Positions 1 through 64,000 of a stretch of DNA of 64,000 nucleotides are shown one piece after another. The notes below the pieces were generated by a model, which saw only the letters and a list, made by a program, of their open reading frames with translations, did no database searches and had not been told where the DNA came from. Source of the DNA: Laspinema olomoucense D3b (GTDB lineage: Bacteria; Cyanobacteriota; Cyanobacteriia; Cyanobacteriales; Laspinemataceae); contig NZ_JAMXFA010000036.1 in NCBI RefSeq assembly GCF_025370785.1, positions 1 through 64,000 on the forward strand. Direction: 5' to 3'. Each line of letters starts with the position of its first letter. Positions within the stretch are counted from its first letter, which is position 1. The translations under genes were made by a program, and so were the position numbers.

Positions 1-291
1 TGTTTATTGGTGCAGGAATAGGGGCCTCTTGTTCATTTACCCCCCCTGCTTTTTATAACTTTTTCAGCAAACCCTAACTATGGATGTAGGGCGATCGCTC
101 CTAAAACTAACCATCGGTGGTACTTGTGCCTGGGAGTGATGGCAGAGGGGATGAGGGAGTTTCCCTAGAAAATCAGGATTTAACCAAAGCGGTGGGGAAA
201 GCCATAGCCGCCGTCATCACCCTCGCCGCCAAATCCTAAAAAGAGCAAGATCGATTCAGATCAATTTCAGCTCAACTAATGAGGAAATATA
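1..291. other. Left-edge region without a supported gene
   Basis: No complete gene is visible. One frame is open from about 111 to a TAA at 237-239 and ends in an Ala/Val/Ile-rich stretch, but it has no ATG and no recognisable domain, so it may be the decayed end of a gene cut by the window edge. The stretch 241-291 is the likely leader of the gene that starts at 292; a GAGGA at 281-285 is a plausible ribosome binding site. Confidence 0.4.
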
Positions 292-657
292 ATGTCAGAA
301 GGGAAAAAGCAACAGTTTAACGCTCCAGTGGGCAGTGTGGATAATCAAGGTACTCAACATAATGTGGCGGGAGTCAACCACGGGATTCAGCAGACTAACA
401 CCTCGGCTCCTGAACTACAGGCTACAGTACAAGAGATTCAAACTTTGCTTTCCAGTTTAGACGTGACTCAGGCAACCACTACGAGTGAACAGATGAGGCT
501 CGCGGGAATAGTCATTGCCAAAATTGAGGATCAGCCCACCTTTAAGCAACGAGCAATCCGGGCGGCGCAGGGTGGACTGATGGAATTACTCAAGCAAACT
601 CCAGTCGGGGCGTTCGTTGCTGGGGCGATCGAGGGTTGGACAAAAGAGAAAGATTAG
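292..657 (+). CDS. Small NACHT-associated protein with G/N/Q-rich N-terminal motif
   Basis: A 121-residue protein of no assigned function. Residues about 15-37 form a Gly/Asn/Gln-rich segment (VGSVDNQGTQHNVAGVNHGI) and residues about 40-120 look wholly helical, ending in a hydrophobic, Gly/Ala-containing helix (VGAFVAGAIEGW). The next gene, 3 bases downstream, is a NACHT NTPase that begins with a closely similar motif (NVAGVNYGVQ), so the two were probably co-transcribed and act together. Shared short N-terminal motifs between a bacterial NLR-type NTPase and its neighbour are known from amyloid signalling pairs (BASS/RHIM-like motifs), where the small partner is the effector. That role is inference; what is seen is the motif sharing, the helical body and the operon spacing. 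The start has GAGGA 7 bases upstream. Confidence 0.75.
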   Translation: MSEGKKQQFNAPVGSVDNQGTQHNVAGVNHGIQQTNTSAPELQATVQEIQTLLSSLDVTQATTTSEQMRLAGIVIAKIEDQPTFKQRAIRAAQGGLMELLKQTPVGAFVAGAIEGWTKEKD

Positions 658-660
658 TCT

Positions 661-2250
661 ATGTCAGAGCCAACTAATCAAAATACAGGAAGTCAAGGAA
701 ACCAGGGCCAGCAAGGGAATGTTGCTGGTGTTAATTATGGTGTTCAAAATACTTTCAACGTTAGTGAGGGGCGATCATTATCTAAACAGGAGTATCGCAA
801 TCGTCAAAATATATTGACTCAGATGCGAACCGAGGTAGAAAGCCGTTTAACCCAGTCTATCCACCGGGCGGCGTTCGTGAATTTGGGCAAAGAACAGCAA
901 CCCCAGCAGGTGCAACGTCCTTGGGATATGTCGGTGAAGGTGGGTGAACAGCGCAGCGTTCAGTTACCCCCCCAGACGACGATTCTGGATGTATTTGATA
1001 ATCCCACCATTTCCGGCAAGTTCCTGATTTTAGGCAAACCGGGGGGCGGCAAAACCACGACCTTATTAGAGTTAGCGGAAGCCTTGATTGCGCGCGCAGA
1101 AGGGGATAGCGATGCCCCCATTCCGGTGATTTTGGAGCTTTCGACTTGGCAGGAGGTGACCAAACGGGAGTTTCCCAAAGTCTGGAAACAGAAAAAATAT
1201 GACCCTTCGATTAAGGAGTGGGTTCTGTCTCAGCTTATCAGTAAGGGGGTGAGTCAGAACATCGGGGAACAGTGGCTTCGGGAGAAGGAGTTAGTGCTGT
1301 TGTTGGATGGGTTGGATGAATTGCAGCCGGAACGTCAGGGGAAGTGTGTCCGAGCAATTAATCAGTTTTTAGGGGGTGAGTTTTCGCCGTTGCATTTGGT
1401 GGTGTGCAGTCGCAAGGAGGAATATGAAAACTATGAGGAAATGTTGCAGTTAAATGGGGCAATTTGTTTGGAGGATTTGACGAATGAGCAAATTCGGGAT
1501 TATTTTGCTTCGGTCAATCTAGGGGAGTTTTGGGAGAGCATCAAGGAGTCGGAGAAGATTGTCAACTTTATTCGTCAACCGTTGTTTTTAGCCATTACGA
1601 GTCTTGCTTATCAGCAGATTGATGTTGAGGAGTGGCGGACTTTAAATACCGAAGAGGAAGCAATCAATTATTTGCTTGGCGTTTATCGGTTTGAGAGACT
1701 GGGTAAAAAGCACAAAAGTACATTGTATCCCAATCAGGTGCCTGAATGGTTAATTACAAAAAATAGATTGATTAAGATTTCCAAAATTATGGAAAAATAT
1801 GAATCAAATTCATTTAATTTTTCCGAAAAAAACTTGGAAATCATAGATTCTTCTATTCAAAAGACAATAATAAATACAATCCCATTATTGCCTTATCTTT
1901 TAGTTCTATTTTATATTTTATTGTACTTAACTTTTTTTGCATTCAACCCAACTATTGCAAAGATATTAATGAATTTAGAGACTATTTTTGTGATCTGCTT
2001 AACTTTATTTATTATGTTTGATTCTTCTAAGACATTACGAAGAAATATTAAAATTAAAGTAATAGACACTATACTTCCGAGATTTGTTGTTATTAAAACT
2101 TTTAAATTATATATTTTAGAATTTTTTATTTTAGGTTTAATAGAGATAAAAAATATCTTTCTAAAAAGTCTTAAAATTCAAAAATCGCTCAAAAAATCAG
2201 AACGAAAACTAGATAGAAAAAATAGGGGGGTAAGTGAAATAAAAAATTAA
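661..2250 (+). CDS. NACHT-domain NTPase, N-terminal part up to an in-frame TAA
   Basis: NLR-like STAND NTPase of 529 residues before the stop. Residues 1-40 carry the Gly/Asn/Gln-rich motif shared with the upstream small protein. The NACHT domain follows: Walker A GKPGGGKTTT at about residue 121-130, Walker B LLLDGLDE at about 216-223, and the sensor-like VVCSRKEEY at about 245. From about residue 400 the coding DNA becomes very AT-rich and encodes two hydrophobic membrane segments. The TAA at 2248-2250 is followed in the same frame by 114 further sense codons (to 2592) whose translation matches the usual C-terminus of cyanobacterial NACHT membrane proteins, so the ancestral product was about 643 residues. 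The family acts in antiviral or programmed-death responses in bacteria. Whether the truncated protein still works is not known. Confidence 0.85.
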   Translation: MSEPTNQNTGSQGNQGQQGNVAGVNYGVQNTFNVSEGRSLSKQEYRNRQNILTQMRTEVESRLTQSIHRAAFVNLGKEQQPQQVQRPWDMSVKVGEQRSVQLPPQTTILDVFDNPTISGKFLILGKPGGGKTTTLLELAEALIARAEGDSDAPIPVILELSTWQEVTKREFPKVWKQKKYDPSIKEWVLSQLISKGVSQNIGEQWLREKELVLLLDGLDELQPERQGKCVRAINQFLGGEFSPLHLVVCSRKEEYENYEEMLQLNGAICLEDLTNEQIRDYFASVNLGEFWESIKESEKIVNFIRQPLFLAITSLAYQQIDVEEWRTLNTEEEAINYLLGVYRFERLGKKHKSTLYPNQVPEWLITKNRLIKISKIMEKYESNSFNFSEKNLEIIDSSIQKTIINTIPLLPYLLVLFYILLYLTFFAFNPTIAKILMNLETIFVICLTLFIMFDSSKTLRRNIKIKVIDTILPRFVVIKTFKLYILEFFILGLIEIKNIFLKSLKIQKSLKKSERKLDRKNRGVSEIKN

Positions 2251-2592
2251 ATTTTTTATTTAGATTTTATGTTATTGTTGGCATGGATTGCAAAAATTTT
2301 TATAAGGGTAATAGTTGCTACAATAGTTACTATTATTCTATATCCGGTGTTTTTCTTTATAACGTCGCTTATAGTTTTTATCATTATTCTTGGGTTAGAA
2401 TTATATAACTTTTTTCGCCGCTTTATTTTACGTTTAACCCTGTGGCTAACAGGTCAAATGCCCTGGAATATCACTCGCTTCCTCGACTACTGTACAGAAC
2501 GCCTCATCCTGCAACGAGTCGGCGATCGCTACCGCTTCATCCATCGCCTCGTGCAAGAACACTTCGCCAACCTGGAAATCCAGAAAGAGTAA
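2251..2592 (+). pseudogene. C-terminal remainder of the NACHT protein after the in-frame stop
   Basis: This stretch continues the reading frame of the NACHT gene after the TAA at 2248-2250 with no frameshift. An internal ATG at 2269 would give 107 residues. It encodes two strongly hydrophobic helices, then the soluble tail GQMPWNITRFLDYCTERLIL and RYRFIHRLVQEHFA, which is the conserved ending of cyanobacterial NACHT-transmembrane proteins. It therefore belongs to the same protein. It could be expressed separately from the internal ATG, but no convincing ribosome binding site is visible. The most likely reading is a nonsense mutation in a formerly intact gene; a sequencing error cannot be excluded. 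Confidence 0.75.
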
Positions 2593-2662
2593 AACCCAAT
2601 CAAAGAAAACCCTTCCTCAAAACTCAATTAAAATATCACTGTATCCTCAACCCCATAAAACG

Positions 2663-2911
2663 ATGAACCCAACTCAATATCAACTCTCCCTCAGCTTTGA
2701 ACAAGTGTTGAGCCTCGTCAAACAACTACCGGAGGCTGACAAATTAAAACTCAGTGAAGCATTATCCAAAGAATTGCTAGATAGCAAACTGACTCATCTT
2801 CTCCAATCCTTCAAGACTGATGAACTCTCCTTAGCAGAAATCACCCAAGAAGTCGAAGCGGTAAGAACAGAAATTCATGCCCAGCAAACCGCCCATTTTT
2901 GTGCATTCTAA
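2663..2911 (+). CDS. Orphan antitoxin-like small helical protein
   Basis: An 82-residue mostly helical protein. Its pattern (LSFEQVLSLVKQLPEADKLKLSEAL at the N-terminus, then LSLAEITQEVEAVR near the end) is that of the small cyanobacterial antitoxins normally encoded just upstream of a PIN-type or RelE-type toxin. Here no toxin follows: the end of the protein (HFCAF) is unlike the family's usual charged ending and the next 140 bases are non-coding, beginning with a dispersed palindromic repeat at 2923. The toxin partner seems to have been lost and the antitoxin end altered. It starts 70 bases after the NACHT reading frame. Function as an antitoxin is inferred from family resemblance only. Confidence 0.6.
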   Translation: MNPTQYQLSLSFEQVLSLVKQLPEADKLKLSEALSKELLDSKLTHLLQSFKTDELSLAEITQEVEAVRTEIHAQQTAHFCAF

Positions 2912-2922
2912 TCCAGCGACAT

Positions 2923-2990
2923 AGAAACCCGGTTTCTGGCAACTTGGCTATAATAGTCGTAACCCCCTTAGCCACTCCTCAACTTAAATC
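2923..2990. repeat. Dispersed palindrome plus conserved leader, copy 1
   Basis: The 15-base near-palindrome AGAAACCCGGTTTCT (2923-2937) is followed by a segment (TTGGCTATAATAGT) ending near 2990. The same palindrome and the same following segment recur at 4071-4130, giving about 65 bases of similarity upstream of two different antitoxin-type genes. The segment contains TATAAT at 2949-2954, so it might carry a promoter, although no good -35 box is evident. Confidence 0.7.
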
Positions 2991-3054
2991 AGTTTAATGA
3001 TGAGTTGGCGTAAATCAAGTACAATTATAAATCAATCACTACTCAGAAAAATTC

Positions 3055-3324
3055 ATGCTGAACATAGAACTAGACCAAGAAACCGAAGCCCGTTTAGTGG
3101 AAATTTTAGCCAGGGAAAAAACGACTAGCGATGAATTGATTAAACGCTTGGTTAAAGAACGCTGGTTGAGTTTGCAACCCCGCCAAACTATTGTCGAAAG
3201 ATTGGGCGGACATCCTGAACATCTGTTAGAAGATGCGCCTCCTGATTTATCAGAACGGGCCAATCGAAAAAAGGCGATCGCTGATTATTTGAAAAAGAGA
3301 CATCCTCAATACGATTTGCAATGA
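3055..3324 (+). CDS. Antitoxin of a PIN-domain toxin-antitoxin module
   Basis: An 89-residue protein with a ribbon-helix-helix-like N-terminus (LNIELDQETEARLVEILARE, TTSDELIKRLVKERW) and a flexible, charged C-terminal half, as expected for a VapB-like antitoxin that binds DNA with its first half and the toxin with the second. Its TGA overlaps the ATG of the PIN toxin gene (ATGA at 3321-3324), a spacing typical of translationally coupled antitoxin-toxin pairs. The pair is probably autoregulated by the complex binding the short intergenic region upstream, as is common for these modules; no operator was identified. Confidence 0.8.
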   Translation: MLNIELDQETEARLVEILAREKTTSDELIKRLVKERWLSLQPRQTIVERLGGHPEHLLEDAPPDLSERANRKKAIADYLKKRHPQYDLQ

Positions 3325-3749
3325 CCTACTATCCTGTAATTCTTGTAGATAGTGGAATTTTAGTCGCTTACTACAGTGCTAAAGATCCCTATCATCAACA
3401 GGTACGAGTCTTCTTTGAAAGATGTACCAGTAACCTAGTCACTACTGTTGGCTGTGCTACTGAGGTTATGTGGCTTTTAAGTTCTAATTGGCGAATACAA
3501 AATCTGTTTTTAGAGGCAGTTGCTAAGGGGGTTTTTGAAACAATCCCACTGCTGCCTGAAGATTTTTCCCGCATTGCTGAACTGAATCAGCAATATGCAG
3601 ATTTGCCCGGAGATTTTGCGGATTTGTCTCTAGTTGCTATTTCAGAACGACTGAATATTCCAGCTATTGCTACTTTAGATAGTGATTTTGATGTGTATCG
3701 CCGTTATCGAAAACAGGCTTTTGAACGCGCATTTATCCCTGAATCATGA
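3321..3749 (+). CDS. vapC: PIN-domain (VapC-type) toxin ribonuclease
   Basis: A 142-residue PIN-domain protein, the usual size for VapC toxins, which are Mg-dependent ribonucleases that cut tRNA or rRNA. The acidic metal-binding residues are recognisable: VDSGILVAYYS near the N-terminus, TEVMWLL in the second motif, GDFADLSLVA and TLDSDFD in the C-terminal half. It overlaps the upstream antitoxin gene by 4 bases. It appears complete, with all expected acidic positions kept, so it is likely active and held in check by its partner. Confidence 0.85.
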   Translation: MTYYPVILVDSGILVAYYSAKDPYHQQVRVFFERCTSNLVTTVGCATEVMWLLSSNWRIQNLFLEAVAKGVFETIPLLPEDFSRIAELNQQYADLPGDFADLSLVAISERLNIPAIATLDSDFDVYRRYRKQAFERAFIPES

Positions 3750-3833
3750 AGCGATTTTTACGGTTATAGATGATTTTTAGGAGCTAGTGATAAAACCTCA
3801 AATCAATACTTGAGTAACGACAACGGCACGAGG

Positions 3834-4055
3834 ATGGAAGTTTTCAAAGAATTTGTTGTTTGCATCAAAAATACAGACTATGCGGATTCCCTAGAAGTTC
3901 GCAAGATTTATCAAGTCTTACCCGGCTCAAAAGCGAATAGTCATCAAATGCTGCGGATAATTGATGAATCAGGGGAAGATTATCTCTATCCTAACTCCTA
4001 TTTTATGCCCATTGAACTATCCGCTCCTCTGCAACAAGTTCTGGAAATGTCTTAG
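3834..4055 (+). CDS. Conserved cyanobacterial hypothetical protein
   Basis: A 73-residue protein from the ATG at 3834 (an in-frame TTG at 3810 would add 8 residues, but MEVFKEFVVCIKN is the family-like beginning). The sequence KEFVVCIKNTDYADSLEVRKIYQVLPG and the ending GEDYLYPNSYFMPIELS resemble a short protein often seen in cyanobacterial genomes beside toxin-antitoxin genes. It looks like a small beta-rich domain that could bind nucleic acid or protein. No function is assigned. It lies 84 bases after the VapC-type gene on the same strand. Confidence 0.65.
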   Translation: MEVFKEFVVCIKNTDYADSLEVRKIYQVLPGSKANSHQMLRIIDESGEDYLYPNSYFMPIELSAPLQQVLEMS

Positions 4056-4070
4056 GTTGAGTGGAATCAA

Positions 4071-4130
4071 AGAAACCGGGTTTCTGGAAAATTGGCTACA
4101 ATAGTATCAACCCTTACCCTCTCCTCAAGA
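4071..4130. repeat. Dispersed palindrome plus conserved leader, copy 2
   Basis: AGAAACCGGGTTTCT (4071-4085) followed by a segment (TTGGCTACAATAGT) that matches, with a few changes, the copy at 2923-2990. It ends right at the ATG of the DUF433-like remnant at 4130. Confidence 0.7.
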
Positions 4131-4261
4131 TGACATTCACGACCGATACTCCTGTAACTTGGCAATACCTAGAGATTGATGCTCAAAATCAGGCAACCAT
4201 TGCCCAGAGTCGCGTTTCAGTTGCCCAACTGATTCAAGAAAAACACGCCCACGCCTGGAGT
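4130..4261 (+). pseudogene. Truncated DUF433-type antitoxin fragment
   Basis: From ATG 4130 the frame encodes MTFTTDTPVTWQYLEIDAQN, then SRVSVAQLIQEKHAHAWS, which follows the pattern of the N-terminal half of DUF433 antitoxins (VapB-like proteins of about 75-110 residues). After the tryptophan-serine at about 4260 the family similarity ends, and the rest of the open frame (to 4327) is simply the antisense of the 3' end of the opposing PIN gene. The conserved C-terminal half is missing, so this is best read as a gene fragment cut by the neighbouring toxin-antitoxin module. Confidence 0.55.
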
Positions 4262-4681
4262 TTATTCAGTACATTTATCAACAAACCTATCTGGAGTCAG
4301 AATTTCTATGGATTGAAAAGGATTTAACACCAATAAATCCAAATCTCCGGTAATCATGAAATTAGCATTACCACTAACAGCTAACTCTAAAAATTTATTG
4401 TCTTTTTTATCTCTACAAATTGTGATTGCCTCTGTAATCTTGACCAATTGGCAGGAATTGATGAATTTAATTAAAAACAGTTGTCTTTCTTCCGGAGAAA
4501 GGTATTTGTCAAACTTGGGACGATTCAGAACTTGCCCTAATTCACTTAAAGTTGCTTCAGAGTATAAAATTATTCCTTGTTCTTCTGCTAACTCTAACGC
4601 CCGAAATGGAACTGATGACTTAAACAGTAAAGCACTGATTAACACATTGGTATCGATGACAAATTTACTGGTCATTGTCAT
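4262..4681 (-). CDS. PIN-domain toxin ribonuclease
   Basis: A 139-residue PIN-family protein of the group annotated as putative toxin-antitoxin toxin component. Motifs: FVIDTNVLISALLF with the first Asp at about residue 9, EATLSELGQVLNRPKF with the conserved Glu, CRDKKDNKFLELAV with two acidic residues, and MITGDLDLL with the last Asp. All catalytic positions are present. Its start overlaps the end of the antitoxin gene by 17 bases, so the two are translationally coupled. Its 3' end overlaps a truncated antitoxin on the other strand. Confidence 0.85.
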   Translation of the reverse strand: MTMTSKFVIDTNVLISALLFKSSVPFRALELAEEQGIILYSEATLSELGQVLNRPKFDKYLSPEERQLFLIKFINSCQLVKITEAITICRDKKDNKFLELAVSGNANFMITGDLDLLVLNPFQSIEILTPDRFVDKCTE

Positions 4682-4892
4682 CGTCTAAAATATCTTGTAA
4701 AATTTCTGGGGTTAAGCCTCGTTGTTGTGCTTTGTCTGAAATTTCTGCCATCACCTCAGTGAAACGCTTGTCGTATAAGTTTCCTCGTAAAAATAACTGA
4801 ACAATATGACTTAGCTGTTTCTGGATTTCCGGGTTAGCCTGTTCAAATGCCGCCTTAATCTCTTCATCAACCTGAAGAATAATACTAGCCAT
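4665..4892 (-). CDS. Antitoxin of the PIN module
   Basis: A 75-residue protein from the ATG at 4892 (MASIILQVDEEIKAAFEQA); an upstream ATG at 4913 would add 7 residues but fits the family less well. The sequence is helical with an acidic tail ending DDDND. It lies upstream of, and overlaps, the PIN toxin gene, the normal antitoxin-first order. This antitoxin family is common in cyanobacteria. DNA binding and toxin neutralisation are inferred from family and position. Confidence 0.75.
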   Translation of the reverse strand: MASIILQVDEEIKAAFEQANPEIQKQLSHIVQLFLRGNLYDKRFTEVMAEISDKAQQRGLTPEILQDILDDDNDQ

Positions 4893-5151
4893 AGTTTTCT
4901 TGTCAATTGGCAATTTAGGGTTTGACCCAATTATAGCATCACATCCTGCCCCGCTTTAGACATCCCCCTGTGACGGTGGTTGTCCCTCAACCCCTCGCCG
5001 AGTGGCGACTGCCGCAATACCTAGAAAGGGACCCAGGTTTTCTCTCCATACTGACGAATTCCTAAAAGTGTCTTTAACTTTAATGATTTGCCCCAGACAG
5101 AATAACTTTTGAGAAAAACTCAGGTTTTTTCCCTCAATCATTAAATTTATT

Positions 5152-6963
5152 CTATCGAAATCCTAATAGTCTCAACACGGGCATTAGTAAATAGTAACTA
5201 CAACCCAGACAAAAACTGCCGGTCATTCCGAGGAGGGCAAAAAAGGCGATGCTATCCCAGAATTGCGGCATTCCGATTCCCGAGGTGGCGGAAAATAGGT
5301 CTAAAATTAGGGGAAAATATGAACTATAGAGAAAGACGGCCATCACGATCGCAGTCCCGATCGCACTCATGGTCGCATGGAATAGTTGTGGTTTGGGTAA
5401 TCCTAACCCCAGGGTAATAGAGGCGATCGCAATTGCTGTAAATCCAACTAAATCCGGTGCAGCTAGGGTCTCACTGGTTGAACTCACCGCTAATACAAAC
5501 CATCCCAATCCATACCCAAATACTCCCATCAAGCCAGCCACGATAAATCGTCTTTGTTGTCCAAAACTTCCCGCTTCAGTTAATCCCAAAGCTGTACCTA
5601 AACCTGCCATTCCAAATAAAATTGCCACCGGATCAACGGCCAGTTGTAGATTAGGAAACCATTGTGCGATTAACTCACTTAGGCGGCTGCTGAGTCGGCT
5701 GCCCACAGGTAACCAATAGGCTAAGGCAAATCCGACTCCGGCACCGACACTCGCACCTAATCCGCCTAAGATAGTTCCTAATAAGGTATCAAAGCAGGCT
5801 GTAAATACCCAACTAATCAGATCTAAGGTGGTGCTCAGGATGCTTTCTAGGGTTTTGTAACTGACTATGCCTAGGGTGGCGATCGCCTTAATCGTCAATG
5901 TACCCACTCCCCAGCAAAATTTGATACTGTGCCTAGATGCCACCGCCGCAAACTCCGCCAAACGTCCACCCAGTCCCTGGTTGCGCTTGCGGACTAAGGT
6001 TTTTAAATACGAACCTTGTCCCAGTCGTCCTTGCAGTTCTGTTGCACTATCTAATCGCTTGTCAACCTGAAACTCCAGCATTTCATCGATGACCTTCACG
6101 AGATTCAGACTCACCCTGGCATGAGGATGCCAGCGACATTCTCCCGACATTCCATCATCGAAGTCCGTTGGAGATCGCCCGGTTAGCAGAAAAATTGCCG
6201 TTCGTCCCAAGGCATAAAAATCCGCTGCCGGTCCCACGGAACTCCCCATCATCTGTTCTGGAGGACTGTAACCCGGGGAGAACAACCGCGTGGAACTCGC
6301 CTGCTTGCCGCTGAGTTGTTTCACCCCGCCAAAATCGATCGCCACCAGTTGACCCACTGCACTTCCCCCCATCCTTCTATTAAATAAGGAGAAAGGAGTA
6401 CCCGTATTTGTCGGAGTCGCCGCCATGCGAACCATCAAATTTGTCGGTTTCAGGTCCCGGTGAATAATGGAATGGCGGTGCAACTCTTCCAGAATATCTG
6501 CTGCCTGCATCAACCAATCCACCACCAACGCCTCGGGAAACCCTTGGGGATAATCTCGGTGTAGCATCTCATCCAATGTAAACCCCTCGATTTTTTCCAT
6601 GACGAGACAAGGAAGGGTATGGGGTTGGGGATGTTTGAGAGAAATCTGAAAATAACCATCGCGATCGACCTTGGGAATTCCTGGGTGGGTCAGACTCGCC
6701 AAAACCGATGCCTCTTGTTCAAAGAGTTCCAAGGCTTTAGGCGATCGCTCACCCAACACCTTTAAGACTCGTTCCCGGTCCGTCCGCCGGTCATAAACGG
6801 TGAAAGTGACAGCAAAACCGCCGGTCCCTAATTTTTGTAAAGGAAGGTAACGGCCATTTAAAATCAGGGGGGTTCCACAACTATCACAAAAGTGATGACT
6901 CCGACTTTGGCCGGTGGGACTTGGACAATCCGGGTTGATGCAGTGGAGGAAAGCTGGCTGCAT
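5152..6963 (-). CDS. Membrane-anchored Ser/Thr protein kinase with zinc ribbon
   Basis: About 603 residues from ATG 6963; another ATG at 7029 would add 22 residues. The protein starts with a zinc-ribbon-like CxNPDC...FCDSCG motif, then a Hanks-type kinase domain: glycine loop KLGTGGFAVTF, catalytic Lys in RVLKVLG, HRDLKPTN catalytic loop and IDFGGVKQ in place of canonical DFG, followed by SPGYSPPEQM. The C-terminal 250 residues contain four or five hydrophobic segments, so the kinase is anchored in a membrane with the catalytic part in the cytoplasm. This is a common architecture for cyanobacterial signalling kinases; the substrates are unknown. The gene is divergent from rbcL and stands alone. 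Confidence 0.9.
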   Translation of the reverse strand: MQPAFLHCINPDCPSPTGQSRSHHFCDSCGTPLILNGRYLPLQKLGTGGFAVTFTVYDRRTDRERVLKVLGERSPKALELFEQEASVLASLTHPGIPKVDRDGYFQISLKHPQPHTLPCLVMEKIEGFTLDEMLHRDYPQGFPEALVVDWLMQAADILEELHRHSIIHRDLKPTNLMVRMAATPTNTGTPFSLFNRRMGGSAVGQLVAIDFGGVKQLSGKQASSTRLFSPGYSPPEQMMGSSVGPAADFYALGRTAIFLLTGRSPTDFDDGMSGECRWHPHARVSLNLVKVIDEMLEFQVDKRLDSATELQGRLGQGSYLKTLVRKRNQGLGGRLAEFAAVASRHSIKFCWGVGTLTIKAIATLGIVSYKTLESILSTTLDLISWVFTACFDTLLGTILGGLGASVGAGVGFALAYWLPVGSRLSSRLSELIAQWFPNLQLAVDPVAILFGMAGLGTALGLTEAGSFGQQRRFIVAGLMGVFGYGLGWFVLAVSSTSETLAAPDLVGFTAIAIASITLGLGLPKPQLFHATMSAIGTAIVMAVFLYSSYFPLILDLFSATSGIGMPQFWDSIAFFALLGMTGSFCLGCSYYLLMPVLRLLGFR

Positions 6964-7029
6964 AAGTTTTTTAAAATCACCCCCAAGGGCGATCGCGCAA
7001 CAAAGGGGATCAGGATTAAAGGGTCTCAA

Positions 7030-7472
7030 GGCCAGGGTTGCGATCGCATTGTGGAACGTTCGTCCCCCCTGTATCCGGGTCAGGAAGCAGAACCCATCGC
7101 CTTCTTAACTGCGATCAATTGTATCGTTCCTGCTGCTCCCCACACCGAAATTCTGCCCGTCCTCGCCAAACTGAGCGTTTTATTATATCAGAAAGTTACC
7201 GTTTTATATTATAACAAAAAATTAATATTTATAACGAAAAATAAAGAAATATTATCGAGGAATAAAAGAACAATGATGTTTAACTTATTGTTTTCCTGAT
7301 ACTATTGTTATGCAGCAAAACGAAGCAGCCGACTGATTTCGCTCCACCGATCCCCGACGTGGGTTTGGTAAGCAATAGTACCCAGATAAGTGAATAGCTT
7401 GTCAGGAGAACTAAAAACCAGGACAACTGCAACGATTTTCGATGATTCCGATGATTCCTAGGAAGGGGGATT
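7030..7472. promoter_or_regulatory. rbcL upstream region
   Basis: About 440 bases between the divergent kinase and rbcL. The part 7180-7290 is strongly AT-rich. A weak promoter candidate is TTAACT (7280-7285) with TATTGT (7303-7308), 17 bases apart, each 4 of 6 to consensus. It would give a leader of about 160 bases containing the GTAN8TAC site at 7368. A good ribosome binding site (AGGAAGGGGGA) lies just before the rbcL ATG. Confidence 0.4.
7368..7381. promoter_or_regulatory. Perfect NtcA-type site GTAN8TAC upstream of rbcL
   Basis: The sequence GTAAGCAATAGTAC matches the NtcA consensus GTA-N8-TAC exactly and is centred about 98 bases before the rbcL start codon. NtcA is the global nitrogen regulator of cyanobacteria and has been reported to bind upstream of rbcL in Anabaena. 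No TAN3T -10 box lies at the 20-24 base distance expected for activation, so a repressing or modulating role is more likely if the site is used. Confidence 0.5.
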
Positions 7473-8903
7473 ATGTCTTACAGTTCAACCCAGACTCAAG
7501 CAAAAACCGGCTACCAAGCTGGCGTTAAAGATTATAGACTGACTTACTACACGCCGGATTACACTCCCAAAGATACCGACGTTTTGGCGGCATTCCGGAT
7601 GACCCCTCAGCCCGGAGTTCCCCCCGAAGAAGCAGGAGCTGCAGTAGCTGCTGAATCTTCTACCGGAACCTGGACCACAGTGTGGACCGACCTTTTGACC
7701 GACTTGGATCGGTACAAAGGCCGTTGCTACGACATCGAAGCGGTACCCAACGAAGAGAACCAGTATATCGCTTACGTTGCCTACCCCCTCGACTTGTTTG
7801 AGGAAGGTTCTGTTACCAATATGCTGACCTCCATCGTGGGGAACGTGTTTGGTTTCAAAGCCTTGCGTGCACTCCGCTTGGAAGATATGCGGATTCCCGT
7901 TGCCTACCTGAAGACCTTCCAAGGTCCTCCCCACGGCATCCAAGTTGAGCGCGACAAAATCAACAAGTATGGTCGTCCCCTGTTGGGTTGCACCATCAAA
8001 CCGAAACTCGGTTTATCTGCGAAGAACTACGGTCGTGCAGTATATGAATGCTTGCGCGGTGGTTTGGACTTCACCAAAGACGACGAAAACATCAACTCCC
8101 AGCCGTTCCAACGCTGGCGCGATCGCTTCTTGTTCGTTGCTGACGCTATCCATAAAGCTCAGGCAGAAACTGGCGAAATTAAGGGCCACTACCTCAACGT
8201 AACCGCCCCCACCTGCGAAGAAATGCTGAAACGGGCTGAGTTCGCCAAAGAACTCAAAATGCCCATCATCATGCATGACTTCTTAACCGCAGGGTTCACC
8301 GCCAACACCACCTTGGCTCACTGGTGCCGCGATAACGGAATCTTGTTGCACATTCACCGTGCTATGCACGCCGTTATCGACCGTCAGAAAAATCATGGTA
8401 TCCACTTCCGTCTGCTTGCCAAGTGCTTGCGGATGTCCGGTGGTGACCACATCCACACGGGAACCGTTGTGGGTAAACTCGAAGGCGAACGCGGCATCAC
8501 GATGGGCTTCGTCGATCTGCTCCGCGAAAACTATATCGAACAAGATAAATCTCGTGGGATTTACTTCACCCAAGACTGGGCATCCATGCCTGGGGTGATG
8601 GCTGTTGCTTCCGGTGGTATCCACGTATGGCATATGCCCGCACTCGTGGAAATCTTCGGTGACGACTCCGTGCTGCAATTTGGTGGTGGGACCTTGGGTC
8701 ACCCCTGGGGTAATGCTCCGGGTGCAACCGCCAACCGTGTTGCTTTGGAAGCTTGCGTTCAAGCTCGTAACGAAGGTCGCAGCTTGGCTCGTGAAGGGAA
8801 CGATATCCTCCGTGAAGCCGGACGTTGGTCTCCTGAGTTGGCTGTCGCTCTTGACCTCTGGAAAGAAATCAAGTTTGAGTTCGAGGCGATGGATACCGTC
8901 TGA
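7473..8903 (+). CDS. rbcL: RuBisCO large subunit, form IB
   Basis: Ribulose-1,5-bisphosphate carboxylase/oxygenase large chain of 476 residues, the full length for the cyanobacterial/plant form IB. It fixes CO2 on ribulose bisphosphate in the Calvin cycle inside carboxysomes, and its oxygenase reaction feeds photorespiration. The carbamylated lysine lies in [11 protein letters not shown], the catalytic lysine of the N-terminal barrel in [11 protein letters not shown], and loop 6 in [11 protein letters not shown]. The metal-binding KDDE set is intact. It is the first gene of rbcL-rbcX-rbcS. Codon use is strongly biased to C-ending codons, as for a highly expressed gene. The start is set by AGGAAGGGGGA 5 bases upstream. 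Confidence 0.99.
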
Positions 8904-8918
8904 TGACGGATCCTTAGT

Positions 8919-8964
8919 AGAAAAGTTAACCGTTAACCTGAGATGGAAAACGGTTAACCTTTCT
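8919..8964 (+). promoter_or_regulatory. Intercistronic hairpin after rbcL
   Basis: A 16-base stem with one mismatch (AGAAAAGTTAACCGTT at 8919-8934 against AACGGTTAACCTTTCT at 8949-8964) with a 14-base loop, 15 bases after the rbcL stop. There is no following run of T, so it is more likely a 3' stabiliser or processing/attenuation element than a full terminator. It could set the excess of rbcL message over rbcX and rbcS. Confidence 0.6.
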
Positions 8965-9158
8965 CCAGTCAGGCAATCGCTCAAGCTGGAGCGCAGTATC
9001 ACGGCAAAATCCGGCAACAGTGGGTGGAAAGTATTCCCCTACGCTGTTTGATAAAGGAGATCCGGGTTATGGTTTGTACCCAAGGAAAGGTGCAACCACC
9101 CGTTGCGATCGCGGATGGTAGACATAAATAACCGCCGATATCAAACGTTGCCAACAAT

Positions 9159-9548
9159 ATGGATTTAAAACAAATTGCCAAAGATACTGCCAAAGTGATG
9201 AGCAGCTATTTGACCTACCAAGCCATGCGCATCGTCGTCAGTCAACTGAACGAAACTAATCCTCCCTTGGCCTATTGGTTGCAAAACTTTTCGGCCACGG
9301 CCAAAATTCAAGATGGAGAAGCGTACATTGAAACGTTACTTCAGGAAAAGCCAGACTTGGCGATTCGGATTATGACCGTGCGCGAACATCTCGCGGAGGA
9401 AGTTACAGAGTTCTTGCCTGAGATGGTTCTGACTGGCATCATGCAAGCCAACATCGACCACCGGAAGCAGTATCTGGAAAGAACAGTAACGGGATTACCC
9501 TTACTTGACTCAACCCCAGAGACGGAAACGGAACGCGAATCCGGTTGA
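9159..9548 (+). CDS. rbcX: RuBisCO assembly chaperone RbcX
   Basis: A 129-residue helical protein that forms an arc-shaped dimer and binds the C-terminal tail of RbcL to help assemble the L8 core. The family features are visible: the N-terminal [23 protein letters not shown] helix with LTYQA, then [16 protein letters not shown], and EREHLAEE-like helix [15 protein letters not shown]. The ending is a variable polar tail rich in Thr and Glu. It lies between rbcL and rbcS, the usual cyanobacterial order, 255 bases after rbcL and 68 before rbcS. Confidence 0.97.
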
Positions 9549-9616
9549 CGGTGGTGATTTATTTCTGGCCTAAACCGCCAATCCTTGTAGATCCCGCACC
9601 AAAGAGACAAAGAATT

Positions 9617-9952
9617 ATGAAAACTCTGCCAAAAGAGCGTCGTTACGAAACCCTTTCCTATCTGCCCCCTCTGTCTGATGCACAGATTGCCAAGCAGATT
9701 CAGTACATCATCGACCAAGGCTACATTCCTGCCATTGAGTTCAATGAAACCTCTGACCCCACGGTTTACTACTGGACCATGTGGAAACTGCCTTTGTTCA
9801 ACGCCCGTTCTGTCCAAGAAGTGATGGCTGAAGTTCAAGGCTGCCGCAGTGAATACCCCGCTTGCTACATCCGCGTTGTGGGTTTTGACAACATCAAGCA
9901 GTGCCAAGTCCTCAGCTTCATCATCCACAAACCCAACACCAGCCGCTTCTAA
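9617..9952 (+). CDS. rbcS: RuBisCO small subunit
   Basis: A 111-residue small chain of form IB RuBisCO. The start is the ATG at 9617 ([21 protein letters not shown], the typical beginning); an upstream in-frame codon would add 24 non-family residues. The small subunit caps the L8 core to give L8S8 and raises catalytic rate. Conserved features include the [10 protein letters not shown] start, the [10 protein letters not shown] segment, [11 protein letters not shown] and the C-terminal [12 protein letters not shown]. It ends the rbc operon and is followed by two hairpins, the second a strong terminator. Confidence 0.98.
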
Positions 9953-9984
9953 GTTTGTGAAGTAATTCTCACATAGTTGGCGGG

Positions 9985-10012
9985 GTAGGGGGAATGAGTT
10001 CGTTCCCCCTAC
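9985..10012. terminator. Hairpin downstream of rbcS
   Basis: GTAGGGGGAA (9985-9994) and TTCCCCCTAC (10003-10012) form a perfect 10-base stem with an 8-base loop, followed by TTTATAGG. It lies 33 bases after the rbcS stop and precedes a second hairpin. Confidence 0.7.
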
Positions 10013-10031
10013 TTTATAGGTAGGCTAAAGC

Positions 10032-10070
10032 AAAACAACCGACACCCTAAAAAGTGTCGGTTGTTTTTGC
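10032..10070. terminator. Bidirectional intrinsic terminator between rbcS and the desaturase
   Basis: AAAACAACCGACAC (10032-10045) pairs perfectly with GTGTCGGTTGTTTT (10054-10067) across an 8-base loop. It has T-rich sequence on the + side and A-rich on the other, so it can end transcription of rbcS and of the convergent desaturase gene that ends at 10078. Confidence 0.85.
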
Positions 10071-10077
10071 TTGAGGG

Positions 10078-11196
10078 TCAGTTTTTAGCTGAAGTCGGGA
10101 TCACAGGACAAGGGACTGATTTTTCTCCGGACCAATCGGTAAAAGTATTTTCATCTTTGTAATGGCGAGGAGTTTGTAACAATAAACGCCAAGCTTCTGT
10201 CGCATCGATTAATTTCAAGCGACCAGGATAGTGAAGTTCTAGCAATTCTCGGACTAGGGGATAATAGTCTGAGTTGATGTTGGGGAAAATATGATGTTCG
10301 GTGTGGTAAGAAAAGTTTAAGTGCAACCAATCGAAGAGTTTAGGAACTCGGATAGATAAGCTATTAAAGGTAGGGTCATTAACGCTGCTCATCGGCGAGA
10401 CCATGTGATTGGTATAAATATAAAACATCACACCGGCATAGCCAATGGCGATGGGTAGAAAGTAACTCAGCAGCAGTTTGATGGGGTCAAATTGTAGGGA
10501 AAACAAGATGGTGAGATGAATAGCTGCGATCGCCACTAATTCCAATGCGATCGCCCGTCGTTCTTTCGGCGTAATGGTAAACGCTGCCGGAACATAGTCT
10601 ACGGATTTGTCATTGAAAAACAGCACGGAAGTGATGTTTCTAAAATTATGCACACCCCAAGCACTGGTCATCCCGACTGCTAACCACAAGGGATGAACCT
10701 CCGCAGAAGGCACAAATAGGTTTTGAATCCATTTGCCCCAATTTTTTGGCTGACCCTCCAAATAGTTGCGATCGGGGTCGTTCATGGAATTGGTTTTATT
10801 GTGATGTTCTCGGTTATGGACCGCTTTCCACATGGTTTGTGGCATCCATAACAGGGTTAATCCGAGAAATCCCATGATGTCCATCACCCGCTTATTTTTG
10901 ATGACACTGCCATGCATCAGGTTATGAGAACTAAACAGCAGGACAATAATGCTATTGCCCATCATCAGGGCGATCGGGAGATAAAGTGGTATTAAGAAGA
11001 CGGGCCAACGATCTAATGTAGAGGCGATCGCCCAACCCAGGATCATAATCACCAAATTAATCGATAAAATCCCTAACTTACCCGGATCGGGTGCAAACGC
11101 CTCTGATGGCAGCAGGGGACGCAATTTCTTCGCATACTCCGCATGAGGAATCATTAATTCTTCCTCAGTGCGGCTCATCAATTGTTGTGAATTCAT
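10078..11196 (-). CDS. Membrane fatty-acid desaturase
   Basis: About 372 residues from ATG 11196 (MNSQQLMSRTEEELMIPHAE); the longer frame to 11349 begins in AT-rich non-coding-like sequence. Three histidine boxes of membrane di-iron desaturases are present: HNLMH, HNREHH and HTEHH, with four hydrophobic stretches placed around them. The final box sits in NFSYHTEHHIFPNINSDYYP, typical of front-side acyl-lipid desaturases. It probably introduces double bonds into acyl chains of membrane lipids. It differs enough from DesA, DesB and DesC that the regiospecificity cannot be stated. It is a single gene, convergent with rbcS. Confidence 0.85.
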   Translation of the reverse strand: MNSQQLMSRTEEELMIPHAEYAKKLRPLLPSEAFAPDPGKLGILSINLVIMILGWAIASTLDRWPVFLIPLYLPIALMMGNSIIVLLFSSHNLMHGSVIKNKRVMDIMGFLGLTLLWMPQTMWKAVHNREHHNKTNSMNDPDRNYLEGQPKNWGKWIQNLFVPSAEVHPLWLAVGMTSAWGVHNFRNITSVLFFNDKSVDYVPAAFTITPKERRAIALELVAIAAIHLTILFSLQFDPIKLLLSYFLPIAIGYAGVMFYIYTNHMVSPMSSVNDPTFNSLSIRVPKLFDWLHLNFSYHTEHHIFPNINSDYYPLVRELLELHYPGRLKLIDATEAWRLLLQTPRHYKDENTFTDWSGEKSVPCPVIPTSAKN

Positions 11197-11414
11197 TTCC
11201 GAATCAGTCGTCCCTAAAAGTTGAACTTTTAAACCTAACAGGTTAAGTATAGCGCAAAAAATAAAATTACTCAGGTCTATAACTATTTTTTCTACCCCTA
11301 AAAATATTTTTATTTTTAAAGCTTTTATGATATAATAGTGGACCGCCAAAAATTATTAATAACGACTAACAATTAGAATAATCTCGACAAAATGGACACA
11401 GGGGATATCAGGAA

Positions 11415-11909
11415 TTATTCATCAACTGCTTGTAAAATTCTGATGTATAATTCTGTACTTATCCGAAAACCCGCCTGAGCAATGAGGGCGTCCATAATCG
11501 GTTGAACCGCAGGAATCAGCAATCTGGCTTTAGCTGCAACCAGAATCCCCAGTATCCCTGTAATCTCTATTCCCAAATTGCTGGCTTCTCGTCTACCCAG
11601 TTGTTCATCTATCAGCAGTCGATCCGCATTTAGCTCCAGAGCAAGGGCGATCGCTTCTGCTTCTCCAAGATCGAGTTTTTTTTGCAGGAGAGTTTCCACT
11701 TGGCTCCTATGGGTAACGGGTTGAATTTCAATCCAATCCAAGTTTGACACCGTTCGGATTGCTGCATCCTCTGGAGGTGCATTAGTCAGTTCATTCGCAA
11801 CCGCTTGGGGAATAATAATTTTTGGATAAATTTGTGACAACAGATGCAAATGACCGATCGCCGCTAAATTACTTAAAGGGGAAGTATTGCTGACAATTAT
11901 CATTGCCAA
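11415..11909 (-). CDS. DUF3368-type PIN-like toxin
   Basis: A 164-residue protein of the DUF3368 family, PIN-fold proteins found as toxins next to UPF0175 antitoxins. The start IIVSNTSPLSNLAAIGHL is the family signature, where the first motif carries Asn/Ser in place of the classic Asp. LDLGEAEAIALALE and LLIDEQLGRREA supply the acidic residues of the later motifs. It overlaps the upstream UPF0175 gene by 10 bases. An RNase role is inferred from the fold. Confidence 0.85.
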   Translation of the reverse strand: MAMIIVSNTSPLSNLAAIGHLHLLSQIYPKIIIPQAVANELTNAPPEDAAIRTVSNLDWIEIQPVTHRSQVETLLQKKLDLGEAEAIALALELNADRLLIDEQLGRREASNLGIEITGILGILVAAKARLLIPAVQPIMDALIAQAGFRISTELYIRILQAVDE

Positions 11910-12145
11910 CCTCGTTCTCGCAAAGATTCTAAATCTTGTTCAAAATCTTCTATTTCATAATGAATACAAATTCCCCGGGTTGCCATCTCCCGCTGGAAGG
12001 CGATCGGGTGCAGTCCGGCAAGGTGTGCTGCTTTGCCGAGGCTAATTTTTTTTTGCTGAAACAGCATCATGACAATTTCTAATAATAACTCCGGTTCAGA
12101 CAAACCGCTGGCTTCTACCAGTTCCTCAGAGATGACTAGACTCAT
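11900..12145 (-). CDS. UPF0175 family antitoxin
   Basis: An 81-residue UPF0175 protein. The core VMMLFQQKKISLGKAAHLAGLHPIAFQREMATRGI is a helix-turn-helix of this family, followed by the acidic tail YEIEDFEQDLESLRERGW. These proteins are usually antitoxin or transcription-regulator partners of DUF3368 toxins. The gene precedes and overlaps the toxin, fitting a coupled, autoregulated module. Confidence 0.85.
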   Translation of the reverse strand: MSLVISEELVEASGLSEPELLLEIVMMLFQQKKISLGKAAHLAGLHPIAFQREMATRGICIHYEIEDFEQDLESLRERGWQ

Positions 12146-12203
12146 GGGGTATTTTGATAACTCGATAAGTTAATTATAGCAAAATTTACCCATACTCACT
12201 CCT

Positions 12204-12887
12204 TCATCGAAACCGAACCCCCAGGGTTAAACCTGTTTCATCTAAACTCAGGTTCAGTTTATTTTCAATGGATTGAATTACAAAATCCACCGCATTTGGA
12301 CCAATTCCAATGGGTTCCGCCAGGGTATTGAGTTGATTGAGGGCAACAAATTCATCTAATCTTTTCCCATTAAATCTAGCTAATTCTTGGTCCAGTTTTT
12401 GAGTAATCATCCCCTGCTTAGACTTGAGAACTAATTTGGAGCTTTCTAAATCCGTCTCCCCCGCTTTAACATAGAGATATCCATCTTTGATACTCAGGGA
12501 TAAATCTTGAGCGACTGAAACCGGCACGCTTCCCGGGATTGCTTTGAGATTAACAAGAACATCCCCCTGGAGGTGAATTCCTTCTGGAATTAACGCATAG
12601 TTGAGATTGCTGACGGTGATTTTGTTGCGACTTTTTTCCGCAATGATGGGTTCTAACCGCTGGAGTAACTGACTCAAATGGAGTTTTTGCTCTAAACACT
12701 CGGGACTGTAGTGAACTTCCAAAGTGTTATCGATAATTGTCGCGACGTTTGCACAGGGGGAAGGGATGGGAGAGGCGATCGCCAGATAATCCCCTGGCAG
12801 TGGGGTTTGTCCCCAAGGTAGAGCAGGCGCAGTCAGAACCAGTAACAATGCTAATCCTAAACTAATTAGAATTGATGGGAGTTTCAT
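12204..12887 (-). CDS. Exported protein of unknown function
   Basis: A 227-residue protein with a clear N-terminal signal sequence (KLPSILISLGLALLLVLTAP). The rest has alternating beta-strand-like repeats such as ITVSNLNYALIPEGIHLQGDVLVN and LSLSIKDGYLYVKAGE, reminiscent of lipid-binding DUF2993/LmeA-like proteins, though the match is too weak to assert. One Cys pair (PCANVAT and SPECLEQ) could form a disulfide in the periplasm or lumen. The gene stands alone between the toxin-antitoxin pair and the Tat-exported protein. Confidence 0.6.
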   Translation of the reverse strand: MKLPSILISLGLALLLVLTAPALPWGQTPLPGDYLAIASPIPSPCANVATIIDNTLEVHYSPECLEQKLHLSQLLQRLEPIIAEKSRNKITVSNLNYALIPEGIHLQGDVLVNLKAIPGSVPVSVAQDLSLSIKDGYLYVKAGETDLESSKLVLKSKQGMITQKLDQELARFNGKRLDEFVALNQLNTLAEPIGIGPNAVDFVIQSIENKLNLSLDETGLTLGVRFR

Positions 12888-12974
12888 GGGAGGAGGGAGT
12901 TGAGGATAAGGGGAGAGGGAAGGGGCGATCGCACCGTGGAAAGCAAAACCGTAAAAGGTGCGATCGGCTAAAAT

Positions 12975-15029
12975 TTAAGTCATCTTAAATGTATTGTGCA
13001 TCTCCCAAATCACATCAGCTAATTGAGCCTTCTGCTCTTTATCAACAAGCACATCAGCGATTTTGCCTGCTGTATATATATCTAAATCTCGATAGCTAAC
13101 AGACCCACTAGACCCGAGTTCTCTCCAAATAATTCCTTGATTGGTGAAAAATATTCCTGCCTTACCGTTATCGAATAGGCTGATATCTACAAAAGATAGT
13201 ATTTTTTCTCCCTTGCCAACTTTTCCCCACTTTTTCAAAGCTTTGGTTAATTTATCTAGGGGAATATCGGGAGCAAAAAATACTTCTTCAATATCATATT
13301 TTTCCTGGGGTAGCTTAGTTTTGAGAAAAGCAAACAAACTATCATCGACACTAATTTCTTCAATAAAAGTGTACAGACGAGCTTCTAATTGGTGAAGGAT
13401 GTTATCATCTCGCTTCTTTTTCCCTTTCAAAAATGACCAAACCACATAACCCGTACCAAATGCCACCAGGGATGCGCCACCAGTGAGTACACTGAGTCCA
13501 CCCAAGGCTGATATTGTAGCAGTAATTGCAGCGGCTCCCGATAAAGTACCAGCAAAACCCAAAACACTAGCACCCGTCCAGGCTACAAAAACAGCCGCCG
13601 CACCCGCTAGAGTTCCAGTTAGTCCAGCTACTCCTAAGTTTTTTAAATCTTGTCCATCCAATTGAGACACTAGCGCAATGGAAAGGATTCCGGCTGCACC
13701 AATTAAAGCGGCTCCACCTGTAGCGACTGCCAAACCTCCGAGCATACCGAAACCACCTGTGGCGATCGAACCCCCACCTAACGCTGCTAACGTTGCATTT
13801 GTAGCGGCTGCTCCACTCAAAGAGCTAATTGTTACGCCTGTCCCTGCTTCTACTCCCAAAAAACTCAGGGCGTTGGTCGCAGTGGGGACAATACCAACAC
13901 CAGTACGTTTCACTTTATTTGCGACTCTCGTCAGCTCTCCAAAATCTTCTTGGGCTGATGCAGCATCTTCAAAAAAGCGGTCTTGTGCCAATAAATAAAG
14001 CACTTTACAGGTTTCAAGGATGTTAGAATTGGCGATCAATTGATCTAACCCATTCAAAGTTTCTTGGTCTGAAACTTTTTGTCCATCACGGACCTGCTGA
14101 TAAACGTTTAAATACTTGCTCCGATCTTCCTCAGTTAATTGGGGGCTTTGTTGGGGGTCTGCAATTAATTGAACGATGATAAAATCAGCGGTTACTGCTT
14201 TAGCTTTAGCAAGAGCCTGTAAGTAATATTGCTGAAGTCCGGGACTTAATTCAGCACCGGCAATGATAGCAGCGAGATCCGTGAGCTCTTCAAAGTTCGG
14301 TACAGGGTCGCCAGCACGCACATATTGGTGGGTTCCCCGAATCACTTGTTTCTGATTTTGATTTAACTCGGAGTTCGCTAAAACCTTCTCAATGGCTTCC
14401 TCAATTGCCACTAATCGAGAGCTTTGACTGGCAACTTCGTAGCGCTGCTGAATTGTTTCATCTAATTTAGAAGAGGCCACGACATAATCGAGTAAGTCTA
14501 AGGTTGCCAGGTCATCAAAATATTTTCCTTCGGTGATTTGTAAATAAGCTTCTTGGCAGTTTTCTTTCGTCACATCTTGGATAAATCCGGCTGATTCTAT
14601 TTCATATTCTATGTTTTCCTGAATTTTAGCGCTCGGCTCATATAAGGTATGCATGACAATTACAATATCGTTGCCTTGAAGACCTTTGCCTTTGACTGTA
14701 AATTCGCTCTGATCGGCGACCCGGCGAGGGATATCGATGGTGCAATTTTCGCCCGATCGCAATACGACTGTTGCCTTACCCCCTCGGGCAACCGTAATAT
14801 TAGGAACAAAAATTCGATACCGTTCCTTAATGTTGAGATTTACATTGGAATCCCCATTACTTGTAGTACCCGAAACACTACTATCAGCACTGACGGGTTG
14901 GGGCCATCCTCCTAGGGTGAGGGCCAGAACCGCGCTGGCGGATAAACCGAGAAACTGGCGACGTGCGATCGCAGAAGTGGTGGGATTGGGTTCGGGATTA
15001 GAATAGGGTTGAGATTGGATAGAAGACAT
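12975..15029 (-). CDS. Tat-exported multidomain protein (DnaJ-C-like, glycine-zipper and PH-like segments)
   Basis: 684 residues from ATG 15029 (an ATG at 15062 would add 11). Residues about 20-50 hold a twin-arginine signal (ARRQFLGLSASAVLAL). Next, ITVARGGKATVVLRSGENCT, DIPRRVADQSEFTVKGKGLQ and GNDIVIVMHTLYE resemble the C-terminal substrate-binding beta domain of DnaJ. A long helical region follows, then about 130 Gly/Ala-rich hydrophobic residues with glycine-zipper-like spacing that could insert in a membrane, and finally a domain containing GKAGIFFTNQGIIWRE and SVSYRDLDI, like the small bacterial PH domains. The combination is not one I recognise. No function is assigned. It is monocistronic. 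Confidence 0.7.
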   Translation of the reverse strand: MSSIQSQPYSNPEPNPTTSAIARRQFLGLSASAVLALTLGGWPQPVSADSSVSGTTSNGDSNVNLNIKERYRIFVPNITVARGGKATVVLRSGENCTIDIPRRVADQSEFTVKGKGLQGNDIVIVMHTLYEPSAKIQENIEYEIESAGFIQDVTKENCQEAYLQITEGKYFDDLATLDLLDYVVASSKLDETIQQRYEVASQSSRLVAIEEAIEKVLANSELNQNQKQVIRGTHQYVRAGDPVPNFEELTDLAAIIAGAELSPGLQQYYLQALAKAKAVTADFIIVQLIADPQQSPQLTEEDRSKYLNVYQQVRDGQKVSDQETLNGLDQLIANSNILETCKVLYLLAQDRFFEDAASAQEDFGELTRVANKVKRTGVGIVPTATNALSFLGVEAGTGVTISSLSGAAATNATLAALGGGSIATGGFGMLGGLAVATGGAALIGAAGILSIALVSQLDGQDLKNLGVAGLTGTLAGAAAVFVAWTGASVLGFAGTLSGAAAITATISALGGLSVLTGGASLVAFGTGYVVWSFLKGKKKRDDNILHQLEARLYTFIEEISVDDSLFAFLKTKLPQEKYDIEEVFFAPDIPLDKLTKALKKWGKVGKGEKILSFVDISLFDNGKAGIFFTNQGIIWRELGSSGSVSYRDLDIYTAGKIADVLVDKEQKAQLADVIWEMHNTFKMT

Positions 15030-15267
15030 GATGATCGTCCTTAAATGGTGTTCAGGTAACAAAAATTACCCAGCCAGTTGCGCGACATAAAACTGTATAA
15101 CCGTTTACAAACTGTTACTATTGAGAAGAGGTTTTAGGCAGCAACCTGAGATTTTAGGTATTTTTTTGTTGAGAGGGTCGTCCTATATTTTAGAGGGGTT
15201 AAAAAATCAGCGTCAATCCGTAGAATCACCGAAAAACCTATTAACTTTTATTAAGCGCTTCTTCGTT

Positions 15268-15435
15268 AGAAACCAGGTTTCTGCCTCAATTTGGGTGGTG
15301 TGGCAAAGATTTGGTCAAGAAACCCGGTTTCTGAATTTTTCCCTGGGGGTTAGAAACCGGGTTTCTGCCTAAATTTGGTTGGATTGCCAAAGCTTGAGTT
15401 AAGAAACCCGGTTTCTGAATCTTTCCCTGGATTGA
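15268..15435. repeat. Tandem pair of an 84-base unit bearing four AGAAACCSGGTTTCT palindromes
   Basis: Palindromes occur at 15268-15282, 15318-15332, 15352-15366 and 15402-15416. The spacing 50-34-50 shows that the first and second pairs are tandem copies of one unit of about 84 bases; the text between the palindromes is also similar (GCCTNAATTTGG...CAAAG). The block fills most of the space between the aminotransferase end (15442) and the Tat protein start. The same palindrome occurs singly elsewhere in the window. Confidence 0.85.
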
Positions 15436-15441
15436 ATTGAG

Positions 15442-16719
15442 TTAGGCGATAACGCCTTGAAAGACTTTTTCAACCACTTTTGCTAAACGTTCCATGCCCA
15501 TTTCTATGGCTTCATCACTGGCGGTTAAACTCAGGCGAATACATTCATGTTTGTGTTTCCAATCTTCGCGTAAACCGGGGAAGAAACTGCTGCCAGGAAC
15601 GGCTATGACTCCGACTTTTTTCAATTCTTGATAGAGTTCCCAATCCGTCATGGGTAAGTCTTGGAACCACATCCAGGCGAAAATTGCGCCTTCACCGCGA
15701 TGCAAGAACCAGGGGAGGTCTTTTGGCATGGCGCGATCGAGGGTGGTTTCTAGGACGGTGAATTTTTGCTGATAGTAAGGACGGATGACGGTTTCGGCAA
15801 TTTCGCCTAATGCGCCTGATGCGATCGCCCGTGCTGCGATCGCCTGTCCATAGCGAGAGGAGTGAATACACAAATTAGTTTGGAAGGACTGCAAAATCTG
15901 AATTGTGCGTTCATCCCCGATCGCAATCCCAATCCGTTCTCCCGGTAATCCCGCCTTGGACAAACTCATACAATGAATAATATTCCCGCCAAAAATTGGC
16001 GTCATATCGGTGAAATTCAACGCTGGATAGGGCGGTGCATAGGCGGAATCTACAAATACTGGCACATCATAAGGCGCTGCCATTGCGGCAATTTTCTTCA
16101 CCTCGTCCTCAGTTAGCACATTCCCCGTGGGATTACAGGGACGAGAAAAGATTACACAACCGGCATTTTCATTAATCTCTAATTGACTGAAATCGGGACG
16201 ATATTTAAACCGATGTGCCGCCGCATCTAAATCTAAGGTGGGTTTATAGGCGACTAAAGATTCCGGTACTAAGCTGACTCCCCCATAGCCTGTATAATCG
16301 GGACTCAGGGGTAAGACAATTTGTTTGAGTTGTCCGCTGCTGCTGTATCCCCCCAAGGTATTGGCAGCAAAAAAGTAGAGGCATTGACTCCCCGGAGTAA
16401 TCAGAATATTGCGATCGCTCAGGTTTAATCCATAGCGCTTGTTAAAATCTGCTTTGATGACATCAATAAACGGCTGATACCCTTGGGATTCTCCGTAGCG
16501 ACAGACGACTTCCCCATACTCCGAGGAGGAGAGTAAATCTGCGGTACAATCGCGCCACAACTGTTCAACCTCGGGCAAAATGACCGGGTTTCCGGCACTC
16601 ATATTAATTAAATCCCGATCTGCACCGGCGCGTAAGGTTTCACTAATATCTTTCATGATGGCCCGCACTCCAGTAAGCTGGGACATCTGTTCACCAAATT
16701 TAGTCAGATCGGGATTCAT
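15442..16719 (-). CDS. avtA: Valine-pyruvate aminotransferase (AvtA-type, class I/II PLP enzyme)
   Basis: 425 residues from ATG 16719 (MNPDLTKFGEQMSQLTGVRAI); the longer frame has a basic, non-family N-terminus. It is a fold-type I PLP aminotransferase: substrate contact SAGNP at about residue 43, CNPTGNVLT, DSAYAPPYP, the Schiff-base lysine in SLSKAGLPGERIG, and the C-terminal IRLSLTASD arginine. AvtA transfers an amino group between valine/alanine and 2-ketoisovalerate/pyruvate. The assignment rests on overall similarity; the exact substrate could differ. A GGTCCC/GGGACC hairpin (16820-16839) lies in its leader. Confidence 0.85.
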   Translation of the reverse strand: MNPDLTKFGEQMSQLTGVRAIMKDISETLRAGADRDLINMSAGNPVILPEVEQLWRDCTADLLSSSEYGEVVCRYGESQGYQPFIDVIKADFNKRYGLNLSDRNILITPGSQCLYFFAANTLGGYSSSGQLKQIVLPLSPDYTGYGGVSLVPESLVAYKPTLDLDAAAHRFKYRPDFSQLEINENAGCVIFSRPCNPTGNVLTEDEVKKIAAMAAPYDVPVFVDSAYAPPYPALNFTDMTPIFGGNIIHCMSLSKAGLPGERIGIAIGDERTIQILQSFQTNLCIHSSRYGQAIAARAIASGALGEIAETVIRPYYQQKFTVLETTLDRAMPKDLPWFLHRGEGAIFAWMWFQDLPMTDWELYQELKKVGVIAVPGSSFFPGLREDWKHKHECIRLSLTASDEAIEMGMERLAKVVEKVFQGVIA

Positions 16720-17383
16720 AGGACTTCTACTATTAACGATAAGTTTGCCGTGATTTTTACCGATTTTAGCTGATTTTTGGTGTCGCGATCGCCGCCTTTG
16801 GCTCATCTTCATAATTTCCAGGTCCCTTTGCTGGGACCTAGCCCTGTTGCTTATGGGGAATTACCCATGAGCCACAGGATGAGGTCCCTCAAAGCGGGAT
16901 CAACCTTTCCACCACCGCGATCGCCCCTGTAGAGACTGGACGTCAAGAATTGCTCACAATTAATAACCCTGACTAACCCACCGTGATCCCCAAAATTGCT
17001 CAAGGAATTGCCCTGAACTCAACCCGTAGAACGATGCAAAATTTTGGGGCTTAATTGCAAATAAAACCCGGTTTAAGCGTTACACAGAAAGAGATTGCCG
17101 GATTTCTGATCTAGGCAAACTGGCAACCCCAGGAGACGGGTCAAGAGGCGATCGCCCCTAGGGGTAGTTCTAGGAGAATCTGAAGCAAAACTTAAAATTG
17201 TGTAAGAAAACACCTATTTACCGCCTAGAGGTAATAAATTTATAATTCATCCTAATGTTGTTGCCAAAAGAGCAGCCCCGGGATACTCTTTGCAGCGCTC
17301 GGTCCATCGAGAGTCTTCGGGGTATCGCCCTTGTGTCAAATGTCCGACAACCGAAAACGTCTCGAAAGCATGGTGTCATAAGT
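16720..17383. other. Divergent intergenic region between avtA and glgP
   Basis: No gene is seen. It holds the AGGTCCC/GGGACCT hairpin at 16820-16839 in the avtA leader, two HIP1 octamers, and a promoter candidate for glgP: TTTACC (17217-17222), 18 bases, TATAAT (17241-17246). That promoter would start transcription near 17253, giving a leader of about 130 bases and arguing for the glgP start at 17384 rather than at 17255. Confidence 0.5.
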
Positions 17384-19603
17384 ATGGTGATTAAAAATTA
17401 CACGAAAGCCAGCCAACAGTTGCGGGAAAAATTACCTCTTCCCCTGAAACCCTTGGCAGAAATCGCTTATAACTATTGGTGGTGTTGGACGACGGAACGA
17501 ATTTCGCTGTTTCGCAACATCGATCCCGACGCATGGCAGCAGTGGAACCACAATCCCGTTGCCTTGCTGCAATTTGTTTCCCTAGAACGCCTCAGTCAGT
17601 TGGCGAATGACCCCGATTACATGAAGCGGGTGAAAGCAGTATCCGAGCAATTTCACCGCTACATGGCGATCGAGGATACCTGGGCGAGTCGAGTGGCCCC
17701 TCAGATTACCCACGATCGCCCCGTCGTGTACTTCTGTGCCGAATTTGGCATCCATGAATCCCTCCCCATCTACTCCGGTGGTTTGGGGATGTTAGCCGGG
17801 GATCACCTCAAATCCGCCTCAGACTTAGGCGTCCCCTTAATTGGGATTGGTTTAATGTATCGGCAAGGATATTTCCGCCAACGCATTAACGGTCACGGCT
17901 GGCAAGAAGATTACTATGTAGATAACATCTTCGAGCAGATGCCTTTGGAGTTGATCACCGATGCTGATGGTAAACCGATTACGGTTGAATTAGAAATCCG
18001 CAATCGGGTGGTCAAAATCCAAATTTGGCGAGTACAAGTCGGACGAGTTGCTCTCTATTTACTCGATACCGATCGCCATGATAACGACCCCCTTGATCGC
18101 TGGTTAACTGGACACCTCTATGGCGGTAACCAAGACACCCGGATCGCCCAAGAAGTTGTTCTCGGTATCGGCGGTGTCAGAGCATTAGAGGCCCTGGGAA
18201 TTACACCCGCGATTTGCCACCTCAATGAAGGACACGCCGCTTTCTGTACCCTAGAAGTTGCCCGCATGGAAATGCAGCGTACCGGCAAGAGTTTCTATGA
18301 TGTAGAACAGTCAGTTCGCGAACGTTGTGTGTTCACGACTCACACCCCAGTTCCTGCGGGTCACGATGTATTTTCCGGAGACTTAATCGAGTCTTACTTC
18401 TCGCACTATTGGCCTACCCTGGGATTGACTCAGGAACAATTCATGGCTGTTGGTGCAAGGCGTTTGGGAGATCCTTGGGAACCGTTTGGCATGACTGTAC
18501 TCGCTTTGCGGATGTGCCGGACCGCTAACGGAGTTTCGGCGTTACATGGTGAAGTCTCCCGGAAGATGTGGCATATTATGTATCCCGATCGCCCGATGGA
18601 AGAAGTCCCGATCGGTCATATCACCAATGGAGTGCACCAGCGCACCTGGACCGCCCCTCTCCTCAGTGACCTGTATTCTCAGTATTTGGGAGAGGATTGG
18701 ATCAACCGGATCGCTGATCCGCAAATGTGGAACAAAGTAGATGAAATTCCCGATGAGGAACTCTGGTGGCGTCATCAACTGCTGAAAGAGCGGTTAATTG
18801 CTCACACTCGCACGAAGATTAAACGAGCAAGGCAACAACGGGGAGAAAATCCCCAGTGGGTAGATGCCGCAGACCGGATTTTAGACCCGAATGTGCTAAC
18901 CATTGGGTTTGCGCGCCGCTTCAGTACCTACAAGCGGGGGTATCTGTTGATGCATGATTTGGAGCGATCGCTGCGGCTGTTCAGCAACCCCGAACGCCCG
19001 ATCCAAATCGTGTTTGCCGGGAAAGCACACCCAGCAGATGAACAAGGGAAGCGGATTCTGCAAAGGATTTATGAATGGAGTCAACAACATTCCCTGTTGC
19101 AAAACCGCGTGATTGTGCTGCCTGATTACGATATGTACACGGGACGCAAGTTAGTTCAGGGTGTGGATGTGTGGCTAAATACCCCCCGTCGTCCCTTGGA
19201 AGCCTCGGGAACCAGTGGTCAAAAGGTCTGCTTTAATGGCGGGATTAATTGCAGCGTCTTAGACGGATGGTGGTGCGAAGGCTATCAAACGGGTCCCGAT
19301 GGTAAAGGGATGAATGGTTGGGCGATCGGTGAAGATGCTCATACCAGTGACCAAGAAATGCAGGATAAAATTGATGCAGAATCCCTGTATCGGTTATTAG
19401 AGGAGGAAATTGTTCCCCTGTATTACGACATTGACCCGAATACTGGCTTATCTCACGGTTGGATTAAGATGATGAAGGGTTCGATTAAGACCAATGCACC
19501 ATTATTCAACACCGATCGCATGGTGGCGGATTATGTGGCGAAGGTTTATGCACCTGGGATTCAGCTTGATGTAGAATCGATTCGCGCCAGCGTTTTGGTG
19601 TAA
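17384..19603 (+). CDS. glgP: Alpha-glucan (glycogen) phosphorylase, short GT35 type
   Basis: 739 residues from ATG 17384 (MVIKNYTKASQQLREKLPLP); the frame is open further upstream but without family sequence. It releases glucose-1-phosphate from the non-reducing ends of glycogen with PLP as cofactor. Visible features: IAYNYWWCWT at the N-terminus, CAEFGIHESLPIYSGGLG, HLNEGHAAF, IGFARRFSTYKR, IVFAGKAHPAD, and the PLP/phosphate region RRPLEASGTSGQK. This shorter family (TIGR02094-like) lacks the allosteric N-terminal region of animal enzymes. It is a stand-alone gene; glycogen breakdown at night is the expected role. Confidence 0.93.
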   Translation: MVIKNYTKASQQLREKLPLPLKPLAEIAYNYWWCWTTERISLFRNIDPDAWQQWNHNPVALLQFVSLERLSQLANDPDYMKRVKAVSEQFHRYMAIEDTWASRVAPQITHDRPVVYFCAEFGIHESLPIYSGGLGMLAGDHLKSASDLGVPLIGIGLMYRQGYFRQRINGHGWQEDYYVDNIFEQMPLELITDADGKPITVELEIRNRVVKIQIWRVQVGRVALYLLDTDRHDNDPLDRWLTGHLYGGNQDTRIAQEVVLGIGGVRALEALGITPAICHLNEGHAAFCTLEVARMEMQRTGKSFYDVEQSVRERCVFTTHTPVPAGHDVFSGDLIESYFSHYWPTLGLTQEQFMAVGARRLGDPWEPFGMTVLALRMCRTANGVSALHGEVSRKMWHIMYPDRPMEEVPIGHITNGVHQRTWTAPLLSDLYSQYLGEDWINRIADPQMWNKVDEIPDEELWWRHQLLKERLIAHTRTKIKRARQQRGENPQWVDAADRILDPNVLTIGFARRFSTYKRGYLLMHDLERSLRLFSNPERPIQIVFAGKAHPADEQGKRILQRIYEWSQQHSLLQNRVIVLPDYDMYTGRKLVQGVDVWLNTPRRPLEASGTSGQKVCFNGGINCSVLDGWWCEGYQTGPDGKGMNGWAIGEDAHTSDQEMQDKIDAESLYRLLEEEIVPLYYDIDPNTGLSHGWIKMMKGSIKTNAPLFNTDRMVADYVAKVYAPGIQLDVESIRASVLV

Positions 19604-19698
19604 TTGGGATTAACGGCGGGGGTTTGAACGTTGGAGGCTTTTTTAAGAGCATTTCGCGTTTGAACTCCCGCCGGTATTGATAAATTTGGATTGTAGTT

Positions 19699-20532
19699 GT
19701 GGTCATTTGGCAAGCAGATTTTTACCGTCGTCCTTTACAAAGTGCTACAGGGGAACCGTTATGGGAATTGTGCCTCTGTGATGCAACGGGGAATTTTCAA
19801 TGGAGTAGTCGCTGTTCCCAAGGGGAGGCAAACTCGACTTGGTTAGCAGAACAACTGCAAATCGCTGGGGGAGGGAAGTTACCGGAGGCGATCGCGGTGT
19901 TTCGTCCCCAGTCACTCACTTTGATAGGAGCGGCAGGGGAAAAACTGGGGGTTAGGGTAGAAGCTTCTCGACGCACTCCAGCTTTAAAATCATGGTTGGT
20001 GGAAAAGGCGCAGGAGTATAAGAATGAGCCAAATTATACAGGTGCACCTTACGAACCCTTAGTCCGCGATCGCCCGCCACCGGGACCCCTGCCGGAAGCG
20101 TTATGGGGCGATCGCTGGCGGTTTGCTTCCGTGAGTGCCGCTTATTTAATGGAAGTATTTGCTGAAAGAGCAATCCGGATTCGTCACATCCCGGAAGACT
20201 TGACCCCAGTCGCCTTGGGACTCCCTTCTACTGCGGTGATTCCTGGAGTAGTCCTCGATGGCGGACGGCAATCCCTGAAAATTGCCCAATGGTTACAGGA
20301 AGCATCCCCAGTGGCGATCGATTACAATCCTGGACCTCCCAATGGATTAATTTTAGAGGCGGGATTAGTAGATCGTTGGATTATTGCTACCTTTGAGGAT
20401 GCAGAAGTTGCAGAAGCGGGGGAAACCTTTACACAGCGCAAACAGGCAACTCAGGGGTTACATTTTTTACTAATTCAACCCGATGATTCTGGGATGACTT
20501 ATAGTGGGTTTTGGTTATTACAGAATAGCTAA
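19699..20532 (+). CDS. Tab2/Atab2 family RNA-binding protein
   Basis: 277 residues starting at a GTG (VVIWQADFYRRPL). The family signatures include IWQADFYRRP at the N-terminus, WELCLCDATG, FRPQSL, PPPGPLPEALWGDRWRFA and the end PDDSGMTYSGFWLL. The algal and plant homologues Tab2/ATAB2 bind the psaB leader and are needed for translation of photosystem I and II core subunits; cyanobacterial copies are presumed to aid photosystem biogenesis. It follows glgP by 95 bases on the same strand and is followed by a clear terminator. Confidence 0.9.
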   Translation: MVIWQADFYRRPLQSATGEPLWELCLCDATGNFQWSSRCSQGEANSTWLAEQLQIAGGGKLPEAIAVFRPQSLTLIGAAGEKLGVRVEASRRTPALKSWLVEKAQEYKNEPNYTGAPYEPLVRDRPPPGPLPEALWGDRWRFASVSAAYLMEVFAERAIRIRHIPEDLTPVALGLPSTAVIPGVVLDGGRQSLKIAQWLQEASPVAIDYNPGPPNGLILEAGLVDRWIIATFEDAEVAEAGETFTQRKQATQGLHFLLIQPDDSGMTYSGFWLLQNS

Positions 20533-20590
20533 AAGCTGCTTGCTACAAAGAGGGCTATTTGTTTTTTTTTAGCTCTTCAATATTGATAGC

Positions 20591-20626
20591 GCCTGCTGGA
20601 GGACTTTATCCAGCAGGCTGCTTTTT
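20591..20626 (+). terminator. Intrinsic terminator after the Tab2 gene
   Basis: GCCTGCTGGA (20591-20600) pairs perfectly with TCCAGCAGGC (20609-20618) over an 8-base loop, followed by TGCTTTTTA. Confidence 0.85.
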
Positions 20627-20814
20627 ATAGATAGACATTCATAAGTCCCAGTAATAAGCTTGAAGAGATTGTATTAACAGGAAAACAGACCAAGGTGCGT
20701 AGCTTAACAGTTGTTGCTACTAATGTTCTTAACTTTGGAGAGTTCAAGACAGAAGAAAACCTGCTGAAACCGACTTAGGACAAGCATTTTACATCCGCAC
20801 CCACTCCAAAAACC

Positions 20815-21018
20815 TTACTCGACGACCCGAACTAACCCTCGTTGGACAGCATCAAAAACGCGGCTAATTTGCGTATGTTCCCGGTCATTTAGGGCATTTT
20901 TCGAGAGTAGCGTTGTCATCAACAGTTGTTGGTCAACGCGGGTTATTTGCCGCAGAGCAAAGATTCTTTCCACAATTTGATCCACTGAAAGTTTGGGTAA
21001 AGTTGTTTGACCTAGCAT
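20815..21018 (-). CDS. Small conserved cyanobacterial protein
   Basis: A 67-residue helical protein from ATG 21018 (MLGQTTLPKLSVDQIVERIF); an ATG at 21051 would add 11 residues of poor quality. The sequence IFALRQITRVDQQLLMTTLLSKNALNDREHTQISRVFDAVQRG is typical of a short cyanobacterial family of unknown function, related in pattern to helical regulatory peptides. No domain is assigned and no operon partner is present. Confidence 0.65.
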   Translation of the reverse strand: MLGQTTLPKLSVDQIVERIFALRQITRVDQQLLMTTLLSKNALNDREHTQISRVFDAVQRGLVRVVE

Positions 21019-21051
21019 GATTACACCGAATTTAGACCAATTGCACAACAC

Positions 21052-21418
21052 TCATACTTTATTATTAAAGATTTGGTAAATTTAGCAAGCGATCGCGAAC
21101 ATAGGATGACTGTGAAAATTTGGCAGAAGATTGGCGATCGGTATCATTGACAAAATTGAAAAAATGGTCATAGTTTCGGGAGGCTCCGACGGGCTTGAAC
21201 TGAGGGACCTATCCTTGTAGGCGATCGCCTCCCCAGAAGATCCAGAAGTTCCCCAAGGGCGATCGATGATACTCCGTATCAATCAAGGGTATAATTCCTG
21301 GAGCAGATTTCTCCCCCCATAGTTCCTCCCTGCGCACCCCTCTCACCCGTCAACCCCCACAGTTATAGTCATGTGATGCGCTATAATGGCATCCATCAAC
21401 CCCATCTAAACCATTGCC
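21052..21418. other. Non-coding stretch
   Basis: About 370 bases with four GCGATCG-type sites and an imperfect GGAACTTCTGG inverted motif. An open frame on the minus strand (21082-21282) has low-complexity Ser/Pro content and no family resemblance and is not called. Confidence 0.5.
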
Positions 21419-21997
21419 ATGAATACTCTAGTCGCTGATAAATTATGCAGCTTTGAAGACTATCTCCAGTATGATGATGGAACCGATAACCGATATGAAT
21501 TAGTCAAGGGGAGATTAGAGCTTATGAATCCACCGACAATCAGACATTTACTGATTGCTGATTTTATTCGGGATAGCTTAAAAGCAGAAATTAATCGAAA
21601 ACAATTACCGTGGCTATGTTTTAAAGAAGCAGGGGTCAGAACCGGATTGCAGAAATCTCGGATAACCGATATCTGCGTAGTTTTACAAGAACAAGCCCTA
21701 GACTTGTTGGATAAATCTGCTGTTTTCCAAACCCCGCCTTTATTAGTAGTAGAAGTGGTCAGTCCTGAATCCATCAACCGGGACTATCGATATAAGCGAT
21801 CGGAATATGCAGCCGCCGAAATCGTCGAATATTGGATTGTAGACCCCATCTTAAATCAACTCTCCCTCTTGCGCCTAGAAGAAGGATTCTATGAAGAAAC
21901 CATATTAACAGCAAGTCAGCCCATAGTCTCTCAAGTTTTCCCCGAATTAACCTTAACGGTTGACCAAGTGTTAGCCGCCGGAAACCTCGGCGCTTGA
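21419..21997 (+). CDS. Uma2 family endonuclease-like protein (DUF820)
   Basis: 192 residues of the Uma2 family, which has a PD-(D/E)XK restriction-endonuclease fold and is greatly expanded in cyanobacteria. Seen: FEDYLQYDDGTDNRYELVKG with the conserved E, then DICVV carrying the motif Asp, and LLVVEVVSPESINRDYRYKRSEYAAA with ExV...K in place of a strict ExK, and the ending YWIVDPILNQLSLLRL. Members are thought to act in mobile-element or defence contexts; the natural role is unsettled. It is a single gene. Confidence 0.9.
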   Translation: MNTLVADKLCSFEDYLQYDDGTDNRYELVKGRLELMNPPTIRHLLIADFIRDSLKAEINRKQLPWLCFKEAGVRTGLQKSRITDICVVLQEQALDLLDKSAVFQTPPLLVVEVVSPESINRDYRYKRSEYAAAEIVEYWIVDPILNQLSLLRLEEGFYEETILTASQPIVSQVFPELTLTVDQVLAAGNLGA

Positions 21998-22121
21998 TAG
22001 AATATTCCGACATTTTAAGTCTTTATATTTAAAAATTTTAGAAATAAAAAAAAACTGTATCTTACCCCATTTAAAAACATTAAGTTCCGAATAAAGTAAT
22101 TTGCAATTAAATGGGTTTAAG

Positions 22122-22655
22122 TCATTTGAGTGAATCTAAGACTTCACCTAATGGTAAATTCATTGTTTCGGAGATTTCCTCTGGGGTTAAACCTAATTCA
22201 TTGAACTTGGAAATAGTTTTTATAAGGGTAGAATTTAAAATATTTTTATTTTTGCTTTCCTGATTTGTGGGATTAGAGCGAGGTGAATCAGGATTAACAG
22301 TATCCTTATTATTTACTTCAAAATTATCCGGATTAGTGCAGAGGTTGAGGTTACCAATCTGGACGGGATTCCCAATGATTTGATGTTGAGAATTCACAAA
22401 TCCCAATCGTTCAATGGTAGCGCAAAAATTTGATTTGTTTAAGTCCTCGCCTAAAATTTGAGACAAAATTTGCCAAAGTTCGTATCCCTCATCTTTGACA
22501 TGACCCATCGTGCATTTATACTGTTCCGCAATGTCTGCATACTTCTCACCATTAAGGACGCCCTTCAAAATTGCCATTTGCAGATTATCAAGATGTTTAC
22601 CCGTTTGCTGAAACACTAAGTCATCAATTGATTTCAACACCGATTGCCAGTTCAT
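22122..22655 (-). CDS. vMAP-type N-terminal HTH protein
   Basis: 177 residues. The first 90 match the HTH domain that begins vWA-MoxR-associated proteins (vMAP) and many cyanobacterial conflict proteins: KSIDDLVFQQTGKHLDNLQ, ILKGVLNGEKYADIAEQYKC, GHVKDEGYELWQILSQILGE, NKSNFCATIERLG. Usually this domain is followed by an AAA/NACHT, TIR or CHAT module; here it is followed by a polar Asn/Ser/Pro-rich linker and a short second helix-turn-helix-like segment LGLTPEEISETMNLPLGEVLDS. With no catalytic domain, it may act as a DNA-binding regulator or adaptor. It is transcribed away from the nuclease-like operon at 23038, with short direct repeats between them. Confidence 0.75.
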   Translation of the reverse strand: MNWQSVLKSIDDLVFQQTGKHLDNLQMAILKGVLNGEKYADIAEQYKCTMGHVKDEGYELWQILSQILGEDLNKSNFCATIERLGFVNSQHQIIGNPVQIGNLNLCTNPDNFEVNNKDTVNPDSPRSNPTNQESKNKNILNSTLIKTISKFNELGLTPEEISETMNLPLGEVLDSLK

Positions 22656-23037
22656 AGTGCCGCGATCAACCCTCCCAAACTCTTTCCTATCCGCTATTAT
22701 CCGCTATTATCCGCCCTTTTAAGATTTTTTAAGAAAAGAGCCGTCTTTATCCGTCCTTTTCCGACTTGCCTAGAATAAAAGGAGCAGAAGACAATAAGGA
22801 TTGAGCGGGCGATCGCGCTGCCAGAACTTGAGCAATGCTTGTCTAGGGGCTTGCCAGTGAAGCTTGCTATCGGGACTCAAATCGTAAGCTGAGGAACTCT
22901 TAGGGTTGCAAGCCTGCGCGATCGGTCTGGACCCTTGAAAGCATTCTCAGTCCTACGGTCAGATCTGAGCAAGGTAAGGGGTGAGGGGCCAAAATTTACC
23001 GAAAATCTGAATTAAGAGGCGCAAGGAGCAAACGATT
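22656..23037. promoter_or_regulatory. Divergent intergenic region with phased TATCCG repeats
   Basis: Next to the HTH gene start, TATCCGC occurs at 22688, 22698 and 22708, exactly 10 bases apart (CTATTATCCG units), and related TTTATCCGTCCTTTT follows at 22747. Spacing by one helical turn is what an operator read by a multimeric HTH protein would show. The rest, 22780-23037, has no gene; a GAGGCGCAAGGAGC leader precedes the ATG at 23038. Confidence 0.5.
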
Positions 23038-23367
23038 ATGATTCAACTCATCGTCGGATGGGTTCAAGACTTCTTCAATTTTTCCAACGTCAAGGAGTTC
23101 AAACCCGTAGAAAAATTAACCCCTAGTCAAAAGGGGTACAAATTTGAGCATGATGAACTCAAACGCTTAATGCTGAGACTCAAACGATTTGAAACCGTTG
23201 AATTTACCGATGTAGAGGGGACCCCACTGACTCCACAAATTGTAGAAAATCGCTATGGTAAAGATGGGGGAATTGATTGCGTCATTCGGATTATTGCTCC
23301 CACGGAAAGAGGAGCTAAAATTGTGGCAACAAAAATTAGAAATATTTTGATAAACGGAGATTATTGA
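23038..23367 (+). CDS. N-terminal half of a split Mrr-like PD-(D/E)XK nuclease
   Basis: 109 residues. After a short hydrophobic start, LTPSQKGYKFEHDELKRLML matches the N-terminal KG..FE helix of Mrr/restriction-endonuclease-like proteins. NRYGKDGGIDCVIRI carries the GGID motif, whose Asp (codon at 23275) is the metal ligand. The ExK motif that should follow is absent here but is present in the next reading frame, which starts at ATG 23367, overlapping this gene's TGA (TGATG). I therefore read the two as halves of one nuclease made as two coupled polypeptides. About 20 residues after GGID have no counterpart in usual Mrr domains. Nuclease activity is inference. It is the first gene of a three-gene operon. 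Confidence 0.65.
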   Translation: MIQLIVGWVQDFFNFSNVKEFKPVEKLTPSQKGYKFEHDELKRLMLRLKRFETVEFTDVEGTPLTPQIVENRYGKDGGIDCVIRIIAPTERGAKIVATKIRNILINGDY

Positions 23368-23582
23368 TGGCCTATCAGAAGATTGCCTTAGAGTATAAAG
23401 ATCGCCATCTGACCCGGCCCATGTTAGATCAGATTGTAGGCGCTCAAACCCGGGCGGTTCCGGATGCAACAGAACTTATCATTCGATGCCGTTCCGCAGC
23501 TAAGACCGCCTATGAAGCGGTAGACTCCTACCCCATTAAAGTTACAATAATTGCTAGAGAAGTTACCCCAGAAGCCCTATGA
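23367..23582 (+). CDS. C-terminal half of the split Mrr-like nuclease
   Basis: 71 residues starting at ATG 23367. The sequence KIALEYKDRHLTRPMLDQIV carries the ExK catalytic pair (Glu codon 23391, Lys codon 23397) and corresponds to the Mrr pattern VQCK..L.RPDLEKFVG; VPDATELIIRCRSAAKTAYE and SYPIKVTII match the later strands and helix of the same fold. The start overlaps the previous stop by one base and the stop overlaps the next start (ATGA at 23579), so all three genes are coupled. No start codon or open frame upstream would merge it with the first half by a simple single shift. Confidence 0.65.
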   Translation: MAYQKIALEYKDRHLTRPMLDQIVGAQTRAVPDATELIIRCRSAAKTAYEAVDSYPIKVTIIAREVTPEAL

Positions 23583-24115
23583 CCTATACCCTTAACTTTG
23601 CCCTAAACTTGAACAAGGAGGGTGAAAATATTATCTATGATTCAGAGCAATTTGCGGATCAACCTATTCAGATATCAGTTCCGCAAATTATTACAATTTT
23701 GGAACGGTTCATCGGAAAACCATTTCACCGGGCTGGACTTATTGAAAATCGAAAATCAGAAAAGGTTCAGATTAAAGACGCTTTTTCCGAGAAAAAAGTT
23801 CAGGATGAAGTAAAGGCAATAAATGAAAATTTGATTGCCAAATCATCCCTAAAAGGTCTATCTGGTCAAGCCTATTACTGTCAAATTAAAGAGTTAGACA
23901 CCCAAAAAATCAATGAAATCACAAGTGATTTAAGTAACTATTTGCAAGAATCAATTTCCAGCATTAATTCGGAGAATTTTCTTGCTGATGAGACATCCGT
24001 TTTAATTTCTGCACTCAAAGAAGTGGTTGAAATTAGAAACTACTTAGCAAGGTATTTTAAAAAGGCTCCCAATAAAATGTATCGAAATGGATATTTTGTT
24101 ATTATTTTAATGTAA
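23579..24115 (+). CDS. Unknown third gene of the split-nuclease operon
   Basis: 178 residues with no recognised domain. The first part is beta-like (YTLNFALNLNKEGENIIYDS), the middle is strongly charged and helical (SEKKVQDEVKAINENLIAKS), and the C-terminal third is helical, ending KKAPNKMYRNGYFVIILM. The ATGA overlap with the preceding gene means tight coupling. It could be a specificity, adaptor or inhibitor protein for the nuclease; nothing in the sequence decides this. Base composition is more AT-rich than the housekeeping genes nearby. Confidence 0.65.
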   Translation: MTYTLNFALNLNKEGENIIYDSEQFADQPIQISVPQIITILERFIGKPFHRAGLIENRKSEKVQIKDAFSEKKVQDEVKAINENLIAKSSLKGLSGQAYYCQIKELDTQKINEITSDLSNYLQESISSINSENFLADETSVLISALKEVVEIRNYLARYFKKAPNKMYRNGYFVIILM

Positions 24116-24269
24116 GATCACCTAATCATATAGCGTTCCTAAATTATTCTGACAATGAATTCGAGTCTGAGTCTTGTAAGCTTTGGCGCAGCCTGGTAGG
24201 GGCGGGCTTACATCTAGCTCGCTTTCTCTATGATAAACTGACTTAGGCTGGCTATCGACTCCTGCTGAT

Positions 24270-25127
24270 ATGGAAACAGACCCGATATTTTACCGACTGT
24301 TTAAACAACAACCCAGTTGCTTCTTTGAATTGATTGGTCGTCCCGCCTCCGAAGCAGAAGCTTATGAATTCTCCTCTGTGGAACTCAAACAAACCGCCTT
24401 TCGCATTGATGGGTTGTTTATCCCCAAAGCTGAGTTTCCAGAAATGCCGCTGAATTTGGTGGAGGTGCAATTTTACAGCGACAAAAAATTTTATGCCAAT
24501 TTATTTGCCGAACTTTTTCTATACCTACATCAGAACAATCCCGCTCAAAACTGGCGAGTGGTGGTCATTTTTGGCCGACGCAGTTATGAACCGAAGGAAC
24601 TGGCCCCCTATCAAGCGCTACTCAATTCCCCTCAAGTTCAGCGTATTTATCTCGATGAGTTAGAAGCGGTCCCCGAAACCTCGTTAGGAATGCGGATTGT
24701 CCAGTTAATCATTGAGAAGCAAGACGCTTCTGCTGCGGAACAAGCCAGACAGCTTGTGGTTCAGGCAAGGCAGAACTTGACCGATGACGCCGATCGCGCA
24801 GAAGTTGTAGACTTAATAGAGACGGTCGTATTGTACAAGTTTTCTAGGTTAAGCCGCGAGGAGGTACAAGAAATGATAGGCGTGAATGAATTCAAGCAAT
24901 CCAGACTGTATCAAGATATTAAGCTCGAAGGCAAACTTGAAGGTCTGATGGAAGGCAAACTGGAGGGTAAACTTGAAGGCAAACTTGAAGGCAAACTTGA
25001 AGGCAAACTTGAAGGCAAACTTGAAGTAGTCCCGCAGTTGCTGTCTCAGGGATTTACGGTACAGCAAACGGCCCAAATTTTGGGATTAACCGTCGAACAA
25101 GTGCGCCAAGGTAGTCAAAATACCTAA
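24270..25127 (+). CDS. Rpn-like nuclease-family protein (DUF2887) with KLEG repeats
   Basis: 285 residues. The N-terminal 140 match the DUF2887/Rpn PD-(D/E)XK group: FYRLFKQQPSCFFELIGR, FRIDGLFIP with the catalytic Asp, and NLVEVQFYSDKKFYANLFAE with the ExQ..K variant motif. Residues about 175-215 (DDADRAEVVDLIETVVLYKF) are helical. Then a run of six to seven KLEG units encoded by a 12-base repeat (about 24925-25026) is followed by VVPQLLSQGFTVQQTAQILG, an HTH-like end. The family is linked to DNA-break and recombination promotion. Two extra copies of the C-terminal part follow downstream. Confidence 0.85.
   Translation: METDPIFYRLFKQQPSCFFELIGRPASEAEAYEFSSVELKQTAFRIDGLFIPKAEFPEMPLNLVEVQFYSDKKFYANLFAELFLYLHQNNPAQNWRVVVIFGRRSYEPKELAPYQALLNSPQVQRIYLDELEAVPETSLGMRIVQLIIEKQDASAAEQARQLVVQARQNLTDDADRAEVVDLIETVVLYKFSRLSREEVQEMIGVNEFKQSRLYQDIKLEGKLEGLMEGKLEGKLEGKLEGKLEGKLEGKLEVVPQLLSQGFTVQQTAQILGLTVEQVRQGSQNT
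24925..25026 (+). repeat. 12-base tandem coding repeat (GGCAAACTTGAA)
   Basis: About seven units of the 12-base sequence GGCAAACTTGAA and close variants, encoding Gly-Lys-Leu-Glu. The two downstream paralogous copies have only three or four imperfect units at the same place, so the number is variable. Confidence 0.85.
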
Positions 25128-25156
25128 GTTTGACAACGGGTTAAAACATTTGAATC

Positions 25157-25192
25157 TGCGGTAGGGTGATTGACTCTATCGCAGGATTTTTT
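25157..25192 (+). terminator. Terminator after the Rpn-like gene
   Basis: TGCGGTAG (25157-25164) and CTATCGCA (25176-25183) form a stem with one G-T pair, followed by GGATTTTTTAA. The same hairpin type follows the second copy. Confidence 0.7.
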
Positions 25193-25217
25193 AATCAAAG
25201 ATACTGTAGCTTTCGCA

Positions 25218-25508
25218 ATGACCGATGACGCCGATCGCGCAGAAGTTGTAGACTTGATAGAGACGGTCGTATTGTACAAGTTTTCTAGATTAAGCCGCGA
25301 GGAGGTACAAGAAATGATAGGCGTGAATGAATTCAAGCAATCCAAGCTGTATCAAGATATTAAGCTCGAAGGCATGATTGAAGGCAAGCTTGAAGGTAAA
25401 CTTGAAATAGTCCCGGAGTTGTTATCCCGGGGATTTACGGTAGATCAAACGGCCCAAATTTTGGGGTTAACTGTTGAACAAGTGCGCCAACAAATTCAAG
25501 AAACGTAG
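25218..25508 (+). CDS. Duplicated C-terminal segment of the Rpn-like protein, copy 2
   Basis: 96 residues from ATG 25218 (MTDDADRAEVVDLIETVVLY). It repeats the last third of the upstream Rpn-like protein nearly word for word, with fewer KLEG units (GMIEGKLEGKLE) and a kept HTH-like end RGFTVDQTAQILGLTVEQV. The nuclease domain is absent. It has its own terminator, so the duplication unit included gene end plus terminator (about 430 bases). It may be a decayed duplicate, or a free regulatory tail able to mix with the full protein. Confidence 0.6.
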   Translation: MTDDADRAEVVDLIETVVLYKFSRLSREEVQEMIGVNEFKQSKLYQDIKLEGMIEGKLEGKLEIVPELLSRGFTVDQTAQILGLTVEQVRQQIQET

Positions 25509-25537
25509 GTTAGACGAAGGGTTAAACCCTTTCAATT

Positions 25538-25574
25538 TGCGGTAGAGTCCATTACCCTACCGCAGTATTTTTTT
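25538..25574 (+). terminator. Terminator after copy 2
   Basis: TGCGGTAG (25538-25545) pairs perfectly with CTACCGCA (25557-25564), followed by GTATTTTTTTATTTT. Confidence 0.85.
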
Positions 25575-25593
25575 ATTTTAAAATAATCTTGCT

Positions 25594-25902
25594 TTGGAAA
25601 TAACTGATGACGCCGATCGCGCAGAAGTTGTAGACTTAATAGAGACGGTCGTATTGTACAAGTTTTCTAAGTTAAGCCGCGAGGAGGTAAAAAAGATGAT
25701 AGACGTGAGTGGATTCAAGCAATCCAGACTGTATCAAGATATTAAGCTCGAAGGCAAACTCGAAGCCAGACTGGAAGCCAGAATCGAAGGTAAGCTGGAA
25801 GTAGTCCCGCAGTTGCTGTCCCGGGGATTTACCGTAGAGCAAGCGGCTCAAATTTTGGAGTTAACCGTCGAACAAGTGCGCCAAGGAATTCAAGAAACTT
25901 AG
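25594..25902 (+). CDS. Duplicated C-terminal segment of the Rpn-like protein, copy 3
   Basis: 102 residues from a TTG at 25594 (LEITDDADRAEVVDLIETVV), the third copy of the same segment. It has diverged more: EVKKMIDVSGFKQS in place of EVQEMIGVNEFKQS, and KLEARLEARIEGKLE in the repeat zone. The HTH-like end RGFTVEQAAQILELTVEQV is kept. There is no ATG, so expression is doubtful. The gradient of divergence suggests stepwise tandem duplication. Confidence 0.5.
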   Translation: MEITDDADRAEVVDLIETVVLYKFSKLSREEVKKMIDVSGFKQSRLYQDIKLEGKLEARLEARIEGKLEVVPQLLSRGFTVEQAAQILELTVEQVRQGIQET

Positions 25903-25949
25903 GTTTTACGAAGGATTTAACCCTTTCAATTTGCGGTGAGGATCTAGCT

Positions 25950-25987
25950 TAAATGTAGAGGCGATTCGCGAATCGCCTCTACATTTA
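25950..25987. repeat. 38-base perfect palindrome
   Basis: The sequence from 25950 to 25987 is its own reverse complement, centred on GATTCGCGAATC and flanked by CCTCTACATTTA. It would form a cruciform or a strong hairpin in RNA. The core GTAGAGGCGATTCGCGAATC is a known type of dispersed palindrome in cyanobacterial genomes. It follows the last Rpn copy and may serve as its terminator. Confidence 0.9.
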
Positions 25988-26031
25988 GGGTTGTATGTTA
26001 AAGATTTTGTAAGTCCTGAAGCAGTAGGAAC

Positions 26032-26095
26032 AGAAACCGGGTTTCAGGCCATTGATTTCTGATTCACAAAAAGTTAGTGAAGGAACCCGGTTTCT
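26032..26095. repeat. Two further copies of the AGAAACCSGGTTTCT palindrome
   Basis: AGAAACCGGGTTTCA at 26032-26046 and AGGAACCCGGTTTCT at 26081-26095, each with one change from the perfect palindrome. They are 49 bases apart, the same spacing as within the 84-base unit at 15268-15435. Confidence 0.75.
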
Positions 26096-26146
26096 GGCTT
26101 TAGCTAGATTGACTTTTTAGGGACACCGGAGAAGCAAGGGAAGGGG

Positions 26147-28066
26147 TTATGGGGTCTCGAATCCGAGATACCCTCTGGGGGTAATCATCCAATTTTCATA
26201 GAGACTGGTGCTTTGATTACCGATGAGGATGGTACTGAGCATATCGATGGGATTTTCTAGGAGTTGTTCTAGGGTGGTGAGGGTGATTTGTTCGTCTTCT
26301 CGATACGCCGATCGCACGATCGCCACGGGAGTATCGGCTTTTCGATGCTTGAGAAAGATCCCCTGTGCGATCGCAATCTGTTCGGTTCGAGTGCGCGATC
26401 GCGGGTTATAAAGCGCCACCACAAAATCGGCTGCTGCTGCTGCTTCTAGCCGCTTTTCTATCATCGCCCAAGGAGTCAGCAAATCACTCAGGCTAATCGC
26501 ACAAAAATCATGCATTAACGGCGTTCCTACCCGAGAGGCAGCCGCTTGTAAGGCGGTAATTCCGGGAAAGACTTGTACCCCTGGGGTTTTGCCATCCCAA
26601 CCCCCCTCCCGAAGTTGTTCTAAAACTAATCCCGCCATGCCGTAAATTCCTGCATCTCCAGAGGAAATCACAGCAACGGTTAATCCCCCCTGTGCAAAAG
26701 CGATCGCCAGTTCTGCGCGTTGTCTTTCCTGGGTAATCGGCAACGATTGCACCAGTTGACCCGGACGCAAGAGGGGTTTAATTAAATCAATATATAGAGT
26801 ATAACCAATCACCAAATCTGCTGTGGCAATGGCGGTTTGTGCTGCCGGAGTCATCTGGTTTAACGCACCCGGACCCGTTCCCACTAACCAGAGTTTTCCC
26901 TCACGTCCGGTATATTCTCTCTCCCCTTGGGCGATCGCAATGGTTACGGCACCAGGTTCCCCCTCTAGGCGAAAAATTTGCTTAGAAACGAGAAGAGAAT
27001 TGGACGTTTCACCCGGGGAATTCCACTCTTGTGCCGCCATGATCGCTGCTGCTTCTGCCACGCTGGGAGTCCCCACTTCTTGTTCCACCACCGTTGACGG
27101 GGTGGGAACGGCAACGGACTTCAAAACCTCTGAGGCAAAGGTTTTTAACGGCCACTGACGCGCCTCGCACAACTCCAATAATCCCACTTCATCGGCTTTA
27201 ATATCAATGGTGGCAATCCCGGCAATCGCACCTTGTGCAAAATGATGAGACTGACAAACTTGGGCGATCGCCGTTTCCACCACCCGCCGCGAAGTTCCTC
27301 GTTCGCAACCGACTCCCACCCACAAGACTCGCGGATGCCACTGCACCTTTGGAAATTCAGAATCCGGTGCAAATTGGCGCTGAATGGCACTAATCCAGAC
27401 TCTTGCCTTGGGGCGTTTGGAATTATCCGGCGATTCTAGGACAAAGGGATGATCCTCGGGTAAATTCTCTTGCCAGAGGGTACAACCGACTTCCTGGATG
27501 ACTTCTACGGGTTCCTGACGGGCGATCGCCGCACTGACAGCCGTCCAATTACCCTCCCCTCTGGTCCAGCCAAAGGGGACGCCTAGCACATCAATTCCCG
27601 GCAATTGCAACGCCGATGATGCGCCGGTGAGGACGGGGGTTGCACCGAGGTGGTAAGCGACTGCCTGAGTCAGGGAGTCTGCACCCCCTTGATGTCCGCT
27701 ACATAAACTAAGGGTAAATTTCCCCGCTTCATCCACCACCACCACTGCCGGATCGATGGACTTGTGCTGTAACAAGGGTGCGATCGCCCGGACGACTGCG
27801 CCGGTTGCTAAACAAAAGATCAAAGCGCGACAATCCGGCCAAATCTGAGCGAGATGATCCGTCAATGAACCTGTATAAACCTGCACTTTGGGGTGAGTCG
27901 TCCCCTCGATCGCACCTTGACAAGATGCGGGTATCCAGAGGATAGCATCGGTGGCATCACACAGAGATAGTAATCGTTTGACCCCAGAAGGGGTAACGGC
28001 GATCGCAGCGATCGGCTGATAATCCTCAAATAGTGACAATTTCAACGGACAATTCCTGATATTCAA
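26147..28066 (-). CDS. cobJ: CbiG-CobJ fusion, cobalamin biosynthesis
   Basis: 639 residues with two enzymes of the corrin pathway joined. Residues about 15-330 are CbiG-like (cobalt-precorrin-5A hydrolase): IFCLATGAVVRAIAPLL, SLCSGHQGGADSLTQ, then WVGVGCERGTS for the C-terminal CbiG part. Residues about 390-630 are CobJ/CbiH (precorrin-3B C17-methyltransferase), a tetrapyrrole methylase with GTGPGALNQMTPAA, SSGDAGIYGMAGL, PGITALQAAASRVG and ALYNPRSR. Both act in cytoplasmic ring contraction and fragment release of cobalamin or pseudocobalamin synthesis. This fusion is usual in cyanobacteria. It lies 151 bases after gyrB on the same strand with a GGGGCAGT/ACTGCCCC hairpin between. No B12 riboswitch was recognised. 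Confidence 0.93.
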   Translation of the reverse strand: MNIRNCPLKLSLFEDYQPIAAIAVTPSGVKRLLSLCDATDAILWIPASCQGAIEGTTHPKVQVYTGSLTDHLAQIWPDCRALIFCLATGAVVRAIAPLLQHKSIDPAVVVVDEAGKFTLSLCSGHQGGADSLTQAVAYHLGATPVLTGASSALQLPGIDVLGVPFGWTRGEGNWTAVSAAIARQEPVEVIQEVGCTLWQENLPEDHPFVLESPDNSKRPKARVWISAIQRQFAPDSEFPKVQWHPRVLWVGVGCERGTSRRVVETAIAQVCQSHHFAQGAIAGIATIDIKADEVGLLELCEARQWPLKTFASEVLKSVAVPTPSTVVEQEVGTPSVAEAAAIMAAQEWNSPGETSNSLLVSKQIFRLEGEPGAVTIAIAQGEREYTGREGKLWLVGTGPGALNQMTPAAQTAIATADLVIGYTLYIDLIKPLLRPGQLVQSLPITQERQRAELAIAFAQGGLTVAVISSGDAGIYGMAGLVLEQLREGGWDGKTPGVQVFPGITALQAAASRVGTPLMHDFCAISLSDLLTPWAMIEKRLEAAAAADFVVALYNPRSRTRTEQIAIAQGIFLKHRKADTPVAIVRSAYREDEQITLTTLEQLLENPIDMLSTILIGNQSTSLYENWMITPRGYLGFETP

Positions 28067-28099
28067 CGCGCCAGTCTATTCTATTTATCCGTTATAGGC

Positions 28100-28121
28100 G
28101 GGGCAGTTTATATACTGCCCC
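28100..28121. repeat. Inverted repeat between gyrB and cobJ
   Basis: GGGGCAGT (28100-28107) and ACTGCCCC (28114-28121) form a perfect stem with a 6-base loop. There is no T run on the minus strand, so termination after gyrB is uncertain. Confidence 0.5.
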
Positions 28122-28217
28122 TATCCTATCGGATGTTCTCCCTAATAATGACCTCAGTCCTGAGTAGATTCCGGTGACTCACCTTTCCCTTGACTCAGGA
28201 CATCAAACCCAGAACCC

Positions 28218-31200
28218 TTAAATATCCAGGTCCATGAGTTTGAGTTGAGGACCGTAGGTTTCGATGAATTCGCGACGGGGGGCGACCCGATCGCCCATCA
28301 ATACCGTAAACACGCGATCGGCTTCTGCCGCATCCTCAATTTCCACCCGCTTCAAGGTGCGAGTTTCTGGATTCATGGTGGTTTCCCAGAGTTGAGTAGG
28401 CATCATTTCACCCAACCCTTTAAACCGCTGAATCGTGTAGTTCGCATTCGCCGGGAATTCGTTGCGGATCAGGGTTTGCAGTTCGCGATCGCTGTAACAG
28501 TAGAAATGATTCCGTCCCCGTTCTACTTTATACAGCGGCGGGCAAGCAATATAAACATACCCTTGATCCACCATTTCCCGTTGATAGCGATAGAAGAAAG
28601 TGAGAAGCAGGGTCCGGATGTGGGCTCCATCTACGTCCGCGTCGGTGTTATGTGCACATAACCCGCCAGTTCCGCAGACAAAGTTTTCATCCCCTTCTAC
28701 GGAGAAGTCATAAACATAGTCACCCACTAATTCAATCTCTTCAGCCGATATTACTTTCAGTCCCATTAAATCATCGCTGATGGGGACGAAATCCTGTGCT
28801 TTGCGAGTGGGACGGGCTAAATGGTCCTCCAACTGCGGTGCATAGGCGTGATGTTGCCAGATTGCTTGACAGAAGGCGATTTGCTCTTTCCCACAAATGG
28901 TCAGGGTGTAATAGGGATGGCGGGTTTGGATCGGCGCATCCGCTGGAGTGGAGGGTTGATGTTCGGTGGCAGTGGCAATTAACCCCAGTTGTCCGAACAG
29001 ATACAGCAACCCTTCTTTCAAGGCGGGGGAATTGGTAGTCCAGGAGAAGTTATTGGTGCCAATCGTGCCATCTCCGAGGAAATAGCCTTCCAAAAAGGCC
29101 AATTGCAGGTCTTCTGGGAGACTGAAGACTAAATCGGGCAGTTGCTTCTCATGGGCGGGTTTGGCTAAACCCCAGGCTTGCAATAAGCGTGCGGCAGCAA
29201 CACTATGGAAGTAGAGTTTAATGCCATCACTGTCCGGGTCATTATAGCGCCGTGGAGTTTCTCCGAAGGTGGTGGCGATCGCCTCACTCAATGCCGGAAT
29301 AAACCGCTCATCTTTTTTACCCAGATTTAAGCTAACTTGGTGTTTACTTAGGGTTCCCTCGGCGACATACCACCCCAAGAAGTTCATCAATTCCTTTGTA
29401 ATCGGCAAATAGCGATTAAAGGCTTTATCTTGATGCGCCTGGGGGACAATTTCCACCGCTTCCCCAAGTTGAATCAGTTCGCTGGGGGTGAAATACTCAA
29501 ATGCTTTGTAGGCACTGACTTCACGCCACAGCGCATTTTTGCTGGTATCATCCTGCGCTAAGAGGCGATCGAGTTTAGAAGGGACGGTTTCATAAACGAT
29601 ATTCTCGTTCCCCCCGATCGCCTCTAGGTATTCCAAAAAGTTCGGTAACGTCGGACGATTGATCCCCCGTTCCCAATGACTGATGGTAATCGGTTGTTTG
29701 ACACCACAGACGGTTGCCACCTGTTTTTGGGTGATACCGGCCATTTTCCGTTGGGAAATCAGTTGTTGCCATGCCGTCGCTTCCAATTCCACCCGAGGGT
29801 CATTCCATTCCCCTGGGGTGGCAACTTTAGCCAGCAGACGCTGACTGGCAATCCGGCGCACATCTTCGCCTTTTAAGTAGAGCGATCGCGTCAGTCCAGC
29901 GCGATACAAGGTCTCCAGCAAATCAATCCGGGTTGGACTTTCTGCCGGACGCGGTAACCGTCGAGAGGCGACTAACAAATCTCCCGGTTTGACTTCGTTC
30001 CCTTTTTTGAGAATCACTTCCCCGTTTTCATAGACGAATACGCTATGGGAGGAGGTGACTTTGACTGAGCGATTATACCGGGTGGTAATTTTATACATGG
30101 CTTCTTCATGGCCATGTCGAATCACCGCTTTCAAGGGTTTAAAGCGGGTGGCATGGGTCACGGGGTCAAAGGACACCACGCGATAGCGTTCGGGACTGCG
30201 ACGCCCTTCTACGCACTCGTCGATAAATTGACCAATTTTGACGAACTCAGTTTGCCCTTTGTCATCCATGACCAGGGTGGGTTCGTCTCCCGCTACGCTC
30301 ATGATGATGATACGATGATAGCGCAATTGTGAGGAGTCAAATTCTTCCCCTTTAATCCCTAAACCGAGGGCAGCAATTAAGGCTTGGATTTCGGTATTCT
30401 TGTAAATCTTGGCATCATCGGTTTTTTCGATATTCAGGATTTTACCGCGCAAAGGGAGGATGGCTTGGAAGCGGCGATCGCGTCCTTGTTTGGCACTGCC
30501 GCCCGCACTATCCCCTTCTACAATGTAGATTTCACTTTCGCTGGGGTCTTTGGTACTACAATCCGCCAGTTTTCCAGGCAGGGGGGACGATTCTAAAACC
30601 GATTTCCGGCGAACCAATTCCCGGGCGCGTCGGGCAGCTTCTGCGGCATTATAAGCTTGAATGGCCCGTTCTAAAATCGCATCTGCCACACTGGGACGAA
30701 ATTCTAAATACTCCGTGAGCACTTCACCCACTAAAGAATCGACAATTCCCCGCACTTCGGTATTGCCTAATTTGGTCTTGGTTTGCCCTTCAAATTCCGG
30801 GTCTGGCACTTTCACGGAAATTACGGCAGTCAACCCTTCCCGAACGTGTTCACCGCCGAGATTAGAGTCGCCTTCTTTGAGTTTATTCCGTTTGCGGGCG
30901 ATCGCATTCATAGTCCGTGTCAGGACAGCTTTCAGTCCTTCTAGGTGCGTTCCTCCATCAATGGTCCGGATGTTGTTGGCAAACCCAAGGACGTTATCGG
31001 TGTAAGCATCAGTACACCATTGCAACGACACTTCCACATGAACATTATTACGCTCGCCTTCGACGTAAATAATTTCTTCATGAAGGGGCTGTTTGTCTCG
31101 GTTCATGTATTCTACATATTCCCGAATTCCACCTTCATAGCAATAGGTTTCAACCCTTGGCTCATTATTTTTGAGCAGGTCAATCCGATTATCGGAAAAG

Positions 31201-31811
31201 GTGATTTTAACCCCAGCATTCAGGTAGGCCAGTTCGCGCAATCGTCCCGCTACGGTGCTGTAATCAAATTCAATGCCGGTACTGAAAATTTGCAGGTCCG
31301 GTTTAAAGCAAACGGAGGTTCCAGTGCGATTTTCTTTAATCGGTTTGGCTTCCAATTCTCCAATGGCTGCACCCCGTTCATACCGTTGGGTATGGACTTT
31401 TTTCTCCCGCCAAACCGTGACTTCCACCCATTCTGATAAGGCATTAACTACGGAGATCCCAACCCCGTGCAATCCTCCAGAGACTTTATAACCGCCTCCT
31501 CCAAATTTACCACCGGCGTGGAGGACGGTCATCACCGTTTCCAGGGCGGACCTTCCTGTTTTAGAATGGATGTCCGTAGGAATACCTCGACCGTCATCGG
31601 TTACGGTACAAGAGCCATCGGGATTGAACTCGATTTCAATATGGGTACAGTGGCCAGCAAGCGCCTCATCGATCGAGTTGTCCACAACCTCGTAAACTAG
31701 ATGGTGGAGTCCTCGGGGTCCGGTGGTCCCGATGTACATCCCCGGTCGCTTGCGTACTGCTTCGAGTCCTTCAAGAACTTGTATTTGGTCAGCGCTGTAG
31801 TTGCTGGTCAT
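28218..31811 (-). CDS. gyrB: DNA gyrase subunit B containing an intein
   Basis: 1197 codons: a GyrB of 646 residues interrupted by a 551-residue intein. N-extein (1-504) has the GHKL ATPase motifs [23 protein letters not shown] and [15 protein letters not shown], the transducer, and the start of the TOPRIM domain [20 protein letters not shown]. The intein sits immediately before [11 protein letters not shown], the metal-binding DxD motif of TOPRIM, so unspliced protein cannot be active. The C-extein (1056-1197) carries [11 protein letters not shown] and the usual end. With GyrA it supercoils DNA using ATP. The gene is divergent from miaA. Confidence 0.97.
28647..30299 (-). mobile_element. Intein with LAGLIDADG-type endonuclease and XRE-type HTH, inside gyrB
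   Basis: The insert starts with Ser ([15 protein letters not shown]), ends GTGGLCAHN and is followed by Thr as the +1 residue, all expected for self-splicing. [21 protein letters not shown] is the block B-like region with its His. Two dodecapeptide-type motifs, [10 protein letters not shown] and [10 protein letters not shown], mark a LAGLIDADG (DOD) homing endonuclease at about codons 810 and 905, with acidic residues kept in both. Between the splicing and endonuclease parts lies [26 protein letters not shown], a textbook XRE-type helix-turn-helix (about 29620-29740), probably for site recognition. [15 protein letters not shown] is block F. Length is 551 residues; the element looks complete and active. 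Confidence 0.93.
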
Positions 31812-32017
31812 ACCACGATAGCTCCATTAATCGGGCTTTTGCAGCCCACAAAGTGTCAGAATACCAAAAACTATCAAAATTATAACACTAAACGGTTGTC
31901 AGCGATGATAGCGCAATTAGAAGAGAAATTTTTTGGGGGGATGCAGGGGGGGATTGGGGAAGATGGGGAGGATGGGGGTGATGGGGAGGATGACCAAGGA
32001 CATAAGACCAAGGACAA

Positions 32018-32962
32018 ATGACGATCATGCCTGGATTAATTGTGATTTGTGGGGCGACGGCGACGGGGAAATCGGGTCTGGCGTTGGATTTAGCCCAGCG
32101 TCTGGGGTCGCCAATTTTGAGTGCAGATTCCCGTCAGGTGTATCGCGAGTTCGATATTGGGACCGCTAAACCCACCGTAGCCGATCGCCTGTTGGTCCCT
32201 CATTATCTCCTAGATATTTGTGATCCGAGGGATAATTTGACCGTTGCCGATTATCAGGACCGGGCGCTGAAGGAGATCGCCGAGGTTCAGGGACTCAATC
32301 AGGTGCCTTTGTTGGTGGGAGGGACGGGTCTATATCTAAAAGCAGTGGTTAAGGGGTTGAAAATTCCCCGGGTGGCCCCTAATCCCCAGTTGCGATCGCA
32401 GTTGGCGGCGTTGGGTCAAGGTCAATGTTATGCCATGCTACAACAGGTGGACCCCGAGAGTACCACCCGAATTCATGCCAACGATTCGGTCAGAACCTTA
32501 CGGGCATTGGAGGTATTTTACGTCACGGGCTGCCCAATTTCTCAACAACAAGGAGAAAATCCCCCCAGTTATCCAATTTTACAGATTGGTTTAGATTGTA
32601 CGGAGGTCCAAGAGGGCGATCGCCGAATTTTAATTCGCACTCAGGAAATGTTTGATGCGGGTTTTGTGGCGGAGGTGGAATCAATTTGTGAAAAATATGG
32701 GACGAACTTACCCCTGCTGCATACTCTCGGATATGCTGAAGTTAAGCAATATCTGGCGGGAGAAATTTCTCGGGAAGAAGCGCAGGAATTGACGGCATTA
32801 CATACCCGCCAATTTGCCAAACGGCAGCGGACTTGGTTCCGAGGCGATCGCACGATTGAATGGTTCGCCGTGGATCAGCCCGATTTGCTAGAACGGGTAT
32901 GGCATCGAGTCCAAGGGTTTCTTGAACAGCCGAAAATTGCCTCTGTTTCGGTCACTTCTTGA
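32018..32962 (+). CDS. miaA: tRNA dimethylallyltransferase
   Basis: 314 residues. MiaA transfers a dimethylallyl group to N6 of adenosine 37 in tRNAs that read codons starting with U, aiding decoding accuracy. Visible: P-loop GATATGKSGLALDLA at about residue 12, SADSRQVYREFDIGTAKP with the catalytic Asp, GGTGLYLKAVVKGL, and the C-terminal RQFAKRQRTWFRGD. Start at ATG 32018; ATG 32027 is also possible. It is divergent from gyrB, with a G-rich leader (31930-32000). Confidence 0.96.
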   Translation: MTIMPGLIVICGATATGKSGLALDLAQRLGSPILSADSRQVYREFDIGTAKPTVADRLLVPHYLLDICDPRDNLTVADYQDRALKEIAEVQGLNQVPLLVGGTGLYLKAVVKGLKIPRVAPNPQLRSQLAALGQGQCYAMLQQVDPESTTRIHANDSVRTLRALEVFYVTGCPISQQQGENPPSYPILQIGLDCTEVQEGDRRILIRTQEMFDAGFVAEVESICEKYGTNLPLLHTLGYAEVKQYLAGEISREEAQELTALHTRQFAKRQRTWFRGDRTIEWFAVDQPDLLERVWHRVQGFLEQPKIASVSVTS

Positions 32963-33013
32963 CGAGGCAGAAGCGGGAATAAGGACTATTTCAACCAAGT
33001 TTAAGTACGGTTT

Positions 33014-33754
33014 ATGAAATCTGCTAAGTTTGAACCCAAGTTTATTTTATCCTTAACCTTCAATGCGATCGCCTTGATTATAGCCGGGGTCTTTATTGCC
33101 AAAAGAGGAGGAATTTCCTACATTTTAAGCCAAATCGGCACAACTCCCCCAGAAACTTCTTCTCCCTCCTGGGCTGATATTTACTATCAACATCGCCGGA
33201 GTGTGTTTGAAGGTCTCCCAAAAGTCAGCCGTCCCATTATTTTTCTGGGGGATAGTTTAACGGATTCCTGTGAATGGAACGAGATTTTAAATCATCCCCA
33301 AATTTTGAATCGGGGAATTATTGGCGATACAACCGATGGGGTCTTGGAACGGTTAAATCCCATTCTCGCCTCTCAACCGCGTCAAATTTTTCTGATGATT
33401 GGCATTAATGATTTAGCCAGAAAAAAAGATTTGTCTGAAATTTTAGCTAATTATCAACAGATTTTAGCAACCATTCAACAACAATCCCCCCAAACCGAAG
33501 TTTATGTAAAAAGTGTTCTACCCATCCACCCCAGACTTTTTGAAGAAGGCCCTAGCAATGAACTGATTAGAAATCTGAATACTCAATTGCAACAATTAAG
33601 CGATAATTTCTCTTATTCTTATATTGATTTACATCGTCAATTTGTCGATGAAAATCAACAACTCGATGAACGCTACACTTTAGATGGGTTACATTTGAAT
33701 GGGACTGCCTACTTGATTTGGAAAGCGGCGATCGAAAATTATGTGGACCGTTAA
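33014..33754 (+). CDS. SGNH/GDSL-family hydrolase with N-terminal membrane anchor
   Basis: 246 residues. One N-terminal hydrophobic segment (FILSLTFNAIALIIAGVFIA) suggests a membrane-anchored or exported protein. The SGNH esterase motifs follow: IIFLGDSLTDS (block I, Ser), NRGIIGDTTDGV (block II Gly), MIGINDLAR (block III Asn) and LDGLHLNGTAY (block V Asp-His). It probably hydrolyses ester or acetyl groups of lipids or polysaccharides outside the cytoplasm. It follows miaA by 51 bases and may be co-transcribed, without a clear functional link. Confidence 0.88.
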   Translation: MKSAKFEPKFILSLTFNAIALIIAGVFIAKRGGISYILSQIGTTPPETSSPSWADIYYQHRRSVFEGLPKVSRPIIFLGDSLTDSCEWNEILNHPQILNRGIIGDTTDGVLERLNPILASQPRQIFLMIGINDLARKKDLSEILANYQQILATIQQQSPQTEVYVKSVLPIHPRLFEEGPSNELIRNLNTQLQQLSDNFSYSYIDLHRQFVDENQQLDERYTLDGLHLNGTAYLIWKAAIENYVDR

Positions 33755-33872
33755 AAGGGCCGGATGAGAGGGGTTAAGAGGGAAGAGGACAACAAGTTAT
33801 GTTAAATTATAACCACCAGGCAACAGTCTGATTAAGCGGGATACGAATCCCCACATTCTCCGAGGTGAATTG

Positions 33873-34595
33873 ATGGATTATCTTAAGTTTATTGAACTGC
33901 TTCCTAAGCAGTATGAAAATTGGGGTCAAGATTCAGTCAAACCCTGTTCTGACAAGTTCCAGGAGGTACTCGATCGCGTCCAAGGGACGACGACTGCAAA
34001 TTTGATGCAGTTAATCAATTTGGCGGTGTCTTGTCTGGAACCCGGGGAAATTTATTGTGAAATTGGCACCTATCAAGGGTCGAGTTTAATTGGCGCATTG
34101 CTGGATCAAGGCGATCGCCAAGCTTATGGAGTGGATAATTTTTCAGAATGGGATGAGAGTAGCGAGAGTTATGAAACCTTGATTGAGAATTTAACTCAAT
34201 TTAAGGTGGTGGATCGAGTGGAGTTTTATAATGAGGACTTTGAAACGTTTCTTCTGGATCTGCGCGATCGCCAACCGACGCCTAAAGTAGGGGTTTATTT
34301 TTATGATTGTGCTTATGACTATCGATCGCAACTGATTGGCTTACTGTTCATGAAAAACTTTTTAGCCGATCGCGCCTTAGTGATTGTCAACAATGGTCAC
34401 TGGAAAACGGTACAACAAGCACAACAAGATTTTATTGCGGCTCATCCCGAATGTCAAGCGATCGCCGAACTTTCTGCCGCAGTTGGGGAAGCAACGTTTG
34501 GCAATGGAATTCAAGTGCTCAGTTGGACAAGTTCCTCGGATAATCGCTATTCTGCTGCTTCCGCCCAGAGTCGCGATCGGCAACCCGTGGGATAA
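33873..34595 (+). CDS. Class I SAM-dependent methyltransferase-like protein
   Basis: 240 residues from ATG 33873, placed 7 bases after GAGGTGA. IYCEIGTYQGSSLIGALL is a motif I like that of CmcI/macrocin O-methyltransferase-type enzymes, with the acidic ligand of motif II in AYGVDNFSEW and YFYDCAYDYRSQLIGLLF in the position of motif IV. It probably methylates a small molecule or glycan oxygen; substrate unknown. The C-terminal 20 residues are Ser/Arg-rich and may be disordered. It is a single gene. Confidence 0.75.
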   Translation: MDYLKFIELLPKQYENWGQDSVKPCSDKFQEVLDRVQGTTTANLMQLINLAVSCLEPGEIYCEIGTYQGSSLIGALLDQGDRQAYGVDNFSEWDESSESYETLIENLTQFKVVDRVEFYNEDFETFLLDLRDRQPTPKVGVYFYDCAYDYRSQLIGLLFMKNFLADRALVIVNNGHWKTVQQAQQDFIAAHPECQAIAELSAAVGEATFGNGIQVLSWTSSSDNRYSAASAQSRDRQPVG

Positions 34596-34687
34596 CAAAT
34601 GGCGGGCAATGCTGCCTAAAATTTAGCTTAAATCCGACGATAATTTAACCTTAACCCTTCAGAAACCCTAAGTTAGGAACAATTACC

Positions 34688-36163
34688 ATGCTGGCCCAAA
34701 AAACCCAAGCAGAACGCGACTGGAAACCAATTATTAAAGAATTTGAGCGAGTTGTTGGCAAAGATGGAGTAGTCCGACGAAAAGAAGAACTCCTCACTTA
34801 TGAATGTGATGGATTAACCAGCTACCGCCAACGTCCCGCATTAGTGGTATTACCCCGAACCACCGAACAGGTTTCTGAAGCGATTAAAATTTGCGATCGC
34901 CATAACATTCCCTGGTTACCCCGAGGTGCAGGAACCGGACTTTCCGGCGGTGCATTACCCATTGAAAACTGCGTGTTAATCGTCACCTCGTTAATGCGAA
35001 AAATCCTCAAAGTTGACCTAGAAAATCAGCGAGTTGTCGTCCAACCGGGAGTAATTAATAACTGGGTCACCCAAACTGTCAGCGGCGCAGGATTTTATTA
35101 TGCCCCCGACCCTTCCAGTCAAATTATCTGTTCCATTGGAGGCAATGTTGCCGAAAATTCTGGGGGCGTTCACTGCCTCAAATATGGTGTCACCACCAAT
35201 CATGTTTTAGGGCTAAAATTAGTCCTGCCTGATGGTTCCATTGTGGACGTGGGAGGAGAACTCACCGAAATGCCCGGTTATGATTTAACGGGCTTATTTG
35301 TAGGGTCCGAAGGTACATTAGGACTCGCCACAGAAATCACCCTTCGCATTCTCAAAACCCCGGAAGCCATTTGCGTCCTCTTAGCCGATTTTACCAGCGT
35401 TGAAGATGCCGGGGCGGCAGTTTCTGCCATTACCAGTGCAGGCATCATTCCCGCTGGCATGGAAATGATGGATAACCTCAGCATTAATGCCGTAGAAGAT
35501 GTGGTTGCCACCGGATGCTATCCCCGAGATGCCACAGCCATTTTATTAGTTGAAATTGATGGATTGCAGGTGGAAGTTGATAAAAATAAAAAACGCATTT
35601 CTGAACTTTGCAAGCAGAATGGGGCGCGAAATATCACTTCCGCCAATGACTTAGAAACCCGTATGAAATTGTGGAAAGGGCGCAAAGCCGCCTTTGCAGC
35701 AGCGGGACATTTAAGCCCCGATTATTATGTTCAAGATGGCGTCATTCCTCGGACTCAGTTGCCTTATGTCTTAAAAGAAATCGAGAGACTCAGCCAAAAA
35801 TATGGCTATCGGGTGGCAAATGTCTTTCATGCGGGAGATGGTAACCTCCACCCCTTAGTTCTGTATGATAATGCTATCCCCGGGGCTTTAGAACAAGTGG
35901 AAGAACTAGGCGGAGAAATTCTCAAACTCTGCGTGAAAGTCGGCGGAAGTCTCACCGGAGAACATGGCATTGGTGCCGATAAAAAATGCTACATGAGCGA
36001 AATGTTTAATGAAATTGATTTAGAAACCATGCAATGGGTGCGTAGCGTGTTTAATCCCAAAGGATTGGCAAATCCGGATAAACTATTTCCCACACCCCGG
36101 ACCTGTGGAGAAGCAGCCAATGCCCTACAAACTCAAAAGTTTGAAGGAATAGAGGCTTTTTAA
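34688..36163 (+). CDS. glcD: Glycolate dehydrogenase, FAD-binding subunit
   Basis: 491 residues of the FAD-linked oxidase family (GlcD). FAD-binding PCMH motif PRGAGTGLSGGALP at about residue 77, SIGGNVAENSGGVHCLKYG, GLFVGSEGTLGLATEITL, and the C-terminal substrate/metal region HAGDGNLHP and GEHGIGADK. It oxidises glycolate, made by RuBisCO oxygenation and dephosphorylation, to glyoxylate in photorespiration, passing electrons to the quinone pool or other acceptors. Glyoxylate is then aminated by an enzyme such as the one encoded at 40037-41182. No glcE/glcF lies beside it, the usual situation in cyanobacteria. Confidence 0.93.
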   Translation: MLAQKTQAERDWKPIIKEFERVVGKDGVVRRKEELLTYECDGLTSYRQRPALVVLPRTTEQVSEAIKICDRHNIPWLPRGAGTGLSGGALPIENCVLIVTSLMRKILKVDLENQRVVVQPGVINNWVTQTVSGAGFYYAPDPSSQIICSIGGNVAENSGGVHCLKYGVTTNHVLGLKLVLPDGSIVDVGGELTEMPGYDLTGLFVGSEGTLGLATEITLRILKTPEAICVLLADFTSVEDAGAAVSAITSAGIIPAGMEMMDNLSINAVEDVVATGCYPRDATAILLVEIDGLQVEVDKNKKRISELCKQNGARNITSANDLETRMKLWKGRKAAFAAAGHLSPDYYVQDGVIPRTQLPYVLKEIERLSQKYGYRVANVFHAGDGNLHPLVLYDNAIPGALEQVEELGGEILKLCVKVGGSLTGEHGIGADKKCYMSEMFNEIDLETMQWVRSVFNPKGLANPDKLFPTPRTCGEAANALQTQKFEGIEAF

Positions 36164-36222
36164 GGTTCGGGTGAAGCAATCCATTTTAAACCTCTTTGGA
36201 ACGAGTTGAGTTTTCTAAAAAG

Positions 36223-36242
36223 CCCCCCTTATTTAAGGGGGG
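36223..36242 (-). terminator. Hairpin between glcD and the opposing exonuclease-like gene
   Basis: CCCCCCTTA/TAAGGGGGG form a near-palindrome; read on the minus strand it is followed by CTTTTTAG, so it fits a terminator for the gene ending at 36285. The motif is also a common dispersed repeat of cyanobacteria. Confidence 0.65.
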
Positions 36243-36284
36243 TTGGGGGGATCACACCCGTATTTTGCAAAAACTCAACTGGGT

Positions 36285-36944
36285 TTAATAGCGTTTTACT
36301 TTAAACTCATACTGGAGGAAAGTATTCGGATCTAAAGGGGTAAATTTTTGTTTCCAATTAGAGACAATATGAAAATAATTTTTGGCATCTTCTAAACAAT
36401 ATTCGTAAATTCTATTAATAATTTCACTAGAATTTTCTTTCTGAGATAGGACGCGCTTGGCATTACGGCGAATATAAAGGCCATTGATTTCTTTATCAAT
36501 AGTAATATCCAGATATTCAAATAATCCATTTAATCCACCCCGATATCGAGATTGTTTGGGGTCGTATAAATCTAAAATGGTTAAAGGACTGATGTCCGGC
36601 TTGAGTTTCAAGGAGCGGATTCGCTTGGTTAAACAATATAAATCACTGTTAATAATATTGAATCCGACAAAAATTTTGTCTTGCAATAGTTTTAAATCAT
36701 TAATTATTTCTTTGATAAGATATTTTTCTTCTCGATGATTTTCAATTAATTGAATTTTAATATATTGAGAATCGTTGGTTTCTAAAATCCGCGTAATTGT
36801 ATAACCAAAAATTCGTTGTTGAACTTTGTTGGCCGTGATATAAACGGGGAAAAATTCTAAATCTATAAAGACTAATTTATGGAGAGGACCCGGATAAAAA
36901 TTGTTAATGAACTGAGTTTCCAGCCAGAGTTCTTTTTTCCACAT
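36285..36944 (-). CDS. RNase H-fold (DEDDy-type) 3'-5' exonuclease-like protein
   Basis: 219 residues. The three exonuclease motifs of DnaQ-like enzymes can be seen: LVFIDLEFFP with Asp and Glu (ExoI), VGFNIINSDLYCLTKRI with Asp (ExoII) and IYEYCLEDAKNYF with the Tyr-x3-Asp pair (ExoIII, DEDDy type). All four acidic ligands and the tyrosine are present, so nuclease activity is likely, on RNA or DNA. The gene is AT-rich compared with its neighbours and stands alone, convergent with glcD. I have no assigned family name; YprB-like ribonuclease H-like proteins are the closest type. Confidence 0.7.
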   Translation of the reverse strand: MWKKELWLETQFINNFYPGPLHKLVFIDLEFFPVYITANKVQQRIFGYTITRILETNDSQYIKIQLIENHREEKYLIKEIINDLKLLQDKIFVGFNIINSDLYCLTKRIRSLKLKPDISPLTILDLYDPKQSRYRGGLNGLFEYLDITIDKEINGLYIRRNAKRVLSQKENSSEIINRIYEYCLEDAKNYFHIVSNWKQKFTPLDPNTFLQYEFKVKRY

Positions 36945-37274
36945 AGTAGCCTACAATACAAGAAGATAGTTAATAAGAGATATACTATATCATACAATTC
37001 TATCGGGACTTTCATGGCAACTTCCCCGGGCTAATCGCACCCTGGCCCTAGGAAAGTTGAGAGAGTCTCTGGGATATTCACCAAGAAGGGGAGGATTACC
37101 GCGATCGCCCGGTAACGGTGAAGGTTTCCCAGAAAAATCTGCGGACGGTCCTCTGCTGCTTAGGATGCCTGTAGAAAATCACTCGGGTAAAGTTTGACAG
37201 TTACAGCAGTTGCAGGCTACAACCGAGGAGACGATTTGTATTGAAACGATTATTTTGGGCGATCGCGGGGATTC
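36945..37274. other. Intergenic stretch between divergent genes
   Basis: 330 bases with no gene and no clear repeat. The first 60 bases, before the exonuclease-like gene, are AT-rich and likely hold its promoter. Confidence 0.5.
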
Positions 37275-37919
37275 ATGAGCTATGTAGATGGATTGGGCCT
37301 CAAATTAACTTGGGATGCCTTGTTAGAACAGTTTTCTGCCGATCGCAAACTCGGTAAAAAAGTCTTATTTAATTTAGTAACTACCTATTGTCATCCGCAA
37401 CGATATTATCATAACCTCGGACATATCCAGTTGCTGCTTGAAACCTTGGACCAGATGAAATCTCTAACCCGGGATTTCCCCGCTATTTATCTAGCCACTT
37501 GGTTTCATGATGCCATTTATGACCCCACTGCCCATGATAATGAGGAAAAAAGTGCGGAATATGCTGGGGAAGTCTTAACCACATTAAACTTTCCCGCCTC
37601 AACGATTGCCGCCACCCAAACTCTGATTCTCAGGACGAAACGTCATGAAGCGGCAGCGGATGAATTGGATATTCAAATTTTTCTCGATGCAGATTGGGCA
37701 ATTTTGGGGGCAGAACCCTCAGAATATCAGTTTTACACCCAAGCCATTCGCCGAGAATTTGTAGCATTTTCAGAAGCCGACTATCGCCGAGGGAGAACCC
37801 AATTTTTGGAAGGGATATTACAGCGCGATCGCCTCTATTTTACTCCCCCGATGTTGGAGCAACGAGAGGCGACTGCCCGCCGTAACTTAGAACAAGAAAT
37901 CCAAACCCTTTCCCGGTAG
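37275..37919 (+). CDS. HD-superfamily metal-dependent hydrolase-like protein
   Basis: 214 residues. RYYHNLGHIQLLLETLD and ATWFHDAIYDP give the H...HD metal motif; a further His occurs in TKRHEA and an Asp in FLDADWAILG. This family of predicted HD phosphohydrolases is widespread and sometimes mis-labelled as a receptor subunit in databases. A nucleotide or phosphate-ester substrate is likely but not known. It is a single gene, convergent with mtnP, ending 33 bases from it. Confidence 0.85.
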   Translation: MSYVDGLGLKLTWDALLEQFSADRKLGKKVLFNLVTTYCHPQRYYHNLGHIQLLLETLDQMKSLTRDFPAIYLATWFHDAIYDPTAHDNEEKSAEYAGEVLTTLNFPASTIAATQTLILRTKRHEAAADELDIQIFLDADWAILGAEPSEYQFYTQAIRREFVAFSEADYRRGRTQFLEGILQRDRLYFTPPMLEQREATARRNLEQEIQTLSR

Positions 37920-37951
37920 AGGCAGCGATCCAAACCCTACCCCAATCAAGC

Positions 37952-38824
37952 TTACAAATATTTCTGCAAAATCACCTTTAACTTATCCTTAATCCGAGGC
38001 GGCACTCGATCCAAGGGTGTTAAAATAGCATATTTTAACGCCGAATGCGCCTTACTTTCCGGCGGATTATTCCCCAACCGCCCTACTACTTCTCGGATCA
38101 CTTTTTGGGCATGGTCGGCATTAGCATGGAGGTGTTCCAAGATCATCTCCACCGTTACACTATCATGCATCGGATGCCAACAGTCATAATCTGTAACCAA
38201 GGCCAAAGTCGCATAAGCAATTTCCGCTTCCCGGGCCAATTTGGCCTCGGTTAAATTCGTCATGCCAATGACACTCGCCCCCCAACTGCGGTACAAATTA
38301 GATTCAGCTTGAGTGGAAAAAGCCGGACCTTCCATACAGACATAAGTCCCCCCGCGATGCAGATTAACCTCCGCTAAATTCAAACTGGCAACTGCATCCC
38401 CAAGAATTTCGGCAAGGCGATCGCATACAGGTTCCCCAAAGGCAATATGAGCAACAATACCCTCACCAAAAAAACTGGAAATCCGATGTTGAGTGCGATC
38501 GATAAACTGATCCGGAACCACCATATCCAGCGGTTTCACCTCCTCTTTCAAAGACCCCACCGCCGAAGCCGAAATAATATAATCCACTCCTAATTGTTTT
38601 AGGGCATAAATATTAGCCCGAAACGGAATTTCCGAAGGCATCAAACTATGGTGACGACCATGACGGGCTAAAAAAGCCACCCGGATGCCATCTAAAGTCC
38701 CGATGATTGCCGCATCCGAAGGAGAACCAAAGGGGGTATTCATCGGCACTTCTTCGATATCTTTAAGCGCCTCCATTTGATAGAGTCCGCTTCCCCCAAT
38801 AATGCCGATTTTAACGGGTTCCAT
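37952..38824 (-). CDS. mtnP: S-methyl-5'-thioadenosine phosphorylase
   Basis: 290 residues of the MTAP/PNP family. It splits methylthioadenosine, a by-product of polyamine synthesis, to adenine and methylthioribose-1-phosphate for methionine salvage. Motifs: [29 protein letters not shown] (phosphate and ribose binding), [12 protein letters not shown], and [20 protein letters not shown] followed by TDYDCWH with the purine-binding Asp. Length is normal. Confidence 0.95.
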
Positions 38825-38910
38825 TTGCTTCTGATTCCTCTATTCTTTCACAACAAAGCCCGCCTCAGCGGGCTAAACTTAACGAATTTTAAATTAAATG
38901 GCCTCGGTTT

Positions 38911-39264
38911 TTAAGCATTCGTTCCCTCTCTAACCAGATGCCCGATCGCACTCGACACCAACGACAGCACAATTGCTCCAATGATAGCCGGTAAAAAGCC
39001 ATTGACATCAAATCCTGGGGTGAGATATCCCACCAGGGCTAGAGTGATGCCATTAATCACCAACAAAAATAACCCCAAAGTCAAAATCGTTAAAGGCAAC
39101 GTCAAAAGCACCAGAATCGGTTTGACAATCGCATTAATCAATCCCATTAAAATCGCAGCTAGGGCAGCGGATGAAAACCCATCGACATAGATACCAGGGA
39201 CAACATAGGACGTAATCAGCAGAGAAATGGCCGCAACTAACCAAGTAATGATAAAACCGAGCAT
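38911..39264 (-). CDS. Phage holin family 4-like membrane protein
   Basis: 117 residues with four hydrophobic helices (for example IITWLVAAISLLITSYVVPG, LVLLTLPLTILTLGLFLLVI). The layout, including the conserved GLINAIVKPIL, matches the family labelled Phage_holin_4_2, which in most bacteria is a chromosomal membrane protein of unknown role rather than a phage holin. No phage genes are nearby, so a lysis role is unlikely. Confidence 0.85.
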   Translation of the reverse strand: MLGFIITWLVAAISLLITSYVVPGIYVDGFSSAALAAILMGLINAIVKPILVLLTLPLTILTLGLFLLVINGITLALVGYLTPGFDVNGFLPAIIGAIVLSLVSSAIGHLVREGTNA

Positions 39265-39393
39265 AAGTCTGTCTCCAGGGTGACTTCCACTTAAATTGTA
39301 ACCACAAATTTGGGCAATTAGCCCCCAAATGCAGTACCCTAAGCTATAGACCTAGTTGGGTTAGTGTAATCAAGAACCTTAAAAAACCCCGTT

Positions 39394-39894
39394 ATGAACT
39401 GGCGACATTTGGCTGCTACTGTTTTAGCACTCTTCCTCTTATTCATGCCCTTACCGGCATTAGCGCAAGCTTATAAATACTATCCACCCCCGCTGTCCTA
39501 TAGCAATGCCCAACTTTCTGGTAAAGACTTTTCCGGGCAGTTTTTAAGGACCGCAGAGTTCTCAAATGCGGATTTGCAATTTACGAATTTCTCAAATGTT
39601 CAGGCAGAGGGGGCCATTTTCAGCCTCTCCATGATGAAAGATGCGAATTTTCATGGGGCGAATTTGACCAATTCCATGCTGGAATGGACCAACTTAACCA
39701 ATGCGGATTTTACCGATGCGGTGTTAGTTGAGGCGCTGTTTCTCGGTGCGAATGTCAAAAATATGAAGATTACAGGTGCAGATTTCACCGATGCCATTTT
39801 AGATGGGGATCAAATCAACAAACTCTGTAAAAATGCTAGTGGAGTTAATTCAAAAACCGGGGTAGATACTCGCGAATCCCTGGGATGCACATAA
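39394..39894 (+). CDS. Exported pentapeptide-repeat protein, probably lumenal
   Basis: 166 residues. Signal peptide 1-25 (ATVLALFLLFMPLPALAQA), then pentapeptide A(N/D)LXX-type repeats: LSGKDFSGQFL, FSNADLQFTNFSN, FHGANLTNSML, WTNLTNADFTDAVL, ITGADFTDAIL. The C-terminal tail with two cysteines (LCKNASGVNSKTGVDTRESL then GCT) is shared with thylakoid-lumen pentapeptide proteins of plants and cyanobacteria such as TL15/TL17-type proteins. A right-handed beta-helix in the thylakoid lumen is expected; the function is not established. Confidence 0.85.
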   Translation: MNWRHLAATVLALFLLFMPLPALAQAYKYYPPPLSYSNAQLSGKDFSGQFLRTAEFSNADLQFTNFSNVQAEGAIFSLSMMKDANFHGANLTNSMLEWTNLTNADFTDAVLVEALFLGANVKNMKITGADFTDAILDGDQINKLCKNASGVNSKTGVDTRESLGCT

Positions 39895-39906
39895 TCCTCG
39901 TGACTT

Positions 39907-40011
39907 GGCTCTGCCTCCAGTCCCTCACGGCACAGATGTAGTTGTTATCTGAGCCTAGGAGTATCAGGAGGCAGAGCCTCCAATTGGGCATTCCCAGGCA
40001 GAGCCTGGGAA
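39907..40011. repeat. Inverted repeats of GGCAGAGCC type
   Basis: GGCTCTGCCTCC (39907-39918) is the reverse complement of GGAGGCAGAGCC (39967-39978), and TTCCCAGGC/GCCTGGGAA (39991-40011) makes a second hairpin. The text is of a widespread dispersed cyanobacterial repeat and fills the space between two convergent genes. Confidence 0.8.
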
Positions 40012-40036
40012 CGAGGAGGGGTTGGGTGGGGGTGGG

Positions 40037-41182
40037 TTAGGATTCCCCTAGAATTTTGGCGGCAGCGGCGACACCGGCACCGACTTGGGTTGCCTTACCG
40101 AGTTCTTGCAAGGCGGCTTCTAAGGCAGCAATGGCGGTTAGGATATCGCGATCGCTCACAAATCCTAAATGTCCAATTCGGAAGATTTCACCCTTGAGGT
40201 GGTCTTGTCCTCCTGCCATCACGATATCAAACCGTTTCTTGACAATAGCCCGAATTTGTTCTGCATCAGACGTCGCCACAGCGGTAATCGATCGCGCTGC
40301 TGCATCATCCGGCGCATAGAGTTTTAATCCCATTGCCGTTGCTGCTGCACGAGTGGCCTTCATTTGCCGTTCATGGCGCTTAAAGATATTTTCTAACCCT
40401 TCCTGCTTCATCATCCGCAGGGTGGCTTGTAAGGCAAAAATCAGGTTAACTGGGGGAGTAAACGGACTGCTATTTTTATCCGTGGCTTTCTTGTATTTGC
40501 CTAAATCCAGATAAAATTTCGGGAGTTTAGCAGTTTTGTAGGCTTCCCATGCTTTGGCGCTGACTGCCACAAAGCCCAGTCCCGGAGGAATCATAAAGCC
40601 TTTTTGTGACCCCGAGGCGACCACATCCAGTCCCCAAGCGTCGATCGGCACATTCATCGCCCCTAAACTGGTGACGGCATCAACGATAATTAAAGCCTGA
40701 CCATGCGCTTTCACGTGACGATTGATGGCTTCTAAATCATTGACAACCCCAGTAGAGGTTTCGCTGTGGGTGACGATGACGGCTTTAATTTCTTTGTTCG
40801 TATCCGCTTCCAGCTTTTGCCGGAATAGGTCGGGGTCCAAAGCTTGTCCCCAGTCAGCGGTGATGGGGTCTACGGTGAGGCTATAGGCTTTGGCAACTTG
40901 GGCCCAGCGTTCCCCAAATTTACCATTGCTACCCACAATCACGCGATCGCCTGGACTCAGGAAGTTAATGATTCCCGCTTCCATCGCGCCAGTCCCCGAC
41001 GCCGTAAGCATCAAGACATCGCTTTGAGTTTGGTGCAGCCATTTCAAATTTTCCGTCACCTCGGCGATGACTGCCTCAAAATCTTTGCTCCGGTGGCCTA
41101 TGGGATGTTTTGCCAAGGCTCTCAATGCTTGTTCTGGCACCGGAGTAGGGCCAGGAATCATTAGCATCAGCTTGTCGTCCAT
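40037..41182 (-). CDS. Alanine-glyoxylate / serine-type aminotransferase (class V)
   Basis: 381 residues, PLP class V aminotransferase. Motifs: MLMIPGPTPVPEQAL and GHRSKDF at the N-terminus, LTASGTGAMEAGI (PLP phosphate), VTHSETSTGV, VDAVTSLGAM with the PLP Asp, and the Schiff-base lysine in SGSQKGFMIPPGLG. It converts glyoxylate to glycine (with alanine or serine as donor), the step after glycolate dehydrogenase in photorespiration. Cyanobacterial homologues were once named soluble hydrogenase 42 kDa subunit, now seen as a misnomer. It is monocistronic. Confidence 0.9.
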   Translation of the reverse strand: MDDKLMLMIPGPTPVPEQALRALAKHPIGHRSKDFEAVIAEVTENLKWLHQTQSDVLMLTASGTGAMEAGIINFLSPGDRVIVGSNGKFGERWAQVAKAYSLTVDPITADWGQALDPDLFRQKLEADTNKEIKAVIVTHSETSTGVVNDLEAINRHVKAHGQALIIVDAVTSLGAMNVPIDAWGLDVVASGSQKGFMIPPGLGFVAVSAKAWEAYKTAKLPKFYLDLGKYKKATDKNSSPFTPPVNLIFALQATLRMMKQEGLENIFKRHERQMKATRAAATAMGLKLYAPDDAAARSITAVATSDAEQIRAIVKKRFDIVMAGGQDHLKGEIFRIGHLGFVSDRDILTAIAALEAALQELGKATQVGAGVAAAAKILGES

Positions 41183-41335
41183 TGAATCTAGTCCTAATAC
41201 AATTAAATTTAAGTGTGAGGAGTTCCGATCAATGCCTCGGGTAAGGCTCTGTACCGGCGAGTGCTGTTGCTGAATGCGCTTTCACCCGAATCTTTAATTC
41301 TACTGGTTTACGGTATTCGATGCAAGACCTTCTGA

Positions 41336-41599
41336 TTACTCAGGATGGGCCGAATTTCCTGGGGTCTTAGCAGCGGCTACTTCGTTGAGGGACCAGCGGT
41401 GTTCTATTGGGATATTTTCGCGCTGAAACTTAGACTCTAGCTGCTTCTGTTGGCTTTGGGCTTTTCTGAGGGTCACAATCAGTTGTTGAACCTGTTCCCT
41501 AGCAGAGGGATTCTGATTAACCGCATAGAGGGTTTGCCGTTCCAACAGTTGCAGCAGCAGTTCATAGTGAATAGGGGAAGGAAGAGGAATGGGTTCCAT
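41336..41599 (-). CDS. DUF5340 family protein
   Basis: 87 residues. The N-terminus EPIPLPSPIHYELLLQLLER is the signature of the cyanobacteria-specific DUF5340 family, followed by a long basic helix (VQQLIVTLRKAQSQQKQLES). It is presumably a soluble, helical protein. Function unknown. It is a single gene between the aminotransferase and trpC. Confidence 0.8.
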   Translation of the reverse strand: MEPIPLPSPIHYELLLQLLERQTLYAVNQNPSAREQVQQLIVTLRKAQSQQKQLESKFQRENIPIEHRWSLNEVAAAKTPGNSAHPE

Positions 41600-41711
41600 A
41601 AATTGCCGCAGCGGTCTCCCGTAAATGGATATCCAATTCCTAGGGAATCAGACATTGCATTGTTTTAGTATAGAACCTGATGGTCCCTGAAGGGCGATCG
41701 CCCCCCAGGAA

Positions 41712-42596
41712 TCAATGACTGGGAAAAATTGCGGCAAGGGCTTCCCCGGGGTCGGGTTGTTTCATAAAGGCTTCCCCAATCAACACGGCTTTGGCACCGG
41801 CATCAACTACCCGCTTGAGGTCATCGGGGGTCTGGAGTCCGGATTCGCTGACTACTAGGATATTTTCCAGGCGATCGCGCCGTTGTTCCAGCAATTGACA
41901 GGTGGTGGCTAAATCTACAGTAAAATTTTCGAGATTGCGATTATTAATCCCAATTAATGTCACCCCATCTAAGGCTAAAACCCGGTCCAATTCTTCTAGG
42001 GTATGCACTTCAATTAGGGGAGTTACTCCTAATGTTTTGGCAATCTTAATAAAATACTGTAAGTCTTTATCCGAGAGAATTGCGGCAATCAGCAAGATAG
42101 CATCAGCCCCATTAACCCGGGCGAGATAAATCTGATAGGGATAGATGATAAAATCTTTACAAAGCAAGGGTAAATCGACCGCTTCTCGGACCGCTTTGAG
42201 GTAGTCAAAACTGCCTTGAAAGAATTTACTATCCGTGAGGACCGAGAGACAGGCTGCGCCGCCTTTCTGGTAAGATTGAGCGATCGCCACCGGGTCGAAG
42301 TCTTCGCGAATGACCCCTTTGCTGGGAGAGGCTTTTTTAATTTCCGCGATCGCCGCCGGTTGTTTGGCGGCGGACACCAAGGCCCCCACAAAATCCTTCG
42401 GTGCAGGGACCCCCTGGAGGAGTTTTTGTAATTCTACTAAAGGCTGGCGATCGCGCAGTGCCTCCACCTCCACTTCTTTGTGCCAAACGATTTCTTCGAG
42501 AATATGTCGAGGTTCAGCATCAGGCACCTGGATTTGATAGCGCATCGACTTGACGCCTACAGCAGGATTGGGAGGACGGCGGCGAATATTTGGCAT
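41712..42596 (-). CDS. trpC: Indole-3-glycerol phosphate synthase
   Basis: 294 residues from ATG 42596 ([20 protein letters not shown]), the usual cyanobacterial start; ATG 42611 would add 5. It is a TIM-barrel enzyme of tryptophan synthesis that closes the indole ring of CdRP. Motifs: [11 protein letters not shown] with catalytic Lys, [12 protein letters not shown] with Lys, [11 protein letters not shown] with Glu, [11 protein letters not shown] and VVSESGLQT. The first 40 residues are the extra N-terminal segment typical of the cyanobacterial enzyme. No other trp genes are near. Confidence 0.95.
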
Positions 42597-42854
42597 GGGG
42601 GTTAGAATCAATCAACAGAAATAACAGCAGGGCGAGGAAAAGAGACCTGACCTGCGTCGTCTCTCCCTCAGTAGTAAAGATTTAACCATAAAAGCGAGCG
42701 ATCGCATTGATCCGTGCTGTCCAAGGGGTTCAGAATTTTTTAGTCCCCAATTTAGACAGGCAACAGATTCGGGAGGCGATCGCCTGAACAATCTCTCGCC
42801 TAAACTGGTTTAACATACAACAAAAAGCAATCCCATAATCCAAGGTAGGGAACA

Positions 42855-43040
42855 ATGGACGCGCTGATAGAGACCCTCAATGCCAAATTAACCCAATGGG
42901 AACCCGATGTGGCGGAAGCAGTACGTCAAAGCATTTCTGAGATTATAGAAATGGCCGATCGCAACCTTCTGGATATCATGCGATCGCGCCTTGTCGAACA
43001 GGAGGTATTAGATTTAATCGATGAATCCGAAACCCGGTGA
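42855..43040 (+). CDS. Small antitoxin-like protein
   Basis: 61 residues, helical: LIETLNAKLTQWEPDVAEAV and SISEIIEMADRNLLDIMRSR, ending LVEQEVLDLIDESETR. It precedes and overlaps by 20 bases a truncated MazF/PemK-like reading frame, in the order normal for antitoxin-toxin modules. The start has GGTAGGG 6-8 bases upstream. The antitoxin role is inferred from context; since the toxin is truncated, the module is probably inactive. Confidence 0.6.
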   Translation: MDALIETLNAKLTQWEPDVAEAVRQSISEIIEMADRNLLDIMRSRLVEQEVLDLIDESETR

Positions 43041-43128
43041 AGTCTGGCTAGTCGATCTGGGATTAGGCGCAAAGATGCGACCTGTTCTCATCGTATCTCG
43101 TGCCGATCCAAATAATCCCCATTTTTGA
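43021..43128 (+). pseudogene. Truncated MazF/PemK-type toxin
   Basis: 35 codons: MNPKPGEVWLVDLGLGAKMR then PVLIVSRADPNNPHF and TGA. GEVWLVDLG...K.RPVLIVSR is the first beta-hairpin region of MazF/PemK endoribonucleases, which are normally about 105-120 residues. The other two thirds are missing; downstream of 43128 the HsdR_N-like gene runs in the opposite direction. The toxin is therefore a fragment left beside its antitoxin. Confidence 0.75.
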
Positions 43129-43137
43129 GGGTGCAGA

Positions 43138-43776
43138 TTAAAGCTCGATCGCCATCTGTCCCAACCGTTTGAGAATCTGTAACACCTCATAGAGTTGATT
43201 CCGCCGAGGCAACAAGGAAAACACACTCGATAATTCATATTGAGGAAATTCTTGATGTTGCAGTTTCACAAAAATAAAATTTCCCCCATTGGTTACCATC
43301 CCAAAAACTGGCCGTTGTGAATTGGGATGAGCCAGCATATAAGCTAAAGTTTGCGGCAAAGCCATTTCTAAGGAAAAACTGGTTTCCTTAGATTCAATCA
43401 CCACCACCCAAAGCCTTTCCAACAGAACCAACGCATCAATCCGACCCCGATAAATTATCTCATCCCGTTCAGCGGTAATTTGCACAGTCGGTTCCGTGGT
43501 AAACCGAAAGGGAGGCTGAAAAAATCCTGCCAAATCCAGGAGTGGGGACAACACAATTAATTTAATCGTTTCTTCTCCCAGTTGACCATCAGAGAGTTGA
43601 TAAAAGTATTTTTGCTGAATTTTATCAAGGGTTTGTTGCTCTGCTTCAGTCAGAGTATTGTCCAGGTTTAACCACTCGGGGAAAAATTGGTCATCGGTAC
43701 TACGCTGGAGATTAAATTGGGTTTGCAGTTGTCTGAAGGTTTTTACAGTCCGCTCTATGGGTAAAGTTTGGGTCAT
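43138..43776 (-). CDS. HsdR_N-type PD-(D/E)XK restriction-endonuclease-like protein
   Basis: 212 residues resembling the N-terminal nuclease domain of type I restriction subunit R, found alone in many cyanobacteria. GEETIKLIVLSPLLDLAGFF is the leading helix with the conserved Glu; GRIDALVLLERLWVVVIESKETSF gives the metal-binding Asp and the ExK pair; LAYMLAHPNSQRPVFGMVTNGGNFIFVKL follows as in the HsdR family. No helicase domain and no hsdM/hsdS genes are present, so it is an orphan nuclease, perhaps in defence or mobile-element control. Confidence 0.8.
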   Translation of the reverse strand: MTQTLPIERTVKTFRQLQTQFNLQRSTDDQFFPEWLNLDNTLTEAEQQTLDKIQQKYFYQLSDGQLGEETIKLIVLSPLLDLAGFFQPPFRFTTEPTVQITAERDEIIYRGRIDALVLLERLWVVVIESKETSFSLEMALPQTLAYMLAHPNSQRPVFGMVTNGGNFIFVKLQHQEFPQYELSSVFSLLPRRNQLYEVLQILKRLGQMAIEL

Positions 43777-43841
43777 AATTGAAGGGTTAGAGCAATAATT
43801 AAGGGGGTGAATATCAAGCCCTGTTTTATTTTAGCATTGGG

Positions 43842-44270
43842 TTAGCGACCTAATGGGGCGAGAGCGGGTTGGGTTAACTGATCAATGGAGAGCGATCGCA
43901 TCACCGCTTCAATTTTATTGTTGCCACCAATCTCAAAAAACAAATGAGTCCAGTCGGAAGCAGGAAGAGAGAGGTTTTCTAACCAAGGAGAGGGCGTAAC
44001 TTGACCCCATCCCACAATCGTACCCAACGTTTGGGGAGGTTGAATCTCTGTTTCTAGGTTGGGGTTGATTTGGACATCCAGCCGAATGCAAGAACAGAGA
44101 ACCAGTTTCATGGGTTGGTCAACCGATGCCACTTCAGAACCAGAACCCCTACCATTGAGTTCCCAGTAGTAGTTCAGATTCAAAACATAATCATAAGGAA
44201 ACTGCCAACCCATTGACAGTAATTCAGATTCCGTAAAGTCGTATTGTTGCCAAACTTCTTGAAATTGCAT
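43842..44270 (-). CDS. Putative immunity protein next to a toxin-like gene
   Basis: 142 residues, no recognised family. It is acidic and mixed alpha/beta, with QYDFTESELLSMGWQFPYDY at the N-terminus and WTHLFFEIGGNNKIEAVMRS near the end. It begins 30 bases after the stop of the toxin-like gene on the same strand, the usual place of an immunity gene in polymorphic toxin loci. The role is inferred from position and composition only. Confidence 0.5.
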   Translation of the reverse strand: MQFQEVWQQYDFTESELLSMGWQFPYDYVLNLNYYWELNGRGSGSEVASVDQPMKLVLCSCIRLDVQINPNLETEIQPPQTLGTIVGWGQVTPSPWLENLSLPASDWTHLFFEIGGNNKIEAVMRSLSIDQLTQPALAPLGR

Positions 44271-44300
44271 AATTCTTTTTAATTAATATGATTGATAGAA

Positions 44301-44621
44301 TTAAGGAATCAGCGAAAAATGGGTTTCTCCTCTAGTTCCCGGTTTACCGAATGCGTTCAAAGGTTGCTCGCCTGGTGCACCACCTCCAGGGCCATTGTAA
44401 ACTCTGGCATAACAGGAACCATCCGGTTTGCTCATAATTCTAACGCTGCATTGATGTCCAGGACTTGTCCAGATGTTTCCCTGACCGCTTTTAGAACCCC
44501 CTTGGGCTAGGGTTGATGTCCAACCGGAAGCAGTGAGAGTGATTTCTAAGGTAGTTTTATCAATACCTTTGCCCAGTAGATTGAGGACATCTATGGCAGT
44601 TAAAATGTTACCTGATGGCAT
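44301..44621 (-). CDS. Free-standing polymorphic-toxin C-terminal domain-like protein
   Basis: 106 residues. The second half, CSVRIMSKPDGSCYARVYN then ...QPLNAFGKPGTRGETHFSL, follows the pattern seen at the C-terminal ends of bacterial polymorphic (Rhs/CDI-type) toxins (VRIM...YVR.YN..GQPLD..GKP....THI), a small nuclease-like domain. No delivery domain precedes it; the first half (GNILTAIDVLNLLGKGIDKT) is helical. It may be an orphan toxin tip, a displaced cassette, or a solitary effector. Pattern recognition only; a profile search is needed to settle it. Confidence 0.5.
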   Translation of the reverse strand: MPSGNILTAIDVLNLLGKGIDKTTLEITLTASGWTSTLAQGGSKSGQGNIWTSPGHQCSVRIMSKPDGSCYARVYNGPGGGAPGEQPLNAFGKPGTRGETHFSLIP

Positions 44622-44642
44622 AATTTCAAGGAGTCTTGTGGC

Positions 44643-44846
44643 ATGAGTAAGGATTGGCTATATTAGGAGCAAGCAGCATTGCGGTTGCTGGAGGAGCGAG
44701 AAAAGCGCTATCAGGAAACGTTAGCGCAATTGCAGGAAAAAATTACAGCAGGCATCGACTCCCTGGATCGAGGTAAAGGGATTGATGGGGAAACGGCACT
44801 TCAGAAGCTGCGGGAAAAGATAATCAGTCGGTCTCAAGAGCAATGA
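44643..44846 (+). pseudogene. Antitoxin-like helical protein with an early in-frame TAG
   Basis: From ATG 44643 the frame reads MSKDWLY, TAG (44664-44666), then continues in frame with EQAALRLLEEREKRYQETLA, QLQEKITAGIDSLDRGKGID and GETALQKLREKIISRSQEQ to TGA at 44846. The downstream part is a clear coding sequence of ParD/CopG-tail-like antitoxin type, and its N-terminus matches the expected start before the stop. A TTG at 44679 could restart translation. Likely a nonsense-mutated antitoxin without a toxin. Confidence 0.5.
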
Positions 44847-45177
44847 GTATTAATCCCTAATCCAGTTGTAAAAAGTCCGTTTTCTCTATTTTCTCTTTTA
44901 GCCCGCGCAGGCGGGCTTCGTCTGTGTAGCTCCACCCTTTAGGGTGTGAGTTCAGAGGAACTGAACGCTCTACACCCCTTTTTCTACAAGCAATGTAGCA
45001 GTTGCACTGGCGGATTGAAGCGACGGACAGGCCATAGATGGATCCTTAAGTTAAAAAAACTTAACAAAAATTCTCATCGATTCAGTCTAACCTAACCCTT
45101 TAGAGGTTATTTTTTATGGCCTCTTGCGAAGGCGATAGGTCCGCTGTTTTATTAAAGTTGGAAAGTTAAGGAAGCGA
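44847..45177. other. Intergenic region upstream of heme oxygenase with a dispersed double-hairpin repeat
   Basis: It holds the hairpin AGCCCGCGCAGGCGGGCT (44900-44917) and, 15 bases on, CCACCCTTTAGGGTGTG (44932-44948), a repeat also found at 63457-63505 and, in part, at 55955-55972. The later part (45040-45177) is AT-rich with TTAAGTT/AACTTAA symmetry and should carry the ho1 promoter; TTAAGGAAGCG precedes the ATG. Confidence 0.6.
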
Positions 45178-45891
45178 ATGAGTAGCAATTTAGCAACAAA
45201 ACTGCGTGAAGGCACGAAAAAGTCTCACAGCATGGCCGAAAATGTGGGTTTTGTCAAGTGCTTTTTAAAAGGAACGGTTGAGAAAAGCTCTTATCGGACT
45301 CTGGTGCGGAATCTCTACTTCGTCTATTCGGCGATGGAAGAGGAGATGGAACGGCATCGCAATCACCCGATTCTGTCTCAGATTTACTTTCCTGAACTGA
45401 ACCGCAAGGCAAGTTTAGAGCAAGATTTAGCTTTCTACTATGGCAGCAACTGGCGCGAGCAGGTGGCTCCTTCTGAGGCGGCTCAAGCCTATATTCAGCG
45501 GATCCGGGAAGTGTCGGAAACGGCCCCAGAACTGTTGGTGGCTCATTCCTACACCCGTTATTTGGGCGATTTGTCCGGGGGTCAAATTCTCAAGGGAATT
45601 GCTCAACGGGCGATGAATTTAGAGGGTGATGGAACTGCTTTTTATGAGTTTGAGCAGATTTCTGATGAGAAGGCGTTCAAAACTCAGTATCGGGCGGCGA
45701 TGAACAATTTGCCGATTGATGATGCGGATGCCGATCGCATTGTGGATGAAGCCAATCATGCTTTCGGGTTGAACATGAATATGTTTAAGGAACTCGAAGG
45801 GAGCTTGATTAAGGCGATCGGGCAAATGGTGTTTAATGCCCTGACTCGTCGTCGCAATCGTGGCAACACGGAACTGGCAACGGCTGAATAA
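45178..45891 (+). CDS. ho1: Heme oxygenase (biliverdin-forming)
   Basis: 237 residues, the normal cyanobacterial HO1 length. It opens heme to biliverdin IX-alpha, CO and iron with ferredoxin electrons, the first step to phycocyanobilin for phycobilisomes and phytochromes. The proximal heme ligand is His in GTKKSHSMAENVGFVKC (about residue 17), and the distal helix glycine motif is LGDLSGGQILKGI. The GNTELATAE tail is variable. It is a single gene; the other bilin genes are not in the window. Confidence 0.96.
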   Translation: MSSNLATKLREGTKKSHSMAENVGFVKCFLKGTVEKSSYRTLVRNLYFVYSAMEEEMERHRNHPILSQIYFPELNRKASLEQDLAFYYGSNWREQVAPSEAAQAYIQRIREVSETAPELLVAHSYTRYLGDLSGGQILKGIAQRAMNLEGDGTAFYEFEQISDEKAFKTQYRAAMNNLPIDDADADRIVDEANHAFGLNMNMFKELEGSLIKAIGQMVFNALTRRRNRGNTELATAE

Positions 45892-46071
45892 TCTCTCAAG
45901 AGTGAACGGAGCGATCGCCTATTGGCGCTGGGCAGTAAAGTCGAGTGTCAATGGGCGATCGCTCCGGTTCGTTGAGGGGATTCACGAAAAGGCTTCACAA
46001 CCCTTGTTGTCTAAGGAAGCGACAAACGCTCTCAGGTCCTTGTCAAGGTTTTGTAAAACCTCAAGGGCCAG

Positions 46072-47577
46072 TTAAGAACCCCCAGAACCGGACTTCAGGG
46101 CGATCGCCGCTTCAATATCGCCCAATTCATCCAGAATTTGCCCTAATTTGTCCCGGAGTAAGCGGCATTGGGTACTGTCAACCTTGCTCGTTTCTAACAG
46201 TTTGAGAGCGGTTGCATAGGCGCGACTTGCTTCTAGGAGTTTCCCCGCATCCTGGAACGTATCCCCTAAAATTTGATAGGTTTGGGTGAGTGTTGGATTG
46301 AGTTTGAGGGATTGTTGACAGAGGGTCAATGCCCGGTTTAATTGTCCTTGGTGATAGGCAAGTTCGGCTTGTTGAGTGAGGGTTTCAGCGGTTGGAGGAA
46401 CGGAGGGAGTATTCAATCCACAGAGGTGACTTAACCAGTCAATCCAGGTAGTGGCACGCACCTCCCAAGTGCAGGAATGATGGATATAGTCCACCTGTTT
46501 TTGGAGTTGGGATTCAGCATTGAACGCTTGCAAATCTGCGATCGCCTGCACCGTTGTCTCAACAAACCGACTCGCATAATTTTGCCAATCGGTTCTTGAG
46601 GAAAATTGCCAATCCCTAACGGTTGAAAATCCCTGAACATCCTCAACCGAAACTAAGGGACAAAAACCGGCTGTTGTTTCCGCGAGTGCCGCTAAATTGC
46701 TCGTCACCACCCGACATCCACTTGCCATTGCTTCCATCACTGCAATACAAGAGGTTTCTTGGAAAGTATTGGGATAGGTTAAGACAGAAACAGAGCGCAA
46801 CTGGTGAGCGAGTTCCGGTTGAGAAACGGACCCTAAATATTCTACTCCTTCCATTTCTCGACAGCGCTGATAGAGGGAACCATAGACGGATTCATCGATA
46901 TCTTCCCGCAGTTGGTAGACTTTTTTACTGGAGAAAACTTTGAGGATAGTTCCGGGCACCGCTTGGCGAATTTTTGGGAAAATAGATAAGAGTAAATCTA
47001 ATCCTCGGAAGGGAGTGCTGGTGTAGGCGAGAAGGGGAGGATGAGGTTTATGAGAGAGGATAGAAGTATCGGGGGGAAAGAGGTTTTGAAAGGCGGGGGC
47101 GATCGCATTCCTCAGAATTGCACTGCGAGCGGAATTAATGTTAAAAGCTACTTCAAATTGATGTCGCTGCCACTCACTAACAAAGGCAAATCCATCATAA
47201 ACATCTCGTTCCGCCGGATTTTCTAACGGCTGCATTGCGTTGAGGTTAGGAAGCTGTTGAGTCCACAAAATTAAGCGAATTTTATCCCCAAAGAATTGCC
47301 GGAGTGGGATACCTTTGCCTGCCACATTTAAAATAATGGCTACATCCAGCGATCGGCGCACTGTCTCCGAAATACTATTTAAGGGAAAAGCTAAGCAGTT
47401 TACCCCCCGGGAAATCCCCGGGTTAGACGTTTGATTAAAAACAAACACCTCATGACCCTGTTGTGCCAATTGTTCCGCTAAATAACATAAAGCAGATTGA
47501 GAACCACCCATTGGCATCTGATAGGCGCTTTCTACCCGGTAATCCCAATCGGAAGTGTCTATAAATGCAATTTTCAT
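46072..47577 (-). CDS. GT4-type glycosyltransferase with C-terminal TPR repeats
   Basis: 501 residues from ATG 47577 (MKIAFIDTSDWDYRVESAYQ). The N-terminal part has MPMGGSQSALCYLAEQLAQQ, the usual glycine/Ser-rich acceptor-side loop; the C-terminal catalytic part has LAYTSTPFRGLDLL and the E-x7-E motif in QETSCIAVMEAMASGC, typical of retaining GT-B transferases. From about residue 400 come at least two tetratricopeptide repeats (AELAYHQGQLNRALTLCQQS, YQILGDTFQDAGKLLEASRA). It is likely to transfer sugars to cell-surface glycans, with TPRs for protein contacts; donor and acceptor are unknown. Divergent from rpiA. Confidence 0.88.
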   Translation of the reverse strand: MKIAFIDTSDWDYRVESAYQMPMGGSQSALCYLAEQLAQQGHEVFVFNQTSNPGISRGVNCLAFPLNSISETVRRSLDVAIILNVAGKGIPLRQFFGDKIRLILWTQQLPNLNAMQPLENPAERDVYDGFAFVSEWQRHQFEVAFNINSARSAILRNAIAPAFQNLFPPDTSILSHKPHPPLLAYTSTPFRGLDLLLSIFPKIRQAVPGTILKVFSSKKVYQLREDIDESVYGSLYQRCREMEGVEYLGSVSQPELAHQLRSVSVLTYPNTFQETSCIAVMEAMASGCRVVTSNLAALAETTAGFCPLVSVEDVQGFSTVRDWQFSSRTDWQNYASRFVETTVQAIADLQAFNAESQLQKQVDYIHHSCTWEVRATTWIDWLSHLCGLNTPSVPPTAETLTQQAELAYHQGQLNRALTLCQQSLKLNPTLTQTYQILGDTFQDAGKLLEASRAYATALKLLETSKVDSTQCRLLRDKLGQILDELGDIEAAIALKSGSGGS

Positions 47578-47805
47578 ACCAAGTTTACAGCGGGAGAAAC
47601 GATTGGAAACAGGTTCGGAACCCAGGGGTGACTTGAGCCACCATCCCTTAGACATCGACACCCATTGATAATATCACCCAGGACTGGATCAGTCATCAGG
47701 ACGGGAAAAAATGCGCGATGGGGACAGGAACAGGGTAAATTTGACAGTGGAGTTTATTTTAACTGTCGTTCTGTCCCAGAGGGGACAAACATAGGAGTGG
47801 ATCTG

Positions 47806-48504
47806 ATGAGTACAGCAAATGCCATGAAACGCGAAGTCGGCAAGGCAGCCGCGCAACGAGTGAAATCTGGTTCCATCGTGGGATTAGGGACGGGTTCTAC
47901 CACCGCTTATACCATTGAGTTCCTCGGGGAACGGCTTAAAAATGGGGATTTAAAAGATATTAAAGGGATTCCGACTTCGTTTCAGGCATCAGTGCTGGCG
48001 AAACAGTTTGGTATTCCTTTAACGACTTTAGATGAAGTCGATCGCATTGATATTGCTATTGATGGTGCTGATGAAGTTGATCCCCATAAAAACCTGATTA
48101 AAGGCGGCGGTGCAGCACATACTCGCGAGAAAATTGTAGATTGTCTAGCGGATATATTTATCGTAGTGGTAGATAGTTCTAAATTGGTGGATAAATTGGG
48201 TTCTACCTTTTTATTACCCGTTGAAGTATTGCCGATGGCAATGACGCCGGTGATGGCGGCAATTAAAAAGTTAGGGGGAGTACCCGAATTGCGGATGGGG
48301 GTGAAGAAAGCCGGACCCGTGATTACGGATCAAGGGAATTTTGTGATTGATGTGAAATTTGAGAGCATTGACAATCCAGCGGAATTAGAAAAGACTCTCA
48401 ACAATATTCCCGGCGTGTTGGAAAATGGGTTATTTGTTGGGGTCACTGATGTGGTGTTAGTGGGTGAAGTGGTAGATGGTAAAACTGTGATTCGGGAACT
48501 GTAA
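47806..48504 (+). CDS. rpiA: Ribose-5-phosphate isomerase A
   Basis: 232 residues from ATG 47806 ([20 protein letters not shown]), preceded by TAGGAG; the frame is open upstream but without family sequence. It interconverts ribose-5-phosphate and ribulose-5-phosphate in the Calvin and pentose phosphate pathways. Motifs: [12 protein letters not shown] (phosphate), AIDGADEVD with catalytic Asp/Asp, [13 protein letters not shown] with the lysine and Glu, and PVEVLPMA. Confidence 0.96.
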
Positions 48505-48560
48505 ACTGGGCGATCGCCTATCCAGGTTCAGGCATTTTACAGCCATTGCATCATTCACAA

Positions 48561-48622
48561 CCCGGGAGTGGGAGCGTCTTGCTCCCTTGCTATAATAGTG
48601 AGCAAGACACTCCCAATCCGGG
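48561..48622. repeat. Long imperfect inverted repeat (GTCTTGCTC type)
   Basis: The left arm 48561-48584 and right arm 48600-48622 are reverse complements at about 20 of 23 positions and end in CCCGG at both tips. It includes the GTCTTGCTC/GAGCAAGAC core that is related to the GCATCTTGCTC repeats at 57480-57665. It lies after rpiA and may end its transcript. Confidence 0.7.
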
Positions 48623-48680
48623 CTTTGATGACAACTTCCGATGAAATGCAATCTAAATTATTAAATTACAGCTCAAATTT

Positions 48681-49868
48681 ATGATCATGCAATACCGACG
48701 CTTTGGACGAACTGAATTGCAAATGCCGGTATTTTCTTGTGGCGGCATGAGATATCAGTACAAGTGGCAGGATGTACCGCAATCCACGATTCCCGCGAAT
48801 AATCAAGAAAATGTAGAAGCGATTATCCGGCGTTCCCTGGAAGTGGGGATTAATCACATTGAAACCGCCAGGGGATACGGCACCTCTGAAATCCAACTGG
48901 GCGAAATTCTCCCCAACTTACCCCGAAAACAACTCATCGTCCAAACCAAAGTAGAACCGACAGAAAACCCGGAGAAATTTCGAGCAACTTTGGAACAATC
49001 TTTGTCTAATTTAAAATTAGATTATGTGGATTTATTGGGAATTCATGGAATTAATACTCCTGAATTATTAGACTACAGCATTCGTCCTGGGGGATGTTTG
49101 GATGTAGTCAAAGAGTTTCAAGCTCAAGGCAGAGTTCGGTTTGTCGGGTTTTCCACTCATGCGCCAACTGACGTAATTGTCAAGGCAATTAACACCAATT
49201 GCTTTGATTATGTAAACTTACATTGGTACTATATCAATCAGGGAAACTGGCCTGCCATTGAAGCGGCAACCCAACAGGATATGGGGGTATTTATTATTAG
49301 TCCCTCTAATAAAGGGGGAAACCTCTACAGTCCTCCGGAAAGATTAGTAGAACTCTGCCGACCCCTAAGTCCAATGGTATTTAATAACCTGTTTTGCTTG
49401 TCTCATCCCCAAGTGCATACATTGAGTATTGGTGCATCCAAACCCACAGATTTTGATGAACATTTGAGAAGTTTAGAACTTTTAGAAAAAGCCGAGGAAC
49501 TTTTACCCCCGATTATTGAGCGGTTAGAACAAGCGGCGATCGCCCGATTTGGAGAAGATTGGGTAAAAAGCTGGCATATCGGCTTACCCACCCCGGAAGA
49601 AACCCCCAATTCGATTAATATTTACCAGATTTTATGGCTAAGAAATCTGGCGATCGCCTATGATATGGTCGAATATGCCAAAATGCGCTATAATTTACTT
49701 GGAAATGGTAACCATTGGTTCCCTGGGGAAAAAGCCGAAGCCAGCGAAACTTTAGATTTTACCCCCTGTCTAGCACGCAGTCCTCACGCCGATAAAATCC
49801 CTGGACTTTTAGCTGATGCTCATCAGTTACTCGGCGGTGAAAGTGTGAAACGACTCTCTCAACAATAA
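48681..49868 (+). CDS. Aldo/keto reductase family protein
   Basis: 395 residues. TIM-barrel AKR: GRTELQMPVFSCGGMRYQYK at the N-terminus, HIETARGYGTSEIQLGEIL with the catalytic Tyr (the usual Asp before it is Glu here), LIVQTKVEP with Lys, and LLGIHGIN with His, so the tetrad is kept apart from Asp-to-Glu. It belongs to the longer AKR group often carrying a C-terminal iron-sulfur extension, but no CxxCxxC cluster is seen. Start may be 48681 or 48687. The substrate is unknown. It is probably transcribed with the following SGNH and lipoprotein genes (gaps 12 and 8 bases). Confidence 0.9.
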   Translation: MIMQYRRFGRTELQMPVFSCGGMRYQYKWQDVPQSTIPANNQENVEAIIRRSLEVGINHIETARGYGTSEIQLGEILPNLPRKQLIVQTKVEPTENPEKFRATLEQSLSNLKLDYVDLLGIHGINTPELLDYSIRPGGCLDVVKEFQAQGRVRFVGFSTHAPTDVIVKAINTNCFDYVNLHWYYINQGNWPAIEAATQQDMGVFIISPSNKGGNLYSPPERLVELCRPLSPMVFNNLFCLSHPQVHTLSIGASKPTDFDEHLRSLELLEKAEELLPPIIERLEQAAIARFGEDWVKSWHIGLPTPEETPNSINIYQILWLRNLAIAYDMVEYAKMRYNLLGNGNHWFPGEKAEASETLDFTPCLARSPHADKIPGLLADAHQLLGGESVKRLSQQ

Positions 49869-49880
49869 TATGTTCAAAAT

Positions 49881-50477
49881 ATGACAGCAAGCCGGATATG
49901 TTTTGTCGGTGACTCCTTTATCAACGGAACCGGAGACCCACAATACTTAGGCTGGACCGGCAGAATTGTTGCAGCAGCTTGTCAAGCGGGAGAAGAAATT
50001 ACCTATTATAATCTCGGGGTCCGACGAGATACCTCGGCGGATATTTTAAAGCGGTGGCTGCCGGAAGTTTCCCATCGCTTACCCCCGGATTGTAACGGAA
50101 AAGTCCTATTTTCTTTCGGTGCAAACGATATTACCCTCGAAAAAGGAAAAACTCGCATAGACTTTCCGGACTCCCTGAACAATGCATGGCAGATCCTTGA
50201 ACAGGCGAAATTGTTGTTTCCGGTGTTAATGGTGAGTTCTCCTCCCCTTGGCGATCGCGAAGACAACTTGAGACTGGCTGCGCTGTCCAACCAATTTGAG
50301 CAAATTTGCTTTAATCTGTCCATCCCTTATTTAGATGTTTTAACCCCCCTTCAAAACTCTCCCATCTGGATAAATGAAGTGGCGGCTAATGATGGAGCAC
50401 ATCCTCAATCCGCAGGATATGCAGAATTGGCAGAATTGGTAAAGAATTGGTTAGGCTGGATATCTTGGATTAACTAA
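49881..50477 (+). CDS. SGNH/GDSL-type hydrolase, cytoplasmic
   Basis: 198 residues with all four SGNH blocks: ICFVGDSFINGTGD (Ser), YYNLGVRRDTSADIL (Gly), LFSFGANDITLEKG (Asn) and NDGAHPQSAGYAEL (Asp-x2-His). No signal peptide. This is the lysophospholipase/esterase-like type found widely in cyanobacteria. It starts 12 bases after the aldo/keto reductase and ends 8 before the lipoprotein gene, forming a probable operon. Substrate unknown. Confidence 0.88.
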   Translation: MTASRICFVGDSFINGTGDPQYLGWTGRIVAAACQAGEEITYYNLGVRRDTSADILKRWLPEVSHRLPPDCNGKVLFSFGANDITLEKGKTRIDFPDSLNNAWQILEQAKLLFPVLMVSSPPLGDREDNLRLAALSNQFEQICFNLSIPYLDVLTPLQNSPIWINEVAANDGAHPQSAGYAELAELVKNWLGWISWIN

Positions 50478-50485
50478 AAGAAGAC

Positions 50486-51382
50486 ATGAATACCTTAAAA
50501 CTTTCCCTCCCCAAGCCAAAAACTCAAATTTCTCTAACCCTTTTAAGTCTTCTACTCCTTTTACCCGGACTAAATAGCTGCACAATCCCAGGGAAGAATA
50601 GCACTCCAACTATCCCAGAAGCCGAAAAAGATCTACCGGAACAGCGATTTTTAGAATTTCCGGGATGGCTAGGATTTGGGACCAAAGTGCAACAAGATGG
50701 GGTCAGTAAGTTTCCCTTTTCTCCAACCAGTGGGGAATCACAAATTGCCATGTTTTCTGAACAGTGGTCGTTAGTTGATCCCGGAACTCCTTTGGTGGCG
50801 ATCGCACCGGGAATTCGCGAAGAAGTGACCTTGCGGCGCTGGCAAAATGAACCCTACGGTTGTGACAACAGTCCCACCCCAATGGCAACCTTTAATGCCT
50901 CTCAAACCTTCCCAGAAGGAGCAGTTTGGGTATTGCCTCCCTCTCAAGGAGATGCTGCTACTGCCTTAACCGTAGAAACCCTACCCCTGGAGCGCATTCC
51001 CGAGGGAGTCTTGCGTCGAGATCCGCCCGATGCCAAGCAAATCCGCGCCTGGGAAGCGGGAGAAACCATCATTGTATTGGAACAAACCGGCGAGAAGACG
51101 GCAATGTTAACAGTTGCTGACAATGCCGGAACCGCTCTCTACACCAACCCGGTGGAAATTTTGTCGATACCGGGTTCTTACGAGAAACCGATTGATTTTT
51201 CTCAACGCTTTCAACCGGGAATTCCTCAACCCATTGGTGCGTTCCAATTCCAAAATAATGCCGTTCCCCTCTTGGTGTTTTGGCGTTCCAGTTTTGAGGG
51301 TCACAGCTTTGAGGCAGTGGTTCCTAGACCCGATCGCCTAGAGTCCGTGGATCTGGGTTCCGTCTACTATTGTGCCTTTTAA
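50486..51382 (+). CDS. Predicted lipoprotein of unknown function
   Basis: 298 residues. Signal sequence (ISLTLLSLLLLLPGLNSCTI) with a lipobox LNSC at about residue 32, so the mature protein should be lipid-anchored at Cys32. The mature part is beta-rich and Pro/Glu-rich without a domain I recognise; two further cysteines (YGCDNS and YYCAF at the very end) may pair. It is the third gene of the apparent operon starting at 48681. Confidence 0.7.
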   Translation: MNTLKLSLPKPKTQISLTLLSLLLLLPGLNSCTIPGKNSTPTIPEAEKDLPEQRFLEFPGWLGFGTKVQQDGVSKFPFSPTSGESQIAMFSEQWSLVDPGTPLVAIAPGIREEVTLRRWQNEPYGCDNSPTPMATFNASQTFPEGAVWVLPPSQGDAATALTVETLPLERIPEGVLRRDPPDAKQIRAWEAGETIIVLEQTGEKTAMLTVADNAGTALYTNPVEILSIPGSYEKPIDFSQRFQPGIPQPIGAFQFQNNAVPLLVFWRSSFEGHSFEAVVPRPDRLESVDLGSVYYCAF

Positions 51383-51588
51383 ACGAACCGGCAGCCACTA
51401 AATCCTTGTCCCGTCCCCACTCCAATACATGGGGGAGGGCTTTTTCATCTTTACCCAGACTTGCTAACCCCGTTCCGGGGTTGGGTCCACCCCATCCCTC
51501 ATTCCCCCCCGAGGGGATGTTACCCTAGAGGGAATCGGAAACATGAACCCGATCGCAGAACCCTAACTCGAATATTGAGGAGTCAAAC

Positions 51589-52731
51589 GTGGTTGCAAGT
51601 CCCGAACAACAACAAGCAACAACCCAAATCAACAGCAGCAGTCATTCCCACGGCGATCGCGTCGCTGTTTTATTGATGGGGTATGGAGAAGTCGAAAGTT
51701 ATGACGACTTCGCCAACTATAACGAACAAGCACTGAATCTGCTCACGGCGAAGTTCGCACCCGTTCCAAGCTGGATCTACCCCCCCCTAGCCAAATTACT
51801 CGCTATCTTTGATTTCCATGAGTGGAGTCATCAGCATGGCAAATTCATCTCCCCTCACAACGCCATTTTTGAGAAACAGCGTGAGGGAATCGAGCATGAG
51901 CTGCAACATCAGTGGGGCGATCGCATTAAAGTCTTCAAAGCTTTTAACTTTTGTGCGCCGCATCTTCCCGAGCAGGTTCTCACCCAAATTAAAGCCGAAG
52001 GATTTGATAAACTGCTGATTTATCCCCTGTTAGTAGTCGATTCTATCTTTACCAGCGGTATTGCCGTAGAACAAGTCAATTTAGCCTTAGAAAATCTCAA
52101 AGATGGCAATGGCGAACATTGGGTTAAGGATATGCGATATATCCCTTCTTTTTATAACCAACCCGCCTATATCAATTTGATGGCACAAATGGTCGAACAA
52201 ACCATTGCCGCTGAACTCACAGGGGAACATCTCGCCTCACAAATCGGGATTGTGTTAATGAATCACGGTTGTCCTCACAAGGCCAAAGGCTTTACTTCGG
52301 GAATTACGGAAAGTCAGGCCCTGTATGATGCAGTCCGGGATAAGCTGATTGAGCGCTATCCTCTGATTTCCGTGGGTTGGCTGAATCACCAAACCCCGTT
52401 AATCGAATGGACGCAGCCGAATGCCACCCTCGCCGCCGAAAACTTGATCCAACTCGGAGCAAAAGCCGTTGTGTTTATGCCGATCGGGTTTGCCACGGAA
52501 AATCATGAAACCCTGCTGGATGTGCATCATATTATCCATGATTTAGAAAAACGGCACTCGGATGTCAGTTATATTCAAATGCCCTGTGTGAACGAACAGC
52601 CAGAGTTTTTGAAAATGGTGGCAGAATGGGCGAACCCTTTAATTGAAGAGTTACTCAGCGATCGCGCTGCGGTAGCCGGAACCCCCTTAGTGGCGGCTCC
52701 TCACACCCATCACCATCACCACCATCACTAA
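51589..52731 (+). CDS. Ferrochelatase-family protein with natural poly-His tail
   Basis: 380 residues from a GTG at 51589 with TTGAGGAGT upstream. The core resembles ferrochelatase/CbiX-type chelatases: RVAVLLMGYGEVESYDDFAN at the N-terminus, FKAFNFCAPHLPEQVLTQIK with a conserved His, GIVLMNHGCPHKAKGF and the C-terminal VVFMPIGFATENHETLLDVH with His/Glu, like the ferrochelatase active-site H and E. It lacks the CAB-type C-terminal helix of the main cyanobacterial HemH, so it is a paralogue. The end is His-rich (HTHHHHHHH), fitting metal binding. It may insert or carry a divalent metal; substrate not established. Confidence 0.75.
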   Translation: MVASPEQQQATTQINSSSHSHGDRVAVLLMGYGEVESYDDFANYNEQALNLLTAKFAPVPSWIYPPLAKLLAIFDFHEWSHQHGKFISPHNAIFEKQREGIEHELQHQWGDRIKVFKAFNFCAPHLPEQVLTQIKAEGFDKLLIYPLLVVDSIFTSGIAVEQVNLALENLKDGNGEHWVKDMRYIPSFYNQPAYINLMAQMVEQTIAAELTGEHLASQIGIVLMNHGCPHKAKGFTSGITESQALYDAVRDKLIERYPLISVGWLNHQTPLIEWTQPNATLAAENLIQLGAKAVVFMPIGFATENHETLLDVHHIIHDLEKRHSDVSYIQMPCVNEQPEFLKMVAEWANPLIEELLSDRAAVAGTPLVAAPHTHHHHHHH

Positions 52732-52810
52732 AAATCTATCCTCCGGTAGAGAGGGGATCGCACATGGCTGGTGATCCCTCTGTGAAGTGAAATTACAGAA
52801 AAATCAACGG

Positions 52811-52838
52811 ACCCGTTTTCCCTGGGAAGACGGGTTTT
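52811..52838 (+). terminator. Hairpin after the ferrochelatase-like gene
   Basis: ACCCGTTTTCC (52811-52821) pairs with GGAAGACGGGT (52825-52835) with one mismatch, followed by TTTTGTCC. It lies 80 bases after the stop. Confidence 0.7.
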
Positions 52839-53428
52839 GTCCTGTCAAAGTAGAAAACAGATAGCCCTTTAACTTCTGTGGTAAACTGGTCGAACATCCC
52901 CCGCTGAAACAATTGATCACAAACGAGAGTCATACGGGGATACGGTTGAGTGGGGGGTGGGGATAAACCTCCAGAGAATCCCTTGAATAGAGGGATAATT
53001 CAGGAAAAGGCTGTCAGGGATTGGATCTTAGATTACAAAAGTGACACAATTGATTAAAATTGAGTCGTTTGTAGGGGCTTTCTACCGGAAGAAAGCGCCT
53101 TCCCATCCTCTTAGTGAGTACATTTTGTTATGGTGAGGGAGAGTCCAAAGGCTTTGAAAGTCAGAAATTGCATAAAAATGGAGCATCAGGAAAATCACAA
53201 TCCCTCCATTTTTTTACCCGTCAGTCCAGGCGATCGCCTACGGGGATCACAAGTATGATAGGTGCTCTAGCGATCCCCAAAATGGGGAAACCGCCAGCCC
53301 TGCGATCGCCATCCAAATTCCCAGTGATTACGATCGCACAAACCAACGAGATCAAATCACCCCAATGGGTGGAGAATTCGTTGATCATGCAGGTCAGTAT
53401 TCCTCACGGTGTTGAGGAGGAGTCAATT
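52839..53428. other. Long stretch with no convincing gene before the small membrane peptide
   Basis: About 590 bases. A frame is open from 53114 but its first 105 residues are low-quality (Ser/Lys/Pro-rich, no family look, HIP1 octamers translated), so it is not called. GTAGGGGCTTTCTACC (53070-53085) is a small inverted repeat. The region should contain the promoter of the gene at 53429. Confidence 0.45.
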
Positions 53429-53536
53429 ATGGATTATACGTGGAAACCTTTTCTCTGGTTAGCAGGCACAATCGCTTTGCAAGTCGTCACTTTGAGCGTT
53501 GCCGCCCTCATGTTAGGGGCAATTTCATCCCATTAA
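53429..53536 (+). CDS. Tiny single-pass membrane peptide
   Basis: 35 residues: MDYTWKPFLWLAGTIALQVV then TLSVAALMLGAISSH. One hydrophobic helix of about 22 residues with a short, charged N-terminus, like the small subunits of photosynthetic membrane complexes. The start is well supported by GAGGAGGAG at 53414-53422, 6 bases before ATG, the strongest Shine-Dalgarno seen nearby. A longer frame to 53114 exists but adds no sensible protein. It is followed by a strong terminator. Identity unknown. Confidence 0.5.
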   Translation: MDYTWKPFLWLAGTIALQVVTLSVAALMLGAISSH

Positions 53537-53748
53537 ACTCGATTGCGATCGCACATTTTCCCGCTCTCCCCATCCCTTGGGACTCTTGGCATCTAGACAA
53601 TCCATTCAGATCAGCATTCCCAATAGCTAAATAGGACCAAATGCCATCCCCAGTCCGTCCCGTTCACCTCTAACCCGACGCCTACCCCGTCGTCGGTGGA
53701 ATAGGGTGAGGGTCAACAGACGCCGGATCCCGCGATTCGGCAGGCATT

Positions 53749-53790
53749 AAACCCTCCCCTTTGGCGTATCGCCAAAGGGGAGGGTTTTAA
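53749..53790 (+). terminator. Strong intrinsic terminator upstream of ftsH
   Basis: A 17-base perfect stem (53749-53765 and 53771-53787, AAACCCTCCCCTTTGGC and its complement) with a 5-base loop, ending in TTTT. It separates ftsH from the small peptide gene. Confidence 0.9.
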
Positions 53791-53924
53791 TTGCAGGATC
53801 ACCAGCGGATCAAGGCAGTGCGACCGGACAAACGTTAAACTAGAAGCGGGACCTAATTTCGAGGGATAGATAGCCGAGGGTTCATCTTTGGGACCTCAGC
53901 ATAGACAACTTCAAACAGGCACAG

Positions 53925-55940
53925 GTGAAGCGATTGAATATGAAAGGTTTTTTGAAACAGTGGATCGAGGGACAACGGGGAGTCAGTCAACCGAGTTCAC
54001 TCAAAGGGGAGAGCATGACAAAACAAGGCAACCGTGCCAACAGTACAGGGCCTGTCGCTAAAAAAACATCTCTCCCCGTCAAACTAGCCAGCACCCTAGG
54101 GGCAATGCTGGCATCGGGAATACTGACTCAAGGGGTGCTGCTGACGACTCCAGCGATCGCCCAAACTGAGGCAAATACCCTGAGTTATAGCGAATTATTG
54201 CGGAAAATTGATGCCGGAGAAGTCCAACGAGTGGCAGTGGATCCGGCTCAAGGGGTTGCCCGAGTTAAGTTACTACAGGGCGATCAGGAATATAGCGTCC
54301 CCCTGTTTGATCGGCACCCGGAATTATTTGAAAGAATTAAATTACAAAACGAGGAAGCAGAGACGATTCAATTGGAAGTTCAGCCCACTTCCGACCCCTC
54401 AGCCGCCGTTGGCATGGCCGCCAATCTCCTCTTAATTCTCCTCCTAATTGGGGGATTGATGATGATTGTAAAGCGATCGGCCCAAGCTGGAAATCAAGCC
54501 ATGAGCTTTGGCAAATCCAAAGCTAGGTTTCAAATGGAAGCCAAAACCGGCGTTATGTTTGATGATGTCGCCGGAATTGAGGAAGCTAAAGAAGAACTGC
54601 AAGAAGTGGTTACGTTCCTGAAAAAACCCGAACGATTTACGGCGATCGGGGCCAAAATTCCCAAAGGCGTCCTGTTAATTGGGCCCCCCGGAACCGGCAA
54701 AACCTTACTCGCCAAGGCGATCGCCGGAGAAGCAGGCGTCCCCTTCTTCAGCATCTCGGGTTCTGAATTCGTGGAAATGTTTGTGGGCGTCGGGGCCTCC
54801 CGCGTCCGGGACCTGTTCAAAAAAGCTAAAGAAAACTCCCCCTGCATCGTCTTCATCGATGAAATTGACGCCGTGGGCCGTCAGCGTGGCGCAGGCATTG
54901 GCGGCGGCAACGATGAGCGAGAACAAACCCTCAACCAACTCCTCACCGAGATGGATGGATTTGAGGGCAACTCCGGAATTATTATTATTGCGGCCACCAA
55001 CCGGCCCGACGTCCTGGATCAGGCATTACTCCGTCCCGGACGATTTGACCGCCAGGTAACCGTAGATTTGCCCAGTTATAATGGCCGCCTGGGGATTTTA
55101 CAAGTCCATGCGCGGAATAAGAAGCTGGCCCCAGAAGTTTCCATCGAGGCGATCGCCCGTCGCACCCCGGGATTTTCCGGTGCCGACTTAGCCAACCTGC
55201 TCAACGAAGCCGCCATTTTAACCGCAAGACGGCGCAAAGAAGAAATCGGCCACTTGGAAATCGACGACGCCATCGATCGCATCACCATCGGAATGCAACT
55301 GACTCCCTTGCTCGATAGCAAGAAAAAGCGCCTGATTGCCTACCACGAAATCGGTCACGCCCTGCTGATGACCCTTTTGGAAAATTCCGACCCCTTAAAC
55401 AAAGTCACCATCATTCCTCGTTCCGGCGGCATAGGCGGCTTCGCTCAACAAAGTTTCAACGAAGAAATGATTGATAGTGGTCTCTACACCCGGGCTTGGT
55501 TAATAGACCGGATTACCATTACCCTAGGGGGGAGAGCCGCCGAACAGGAAGTATTTGGGGATACAGAAATCACCATTGGAGCCAGTAACGATATCCGCGT
55601 TGTCGCCGATTTAGCTCGGGAAATGGTCACCCGCTACGGAATGTCCGCCTTGGGTCCTCTAGCCCTAGAAACCCAGAACGCCGAAGTCTTTTTAGGTCGG
55701 GACCTCGGCAGCAAAGCCGACTACTCCGAAGAAGTTGCCTCTAAAGTGGACCGGCAGGTAAGAGAAATCGCCTTTGACTGCTATGAAAAAGCCCGAGTCA
55801 TCCTCCGTCAGCATCGATCGCTCCTGGATTCCCTCGTGGATATGCTGTTAGAGCAAGAAACCATCGAAGGGGAGGACTTCCGGAAACTCGTCAGCCAATC
55901 CGTTGATCTCCCAGAAAAACAGCTTGTCAGCAAAGGTTAA
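53925..55940 (+). CDS. ftsH: ATP-dependent zinc metalloprotease FtsH
   Basis: 671 residues. AAA+ membrane protease that degrades damaged membrane proteins such as PSII D1. Order: basic N-terminal segment, hydrophobic segment near residues 50-80 ([20 protein letters not shown]), lumenal domain, second membrane helix ([17 protein letters not shown]), AAA module with Walker A GPPGTGKT and Walker [12 protein letters not shown], arginine-finger region [19 protein letters not shown], and zinc protease motif [10 protein letters not shown] with the third ligand Asp near the end. The start may be 53925, 53940 or 54015; the first has no strong ribosome site. The N-terminal hydrophobic segment ends in TPAIAQ, like a signal-peptide site, as in other cyanobacterial FtsH copies. 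Which of the four FtsH types it is cannot be told here. Confidence 0.96.
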
Positions 55941-55954
55941 CTGTCAAAAAAAAT

Positions 55955-56015
55955 AGCCCGCGTAGGCAGGCTTTATCCAGTCAGCTTCCACCCTCAACCG
56001 GGGGGGAGCTTTTTT
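55955..56015 (+). terminator. Terminator region after ftsH with a partial double-hairpin repeat
   Basis: AGCCCGCGTAGGCAGGCT (55955-55972) is the first hairpin of the repeat seen at 44900 and 63457. It is followed by AGCTTCCACCC...GGGGGGGAGCT (55983-56010) and a run of eight T, a good terminator for ftsH. Confidence 0.8.
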
Positions 56016-56669
56016 TTAAGGTTGCATCGAAATACTCCGGGAAGAGCCATACATGGCGCGCAGAATCAACGCCGGGTCATACCAGTCATTAGCGTATCTG
56101 AGACCCCAGTGGAGATGAGGACCCGTACTGCGTCCGGACATCCCCACTCGACCGATGCGGATCCCAGCCGGAACCTGTTGACCTTCAAAAATTTGTAAGC
56201 CCCCGGTGCGATCGATCAGGTAACGACGCCCCCCCGACCGCTCAACGGCTCCTTGCATATGGCAATAGATATGCTCCCAGTCCCCGGATTGGATCACCAA
56301 ACCAATGCCACAGCGATCGTCATCGATCGCCTGAGACACGGTTCCCGCCCACCAATTGCGGACATAGCTTCCCATCGGTGCCGCAATATCTAAACCCGAG
56401 TGAAATTCACTGCTATAACCGCCCGTCGGGGACTGACGATAGCCAAACGGCGAGGTATAAGCCTGAAAATTTTCCACAGGAAAGGAAGCCCCTTGCCAAT
56501 GATTCGCCGCTGCAGTCTGTGGTACTCCTGGTCCCTGAGATTGAGCGATCTGGGGTTGCAACCCTAGAACCAGCATCACCACTAAACCTAGTCCGACAAA
56601 TAACAGCCGTCGTAAAGTACGGGTTAAGTTTTTGTGCATCCATCCGGGGATAGCATTTCGCATCATCAC
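56016..56669 (-). CDS. M23-family (LytM) peptidase, exported
   Basis: 217 residues. An N-terminal membrane/signal segment (LLFVGLGLVVMLVLGLQPQI) is followed by a peptidase M23 domain: PFGYRQSPTGGYSSEFHSGL with the first zinc ligand His and Asp in HSGLDIAAP, and GRSTGPHLHWGLRY with the HxH ligands. It should cut cross-links of peptidoglycan or act as a LytM regulator; no SH3 or LysM domain is present. Convergent with ftsH. Confidence 0.9.
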   Translation of the reverse strand: MMMRNAIPGWMHKNLTRTLRRLLFVGLGLVVMLVLGLQPQIAQSQGPGVPQTAAANHWQGASFPVENFQAYTSPFGYRQSPTGGYSSEFHSGLDIAAPMGSYVRNWWAGTVSQAIDDDRCGIGLVIQSGDWEHIYCHMQGAVERSGGRRYLIDRTGGLQIFEGQQVPAGIRIGRVGMSGRSTGPHLHWGLRYANDWYDPALILRAMYGSSRSISMQP

Positions 56670-57087
56670 TTCAATTCCTCAACCGCAGATTAACATTATG
56701 AATCCGTTCAAACCCGTTTCAGCATCAAACCGATAAATCTCATCTCAAGAGGGCCAGGAAATTAAATGCGCCCCCATCTTGAGGGTGGATTGATTCACCA
56801 CGTCGAGGGAATGGTCCCCCTTGAGAATCCATTGCCTTCCATAAAATCCTGCACCCCAGTCACTCAGAAGGCCCTAACTCCAACGCGGGTCAAAAAGTTA
56901 TTTTCTCGACGTGGATTTTACCCTAAGTTGTACCCTTGTCACTCATTCACGCACCGAATCCATAAATCGGTTTAATTTTGGGGCTACCCTGAATCAATCT
57001 CATTTCATCACAGGACACCGGGTCCTGAATTCTTAACTTTTGTTAAAATCGCTGAAAAGATAAATTCATAACCCCAGTGCCTCAACT
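56670..57087. other. Intergenic region, no gene seen
   Basis: About 420 bases. CCACGTCGAG (56798-56807) and CTCGACGTGG (56905-56914) are inverted copies 97 bases apart. An open frame at 56766-56975 has no family resemblance and is rejected. Confidence 0.5.
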
Positions 57088-57468
57088 ATGTTAACTGAAA
57101 TTTTTCCCTTTCAATTTGCAGTCGATACCACCGCCCTTGCCGGAACCTCATTATGGTCCCTGGCCCTCTATCTGGGGCTTTCCAGCCTCAGCGAATGGGT
57201 GACAGAACAACTGAATTGCTGGTTTAACTTTGCCGATCGCGCCCTCTACACCTCAGAAAAAGAGTTCGAGCGCTCAAAACAGGCCAGAGAGTCCCAAAAT
57301 GCCCTCTATGCCTCGGTGTTGAGTATTGTCCCCTTTCTAGCAATGGGCGGAGTCTGCAACTGGGGCGTCCAATTCACCCTCGGCACCAGTTGGGCGATTT
57401 CTGTGGGGATTATTGCCTGTATTATTTGTGGCGTCTATGAATTGGGCCGTCGGGATGGGATGTCGTAA
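57088..57468 (+). CDS. Conserved membrane protein of unknown function
   Basis: 126 residues with two or three hydrophobic segments (TTALAGTSLWSLALYLGLSS, ASVLSIVPFLAMGGVCNWGV, LGTSWAISVGIIACIICGVY) and a charged central part RALYTSEKEFERSKQARES. It looks like a genuine cyanobacterial membrane protein but belongs to no family I can name. It has its own leader and is followed by repeats. Confidence 0.6.
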   Translation: MLTEIFPFQFAVDTTALAGTSLWSLALYLGLSSLSEWVTEQLNCWFNFADRALYTSEKEFERSKQARESQNALYASVLSIVPFLAMGGVCNWGVQFTLGTSWAISVGIIACIICGVYELGRRDGMS

Positions 57469-57474
57469 CCCGGG

Positions 57475-57560
57475 GCGATCGCTCGTTGGAGTTGGAGCAT
57501 CTTGCTCACTTTTTATTAGGGGAGAGCGAGCATCTTGCTCGCTTTTTATTGAGGAAATGT
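57475..57560. repeat. Tandem GCATCTTGCTCxCTTTTTATTxxGG repeats
   Basis: Two direct copies of GAGCATCTTGCTC(A/G)CTTTTTATT with GGGGA/GAGGA after each (about 57486-57517 and 57527-57555). The core GCATCTTGCTC recurs inside the MITE-like element just downstream. Confidence 0.7.
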
Positions 57561-57567
57561 ACAGAGG

Positions 57568-57741
57568 CTCCTTATATATAGCGGTTTCTACAGTTATGAG
57601 GTACTTTTTTGGAAGGGCTTTGCATCTTGCTCGTTAGGATGTGGGGTGAGCAAGATGCAAAGCCTACGGCATAGCTTCAATGTGCGCCACTCCTGTAAAT
57701 ATCTGTGCCTCATGAGTCCGGAAACCGCTATATATGAAGGG
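57568..57741. mobile_element. MITE-like element with nested inverted repeats
   Basis: Terminal inverted repeats ATATATAGCGGTTTC (57574-57588) and GAAACCGCTATATAT (57721-57735), extended outward by CCTT/GAAGG, enclose about 170 bases with no coding capacity. Inside, GGCTTTGCATCTTGCTC (57616-57632) and GAGCAAGATGCAAAGCC (57648-57664) form a second perfect 17-base stem. The size and structure fit a miniature inverted-repeat element. The ATG of the next gene (57734) falls in its right end. Confidence 0.7.
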
Positions 57742-58153
57742 CAATGTCAATCTCCAAATTATAAAAATTTCAGAAGGATATAACCAATTATCTGAATGTA
57801 CACTTTTTTATAAAAATACGCCACCATGCATGGTTGAATTTCAAAACACTGAATTAGGAAATCATCAATTTCAAGGTAAAGATGTTTTTGATTGCTTTTG
57901 TAAACTTAGATTTTTTCTCGAAAAAAAGGGGTGGAATATTCTATGTAATGGAGCGCGGGTTGATGCTTATCCATCATCTATGTCACGAGATATGGGCGGA
58001 GGAATGAAGCTGTATCATCTACAAATAGGTAAACGTCCTCAACGAATCGATCTACTTAGAATATTTGATAAAGCAGAGGCAAATCAAATTGGAACGCTTG
58101 AAGAACAGCGTCTTTATTATGAAAGGTGGCGGGCAAGTGAGAAAAGGGATTAG
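57734..58153 (+). CDS. Hypothetical protein beginning in the MITE-like element
   Basis: 139 residues, no recognised domain. Seen: a beta-like start MKGNVNLQIIKISEGYNQLS, LFYKNTPPCMVEFQ, a central VFDCFCKLRFFLEKKGWNIL followed by CNGARVDAYPSSMSRDMGGG, and KAEANQIGTLEEQRLYYERW near the end. The conserved-looking Gly-rich motif suggests a real protein. There is no ribosome binding site before the ATG, and the start codon is part of the repeat, so the original 5' end may have been replaced by the element. The 3' end overlaps an opposing remnant of an Rpn-family gene by about 100 bases. Confidence 0.55.
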   Translation: MKGNVNLQIIKISEGYNQLSECTLFYKNTPPCMVEFQNTELGNHQFQGKDVFDCFCKLRFFLEKKGWNILCNGARVDAYPSSMSRDMGGGMKLYHLQIGKRPQRIDLLRIFDKAEANQIGTLEEQRLYYERWRASEKRD

Positions 58154-58159
58154 GGACCC

Positions 58160-58426
58160 AATAGACCTTCCCCGTTTGAACAGTTGCTTTAAAGTCTCAT
58201 AATCAGAGATTTGATTAATCCGGTCAATCACCTCGGCTGGCAGTGGGTTAAACCGCTCGTTCAAAACTTCCAAAATAATCTCATGAACAAATTGGAGACC
58301 TTCTTGGAGACCTTGTTGGTACCCTTCTTGGAACCCTTTGTGGAAAGATTGTTGGAAACCTTCTGGGAAACCTTCTTTGCGAGCAGCTTTCATTGTGCGA
58401 CGTTCGATATGGCTCAGAATCGGCAT
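58160..58426 (-). pseudogene. Remnant of an Rpn/DUF4351-type C-terminal segment
   Basis: Starts MPILSHIERRTMKAARKEG and contains the GFQEGYQQGLQEGLQ repeat and AEVIDRINQISDYETLKQLF, matching the C-terminal part of the gene at 58514-58996 closely (there MPILSNIERRALETGRQEG, AEVIERINQISDYETLQQLL). After about 58160 the frame runs on to 58052 only through antisense of the opposing gene, so the true segment ends near 58160. It is an extra, N-terminally deleted copy of the Rpn tail, as seen also at 25218-25902. Confidence 0.6.
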
Positions 58427-58513
58427 ATTTCGCTCCCCGTCAGTGTTTTGTCTAGCTTCGTAATCGAAAGAAAGGATAGGGCAGGGCCCTATCCTTTCCG
58501 ATAAAGTAAAAAT

Positions 58514-58996
58514 TTAATTGTCGGTCATTATCGAGACAAGAACTTTCTCAAATTCCGCCAGGGACCCCATAGACATTCCCCGTGTGAGCAGTTGCTGTAA
58601 GGTCTCATAATCAGAGATTTGATTAATCCGCTCAATCACCTCGGCTGGCAGTGGGTTAAACTGCGCGTTCAAGACTGCCAAAACCATATTACGACCGTTT
58701 TGGATACCTTGTTGGAAACCTTCTTCTAAACCTTCTTGCCGACCCGTTTCCAGGGCGCGACGTTCAATATTGCTTAGAATCGGCATTTTTCGTTCCTCCT
58801 GATAGTTTTTGAGTTTGGTGTCAAAACTTTGTTGCAGGCTTTCGGGTAGGGTCATCATCCAGTCTAGTAATCGAAATAGCTTGATGATGTCATTGTCAGT
58901 ATAACCTCGTTCGGAGAGGTTCTGTACTAACTCCCATTTATACTGTTCCCTTTCTTCGGCATTTCCTGTGCTGGCTTGGGTTTTTAAATGGGCCAT
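58514..58996 (-). pseudogene. C-terminal part of a broken Rpn/DUF4351-family gene
   Basis: 160 residues from an internal ATG at 58996. It continues in the same frame the gene that starts at 59497 and is interrupted by TAG at 59114-59116; the codons between 59113 and 58996 are sense and encode SYELGGSSIRFEFPIAKLLD and further family sequence. The part has WELVQNLSERGYTDNDIIKL, LDWMMTLPESLQQSF, EGLEEGFQQGIQNGRNM and a helical end. The family (Rpn, often labelled transposase or cytosolic protein) has a PD-(D/E)XK fold. The internal ATG lacks a good ribosome site. Confidence 0.7.
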
Positions 58997-59113
58997 GACT
59001 AAAAAGGCTAAGGGATTGAGACTGGTTTTAAGGGTCTCCCATTGGCTTTCATAGTCGAGGAGTTTGGCGATGGGAAATTCAAAGCGGATAGAACTGCCTC
59101 CGAGTTCATAGCT

Positions 59114-59497
59114 CTAGGAGTTGGGCCGCCATGACGGGCGATCGTCTCCTAGGATGGCTAGGCTAATCACTTTTTTGTGGATGTCAAAGGACCGATAATG
59201 GTAGATGTACATCCGTTCGGGAAAAACTGACTCTTCTTGACTCTGGACTTCGATATGAATCAAGATATAGGCTTCTTCTCCGTTTTTTTGCCAGACTTTG
59301 AAGAGTTTATCCGCTTCTCTTTCTCCACTGGTGGCGGTGGGGGTAATTTGTTGCAGTTCTTTATCTAGGGATTGGTAGCCTCGGCTCCAATCGACTAGGA
59401 TATGAACGTTGGGGAAAAAGAAAGATAAGAAGGGTTCGAGATAGTCTTCTAAGGCTTCTTTCCAAGGTTGGTCATAATTGGCATGGGGGGTATCCAC
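59114..59497 (-). pseudogene. N-terminal part of a broken Rpn-family nuclease-like gene
   Basis: 128 codons from a GTG at 59497, 4 bases after GGAGGAAT (the frame is open to an ATG at 59587 but that part is AT-rich and unlike the family). DTPHANYDQPWKEALEDYLE, PFLSFFFPNVHILVDW, then GEEAYILIHIEVQSQEESVF with the ExQ motif and MYIYHYRSFD, all typical of the Rpn/DUF4351 PD-(D/E)XK group. A TAG at 59114-59116, after SWRPNS, cuts the protein; the sequence continues in frame to 58514. Read as one gene, 58514-59497, of about 327 residues with one nonsense codon. Confidence 0.75.
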
Positions 59498-59628
59498 CCT
59501 GATTCCTCCTAATGTTTTTTGAAGCGTATATTTTAAATTATACATTAAAATTAATAGGTCAAAAAAGAGTGTAGTGTATTTTTTCAAGTTTTATATTATT
59601 GGCAAATCTGAGTTAGATTTTGAACCAA

Positions 59629-59650
59629 GGGGCAATTCATGAATTGCCCC
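59629..59650. terminator. Palindromic hairpin after the LpxB-like gene
   Basis: GGGGCAATTCATGAATTGCC followed by CC: a perfect 22-base palindrome, 14 bases downstream of the stop of the minus-strand gene ending at 59664. Confidence 0.7.
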
Positions 59651-59663
59651 TATAGGGTTTTGG

Positions 59664-60944
59664 TTAATCTAATTGAGCTTGTATCTCTTCTATGACGATT
59701 TTAGCGATATGATTTCCGGCACCGGGTTGTCCTCGGACTGAATGTAATTTATCTCGGATGAGTTGTAGTTTTTGGGGATTTTCTAACCAATCTAAGACGA
59801 TCGCAGCGACTTGTTGAGGTTGCAATTTGCCGACGAGTTCGGGGACGATTTCGCTTTTTGCCCAAATGTTGGGCCATGCAAAGAGGTTGCCTTGGCGCAA
59901 GACTAGGCTGTTAATTAGTTTGGCAAAGATTGAACCGAATAAAGGTAGGTTAGCTAAGATTCCGGGTAATCCATCCCAGGCGCGCATGGCATCTAGTTGT
60001 TGGGTGGGGAGGAGGACGATCATGGGGATGCCGAGGGAACCGAGTTCGGCGGTGTTAGCACCAACGGTTGTGAGGCAGAGGGTACATTGGGAGAGCAAAT
60101 CATAAGCGGGCGATCGCCTCCAAAGTTGCACCCTCAATCCAGTGGGGGTTTCCAAATACGCCTTACTGTGGTTCTCTTCTAGTTTTAACTCCCCAGGTGT
60201 GCCATTCACTAATTTTAGGACCGGATTCTGTTGCGGATTGGCAAATTCGGCTAAGGTTTCTATTTCTAAGGTTGGCGCGACGGGAATCACAAATTGACTC
60301 TGGGGTCGCACTTGATGGATACATTCAGCGATCGCCAGACACAAGGGAACCCCCTGCATCAGTTTCGCCGGTTTCGACCCCGGTAGCAGTCCAATCAGTT
60401 CCTCTGCCTCACCCCATTCTCCTCTTTCCTCCTCTTCGTTTCCCCAATCTTGAGCAACATCGGCAATTAAATCCCCGACAATGGTAAATTTATGGGCATA
60501 TTTCTGAGAATCCTGGGGTTGCACCTGATCATTCATCACGGCAAAACGATTAATCCACCGTTGCCATCGCGCTTCCCGTTCAGCATAGATGACAGTCCGA
60601 TAACCGAAGCGTTTGCCGAGGATCAGGGTAAAAAATTGGTCACCGCCTAGAAAAAGAACCACCCCTTTTTCTCGCCAGTCCCAATTTTCGGCAGTTTTTC
60701 CCCTGAGTAAAAAGGGCCAAAAATGTTGTGCTTCCTGTACTCGGTCAATTTCTGGATAGGACCGGGCGATCGCCCCTTCTTTTCCCGTAGCATGGGGACA
60801 AGGGGACAGAATCAGGGAAATCCGCACATTTTCCCGGCGATCGCCTAGCTGTTGTGCCAAGGCGCGAACCACGGGACGCACCCAGGTGGCTAATTCTCCG
60901 GGACCATTAGACAAAATTACAATATCGATCGCTGTCATAATCAC
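59664..60944 (-). CDS. Lipid-A-disaccharide synthase-like glycosyltransferase
   Basis: 426 residues resembling LpxB-type GT-B proteins of cyanobacteria, whose lipid A is atypical. Seen: IVILSNGPGELATWVRPVVR at the N-terminus, VVLFLGGDQFFTLILGKRFG, FTIVGDLIADVAQDWG, LIGLLPGSKPAKLMQGVPLC (the LLPGSR-like motif) and LTTVGANTAELGSLGIPMIV with T-x-E/N donor-binding region. It could join sugar or glucosamine units in lipopolysaccharide, but the activity is not shown for this subgroup. A second ATG 6 bases downstream of the first is possible as start. Confidence 0.8.
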   Translation of the reverse strand: MIMTAIDIVILSNGPGELATWVRPVVRALAQQLGDRRENVRISLILSPCPHATGKEGAIARSYPEIDRVQEAQHFWPFLLRGKTAENWDWREKGVVLFLGGDQFFTLILGKRFGYRTVIYAEREARWQRWINRFAVMNDQVQPQDSQKYAHKFTIVGDLIADVAQDWGNEEEERGEWGEAEELIGLLPGSKPAKLMQGVPLCLAIAECIHQVRPQSQFVIPVAPTLEIETLAEFANPQQNPVLKLVNGTPGELKLEENHSKAYLETPTGLRVQLWRRSPAYDLLSQCTLCLTTVGANTAELGSLGIPMIVLLPTQQLDAMRAWDGLPGILANLPLFGSIFAKLINSLVLRQGNLFAWPNIWAKSEIVPELVGKLQPQQVAAIVLDWLENPQKLQLIRDKLHSVRGQPGAGNHIAKIVIEEIQAQLD

Positions 60945-61037
60945 GATTTAAAGTTTAAAGTTTAGGGTTTAGATTCTCGATAGAATATCAGACGTTGTGG
61001 GTAGTTAATCACCTTATAATCACAGAGGAGATCAGGG

Positions 61038-61514
61038 ATGAGTGAGTTAATCGAGGCGATTAAAACAGGAGAAAAATCTCAGGTGGAGGCGTTACTCCAG
61101 GGAAATGCTGACGTGAATCAAAAAGATGCCGATGGATTAACGGCATTAACCGCTGCTGCCGAGAGTGGCAATCTGGAATTGGTAGAACTATTACTTGATG
61201 CTGGTGCAGAGGCTAAAAATGGCGATAGTGATGGTTGGACGGCGTTGATGAGTGCGGCAGGTTCCGGTAAGGTGGAGGTTGTCGAGGCATTAATTGCCGC
61301 CGGTGCAGATATCAATGCCCAAAGTGAGTTTGGGGTAACGCCTTTAATTACAGCAGCGTCCAATGGACATGAAGCAGTGGTACAATGTTTAATTGATCGC
61401 GGTGCAGATATTCGGGCGAAGGACCGTAATAACTGGACGGCGTTGGTTTGGGCGGCGGAGGAAGGGCATCCCAAGATTGTGGAACTGATTAAACAAGCTC
61501 GCGATCGCACTTAA
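61038..61514 (+). CDS. Ankyrin-repeat protein
   Basis: 158 residues made of four to five ankyrin repeats of 33 residues: DGLTALTAAAESGNLELVEL, DGWTALMSAAGSGKVEVVEA, FGVTPLITAASNGHEAVVQC and NNWTALVWAAEEGHPKIVEL, each with the G-TPL/A..G...V..LL pattern. There is no signal peptide and no other domain. It is a protein-binding scaffold with unknown partner. GAGGAGATC lies 9 bases before the ATG. Confidence 0.92.
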   Translation: MSELIEAIKTGEKSQVEALLQGNADVNQKDADGLTALTAAAESGNLELVELLLDAGAEAKNGDSDGWTALMSAAGSGKVEVVEALIAAGADINAQSEFGVTPLITAASNGHEAVVQCLIDRGADIRAKDRNNWTALVWAAEEGHPKIVELIKQARDRT

Positions 61515-61599
61515 CTGGGGTTCTCCCTAGACAGCAACAGGATGGCGATCGCCATCCTGCTTCCAGTCGGCACAAACAATGCTGATTCCCAGTACCCCT

Positions 61600-63198
61600 T
61601 CAACTCATCAAGAATCGTCCCGTCGTAAATGCTTGCGTTACCACTATATTAGTCACTCCCTCCACAATTCCGACTAAATCCCCCGGATTGCGGAAAATGT
61701 TTAAATTGCCGTCGGATGCCTGGAAAGTATATTCCGCTGGATTCCCCCCTAACTGAATCTGATCCTTTCCCGGTTCAAAGTTGCGAATCACCGCATAATC
61801 TTCATTTCCATTTCCGATATAGAACGGTTGAATCGTTGAATTAGCAAAGCTAATCCCTGTCCCTAGGACAAATGTATCAGCCCCAAAACTGCCGACTAAT
61901 ACATCAATTTGACCCGTTCCCTGACTCGCGATCACCACATCTTGGTTGGGCGAATCTGCCACCACCGTTAATCCAACTCCCACCAGACTCGTATTCTGAC
62001 CAAATCCGGTAATGACATCACTGCCACTCGACCCCGTAAACACCCCAACTCGGCCTTCATTCTGACCAAATTGTTGATAATGGGCTAATCCCGAGGCGAA
62101 AACCCCTGCTTCCACTGCCGCTGCTACATCCCGGTTAACTGCTAAATAAACGCTATCGTTGAAACCCGGAATTTGGGTGATTAATGAACCATCTCCTGCT
62201 GACACGGTAAAAGTGCCATCATCAAAAATATTTCTTATTTGCAGGTTGGTGACTCCTTCTACAATCCCGACTAAATCACCCCCTGCAGTGGAGATTAGGA
62301 AATTTCCATTAGCGCTATCAAACCGATACTCCCTCGGTTCCCCCGCCACCACTATTAAATCTTTCTCTAGCTGAAAGCTTTTAATCAGGGCGTAGTCCCG
62401 ATTTCCCTGTCCTACATACAATTTTTGCTGGGTGGGTTGTAAGGGAGTAATCCCGATTCCCAGATTAAAAACATCGCCTCCCGATCCTCCAATTAAGGTA
62501 TCAATTTCTCCCACTCCTAAACTGGTGGGAATTCCATCAACTCCACCAATACCCAATGGGCTAATATTAGAAAGTCCCACGCCGATAATGCCCGTAGCTT
62601 GTCCAAAAGCATTAATCGTATCACTCCCACGGGTGCCCAAGAAAACCCCGGCCCGAGCCGCTTCAAATTGTCCAAAACTTTGATAATGGGCTAATCCTGA
62701 ACTGAGTACCCCCGACTCTACTGCAATTCTGACATCGGAATGAAGGGCTAAATAAGCGGATTCGTTAAACCCGGCAGGGGTCAAGGAAATATTGGGTCCG
62801 CCAGGACGTCCTTCGCCATTTCCCAGGGCCAGAAAGTGTTGCAATCCCGAGGCGAAAAGTCCGCTATTAACTGCCCCGGCTACATCAGGATTCAGGGATA
62901 AATAGGTGCTTTCGTTCCAAAGTGGGGAAATATTTACCCGTCCTTCTGCTTCCCCTAATTGGATAAAGTGTTGCAATCCGGATCTGAGCGCTCCATTATT
63001 GACTGCGGTCCCTACATCCGGATTGTTCCGTAAGTAAGTTGCTTCGTCATAAAATGGAGAAATTTTAACTCTTCCTTCCCCTAACCCAAATAGTTGAAAG
63101 TGGCTTAGACCGGATGCAAATATTCCGGCATTAACCGCTTGTTGAACATCCAAATTATTCGCTAAGTAAAAAGTTTCGTTGTAAAGTGCAAAACTCAT
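61600..63198 (-). CDS. Repeat-rich, probably secreted Ca-binding-type protein
   Basis: 532 residues from ATG 63198 with GGGGAAATTACC before it. Four N-terminal tandem repeats of about 44-48 residues and a fifth near residue 350 follow the pattern (F/Y)xExx YLxxNxDVxxAVxxGxxxSGLxHFxxxGxxEGR. Between and after them, two beta-rich blocks (GSDTINAFGQATGIIGVG, LIGGSGGDVFNLGIG; GSDVITGFGQNTSLVGVG, LVGSFGADTFVLGTG) resemble RTX/haemolysin-type calcium-binding folds. Each block ends DLVGIVEGVTN. There is no signal peptide, as in type I secretion substrates. It is likely a surface or matrix protein; ligand unknown. Confidence 0.8.
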   Translation of the reverse strand: MSFALYNETFYLANNLDVQQAVNAGIFASGLSHFQLFGLGEGRVKISPFYDEATYLRNNPDVGTAVNNGALRSGLQHFIQLGEAEGRVNISPLWNESTYLSLNPDVAGAVNSGLFASGLQHFLALGNGEGRPGGPNISLTPAGFNESAYLALHSDVRIAVESGVLSSGLAHYQSFGQFEAARAGVFLGTRGSDTINAFGQATGIIGVGLSNISPLGIGGVDGIPTSLGVGEIDTLIGGSGGDVFNLGIGITPLQPTQQKLYVGQGNRDYALIKSFQLEKDLIVVAGEPREYRFDSANGNFLISTAGGDLVGIVEGVTNLQIRNIFDDGTFTVSAGDGSLITQIPGFNDSVYLAVNRDVAAAVEAGVFASGLAHYQQFGQNEGRVGVFTGSSGSDVITGFGQNTSLVGVGLTVVADSPNQDVVIASQGTGQIDVLVGSFGADTFVLGTGISFANSTIQPFYIGNGNEDYAVIRNFEPGKDQIQLGGNPAEYTFQASDGNLNIFRNPGDLVGIVEGVTNIVVTQAFTTGRFLMS

Positions 63199-63924
63199 GG
63201 TAATTTCCCCACACCAGTTTTTTTTACCCGTCACCAACTGACGGATATGGTCCGTATTCTACCTTAATAATTTGGTTTCGTATCTAGGGACTGTTTATTC
63301 TTTTAAAAATATTAATAAAGGTAGGGATTACGGGGGTCCCTCGATAACCCCTTGATTGATTTGAGCCGGGTGAGGTGATGATTGTCGCCCTTGGCAGCGT
63401 TGGCTTTTTACCTCACTTATACGGAATCCGTTTGCTAAAGACCTACTTTACTCTTGAGCCTGCGGAGGCAGGCTTCGTCCGTATAGCCCCACCCTTTAGG
63501 GTGTGGGATTTTATAGACTTTAACAACCGGATTTGGTATTATACCCGCTGCTGATGACTGCGGACTCTTTTCTCTGGCAGCCAATCCACCCTACATTTAT
63601 CCACCGCCTGTTACATCACTGTAATAATTAATCACCAAGCTGTTAAATAAAAGACGGTAACCTCTAAATTTCGGAAGGTTATGAACTTCTGTAACCTACA
63701 TGGTAAAGTAAATACCTGCTAAGAAAGTTAACAAAACTACACAATTGGCAATCGGTTCTTATCGAATTGTGTCGGATCAGGGCCAAAAGCCCCCAGAGAG
63801 ACGCATTTTTTGGTAAAAACTCTTACAGTTGCCACTTTTGCGTTGGACCGGCTAGAACCTGACTCCGACGCTCCAAACCTAACTGCTAAATTGCTCGACG
63901 CGCATCTAAAAGGAGCCAAACTTC
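63199..63924. other. Long leader region upstream of chlH
   Basis: About 725 bases. It holds the dispersed double-hairpin repeat AGCCTGCGGAGGCAGGCT (63457-63474) and CACCCTTTAGGGTGTG (63490-63505). From 63650 to 63720 there are repeated GGTAACC/GGTTA motifs. A minus-strand open frame at 63737-63919 is rejected. The chlH promoter must lie here; no consensus promoter was firmly identified. Confidence 0.5.
63457..63505. repeat. Dispersed double-hairpin repeat, second full copy
   Basis: AGCCTGCGGAGGCAGGCT and, after CGTCCGTATAGCC-type spacer, CACCCTTTAGGGTGTG. The order and spacing match 44900-44948 with a few base changes. Confidence 0.75.
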
Positions 63925-64000
63925 ATGTTCACTCACGTCAAGCCCACCATTCGACACATTGCCCCGGATGATATCAGAGGGCGTTCTTTACTGAAGGTGG
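63925..64000 (+). CDS. chlH: Magnesium chelatase subunit H, N-terminal fragment at the window edge
   Basis: The last 76 bases encode MFTHVKPTIRHIAPDDIRGR SLLKV, the characteristic start of cyanobacterial ChlH, the large porphyrin-binding subunit that inserts Mg into protoporphyrin IX for chlorophyll. AGGAG lies 10 bases before the ATG. Only the first 25 residues are in the window. Identification rests on this N-terminus, which is well conserved. Confidence 0.75.
   Translation, partial: MFTHVKPTIRHIAPDDIRGRSLLKV

What the first reader, a model, noticed from the sequence alone, without database searches (positions are those of the whole stretch)
22122..24115. Candidate conflict module: vMAP-type HTH gene facing an operon with a split PD-(D/E)XK nuclease
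A solitary vMAP-type HTH protein (22122-22655) is divergent from three overlapping genes (TGATG and ATGA junctions). The first two carry the two halves of a Mrr-like nuclease and the third is unrecognised. The HTH domain is known from NTPase-dependent conflict systems, but here there is no NTPase, vWA or MoxR gene. I do not recognise this gene set as any described system.
Basis: partly seen in the sequence, partly recalled or inferred. Interest (0 to 1): 0.8.

Follow-up and report, generated by a model that had tools for sequence, protein, structure and literature searches.

The report
Switch gene with swappable cargo genes
In a filamentous cyanobacterium a small DNA-binding switch gene with its own row of repeated binding sites faces an operon that seems to make a nuclease in two pieces, and related cyanobacteria carry the same kind of switch and sites in front of many unrelated genes, so the cargo appears to be exchanged behind a fixed control head.

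Summary
The layout is real: three coupled genes (109, 71, 178 codons) face a 177-aa HTH gene. The trio is complete in six other genomes; of the seven copies, four face a solitary HTH, one an HTH fused to an NB-ARC NTPase, one neither, one is cut by a contig end. ORF1 and ORF2 look like complementary halves of a PD-(D/E)XK fold (GGID in one, ExK in the other; purifying selection; no fused form found), but no sequence search gives a significant nuclease match. ORF3 matches nothing convincing.

The larger result is upstream. The HTH promoter carries two arrays of 10-bp direct repeats (about CGGAWAAWRR); the exact core pattern occurs twice in the 7-Mb genome, both here. In 56 HTH loci repeats are present in 40; the nearest upstream gene is divergent in 35 of 38 repeat-bearing loci and belongs to about 30 families. 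Between close relatives homology usually ends just past the repeats while the cargo differs. Three cargo types face a solitary HTH in some genomes and an HTH-NTPase in others.

Best reading: a STAND-derived, self-regulating switch with exchangeable cargo, here a probable two-subunit nuclease. DNA binding, nuclease activity and defence are inferred.

The parts
22122..22655 (-). Solitary HTH protein, 177 aa; N-terminal sigma-region-4/LuxR-like HTH, second HTH-like motif at the C-terminus
   Evidence: HTH matches all below the curated cut-offs; 7 further family matches in the same genome, open frames 276-485 aa; dN/dS 0.16-0.23
22691..22713 (-). Proximal repeat array, 3 copies of a CGGATAATAG-like unit, 10-bp period, 36-58 bp before the HTH start codon
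22741..22763 (-). Distal repeat array, CGGAAAAGGA CGGATAAAGA CGG; 30 bp start-to-start between the facing units of the two arrays
22761..22800 (+). Possible promoter of the divergent operon beginning at the outer edge of the distal array (CTTG ... GACAAT); tentative
   Evidence: By-eye reading of the upstreams; not found by the consensus scan
22881..22890 (.). Place where G002 carries about 280 bp more, with a small membrane-protein-like gene that G442 has too; absent here and in G006
23038..23367 (+). ORF1, 109 aa; proposed first half of a PD-(D/E)XK nuclease (invariant G-x-D-G-G-I-D, D80)
23367..23582 (+). ORF2, 71 aa; proposed second half (invariant E9-x-K11; predicted beta-alpha-beta-alpha-beta)
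23579..24115 (+). ORF3, 178 aa, unknown alpha/beta protein, fast-evolving; its strong matches in 386 phylum genomes lie only at trio loci
21419..21997 (+). Uma2-family gene, flank of the insertion site
24270..25127 (+). DUF2887 gene, other flank

Best explanation
The locus is one member of a modular family of cyanobacterial loci made of a constant head and an exchangeable cargo. The head is an HTH gene with, typically, a 3+3 array of 10-bp direct repeats upstream. By inference, the HTH protein (solitary here, fused to a NB-ARC-type ATPase in relatives) binds the repeats cooperatively, as the STAND activator MalT does at its boxes, controls its own gene and switches the divergent operon. The cargo here is ORF1-ORF2-ORF3: ORF1 and ORF2 probably fold together into one PD-(D/E)XK-like nuclease whose active site is completed only when the two polypeptides meet (Asp from ORF1, Glu-x-Lys from ORF2), with ORF3 as accessory, targeting or immunity partner. 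The likely use is a conflict effector kept low until the switch is thrown. Shown: genes, selection, operator repeats, divergence, differing cargo behind similar heads, same cargo behind solitary HTH and HTH-NTPase. Inferred: binding, sign of regulation, nuclease activity, how cargo is exchanged, defence role.
For: Operator: the exact repeat pattern occurs twice in 7.02 Mb, both before this gene, reversed-pattern control 0; in 56 HTH upstreams CGG pairs at spacing 10 number 137, at 20 number 76, at every other spacing from 4 to 25 at most 4; two or more pairs in 40 of 56 upstreams against 5 of 5,152 control windows; inter-array distance 30-31 bp in 20 of 31 gaps. Divergence: nearest called upstream gene divergent in 35 of 38 repeat-bearing loci, 8 of 14 repeat-poor ones (Fisher p 0.008), and 13 of 15 HTH-NTPase loci with a called neighbour, of 21 examined. 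Exchange: of 53 pairs with at least 80% nucleotide identity and unrelated upstream ORFs, homology ends 83-175 bp upstream of the HTH start in 42 (hand count), e.g. L187/L188 in one genome and L190/L192 with the same downstream neighbourhood. Interchange: trio, pore-like pair and DUF6232-like cargo face both HTH types. The G442 HTH lies in another supported clade (100/99) than the window's (99/97) though the cargo is the same. Nuclease.
Against: No binding or activity data. No significant sequence match of the halves to a nuclease family; the fold match is weak (best E 0.086) and other folds are listed too. One complete trio copy (G331) has no HTH and no visible repeats; the Planktothrix HTH-NTPase has no repeats either. 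No repeat pair in 12 of 56 HTH loci and one pair in 4. 7 of 19 inspected repeat clusters are not before an HTH gene. 11 of the 53 close pairs break elsewhere. Many cargos look secreted by eye or metabolic, which fits a conflict role poorly. No defence island seen.
Confidence: 0.6

Rival explanations
1. Type II toxin-antitoxin-like unit: the split nuclease is a toxin and the HTH protein (or ORF3) its antitoxin and autorepressor.
For: Small divergent unit with a repeat operator, gained or lost as a unit within the genus: absent between Uma2 and cobJ/H in G003, G004, G005 and G007, present in G000, G002 and G006; G001 was not examined there.
Against: Related HTHs face about 30 unrelated gene families, so a dedicated antitoxin role for the HTH is unlikely; the trio exists without an HTH in G331. 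ORF3 as antitoxin is not excluded.
Confidence: 0.2
2. ORF1-ORF2 is an ordinary one-chain nuclease broken by a frameshift (decay or sequencing error).
For: The halves are colinear with one Mrr-type domain; degenerate copies exist (G424 broken ORF1, G159 orphan ORF2).
Against: Same break in 7 of 7 complete copies over several families, with different stop codons; purifying selection on both pieces; no convincing fused relative in 386 phylum genomes (10 genomes with only weak matches, E 0.02-0.09, nearly all in long frames, set aside as chance).
Confidence: 0.05
3. ORF1 and ORF2 are joined in translation by programmed frameshifting at TRATG rather than made as two subunits.
For: The ORF2 frame is open a few codons upstream of its ATG; overlap conserved.
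Against: No conserved slippery heptamer seen at the junctions (by eye); stop type varies.
Confidence: 0.08
4. ORF1 and ORF2 are not a nuclease at all; the two small alpha/beta proteins serve another role.
For: No profile hit; Foldseek hits for ORF2 are weak and mixed, glycosyltransferases and chaperonins among them.
Against: Invariant GGID and ExK in the order of PD-(D/E)XK; top-ranked fold is RPB5, EndoMS/NucS also listed.
Confidence: 0.3

Closest known systems
STAND transcription activators, MalT type (PMC4381067; passages and start of the abstract seen)
   Same: HTH plus NOD-type ATPase in the relatives; arrays of binding boxes; multimerisation allows cooperative binding
   Different: HTH at the N-terminus; many copies have no ATPase; one divergent, differing operon beside each gene; binding not shown
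VMAP / vWA-MoxR ternary conflict systems (PMC7159879 and PMC10907252; passages seen)
   Same: NTPase switch with diverse effectors; passages list REase effectors, among them Mrr-like, and cyanobacterial members; PMC10907252 mentions an HTH gene in place of VMAP at one locus
   Different: No vWA, MoxR or VMAP protein among the four genes and two flanks scanned; effectors are separate divergent operons, not fusions
TRADD-N / ECF-like HTH conflict systems (PMC8195603; passages seen)
   Same: ECF-like HTH proposed there to give a transcriptional response in conflict
   Different: No TRADD-N domain identified here; no repeat operator in the passages seen
Sigma-region-4 proteins with NB-ARC in cyanobacteria (PMC11119718; passages seen)
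   Same: Lists NB-ARC as an accessory domain of cyanobacterial sigma-like proteins; may include some HTH-NTPases met here (not checked)
   Different: 'divergent' and 'direct repeat' have 0 occurrences in its main text
Mrr / PD-(D/E)XK restriction nucleases (Pfam PF04471)
   Same: GGID and ExK motifs, alpha-beta order, colinear weak profile alignment
   Different: Two polypeptides with the active site divided between them; no Pfam match
Integron-type cassette platforms (recalled, nothing read)
   Same: Constant expression platform, variable cargo
   Different: No integrase or attC-like site was looked for or noticed; one divergent operon at a time

Membership tests
PD-(D/E)XK nuclease, Mrr type | Catalytic Asp and Glu-x-Lys in the fold order | tested here: met
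   GGID invariant in 7 of 7 ORF1; E9-x-K11 invariant in 8 of 8 ORF2, the orphan in G159 included
PD-(D/E)XK nuclease, Mrr type | Significant match to a nuclease profile (Mrr_cat or other) | tested here: not met
   hhalign P 0.005-0.03 only
PD-(D/E)XK nuclease, Mrr type | Restriction-endonuclease-like fold | tested here: inconclusive
   ORF2 alone: b-a-b-a-b, pLDDT 84; best match RPB5 E 0.086 (its fold class recalled), EndoMS/NucS ranks 32 and 46; ORF1 not folded
VMAP / vWA-MoxR ternary system | MoxR ATPase, vWA protein and third component together | tested here: not met
   No such domain in the four genes and two flanks; none noticed by eye among the window's ORFs of 250 aa or more; one relative (G437) has a sub-threshold vWA-like gene beside the trio
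STAND transcription regulator (MalT-like) | NB-ARC/NOD ATPase domain | tested here: not met
   Absent in the 177-aa window protein; present in L041 (NB-ARC E 8.6e-12); Walker A pattern in 18 of 21 long relatives
STAND transcription regulator (MalT-like) | Cooperative binding to repeated boxes near the target promoter | not testable with these tools
   Repeat arrays found; binding needs experiment
Type II toxin-antitoxin | Dedicated antitoxin that neutralises the partner toxin | tested here: inconclusive
   Related HTHs face unrelated cargos, against dedication; no toxicity data

The most novel reading that the evidence does not exclude
Cyanobacteria carry a large, undescribed class of cargo-exchange loci: a fixed HTH or HTH-STAND switch with a 3+3 repeat operator, behind which unrelated divergent effector operons (split nuclease, NYN RNase, lectins, GTPases, pore-like and secreted proteins) are swapped by recombination at the operator's outer edge, giving an NLR-like transcriptional immune switch with replaceable output; one output is a nuclease whose active site is divided between two subunits.
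Probability: 0.4. Interest if true: 0.87.

Novelty: new variant of a known kind. Interest (0 to 1): 0.74.

Why it matters
It gives one simple, testable rule (HTH gene plus CGGA repeats, read the gene that faces it) for finding candidate effector operons in cyanobacteria, many without any annotated domain; it suggests how NB-ARC-type ATPases in bacteria may work as transcription switches; and it offers a nuclease that may become active only when two separately made halves meet.

Tried and rejected
Defence-island reading: of six window proteins PADLOC matched only the common Uma2 family strongly; ORF3 gave Cas13-ApeA at E 0.0013, an AI-designed barrel in the PDB at E 0.0067 and an NCBIfam methyltransferase at E 0.0088, which disagree with one another and which I treat as noise. 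Mobility: no ORF1 relative in viral contigs and none of ORF1 or ORF3 in plasmids; distant HTHs on 5 cyanobacterial plasmid records and in Planktothrix phage PaV-LD, 2 records of one phage. ORF3 fold: model pLDDT 79 but no PDB match below E 0.59. ORF3 profile in 386 genomes: three genomes at strong E, all trio loci; 4 weak matches (E 0.001-0.003) set aside. ORF1 profile in 388 order genomes: 7 strong, 15 weak (E 0.004-0.1) set aside. Joined profile in 386 phylum genomes: 4 strong, 10 weak (E 0.02-0.09) set aside; no convincing fused form. RNA family near the locus: none. Consensus promoter scan: 7 found against 5.8 expected, not informative. Remnant of the membrane gene in the window: only 7-10 bp matches.

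Literature: searches showed me no description of the repeats, of an HTH with exchangeable divergent cargo, or of a two-polypeptide Mrr-like nuclease; only listed papers were seen, the library is open-access only, and the last point rests alone.

Biases: the 56-locus survey holds 54 of the 65 solitary HTH matches (hand counts) plus L139 and L147, which came in through the repeat search itself (without these two, repeats in 38 of 54). In L139 and L210 the HTH frame is broken and in L212 and L225 it is short. Loci share ancestry, so the p-values are too small. Cargo families were counted on the first called upstream ORF, so 'about 30' (hand count: 30 clusters in the 35 divergent repeat-bearing loci) is rough: the trio is split in two by the extra membrane gene, and some ORFs may be spurious. 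In 'different' means no BLASTP link between upstream divergent ORFs; some such pairs are contig-edge or non-divergent cases (L213; L194, L195, L197, L036). L189 and L204 have no clear divergent cargo. L041 entered the NTPase set because of its cargo and L136 because of its repeats; the other long relatives were chosen by frame length, and 18 of 21 show the Walker A pattern, the other three variants of it. The shared GTPase cargo (L078/L222) rests on a short P-loop-type match (E 7e-8). Three repeat clusters came without a locus and were not inspected.

Full report
What is there. The window is part of a 7.02-Mb genome; its nearest named relative met here is Oscillatoria sp. HE19RPO (contig length 26,426 equals that of G002:C49). 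ORF1 (109 aa), ORF2 (71 aa from ATG 23367) and ORF3 (178 aa) are coupled by TGATG and ATGA overlaps and face a 177-aa HTH protein across 382 bp.

Are they genes? The trio is complete in G000, G002, G006 (same genus), G290 (Planktothrix rubescens), G331 (a Thermosynechococcaceae MAG), G437 and G442. G424 has a broken ORF1 and G159 only an ORF2-like gene. The family is rare: an ORF2 search hit 4 of 386 phylum genomes, own included; an ORF1 profile found strong matches in 7 of 388 order genomes, own and the broken one included, and weak ones in 15 more; a pattern-based scan of a collection of 84,980 species, which may leave out the window's own genome, returned three loci. ORF1 and ORF2 overlap as TRATG in 7 of 7, with TGA in three and TAA in four. 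Nei-Gojobori dN/dS within the genus is well under 1 for all four genes. So the split is an old, maintained state, and ORF3 is a real but fast-evolving partner.

Nuclease? ORF1 carries G-x-D-G-G-I-D and ORF2 carries E-x-K at the start of a b-a-b-a-b unit. This is the order seen in PD-(D/E)XK enzymes of the Mrr kind; I compared them with 11 Mrr_cat proteins from this genome and relatives. Profile-profile alignment is colinear but weak: P 0.016 over 52 columns for ORF2, 0.0054 over 12 columns for ORF1, and 0.028 for the joined profile, which aligned only through its ORF2 part. Foldseek on the ORF2 model puts RPB5 first (E 0.086, probability 0.99) and lists EndoMS and a NucS-type repair endonuclease (5gkj rank 32, 2vld rank 46); that the RPB5 jaw has a restriction-endonuclease-like fold is recalled. 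Against: no curated family matches either half or, in Pfam, the joined form, and Foldseek also lists unrelated folds. I put the nuclease reading at about 0.65.

ORF3. The model is fair (pLDDT 79, pTM 0.71) with a low-confidence linker at 60-91, but has no PDB relative at a useful E-value. In 386 phylum genomes its strong matches are all at trio loci.

The divergent gene. HTH relatives are common: 56 of 300 order genomes at E 1e-30 or better; by my count of that table 65 matches lie in short frames and 15 in frames of about 460-510 aa. In Planktothrix the protein facing the trio is this kind of HTH fused to an NB-ARC ATPase, 470 aa. G442, in another family, has a solitary HTH facing the trio with a 67-aa membrane-like protein between, as in G002; in the window that gene is gone. 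G331 has no HTH there, and in G437 the contig ends about 120 bp upstream.

The operator. Upstream of the HTH start lie two arrays of three 10-bp direct repeats. The exact core pattern occurs twice in the genome, both here; the reversed control pattern none; a looser version can be read before one long paralogue (L076). Of 19 repeat clusters that I could inspect among those found in 39 genomes, by hand count 12 sit within about 125 bp upstream of an HTH-family gene; the 7 others include three copies of one PAS-like gene. Over 56 HTH upstreams CGG pairs peak at spacing 10 (137) and 20 (76) against 0-4 at other spacings, and 40 of 56 have two or more pairs against 5 of 5,152 control windows. The unit is about CGGAWAAWRR; the two arrays are 30-31 bp apart in 20 of 31 gaps, 41 bp in 5, other distances in 6. 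The cargo-side edge of the distal array often reads CCGnCTTG, which could be a -35 element, so a protein bound there would sit next to the cargo promoter (tentative).

Cargo. In repeat-bearing loci the nearest called upstream gene is divergent in 35 of 38, in repeat-poor ones 8 of 14. Those 35 fall into about 30 sequence families. Of 30 neighbour proteins scanned by Pfam 10 match a family above its cut-off (two NYN RNases, a ricin-type lectin, a MIR-domain protein, an AIG1 GTPase, a radical SAM protein, DUF1036, DUF6232, a PIN domain, a RelB-like antitoxin), one is below cut-off and 19 have no match at E 0.01; many begin with signal-peptide-like sequence by eye. Of 53 pairs of loci at least 80% identical over the HTH region and with unrelated upstream ORFs, homology ends 83-175 bp upstream in 42 (hand count); over all 499 'different' pairs the median end is 101 bp, over 20 'same' pairs 287 bp. 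L187/L188 lie in one genome; L190/L192 keep the same downstream neighbourhood while the cargo differs. The window's HTH and that of G442 lie in different supported clades although their cargo is the same. Cargo shared between solitary HTH and HTH-NTPase loci: the trio, a pore-like pair (first gene 52-54% identity), a DUF6232-like gene (22-25%) and, weakly, a GTPase. The HTH-NTPase loci have a divergent neighbour in 13 of 15 called (21 examined) and two or more repeat pairs in 7 of 21; 18 of these 21 show the Walker A pattern.

Presence and absence. Within the genus HTH and trio come and go together: G003, G004, G005 and G007 have Uma2-DUF2887-cobJ/H without them, G000, G002 and G006 have both; G001 was not examined there.

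Mechanism, most likely. HTH protein binds its repeats, sets its own level and throws the divergent promoter; in the NTPase forms ATP-driven multimerisation would do this on a signal, as for MalT (PMC4381067, passages). Which sign the solitary form has is open. When expressed, ORF1 and ORF2 assemble a nuclease; splitting the active site may guard against stray activity. ORF3 may aim or restrain it. The use in conflict is inferred from the kind of cargo and from the described REase effectors of NTPase conflict systems (PMC7159879, passages), not from location.

Verdict.

Noticed in passing
28218-31811 (-): DNA gyrase subunit B interrupted in frame by an intein-like insert with homing-endonuclease-like motifs (labels recalled, read by eye).
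   Followed up: no
661-2250 (+): 529-aa NACHT-like P-loop protein with a low-complexity N-terminus, a possible second conflict protein (read by eye).
   Followed up: no
25170-25902 (+): Two tandem partial copies of the DUF2887 C-terminus after the full gene; fragments also flank the cassette in relatives.
   Followed up: partly
L078 (G000:C81), 499-2821: Same genome: an HTH-NTPase-like gene faces a P-loop GTPase, the same layout with another cargo.
   Followed up: partly
L072 (G437), 5048-6616: A sub-threshold vWA-like protein (VWA_2 E 1.3e-4) lies convergent to the nuclease trio.
   Followed up: no
Planktothrix phage PaV-LD, 84123-84347: A cyanophage encodes a relative of the HTH domain (44% over about 75 aa) in a hypothetical protein.
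   Followed up: no
L033/L206 and L226/L229/L237: A conserved pair of glycine-rich membrane-like proteins faces a solitary HTH in some genomes and an HTH-NTPase in others; possible pore-forming cargo.
   Followed up: partly
L040 (G331), 7186-7611: The trio of the Thermosynechococcaceae MAG has a small gene with sub-threshold CopG/BrnA antitoxin matches upstream in the same direction instead of an HTH.
   Followed up: no
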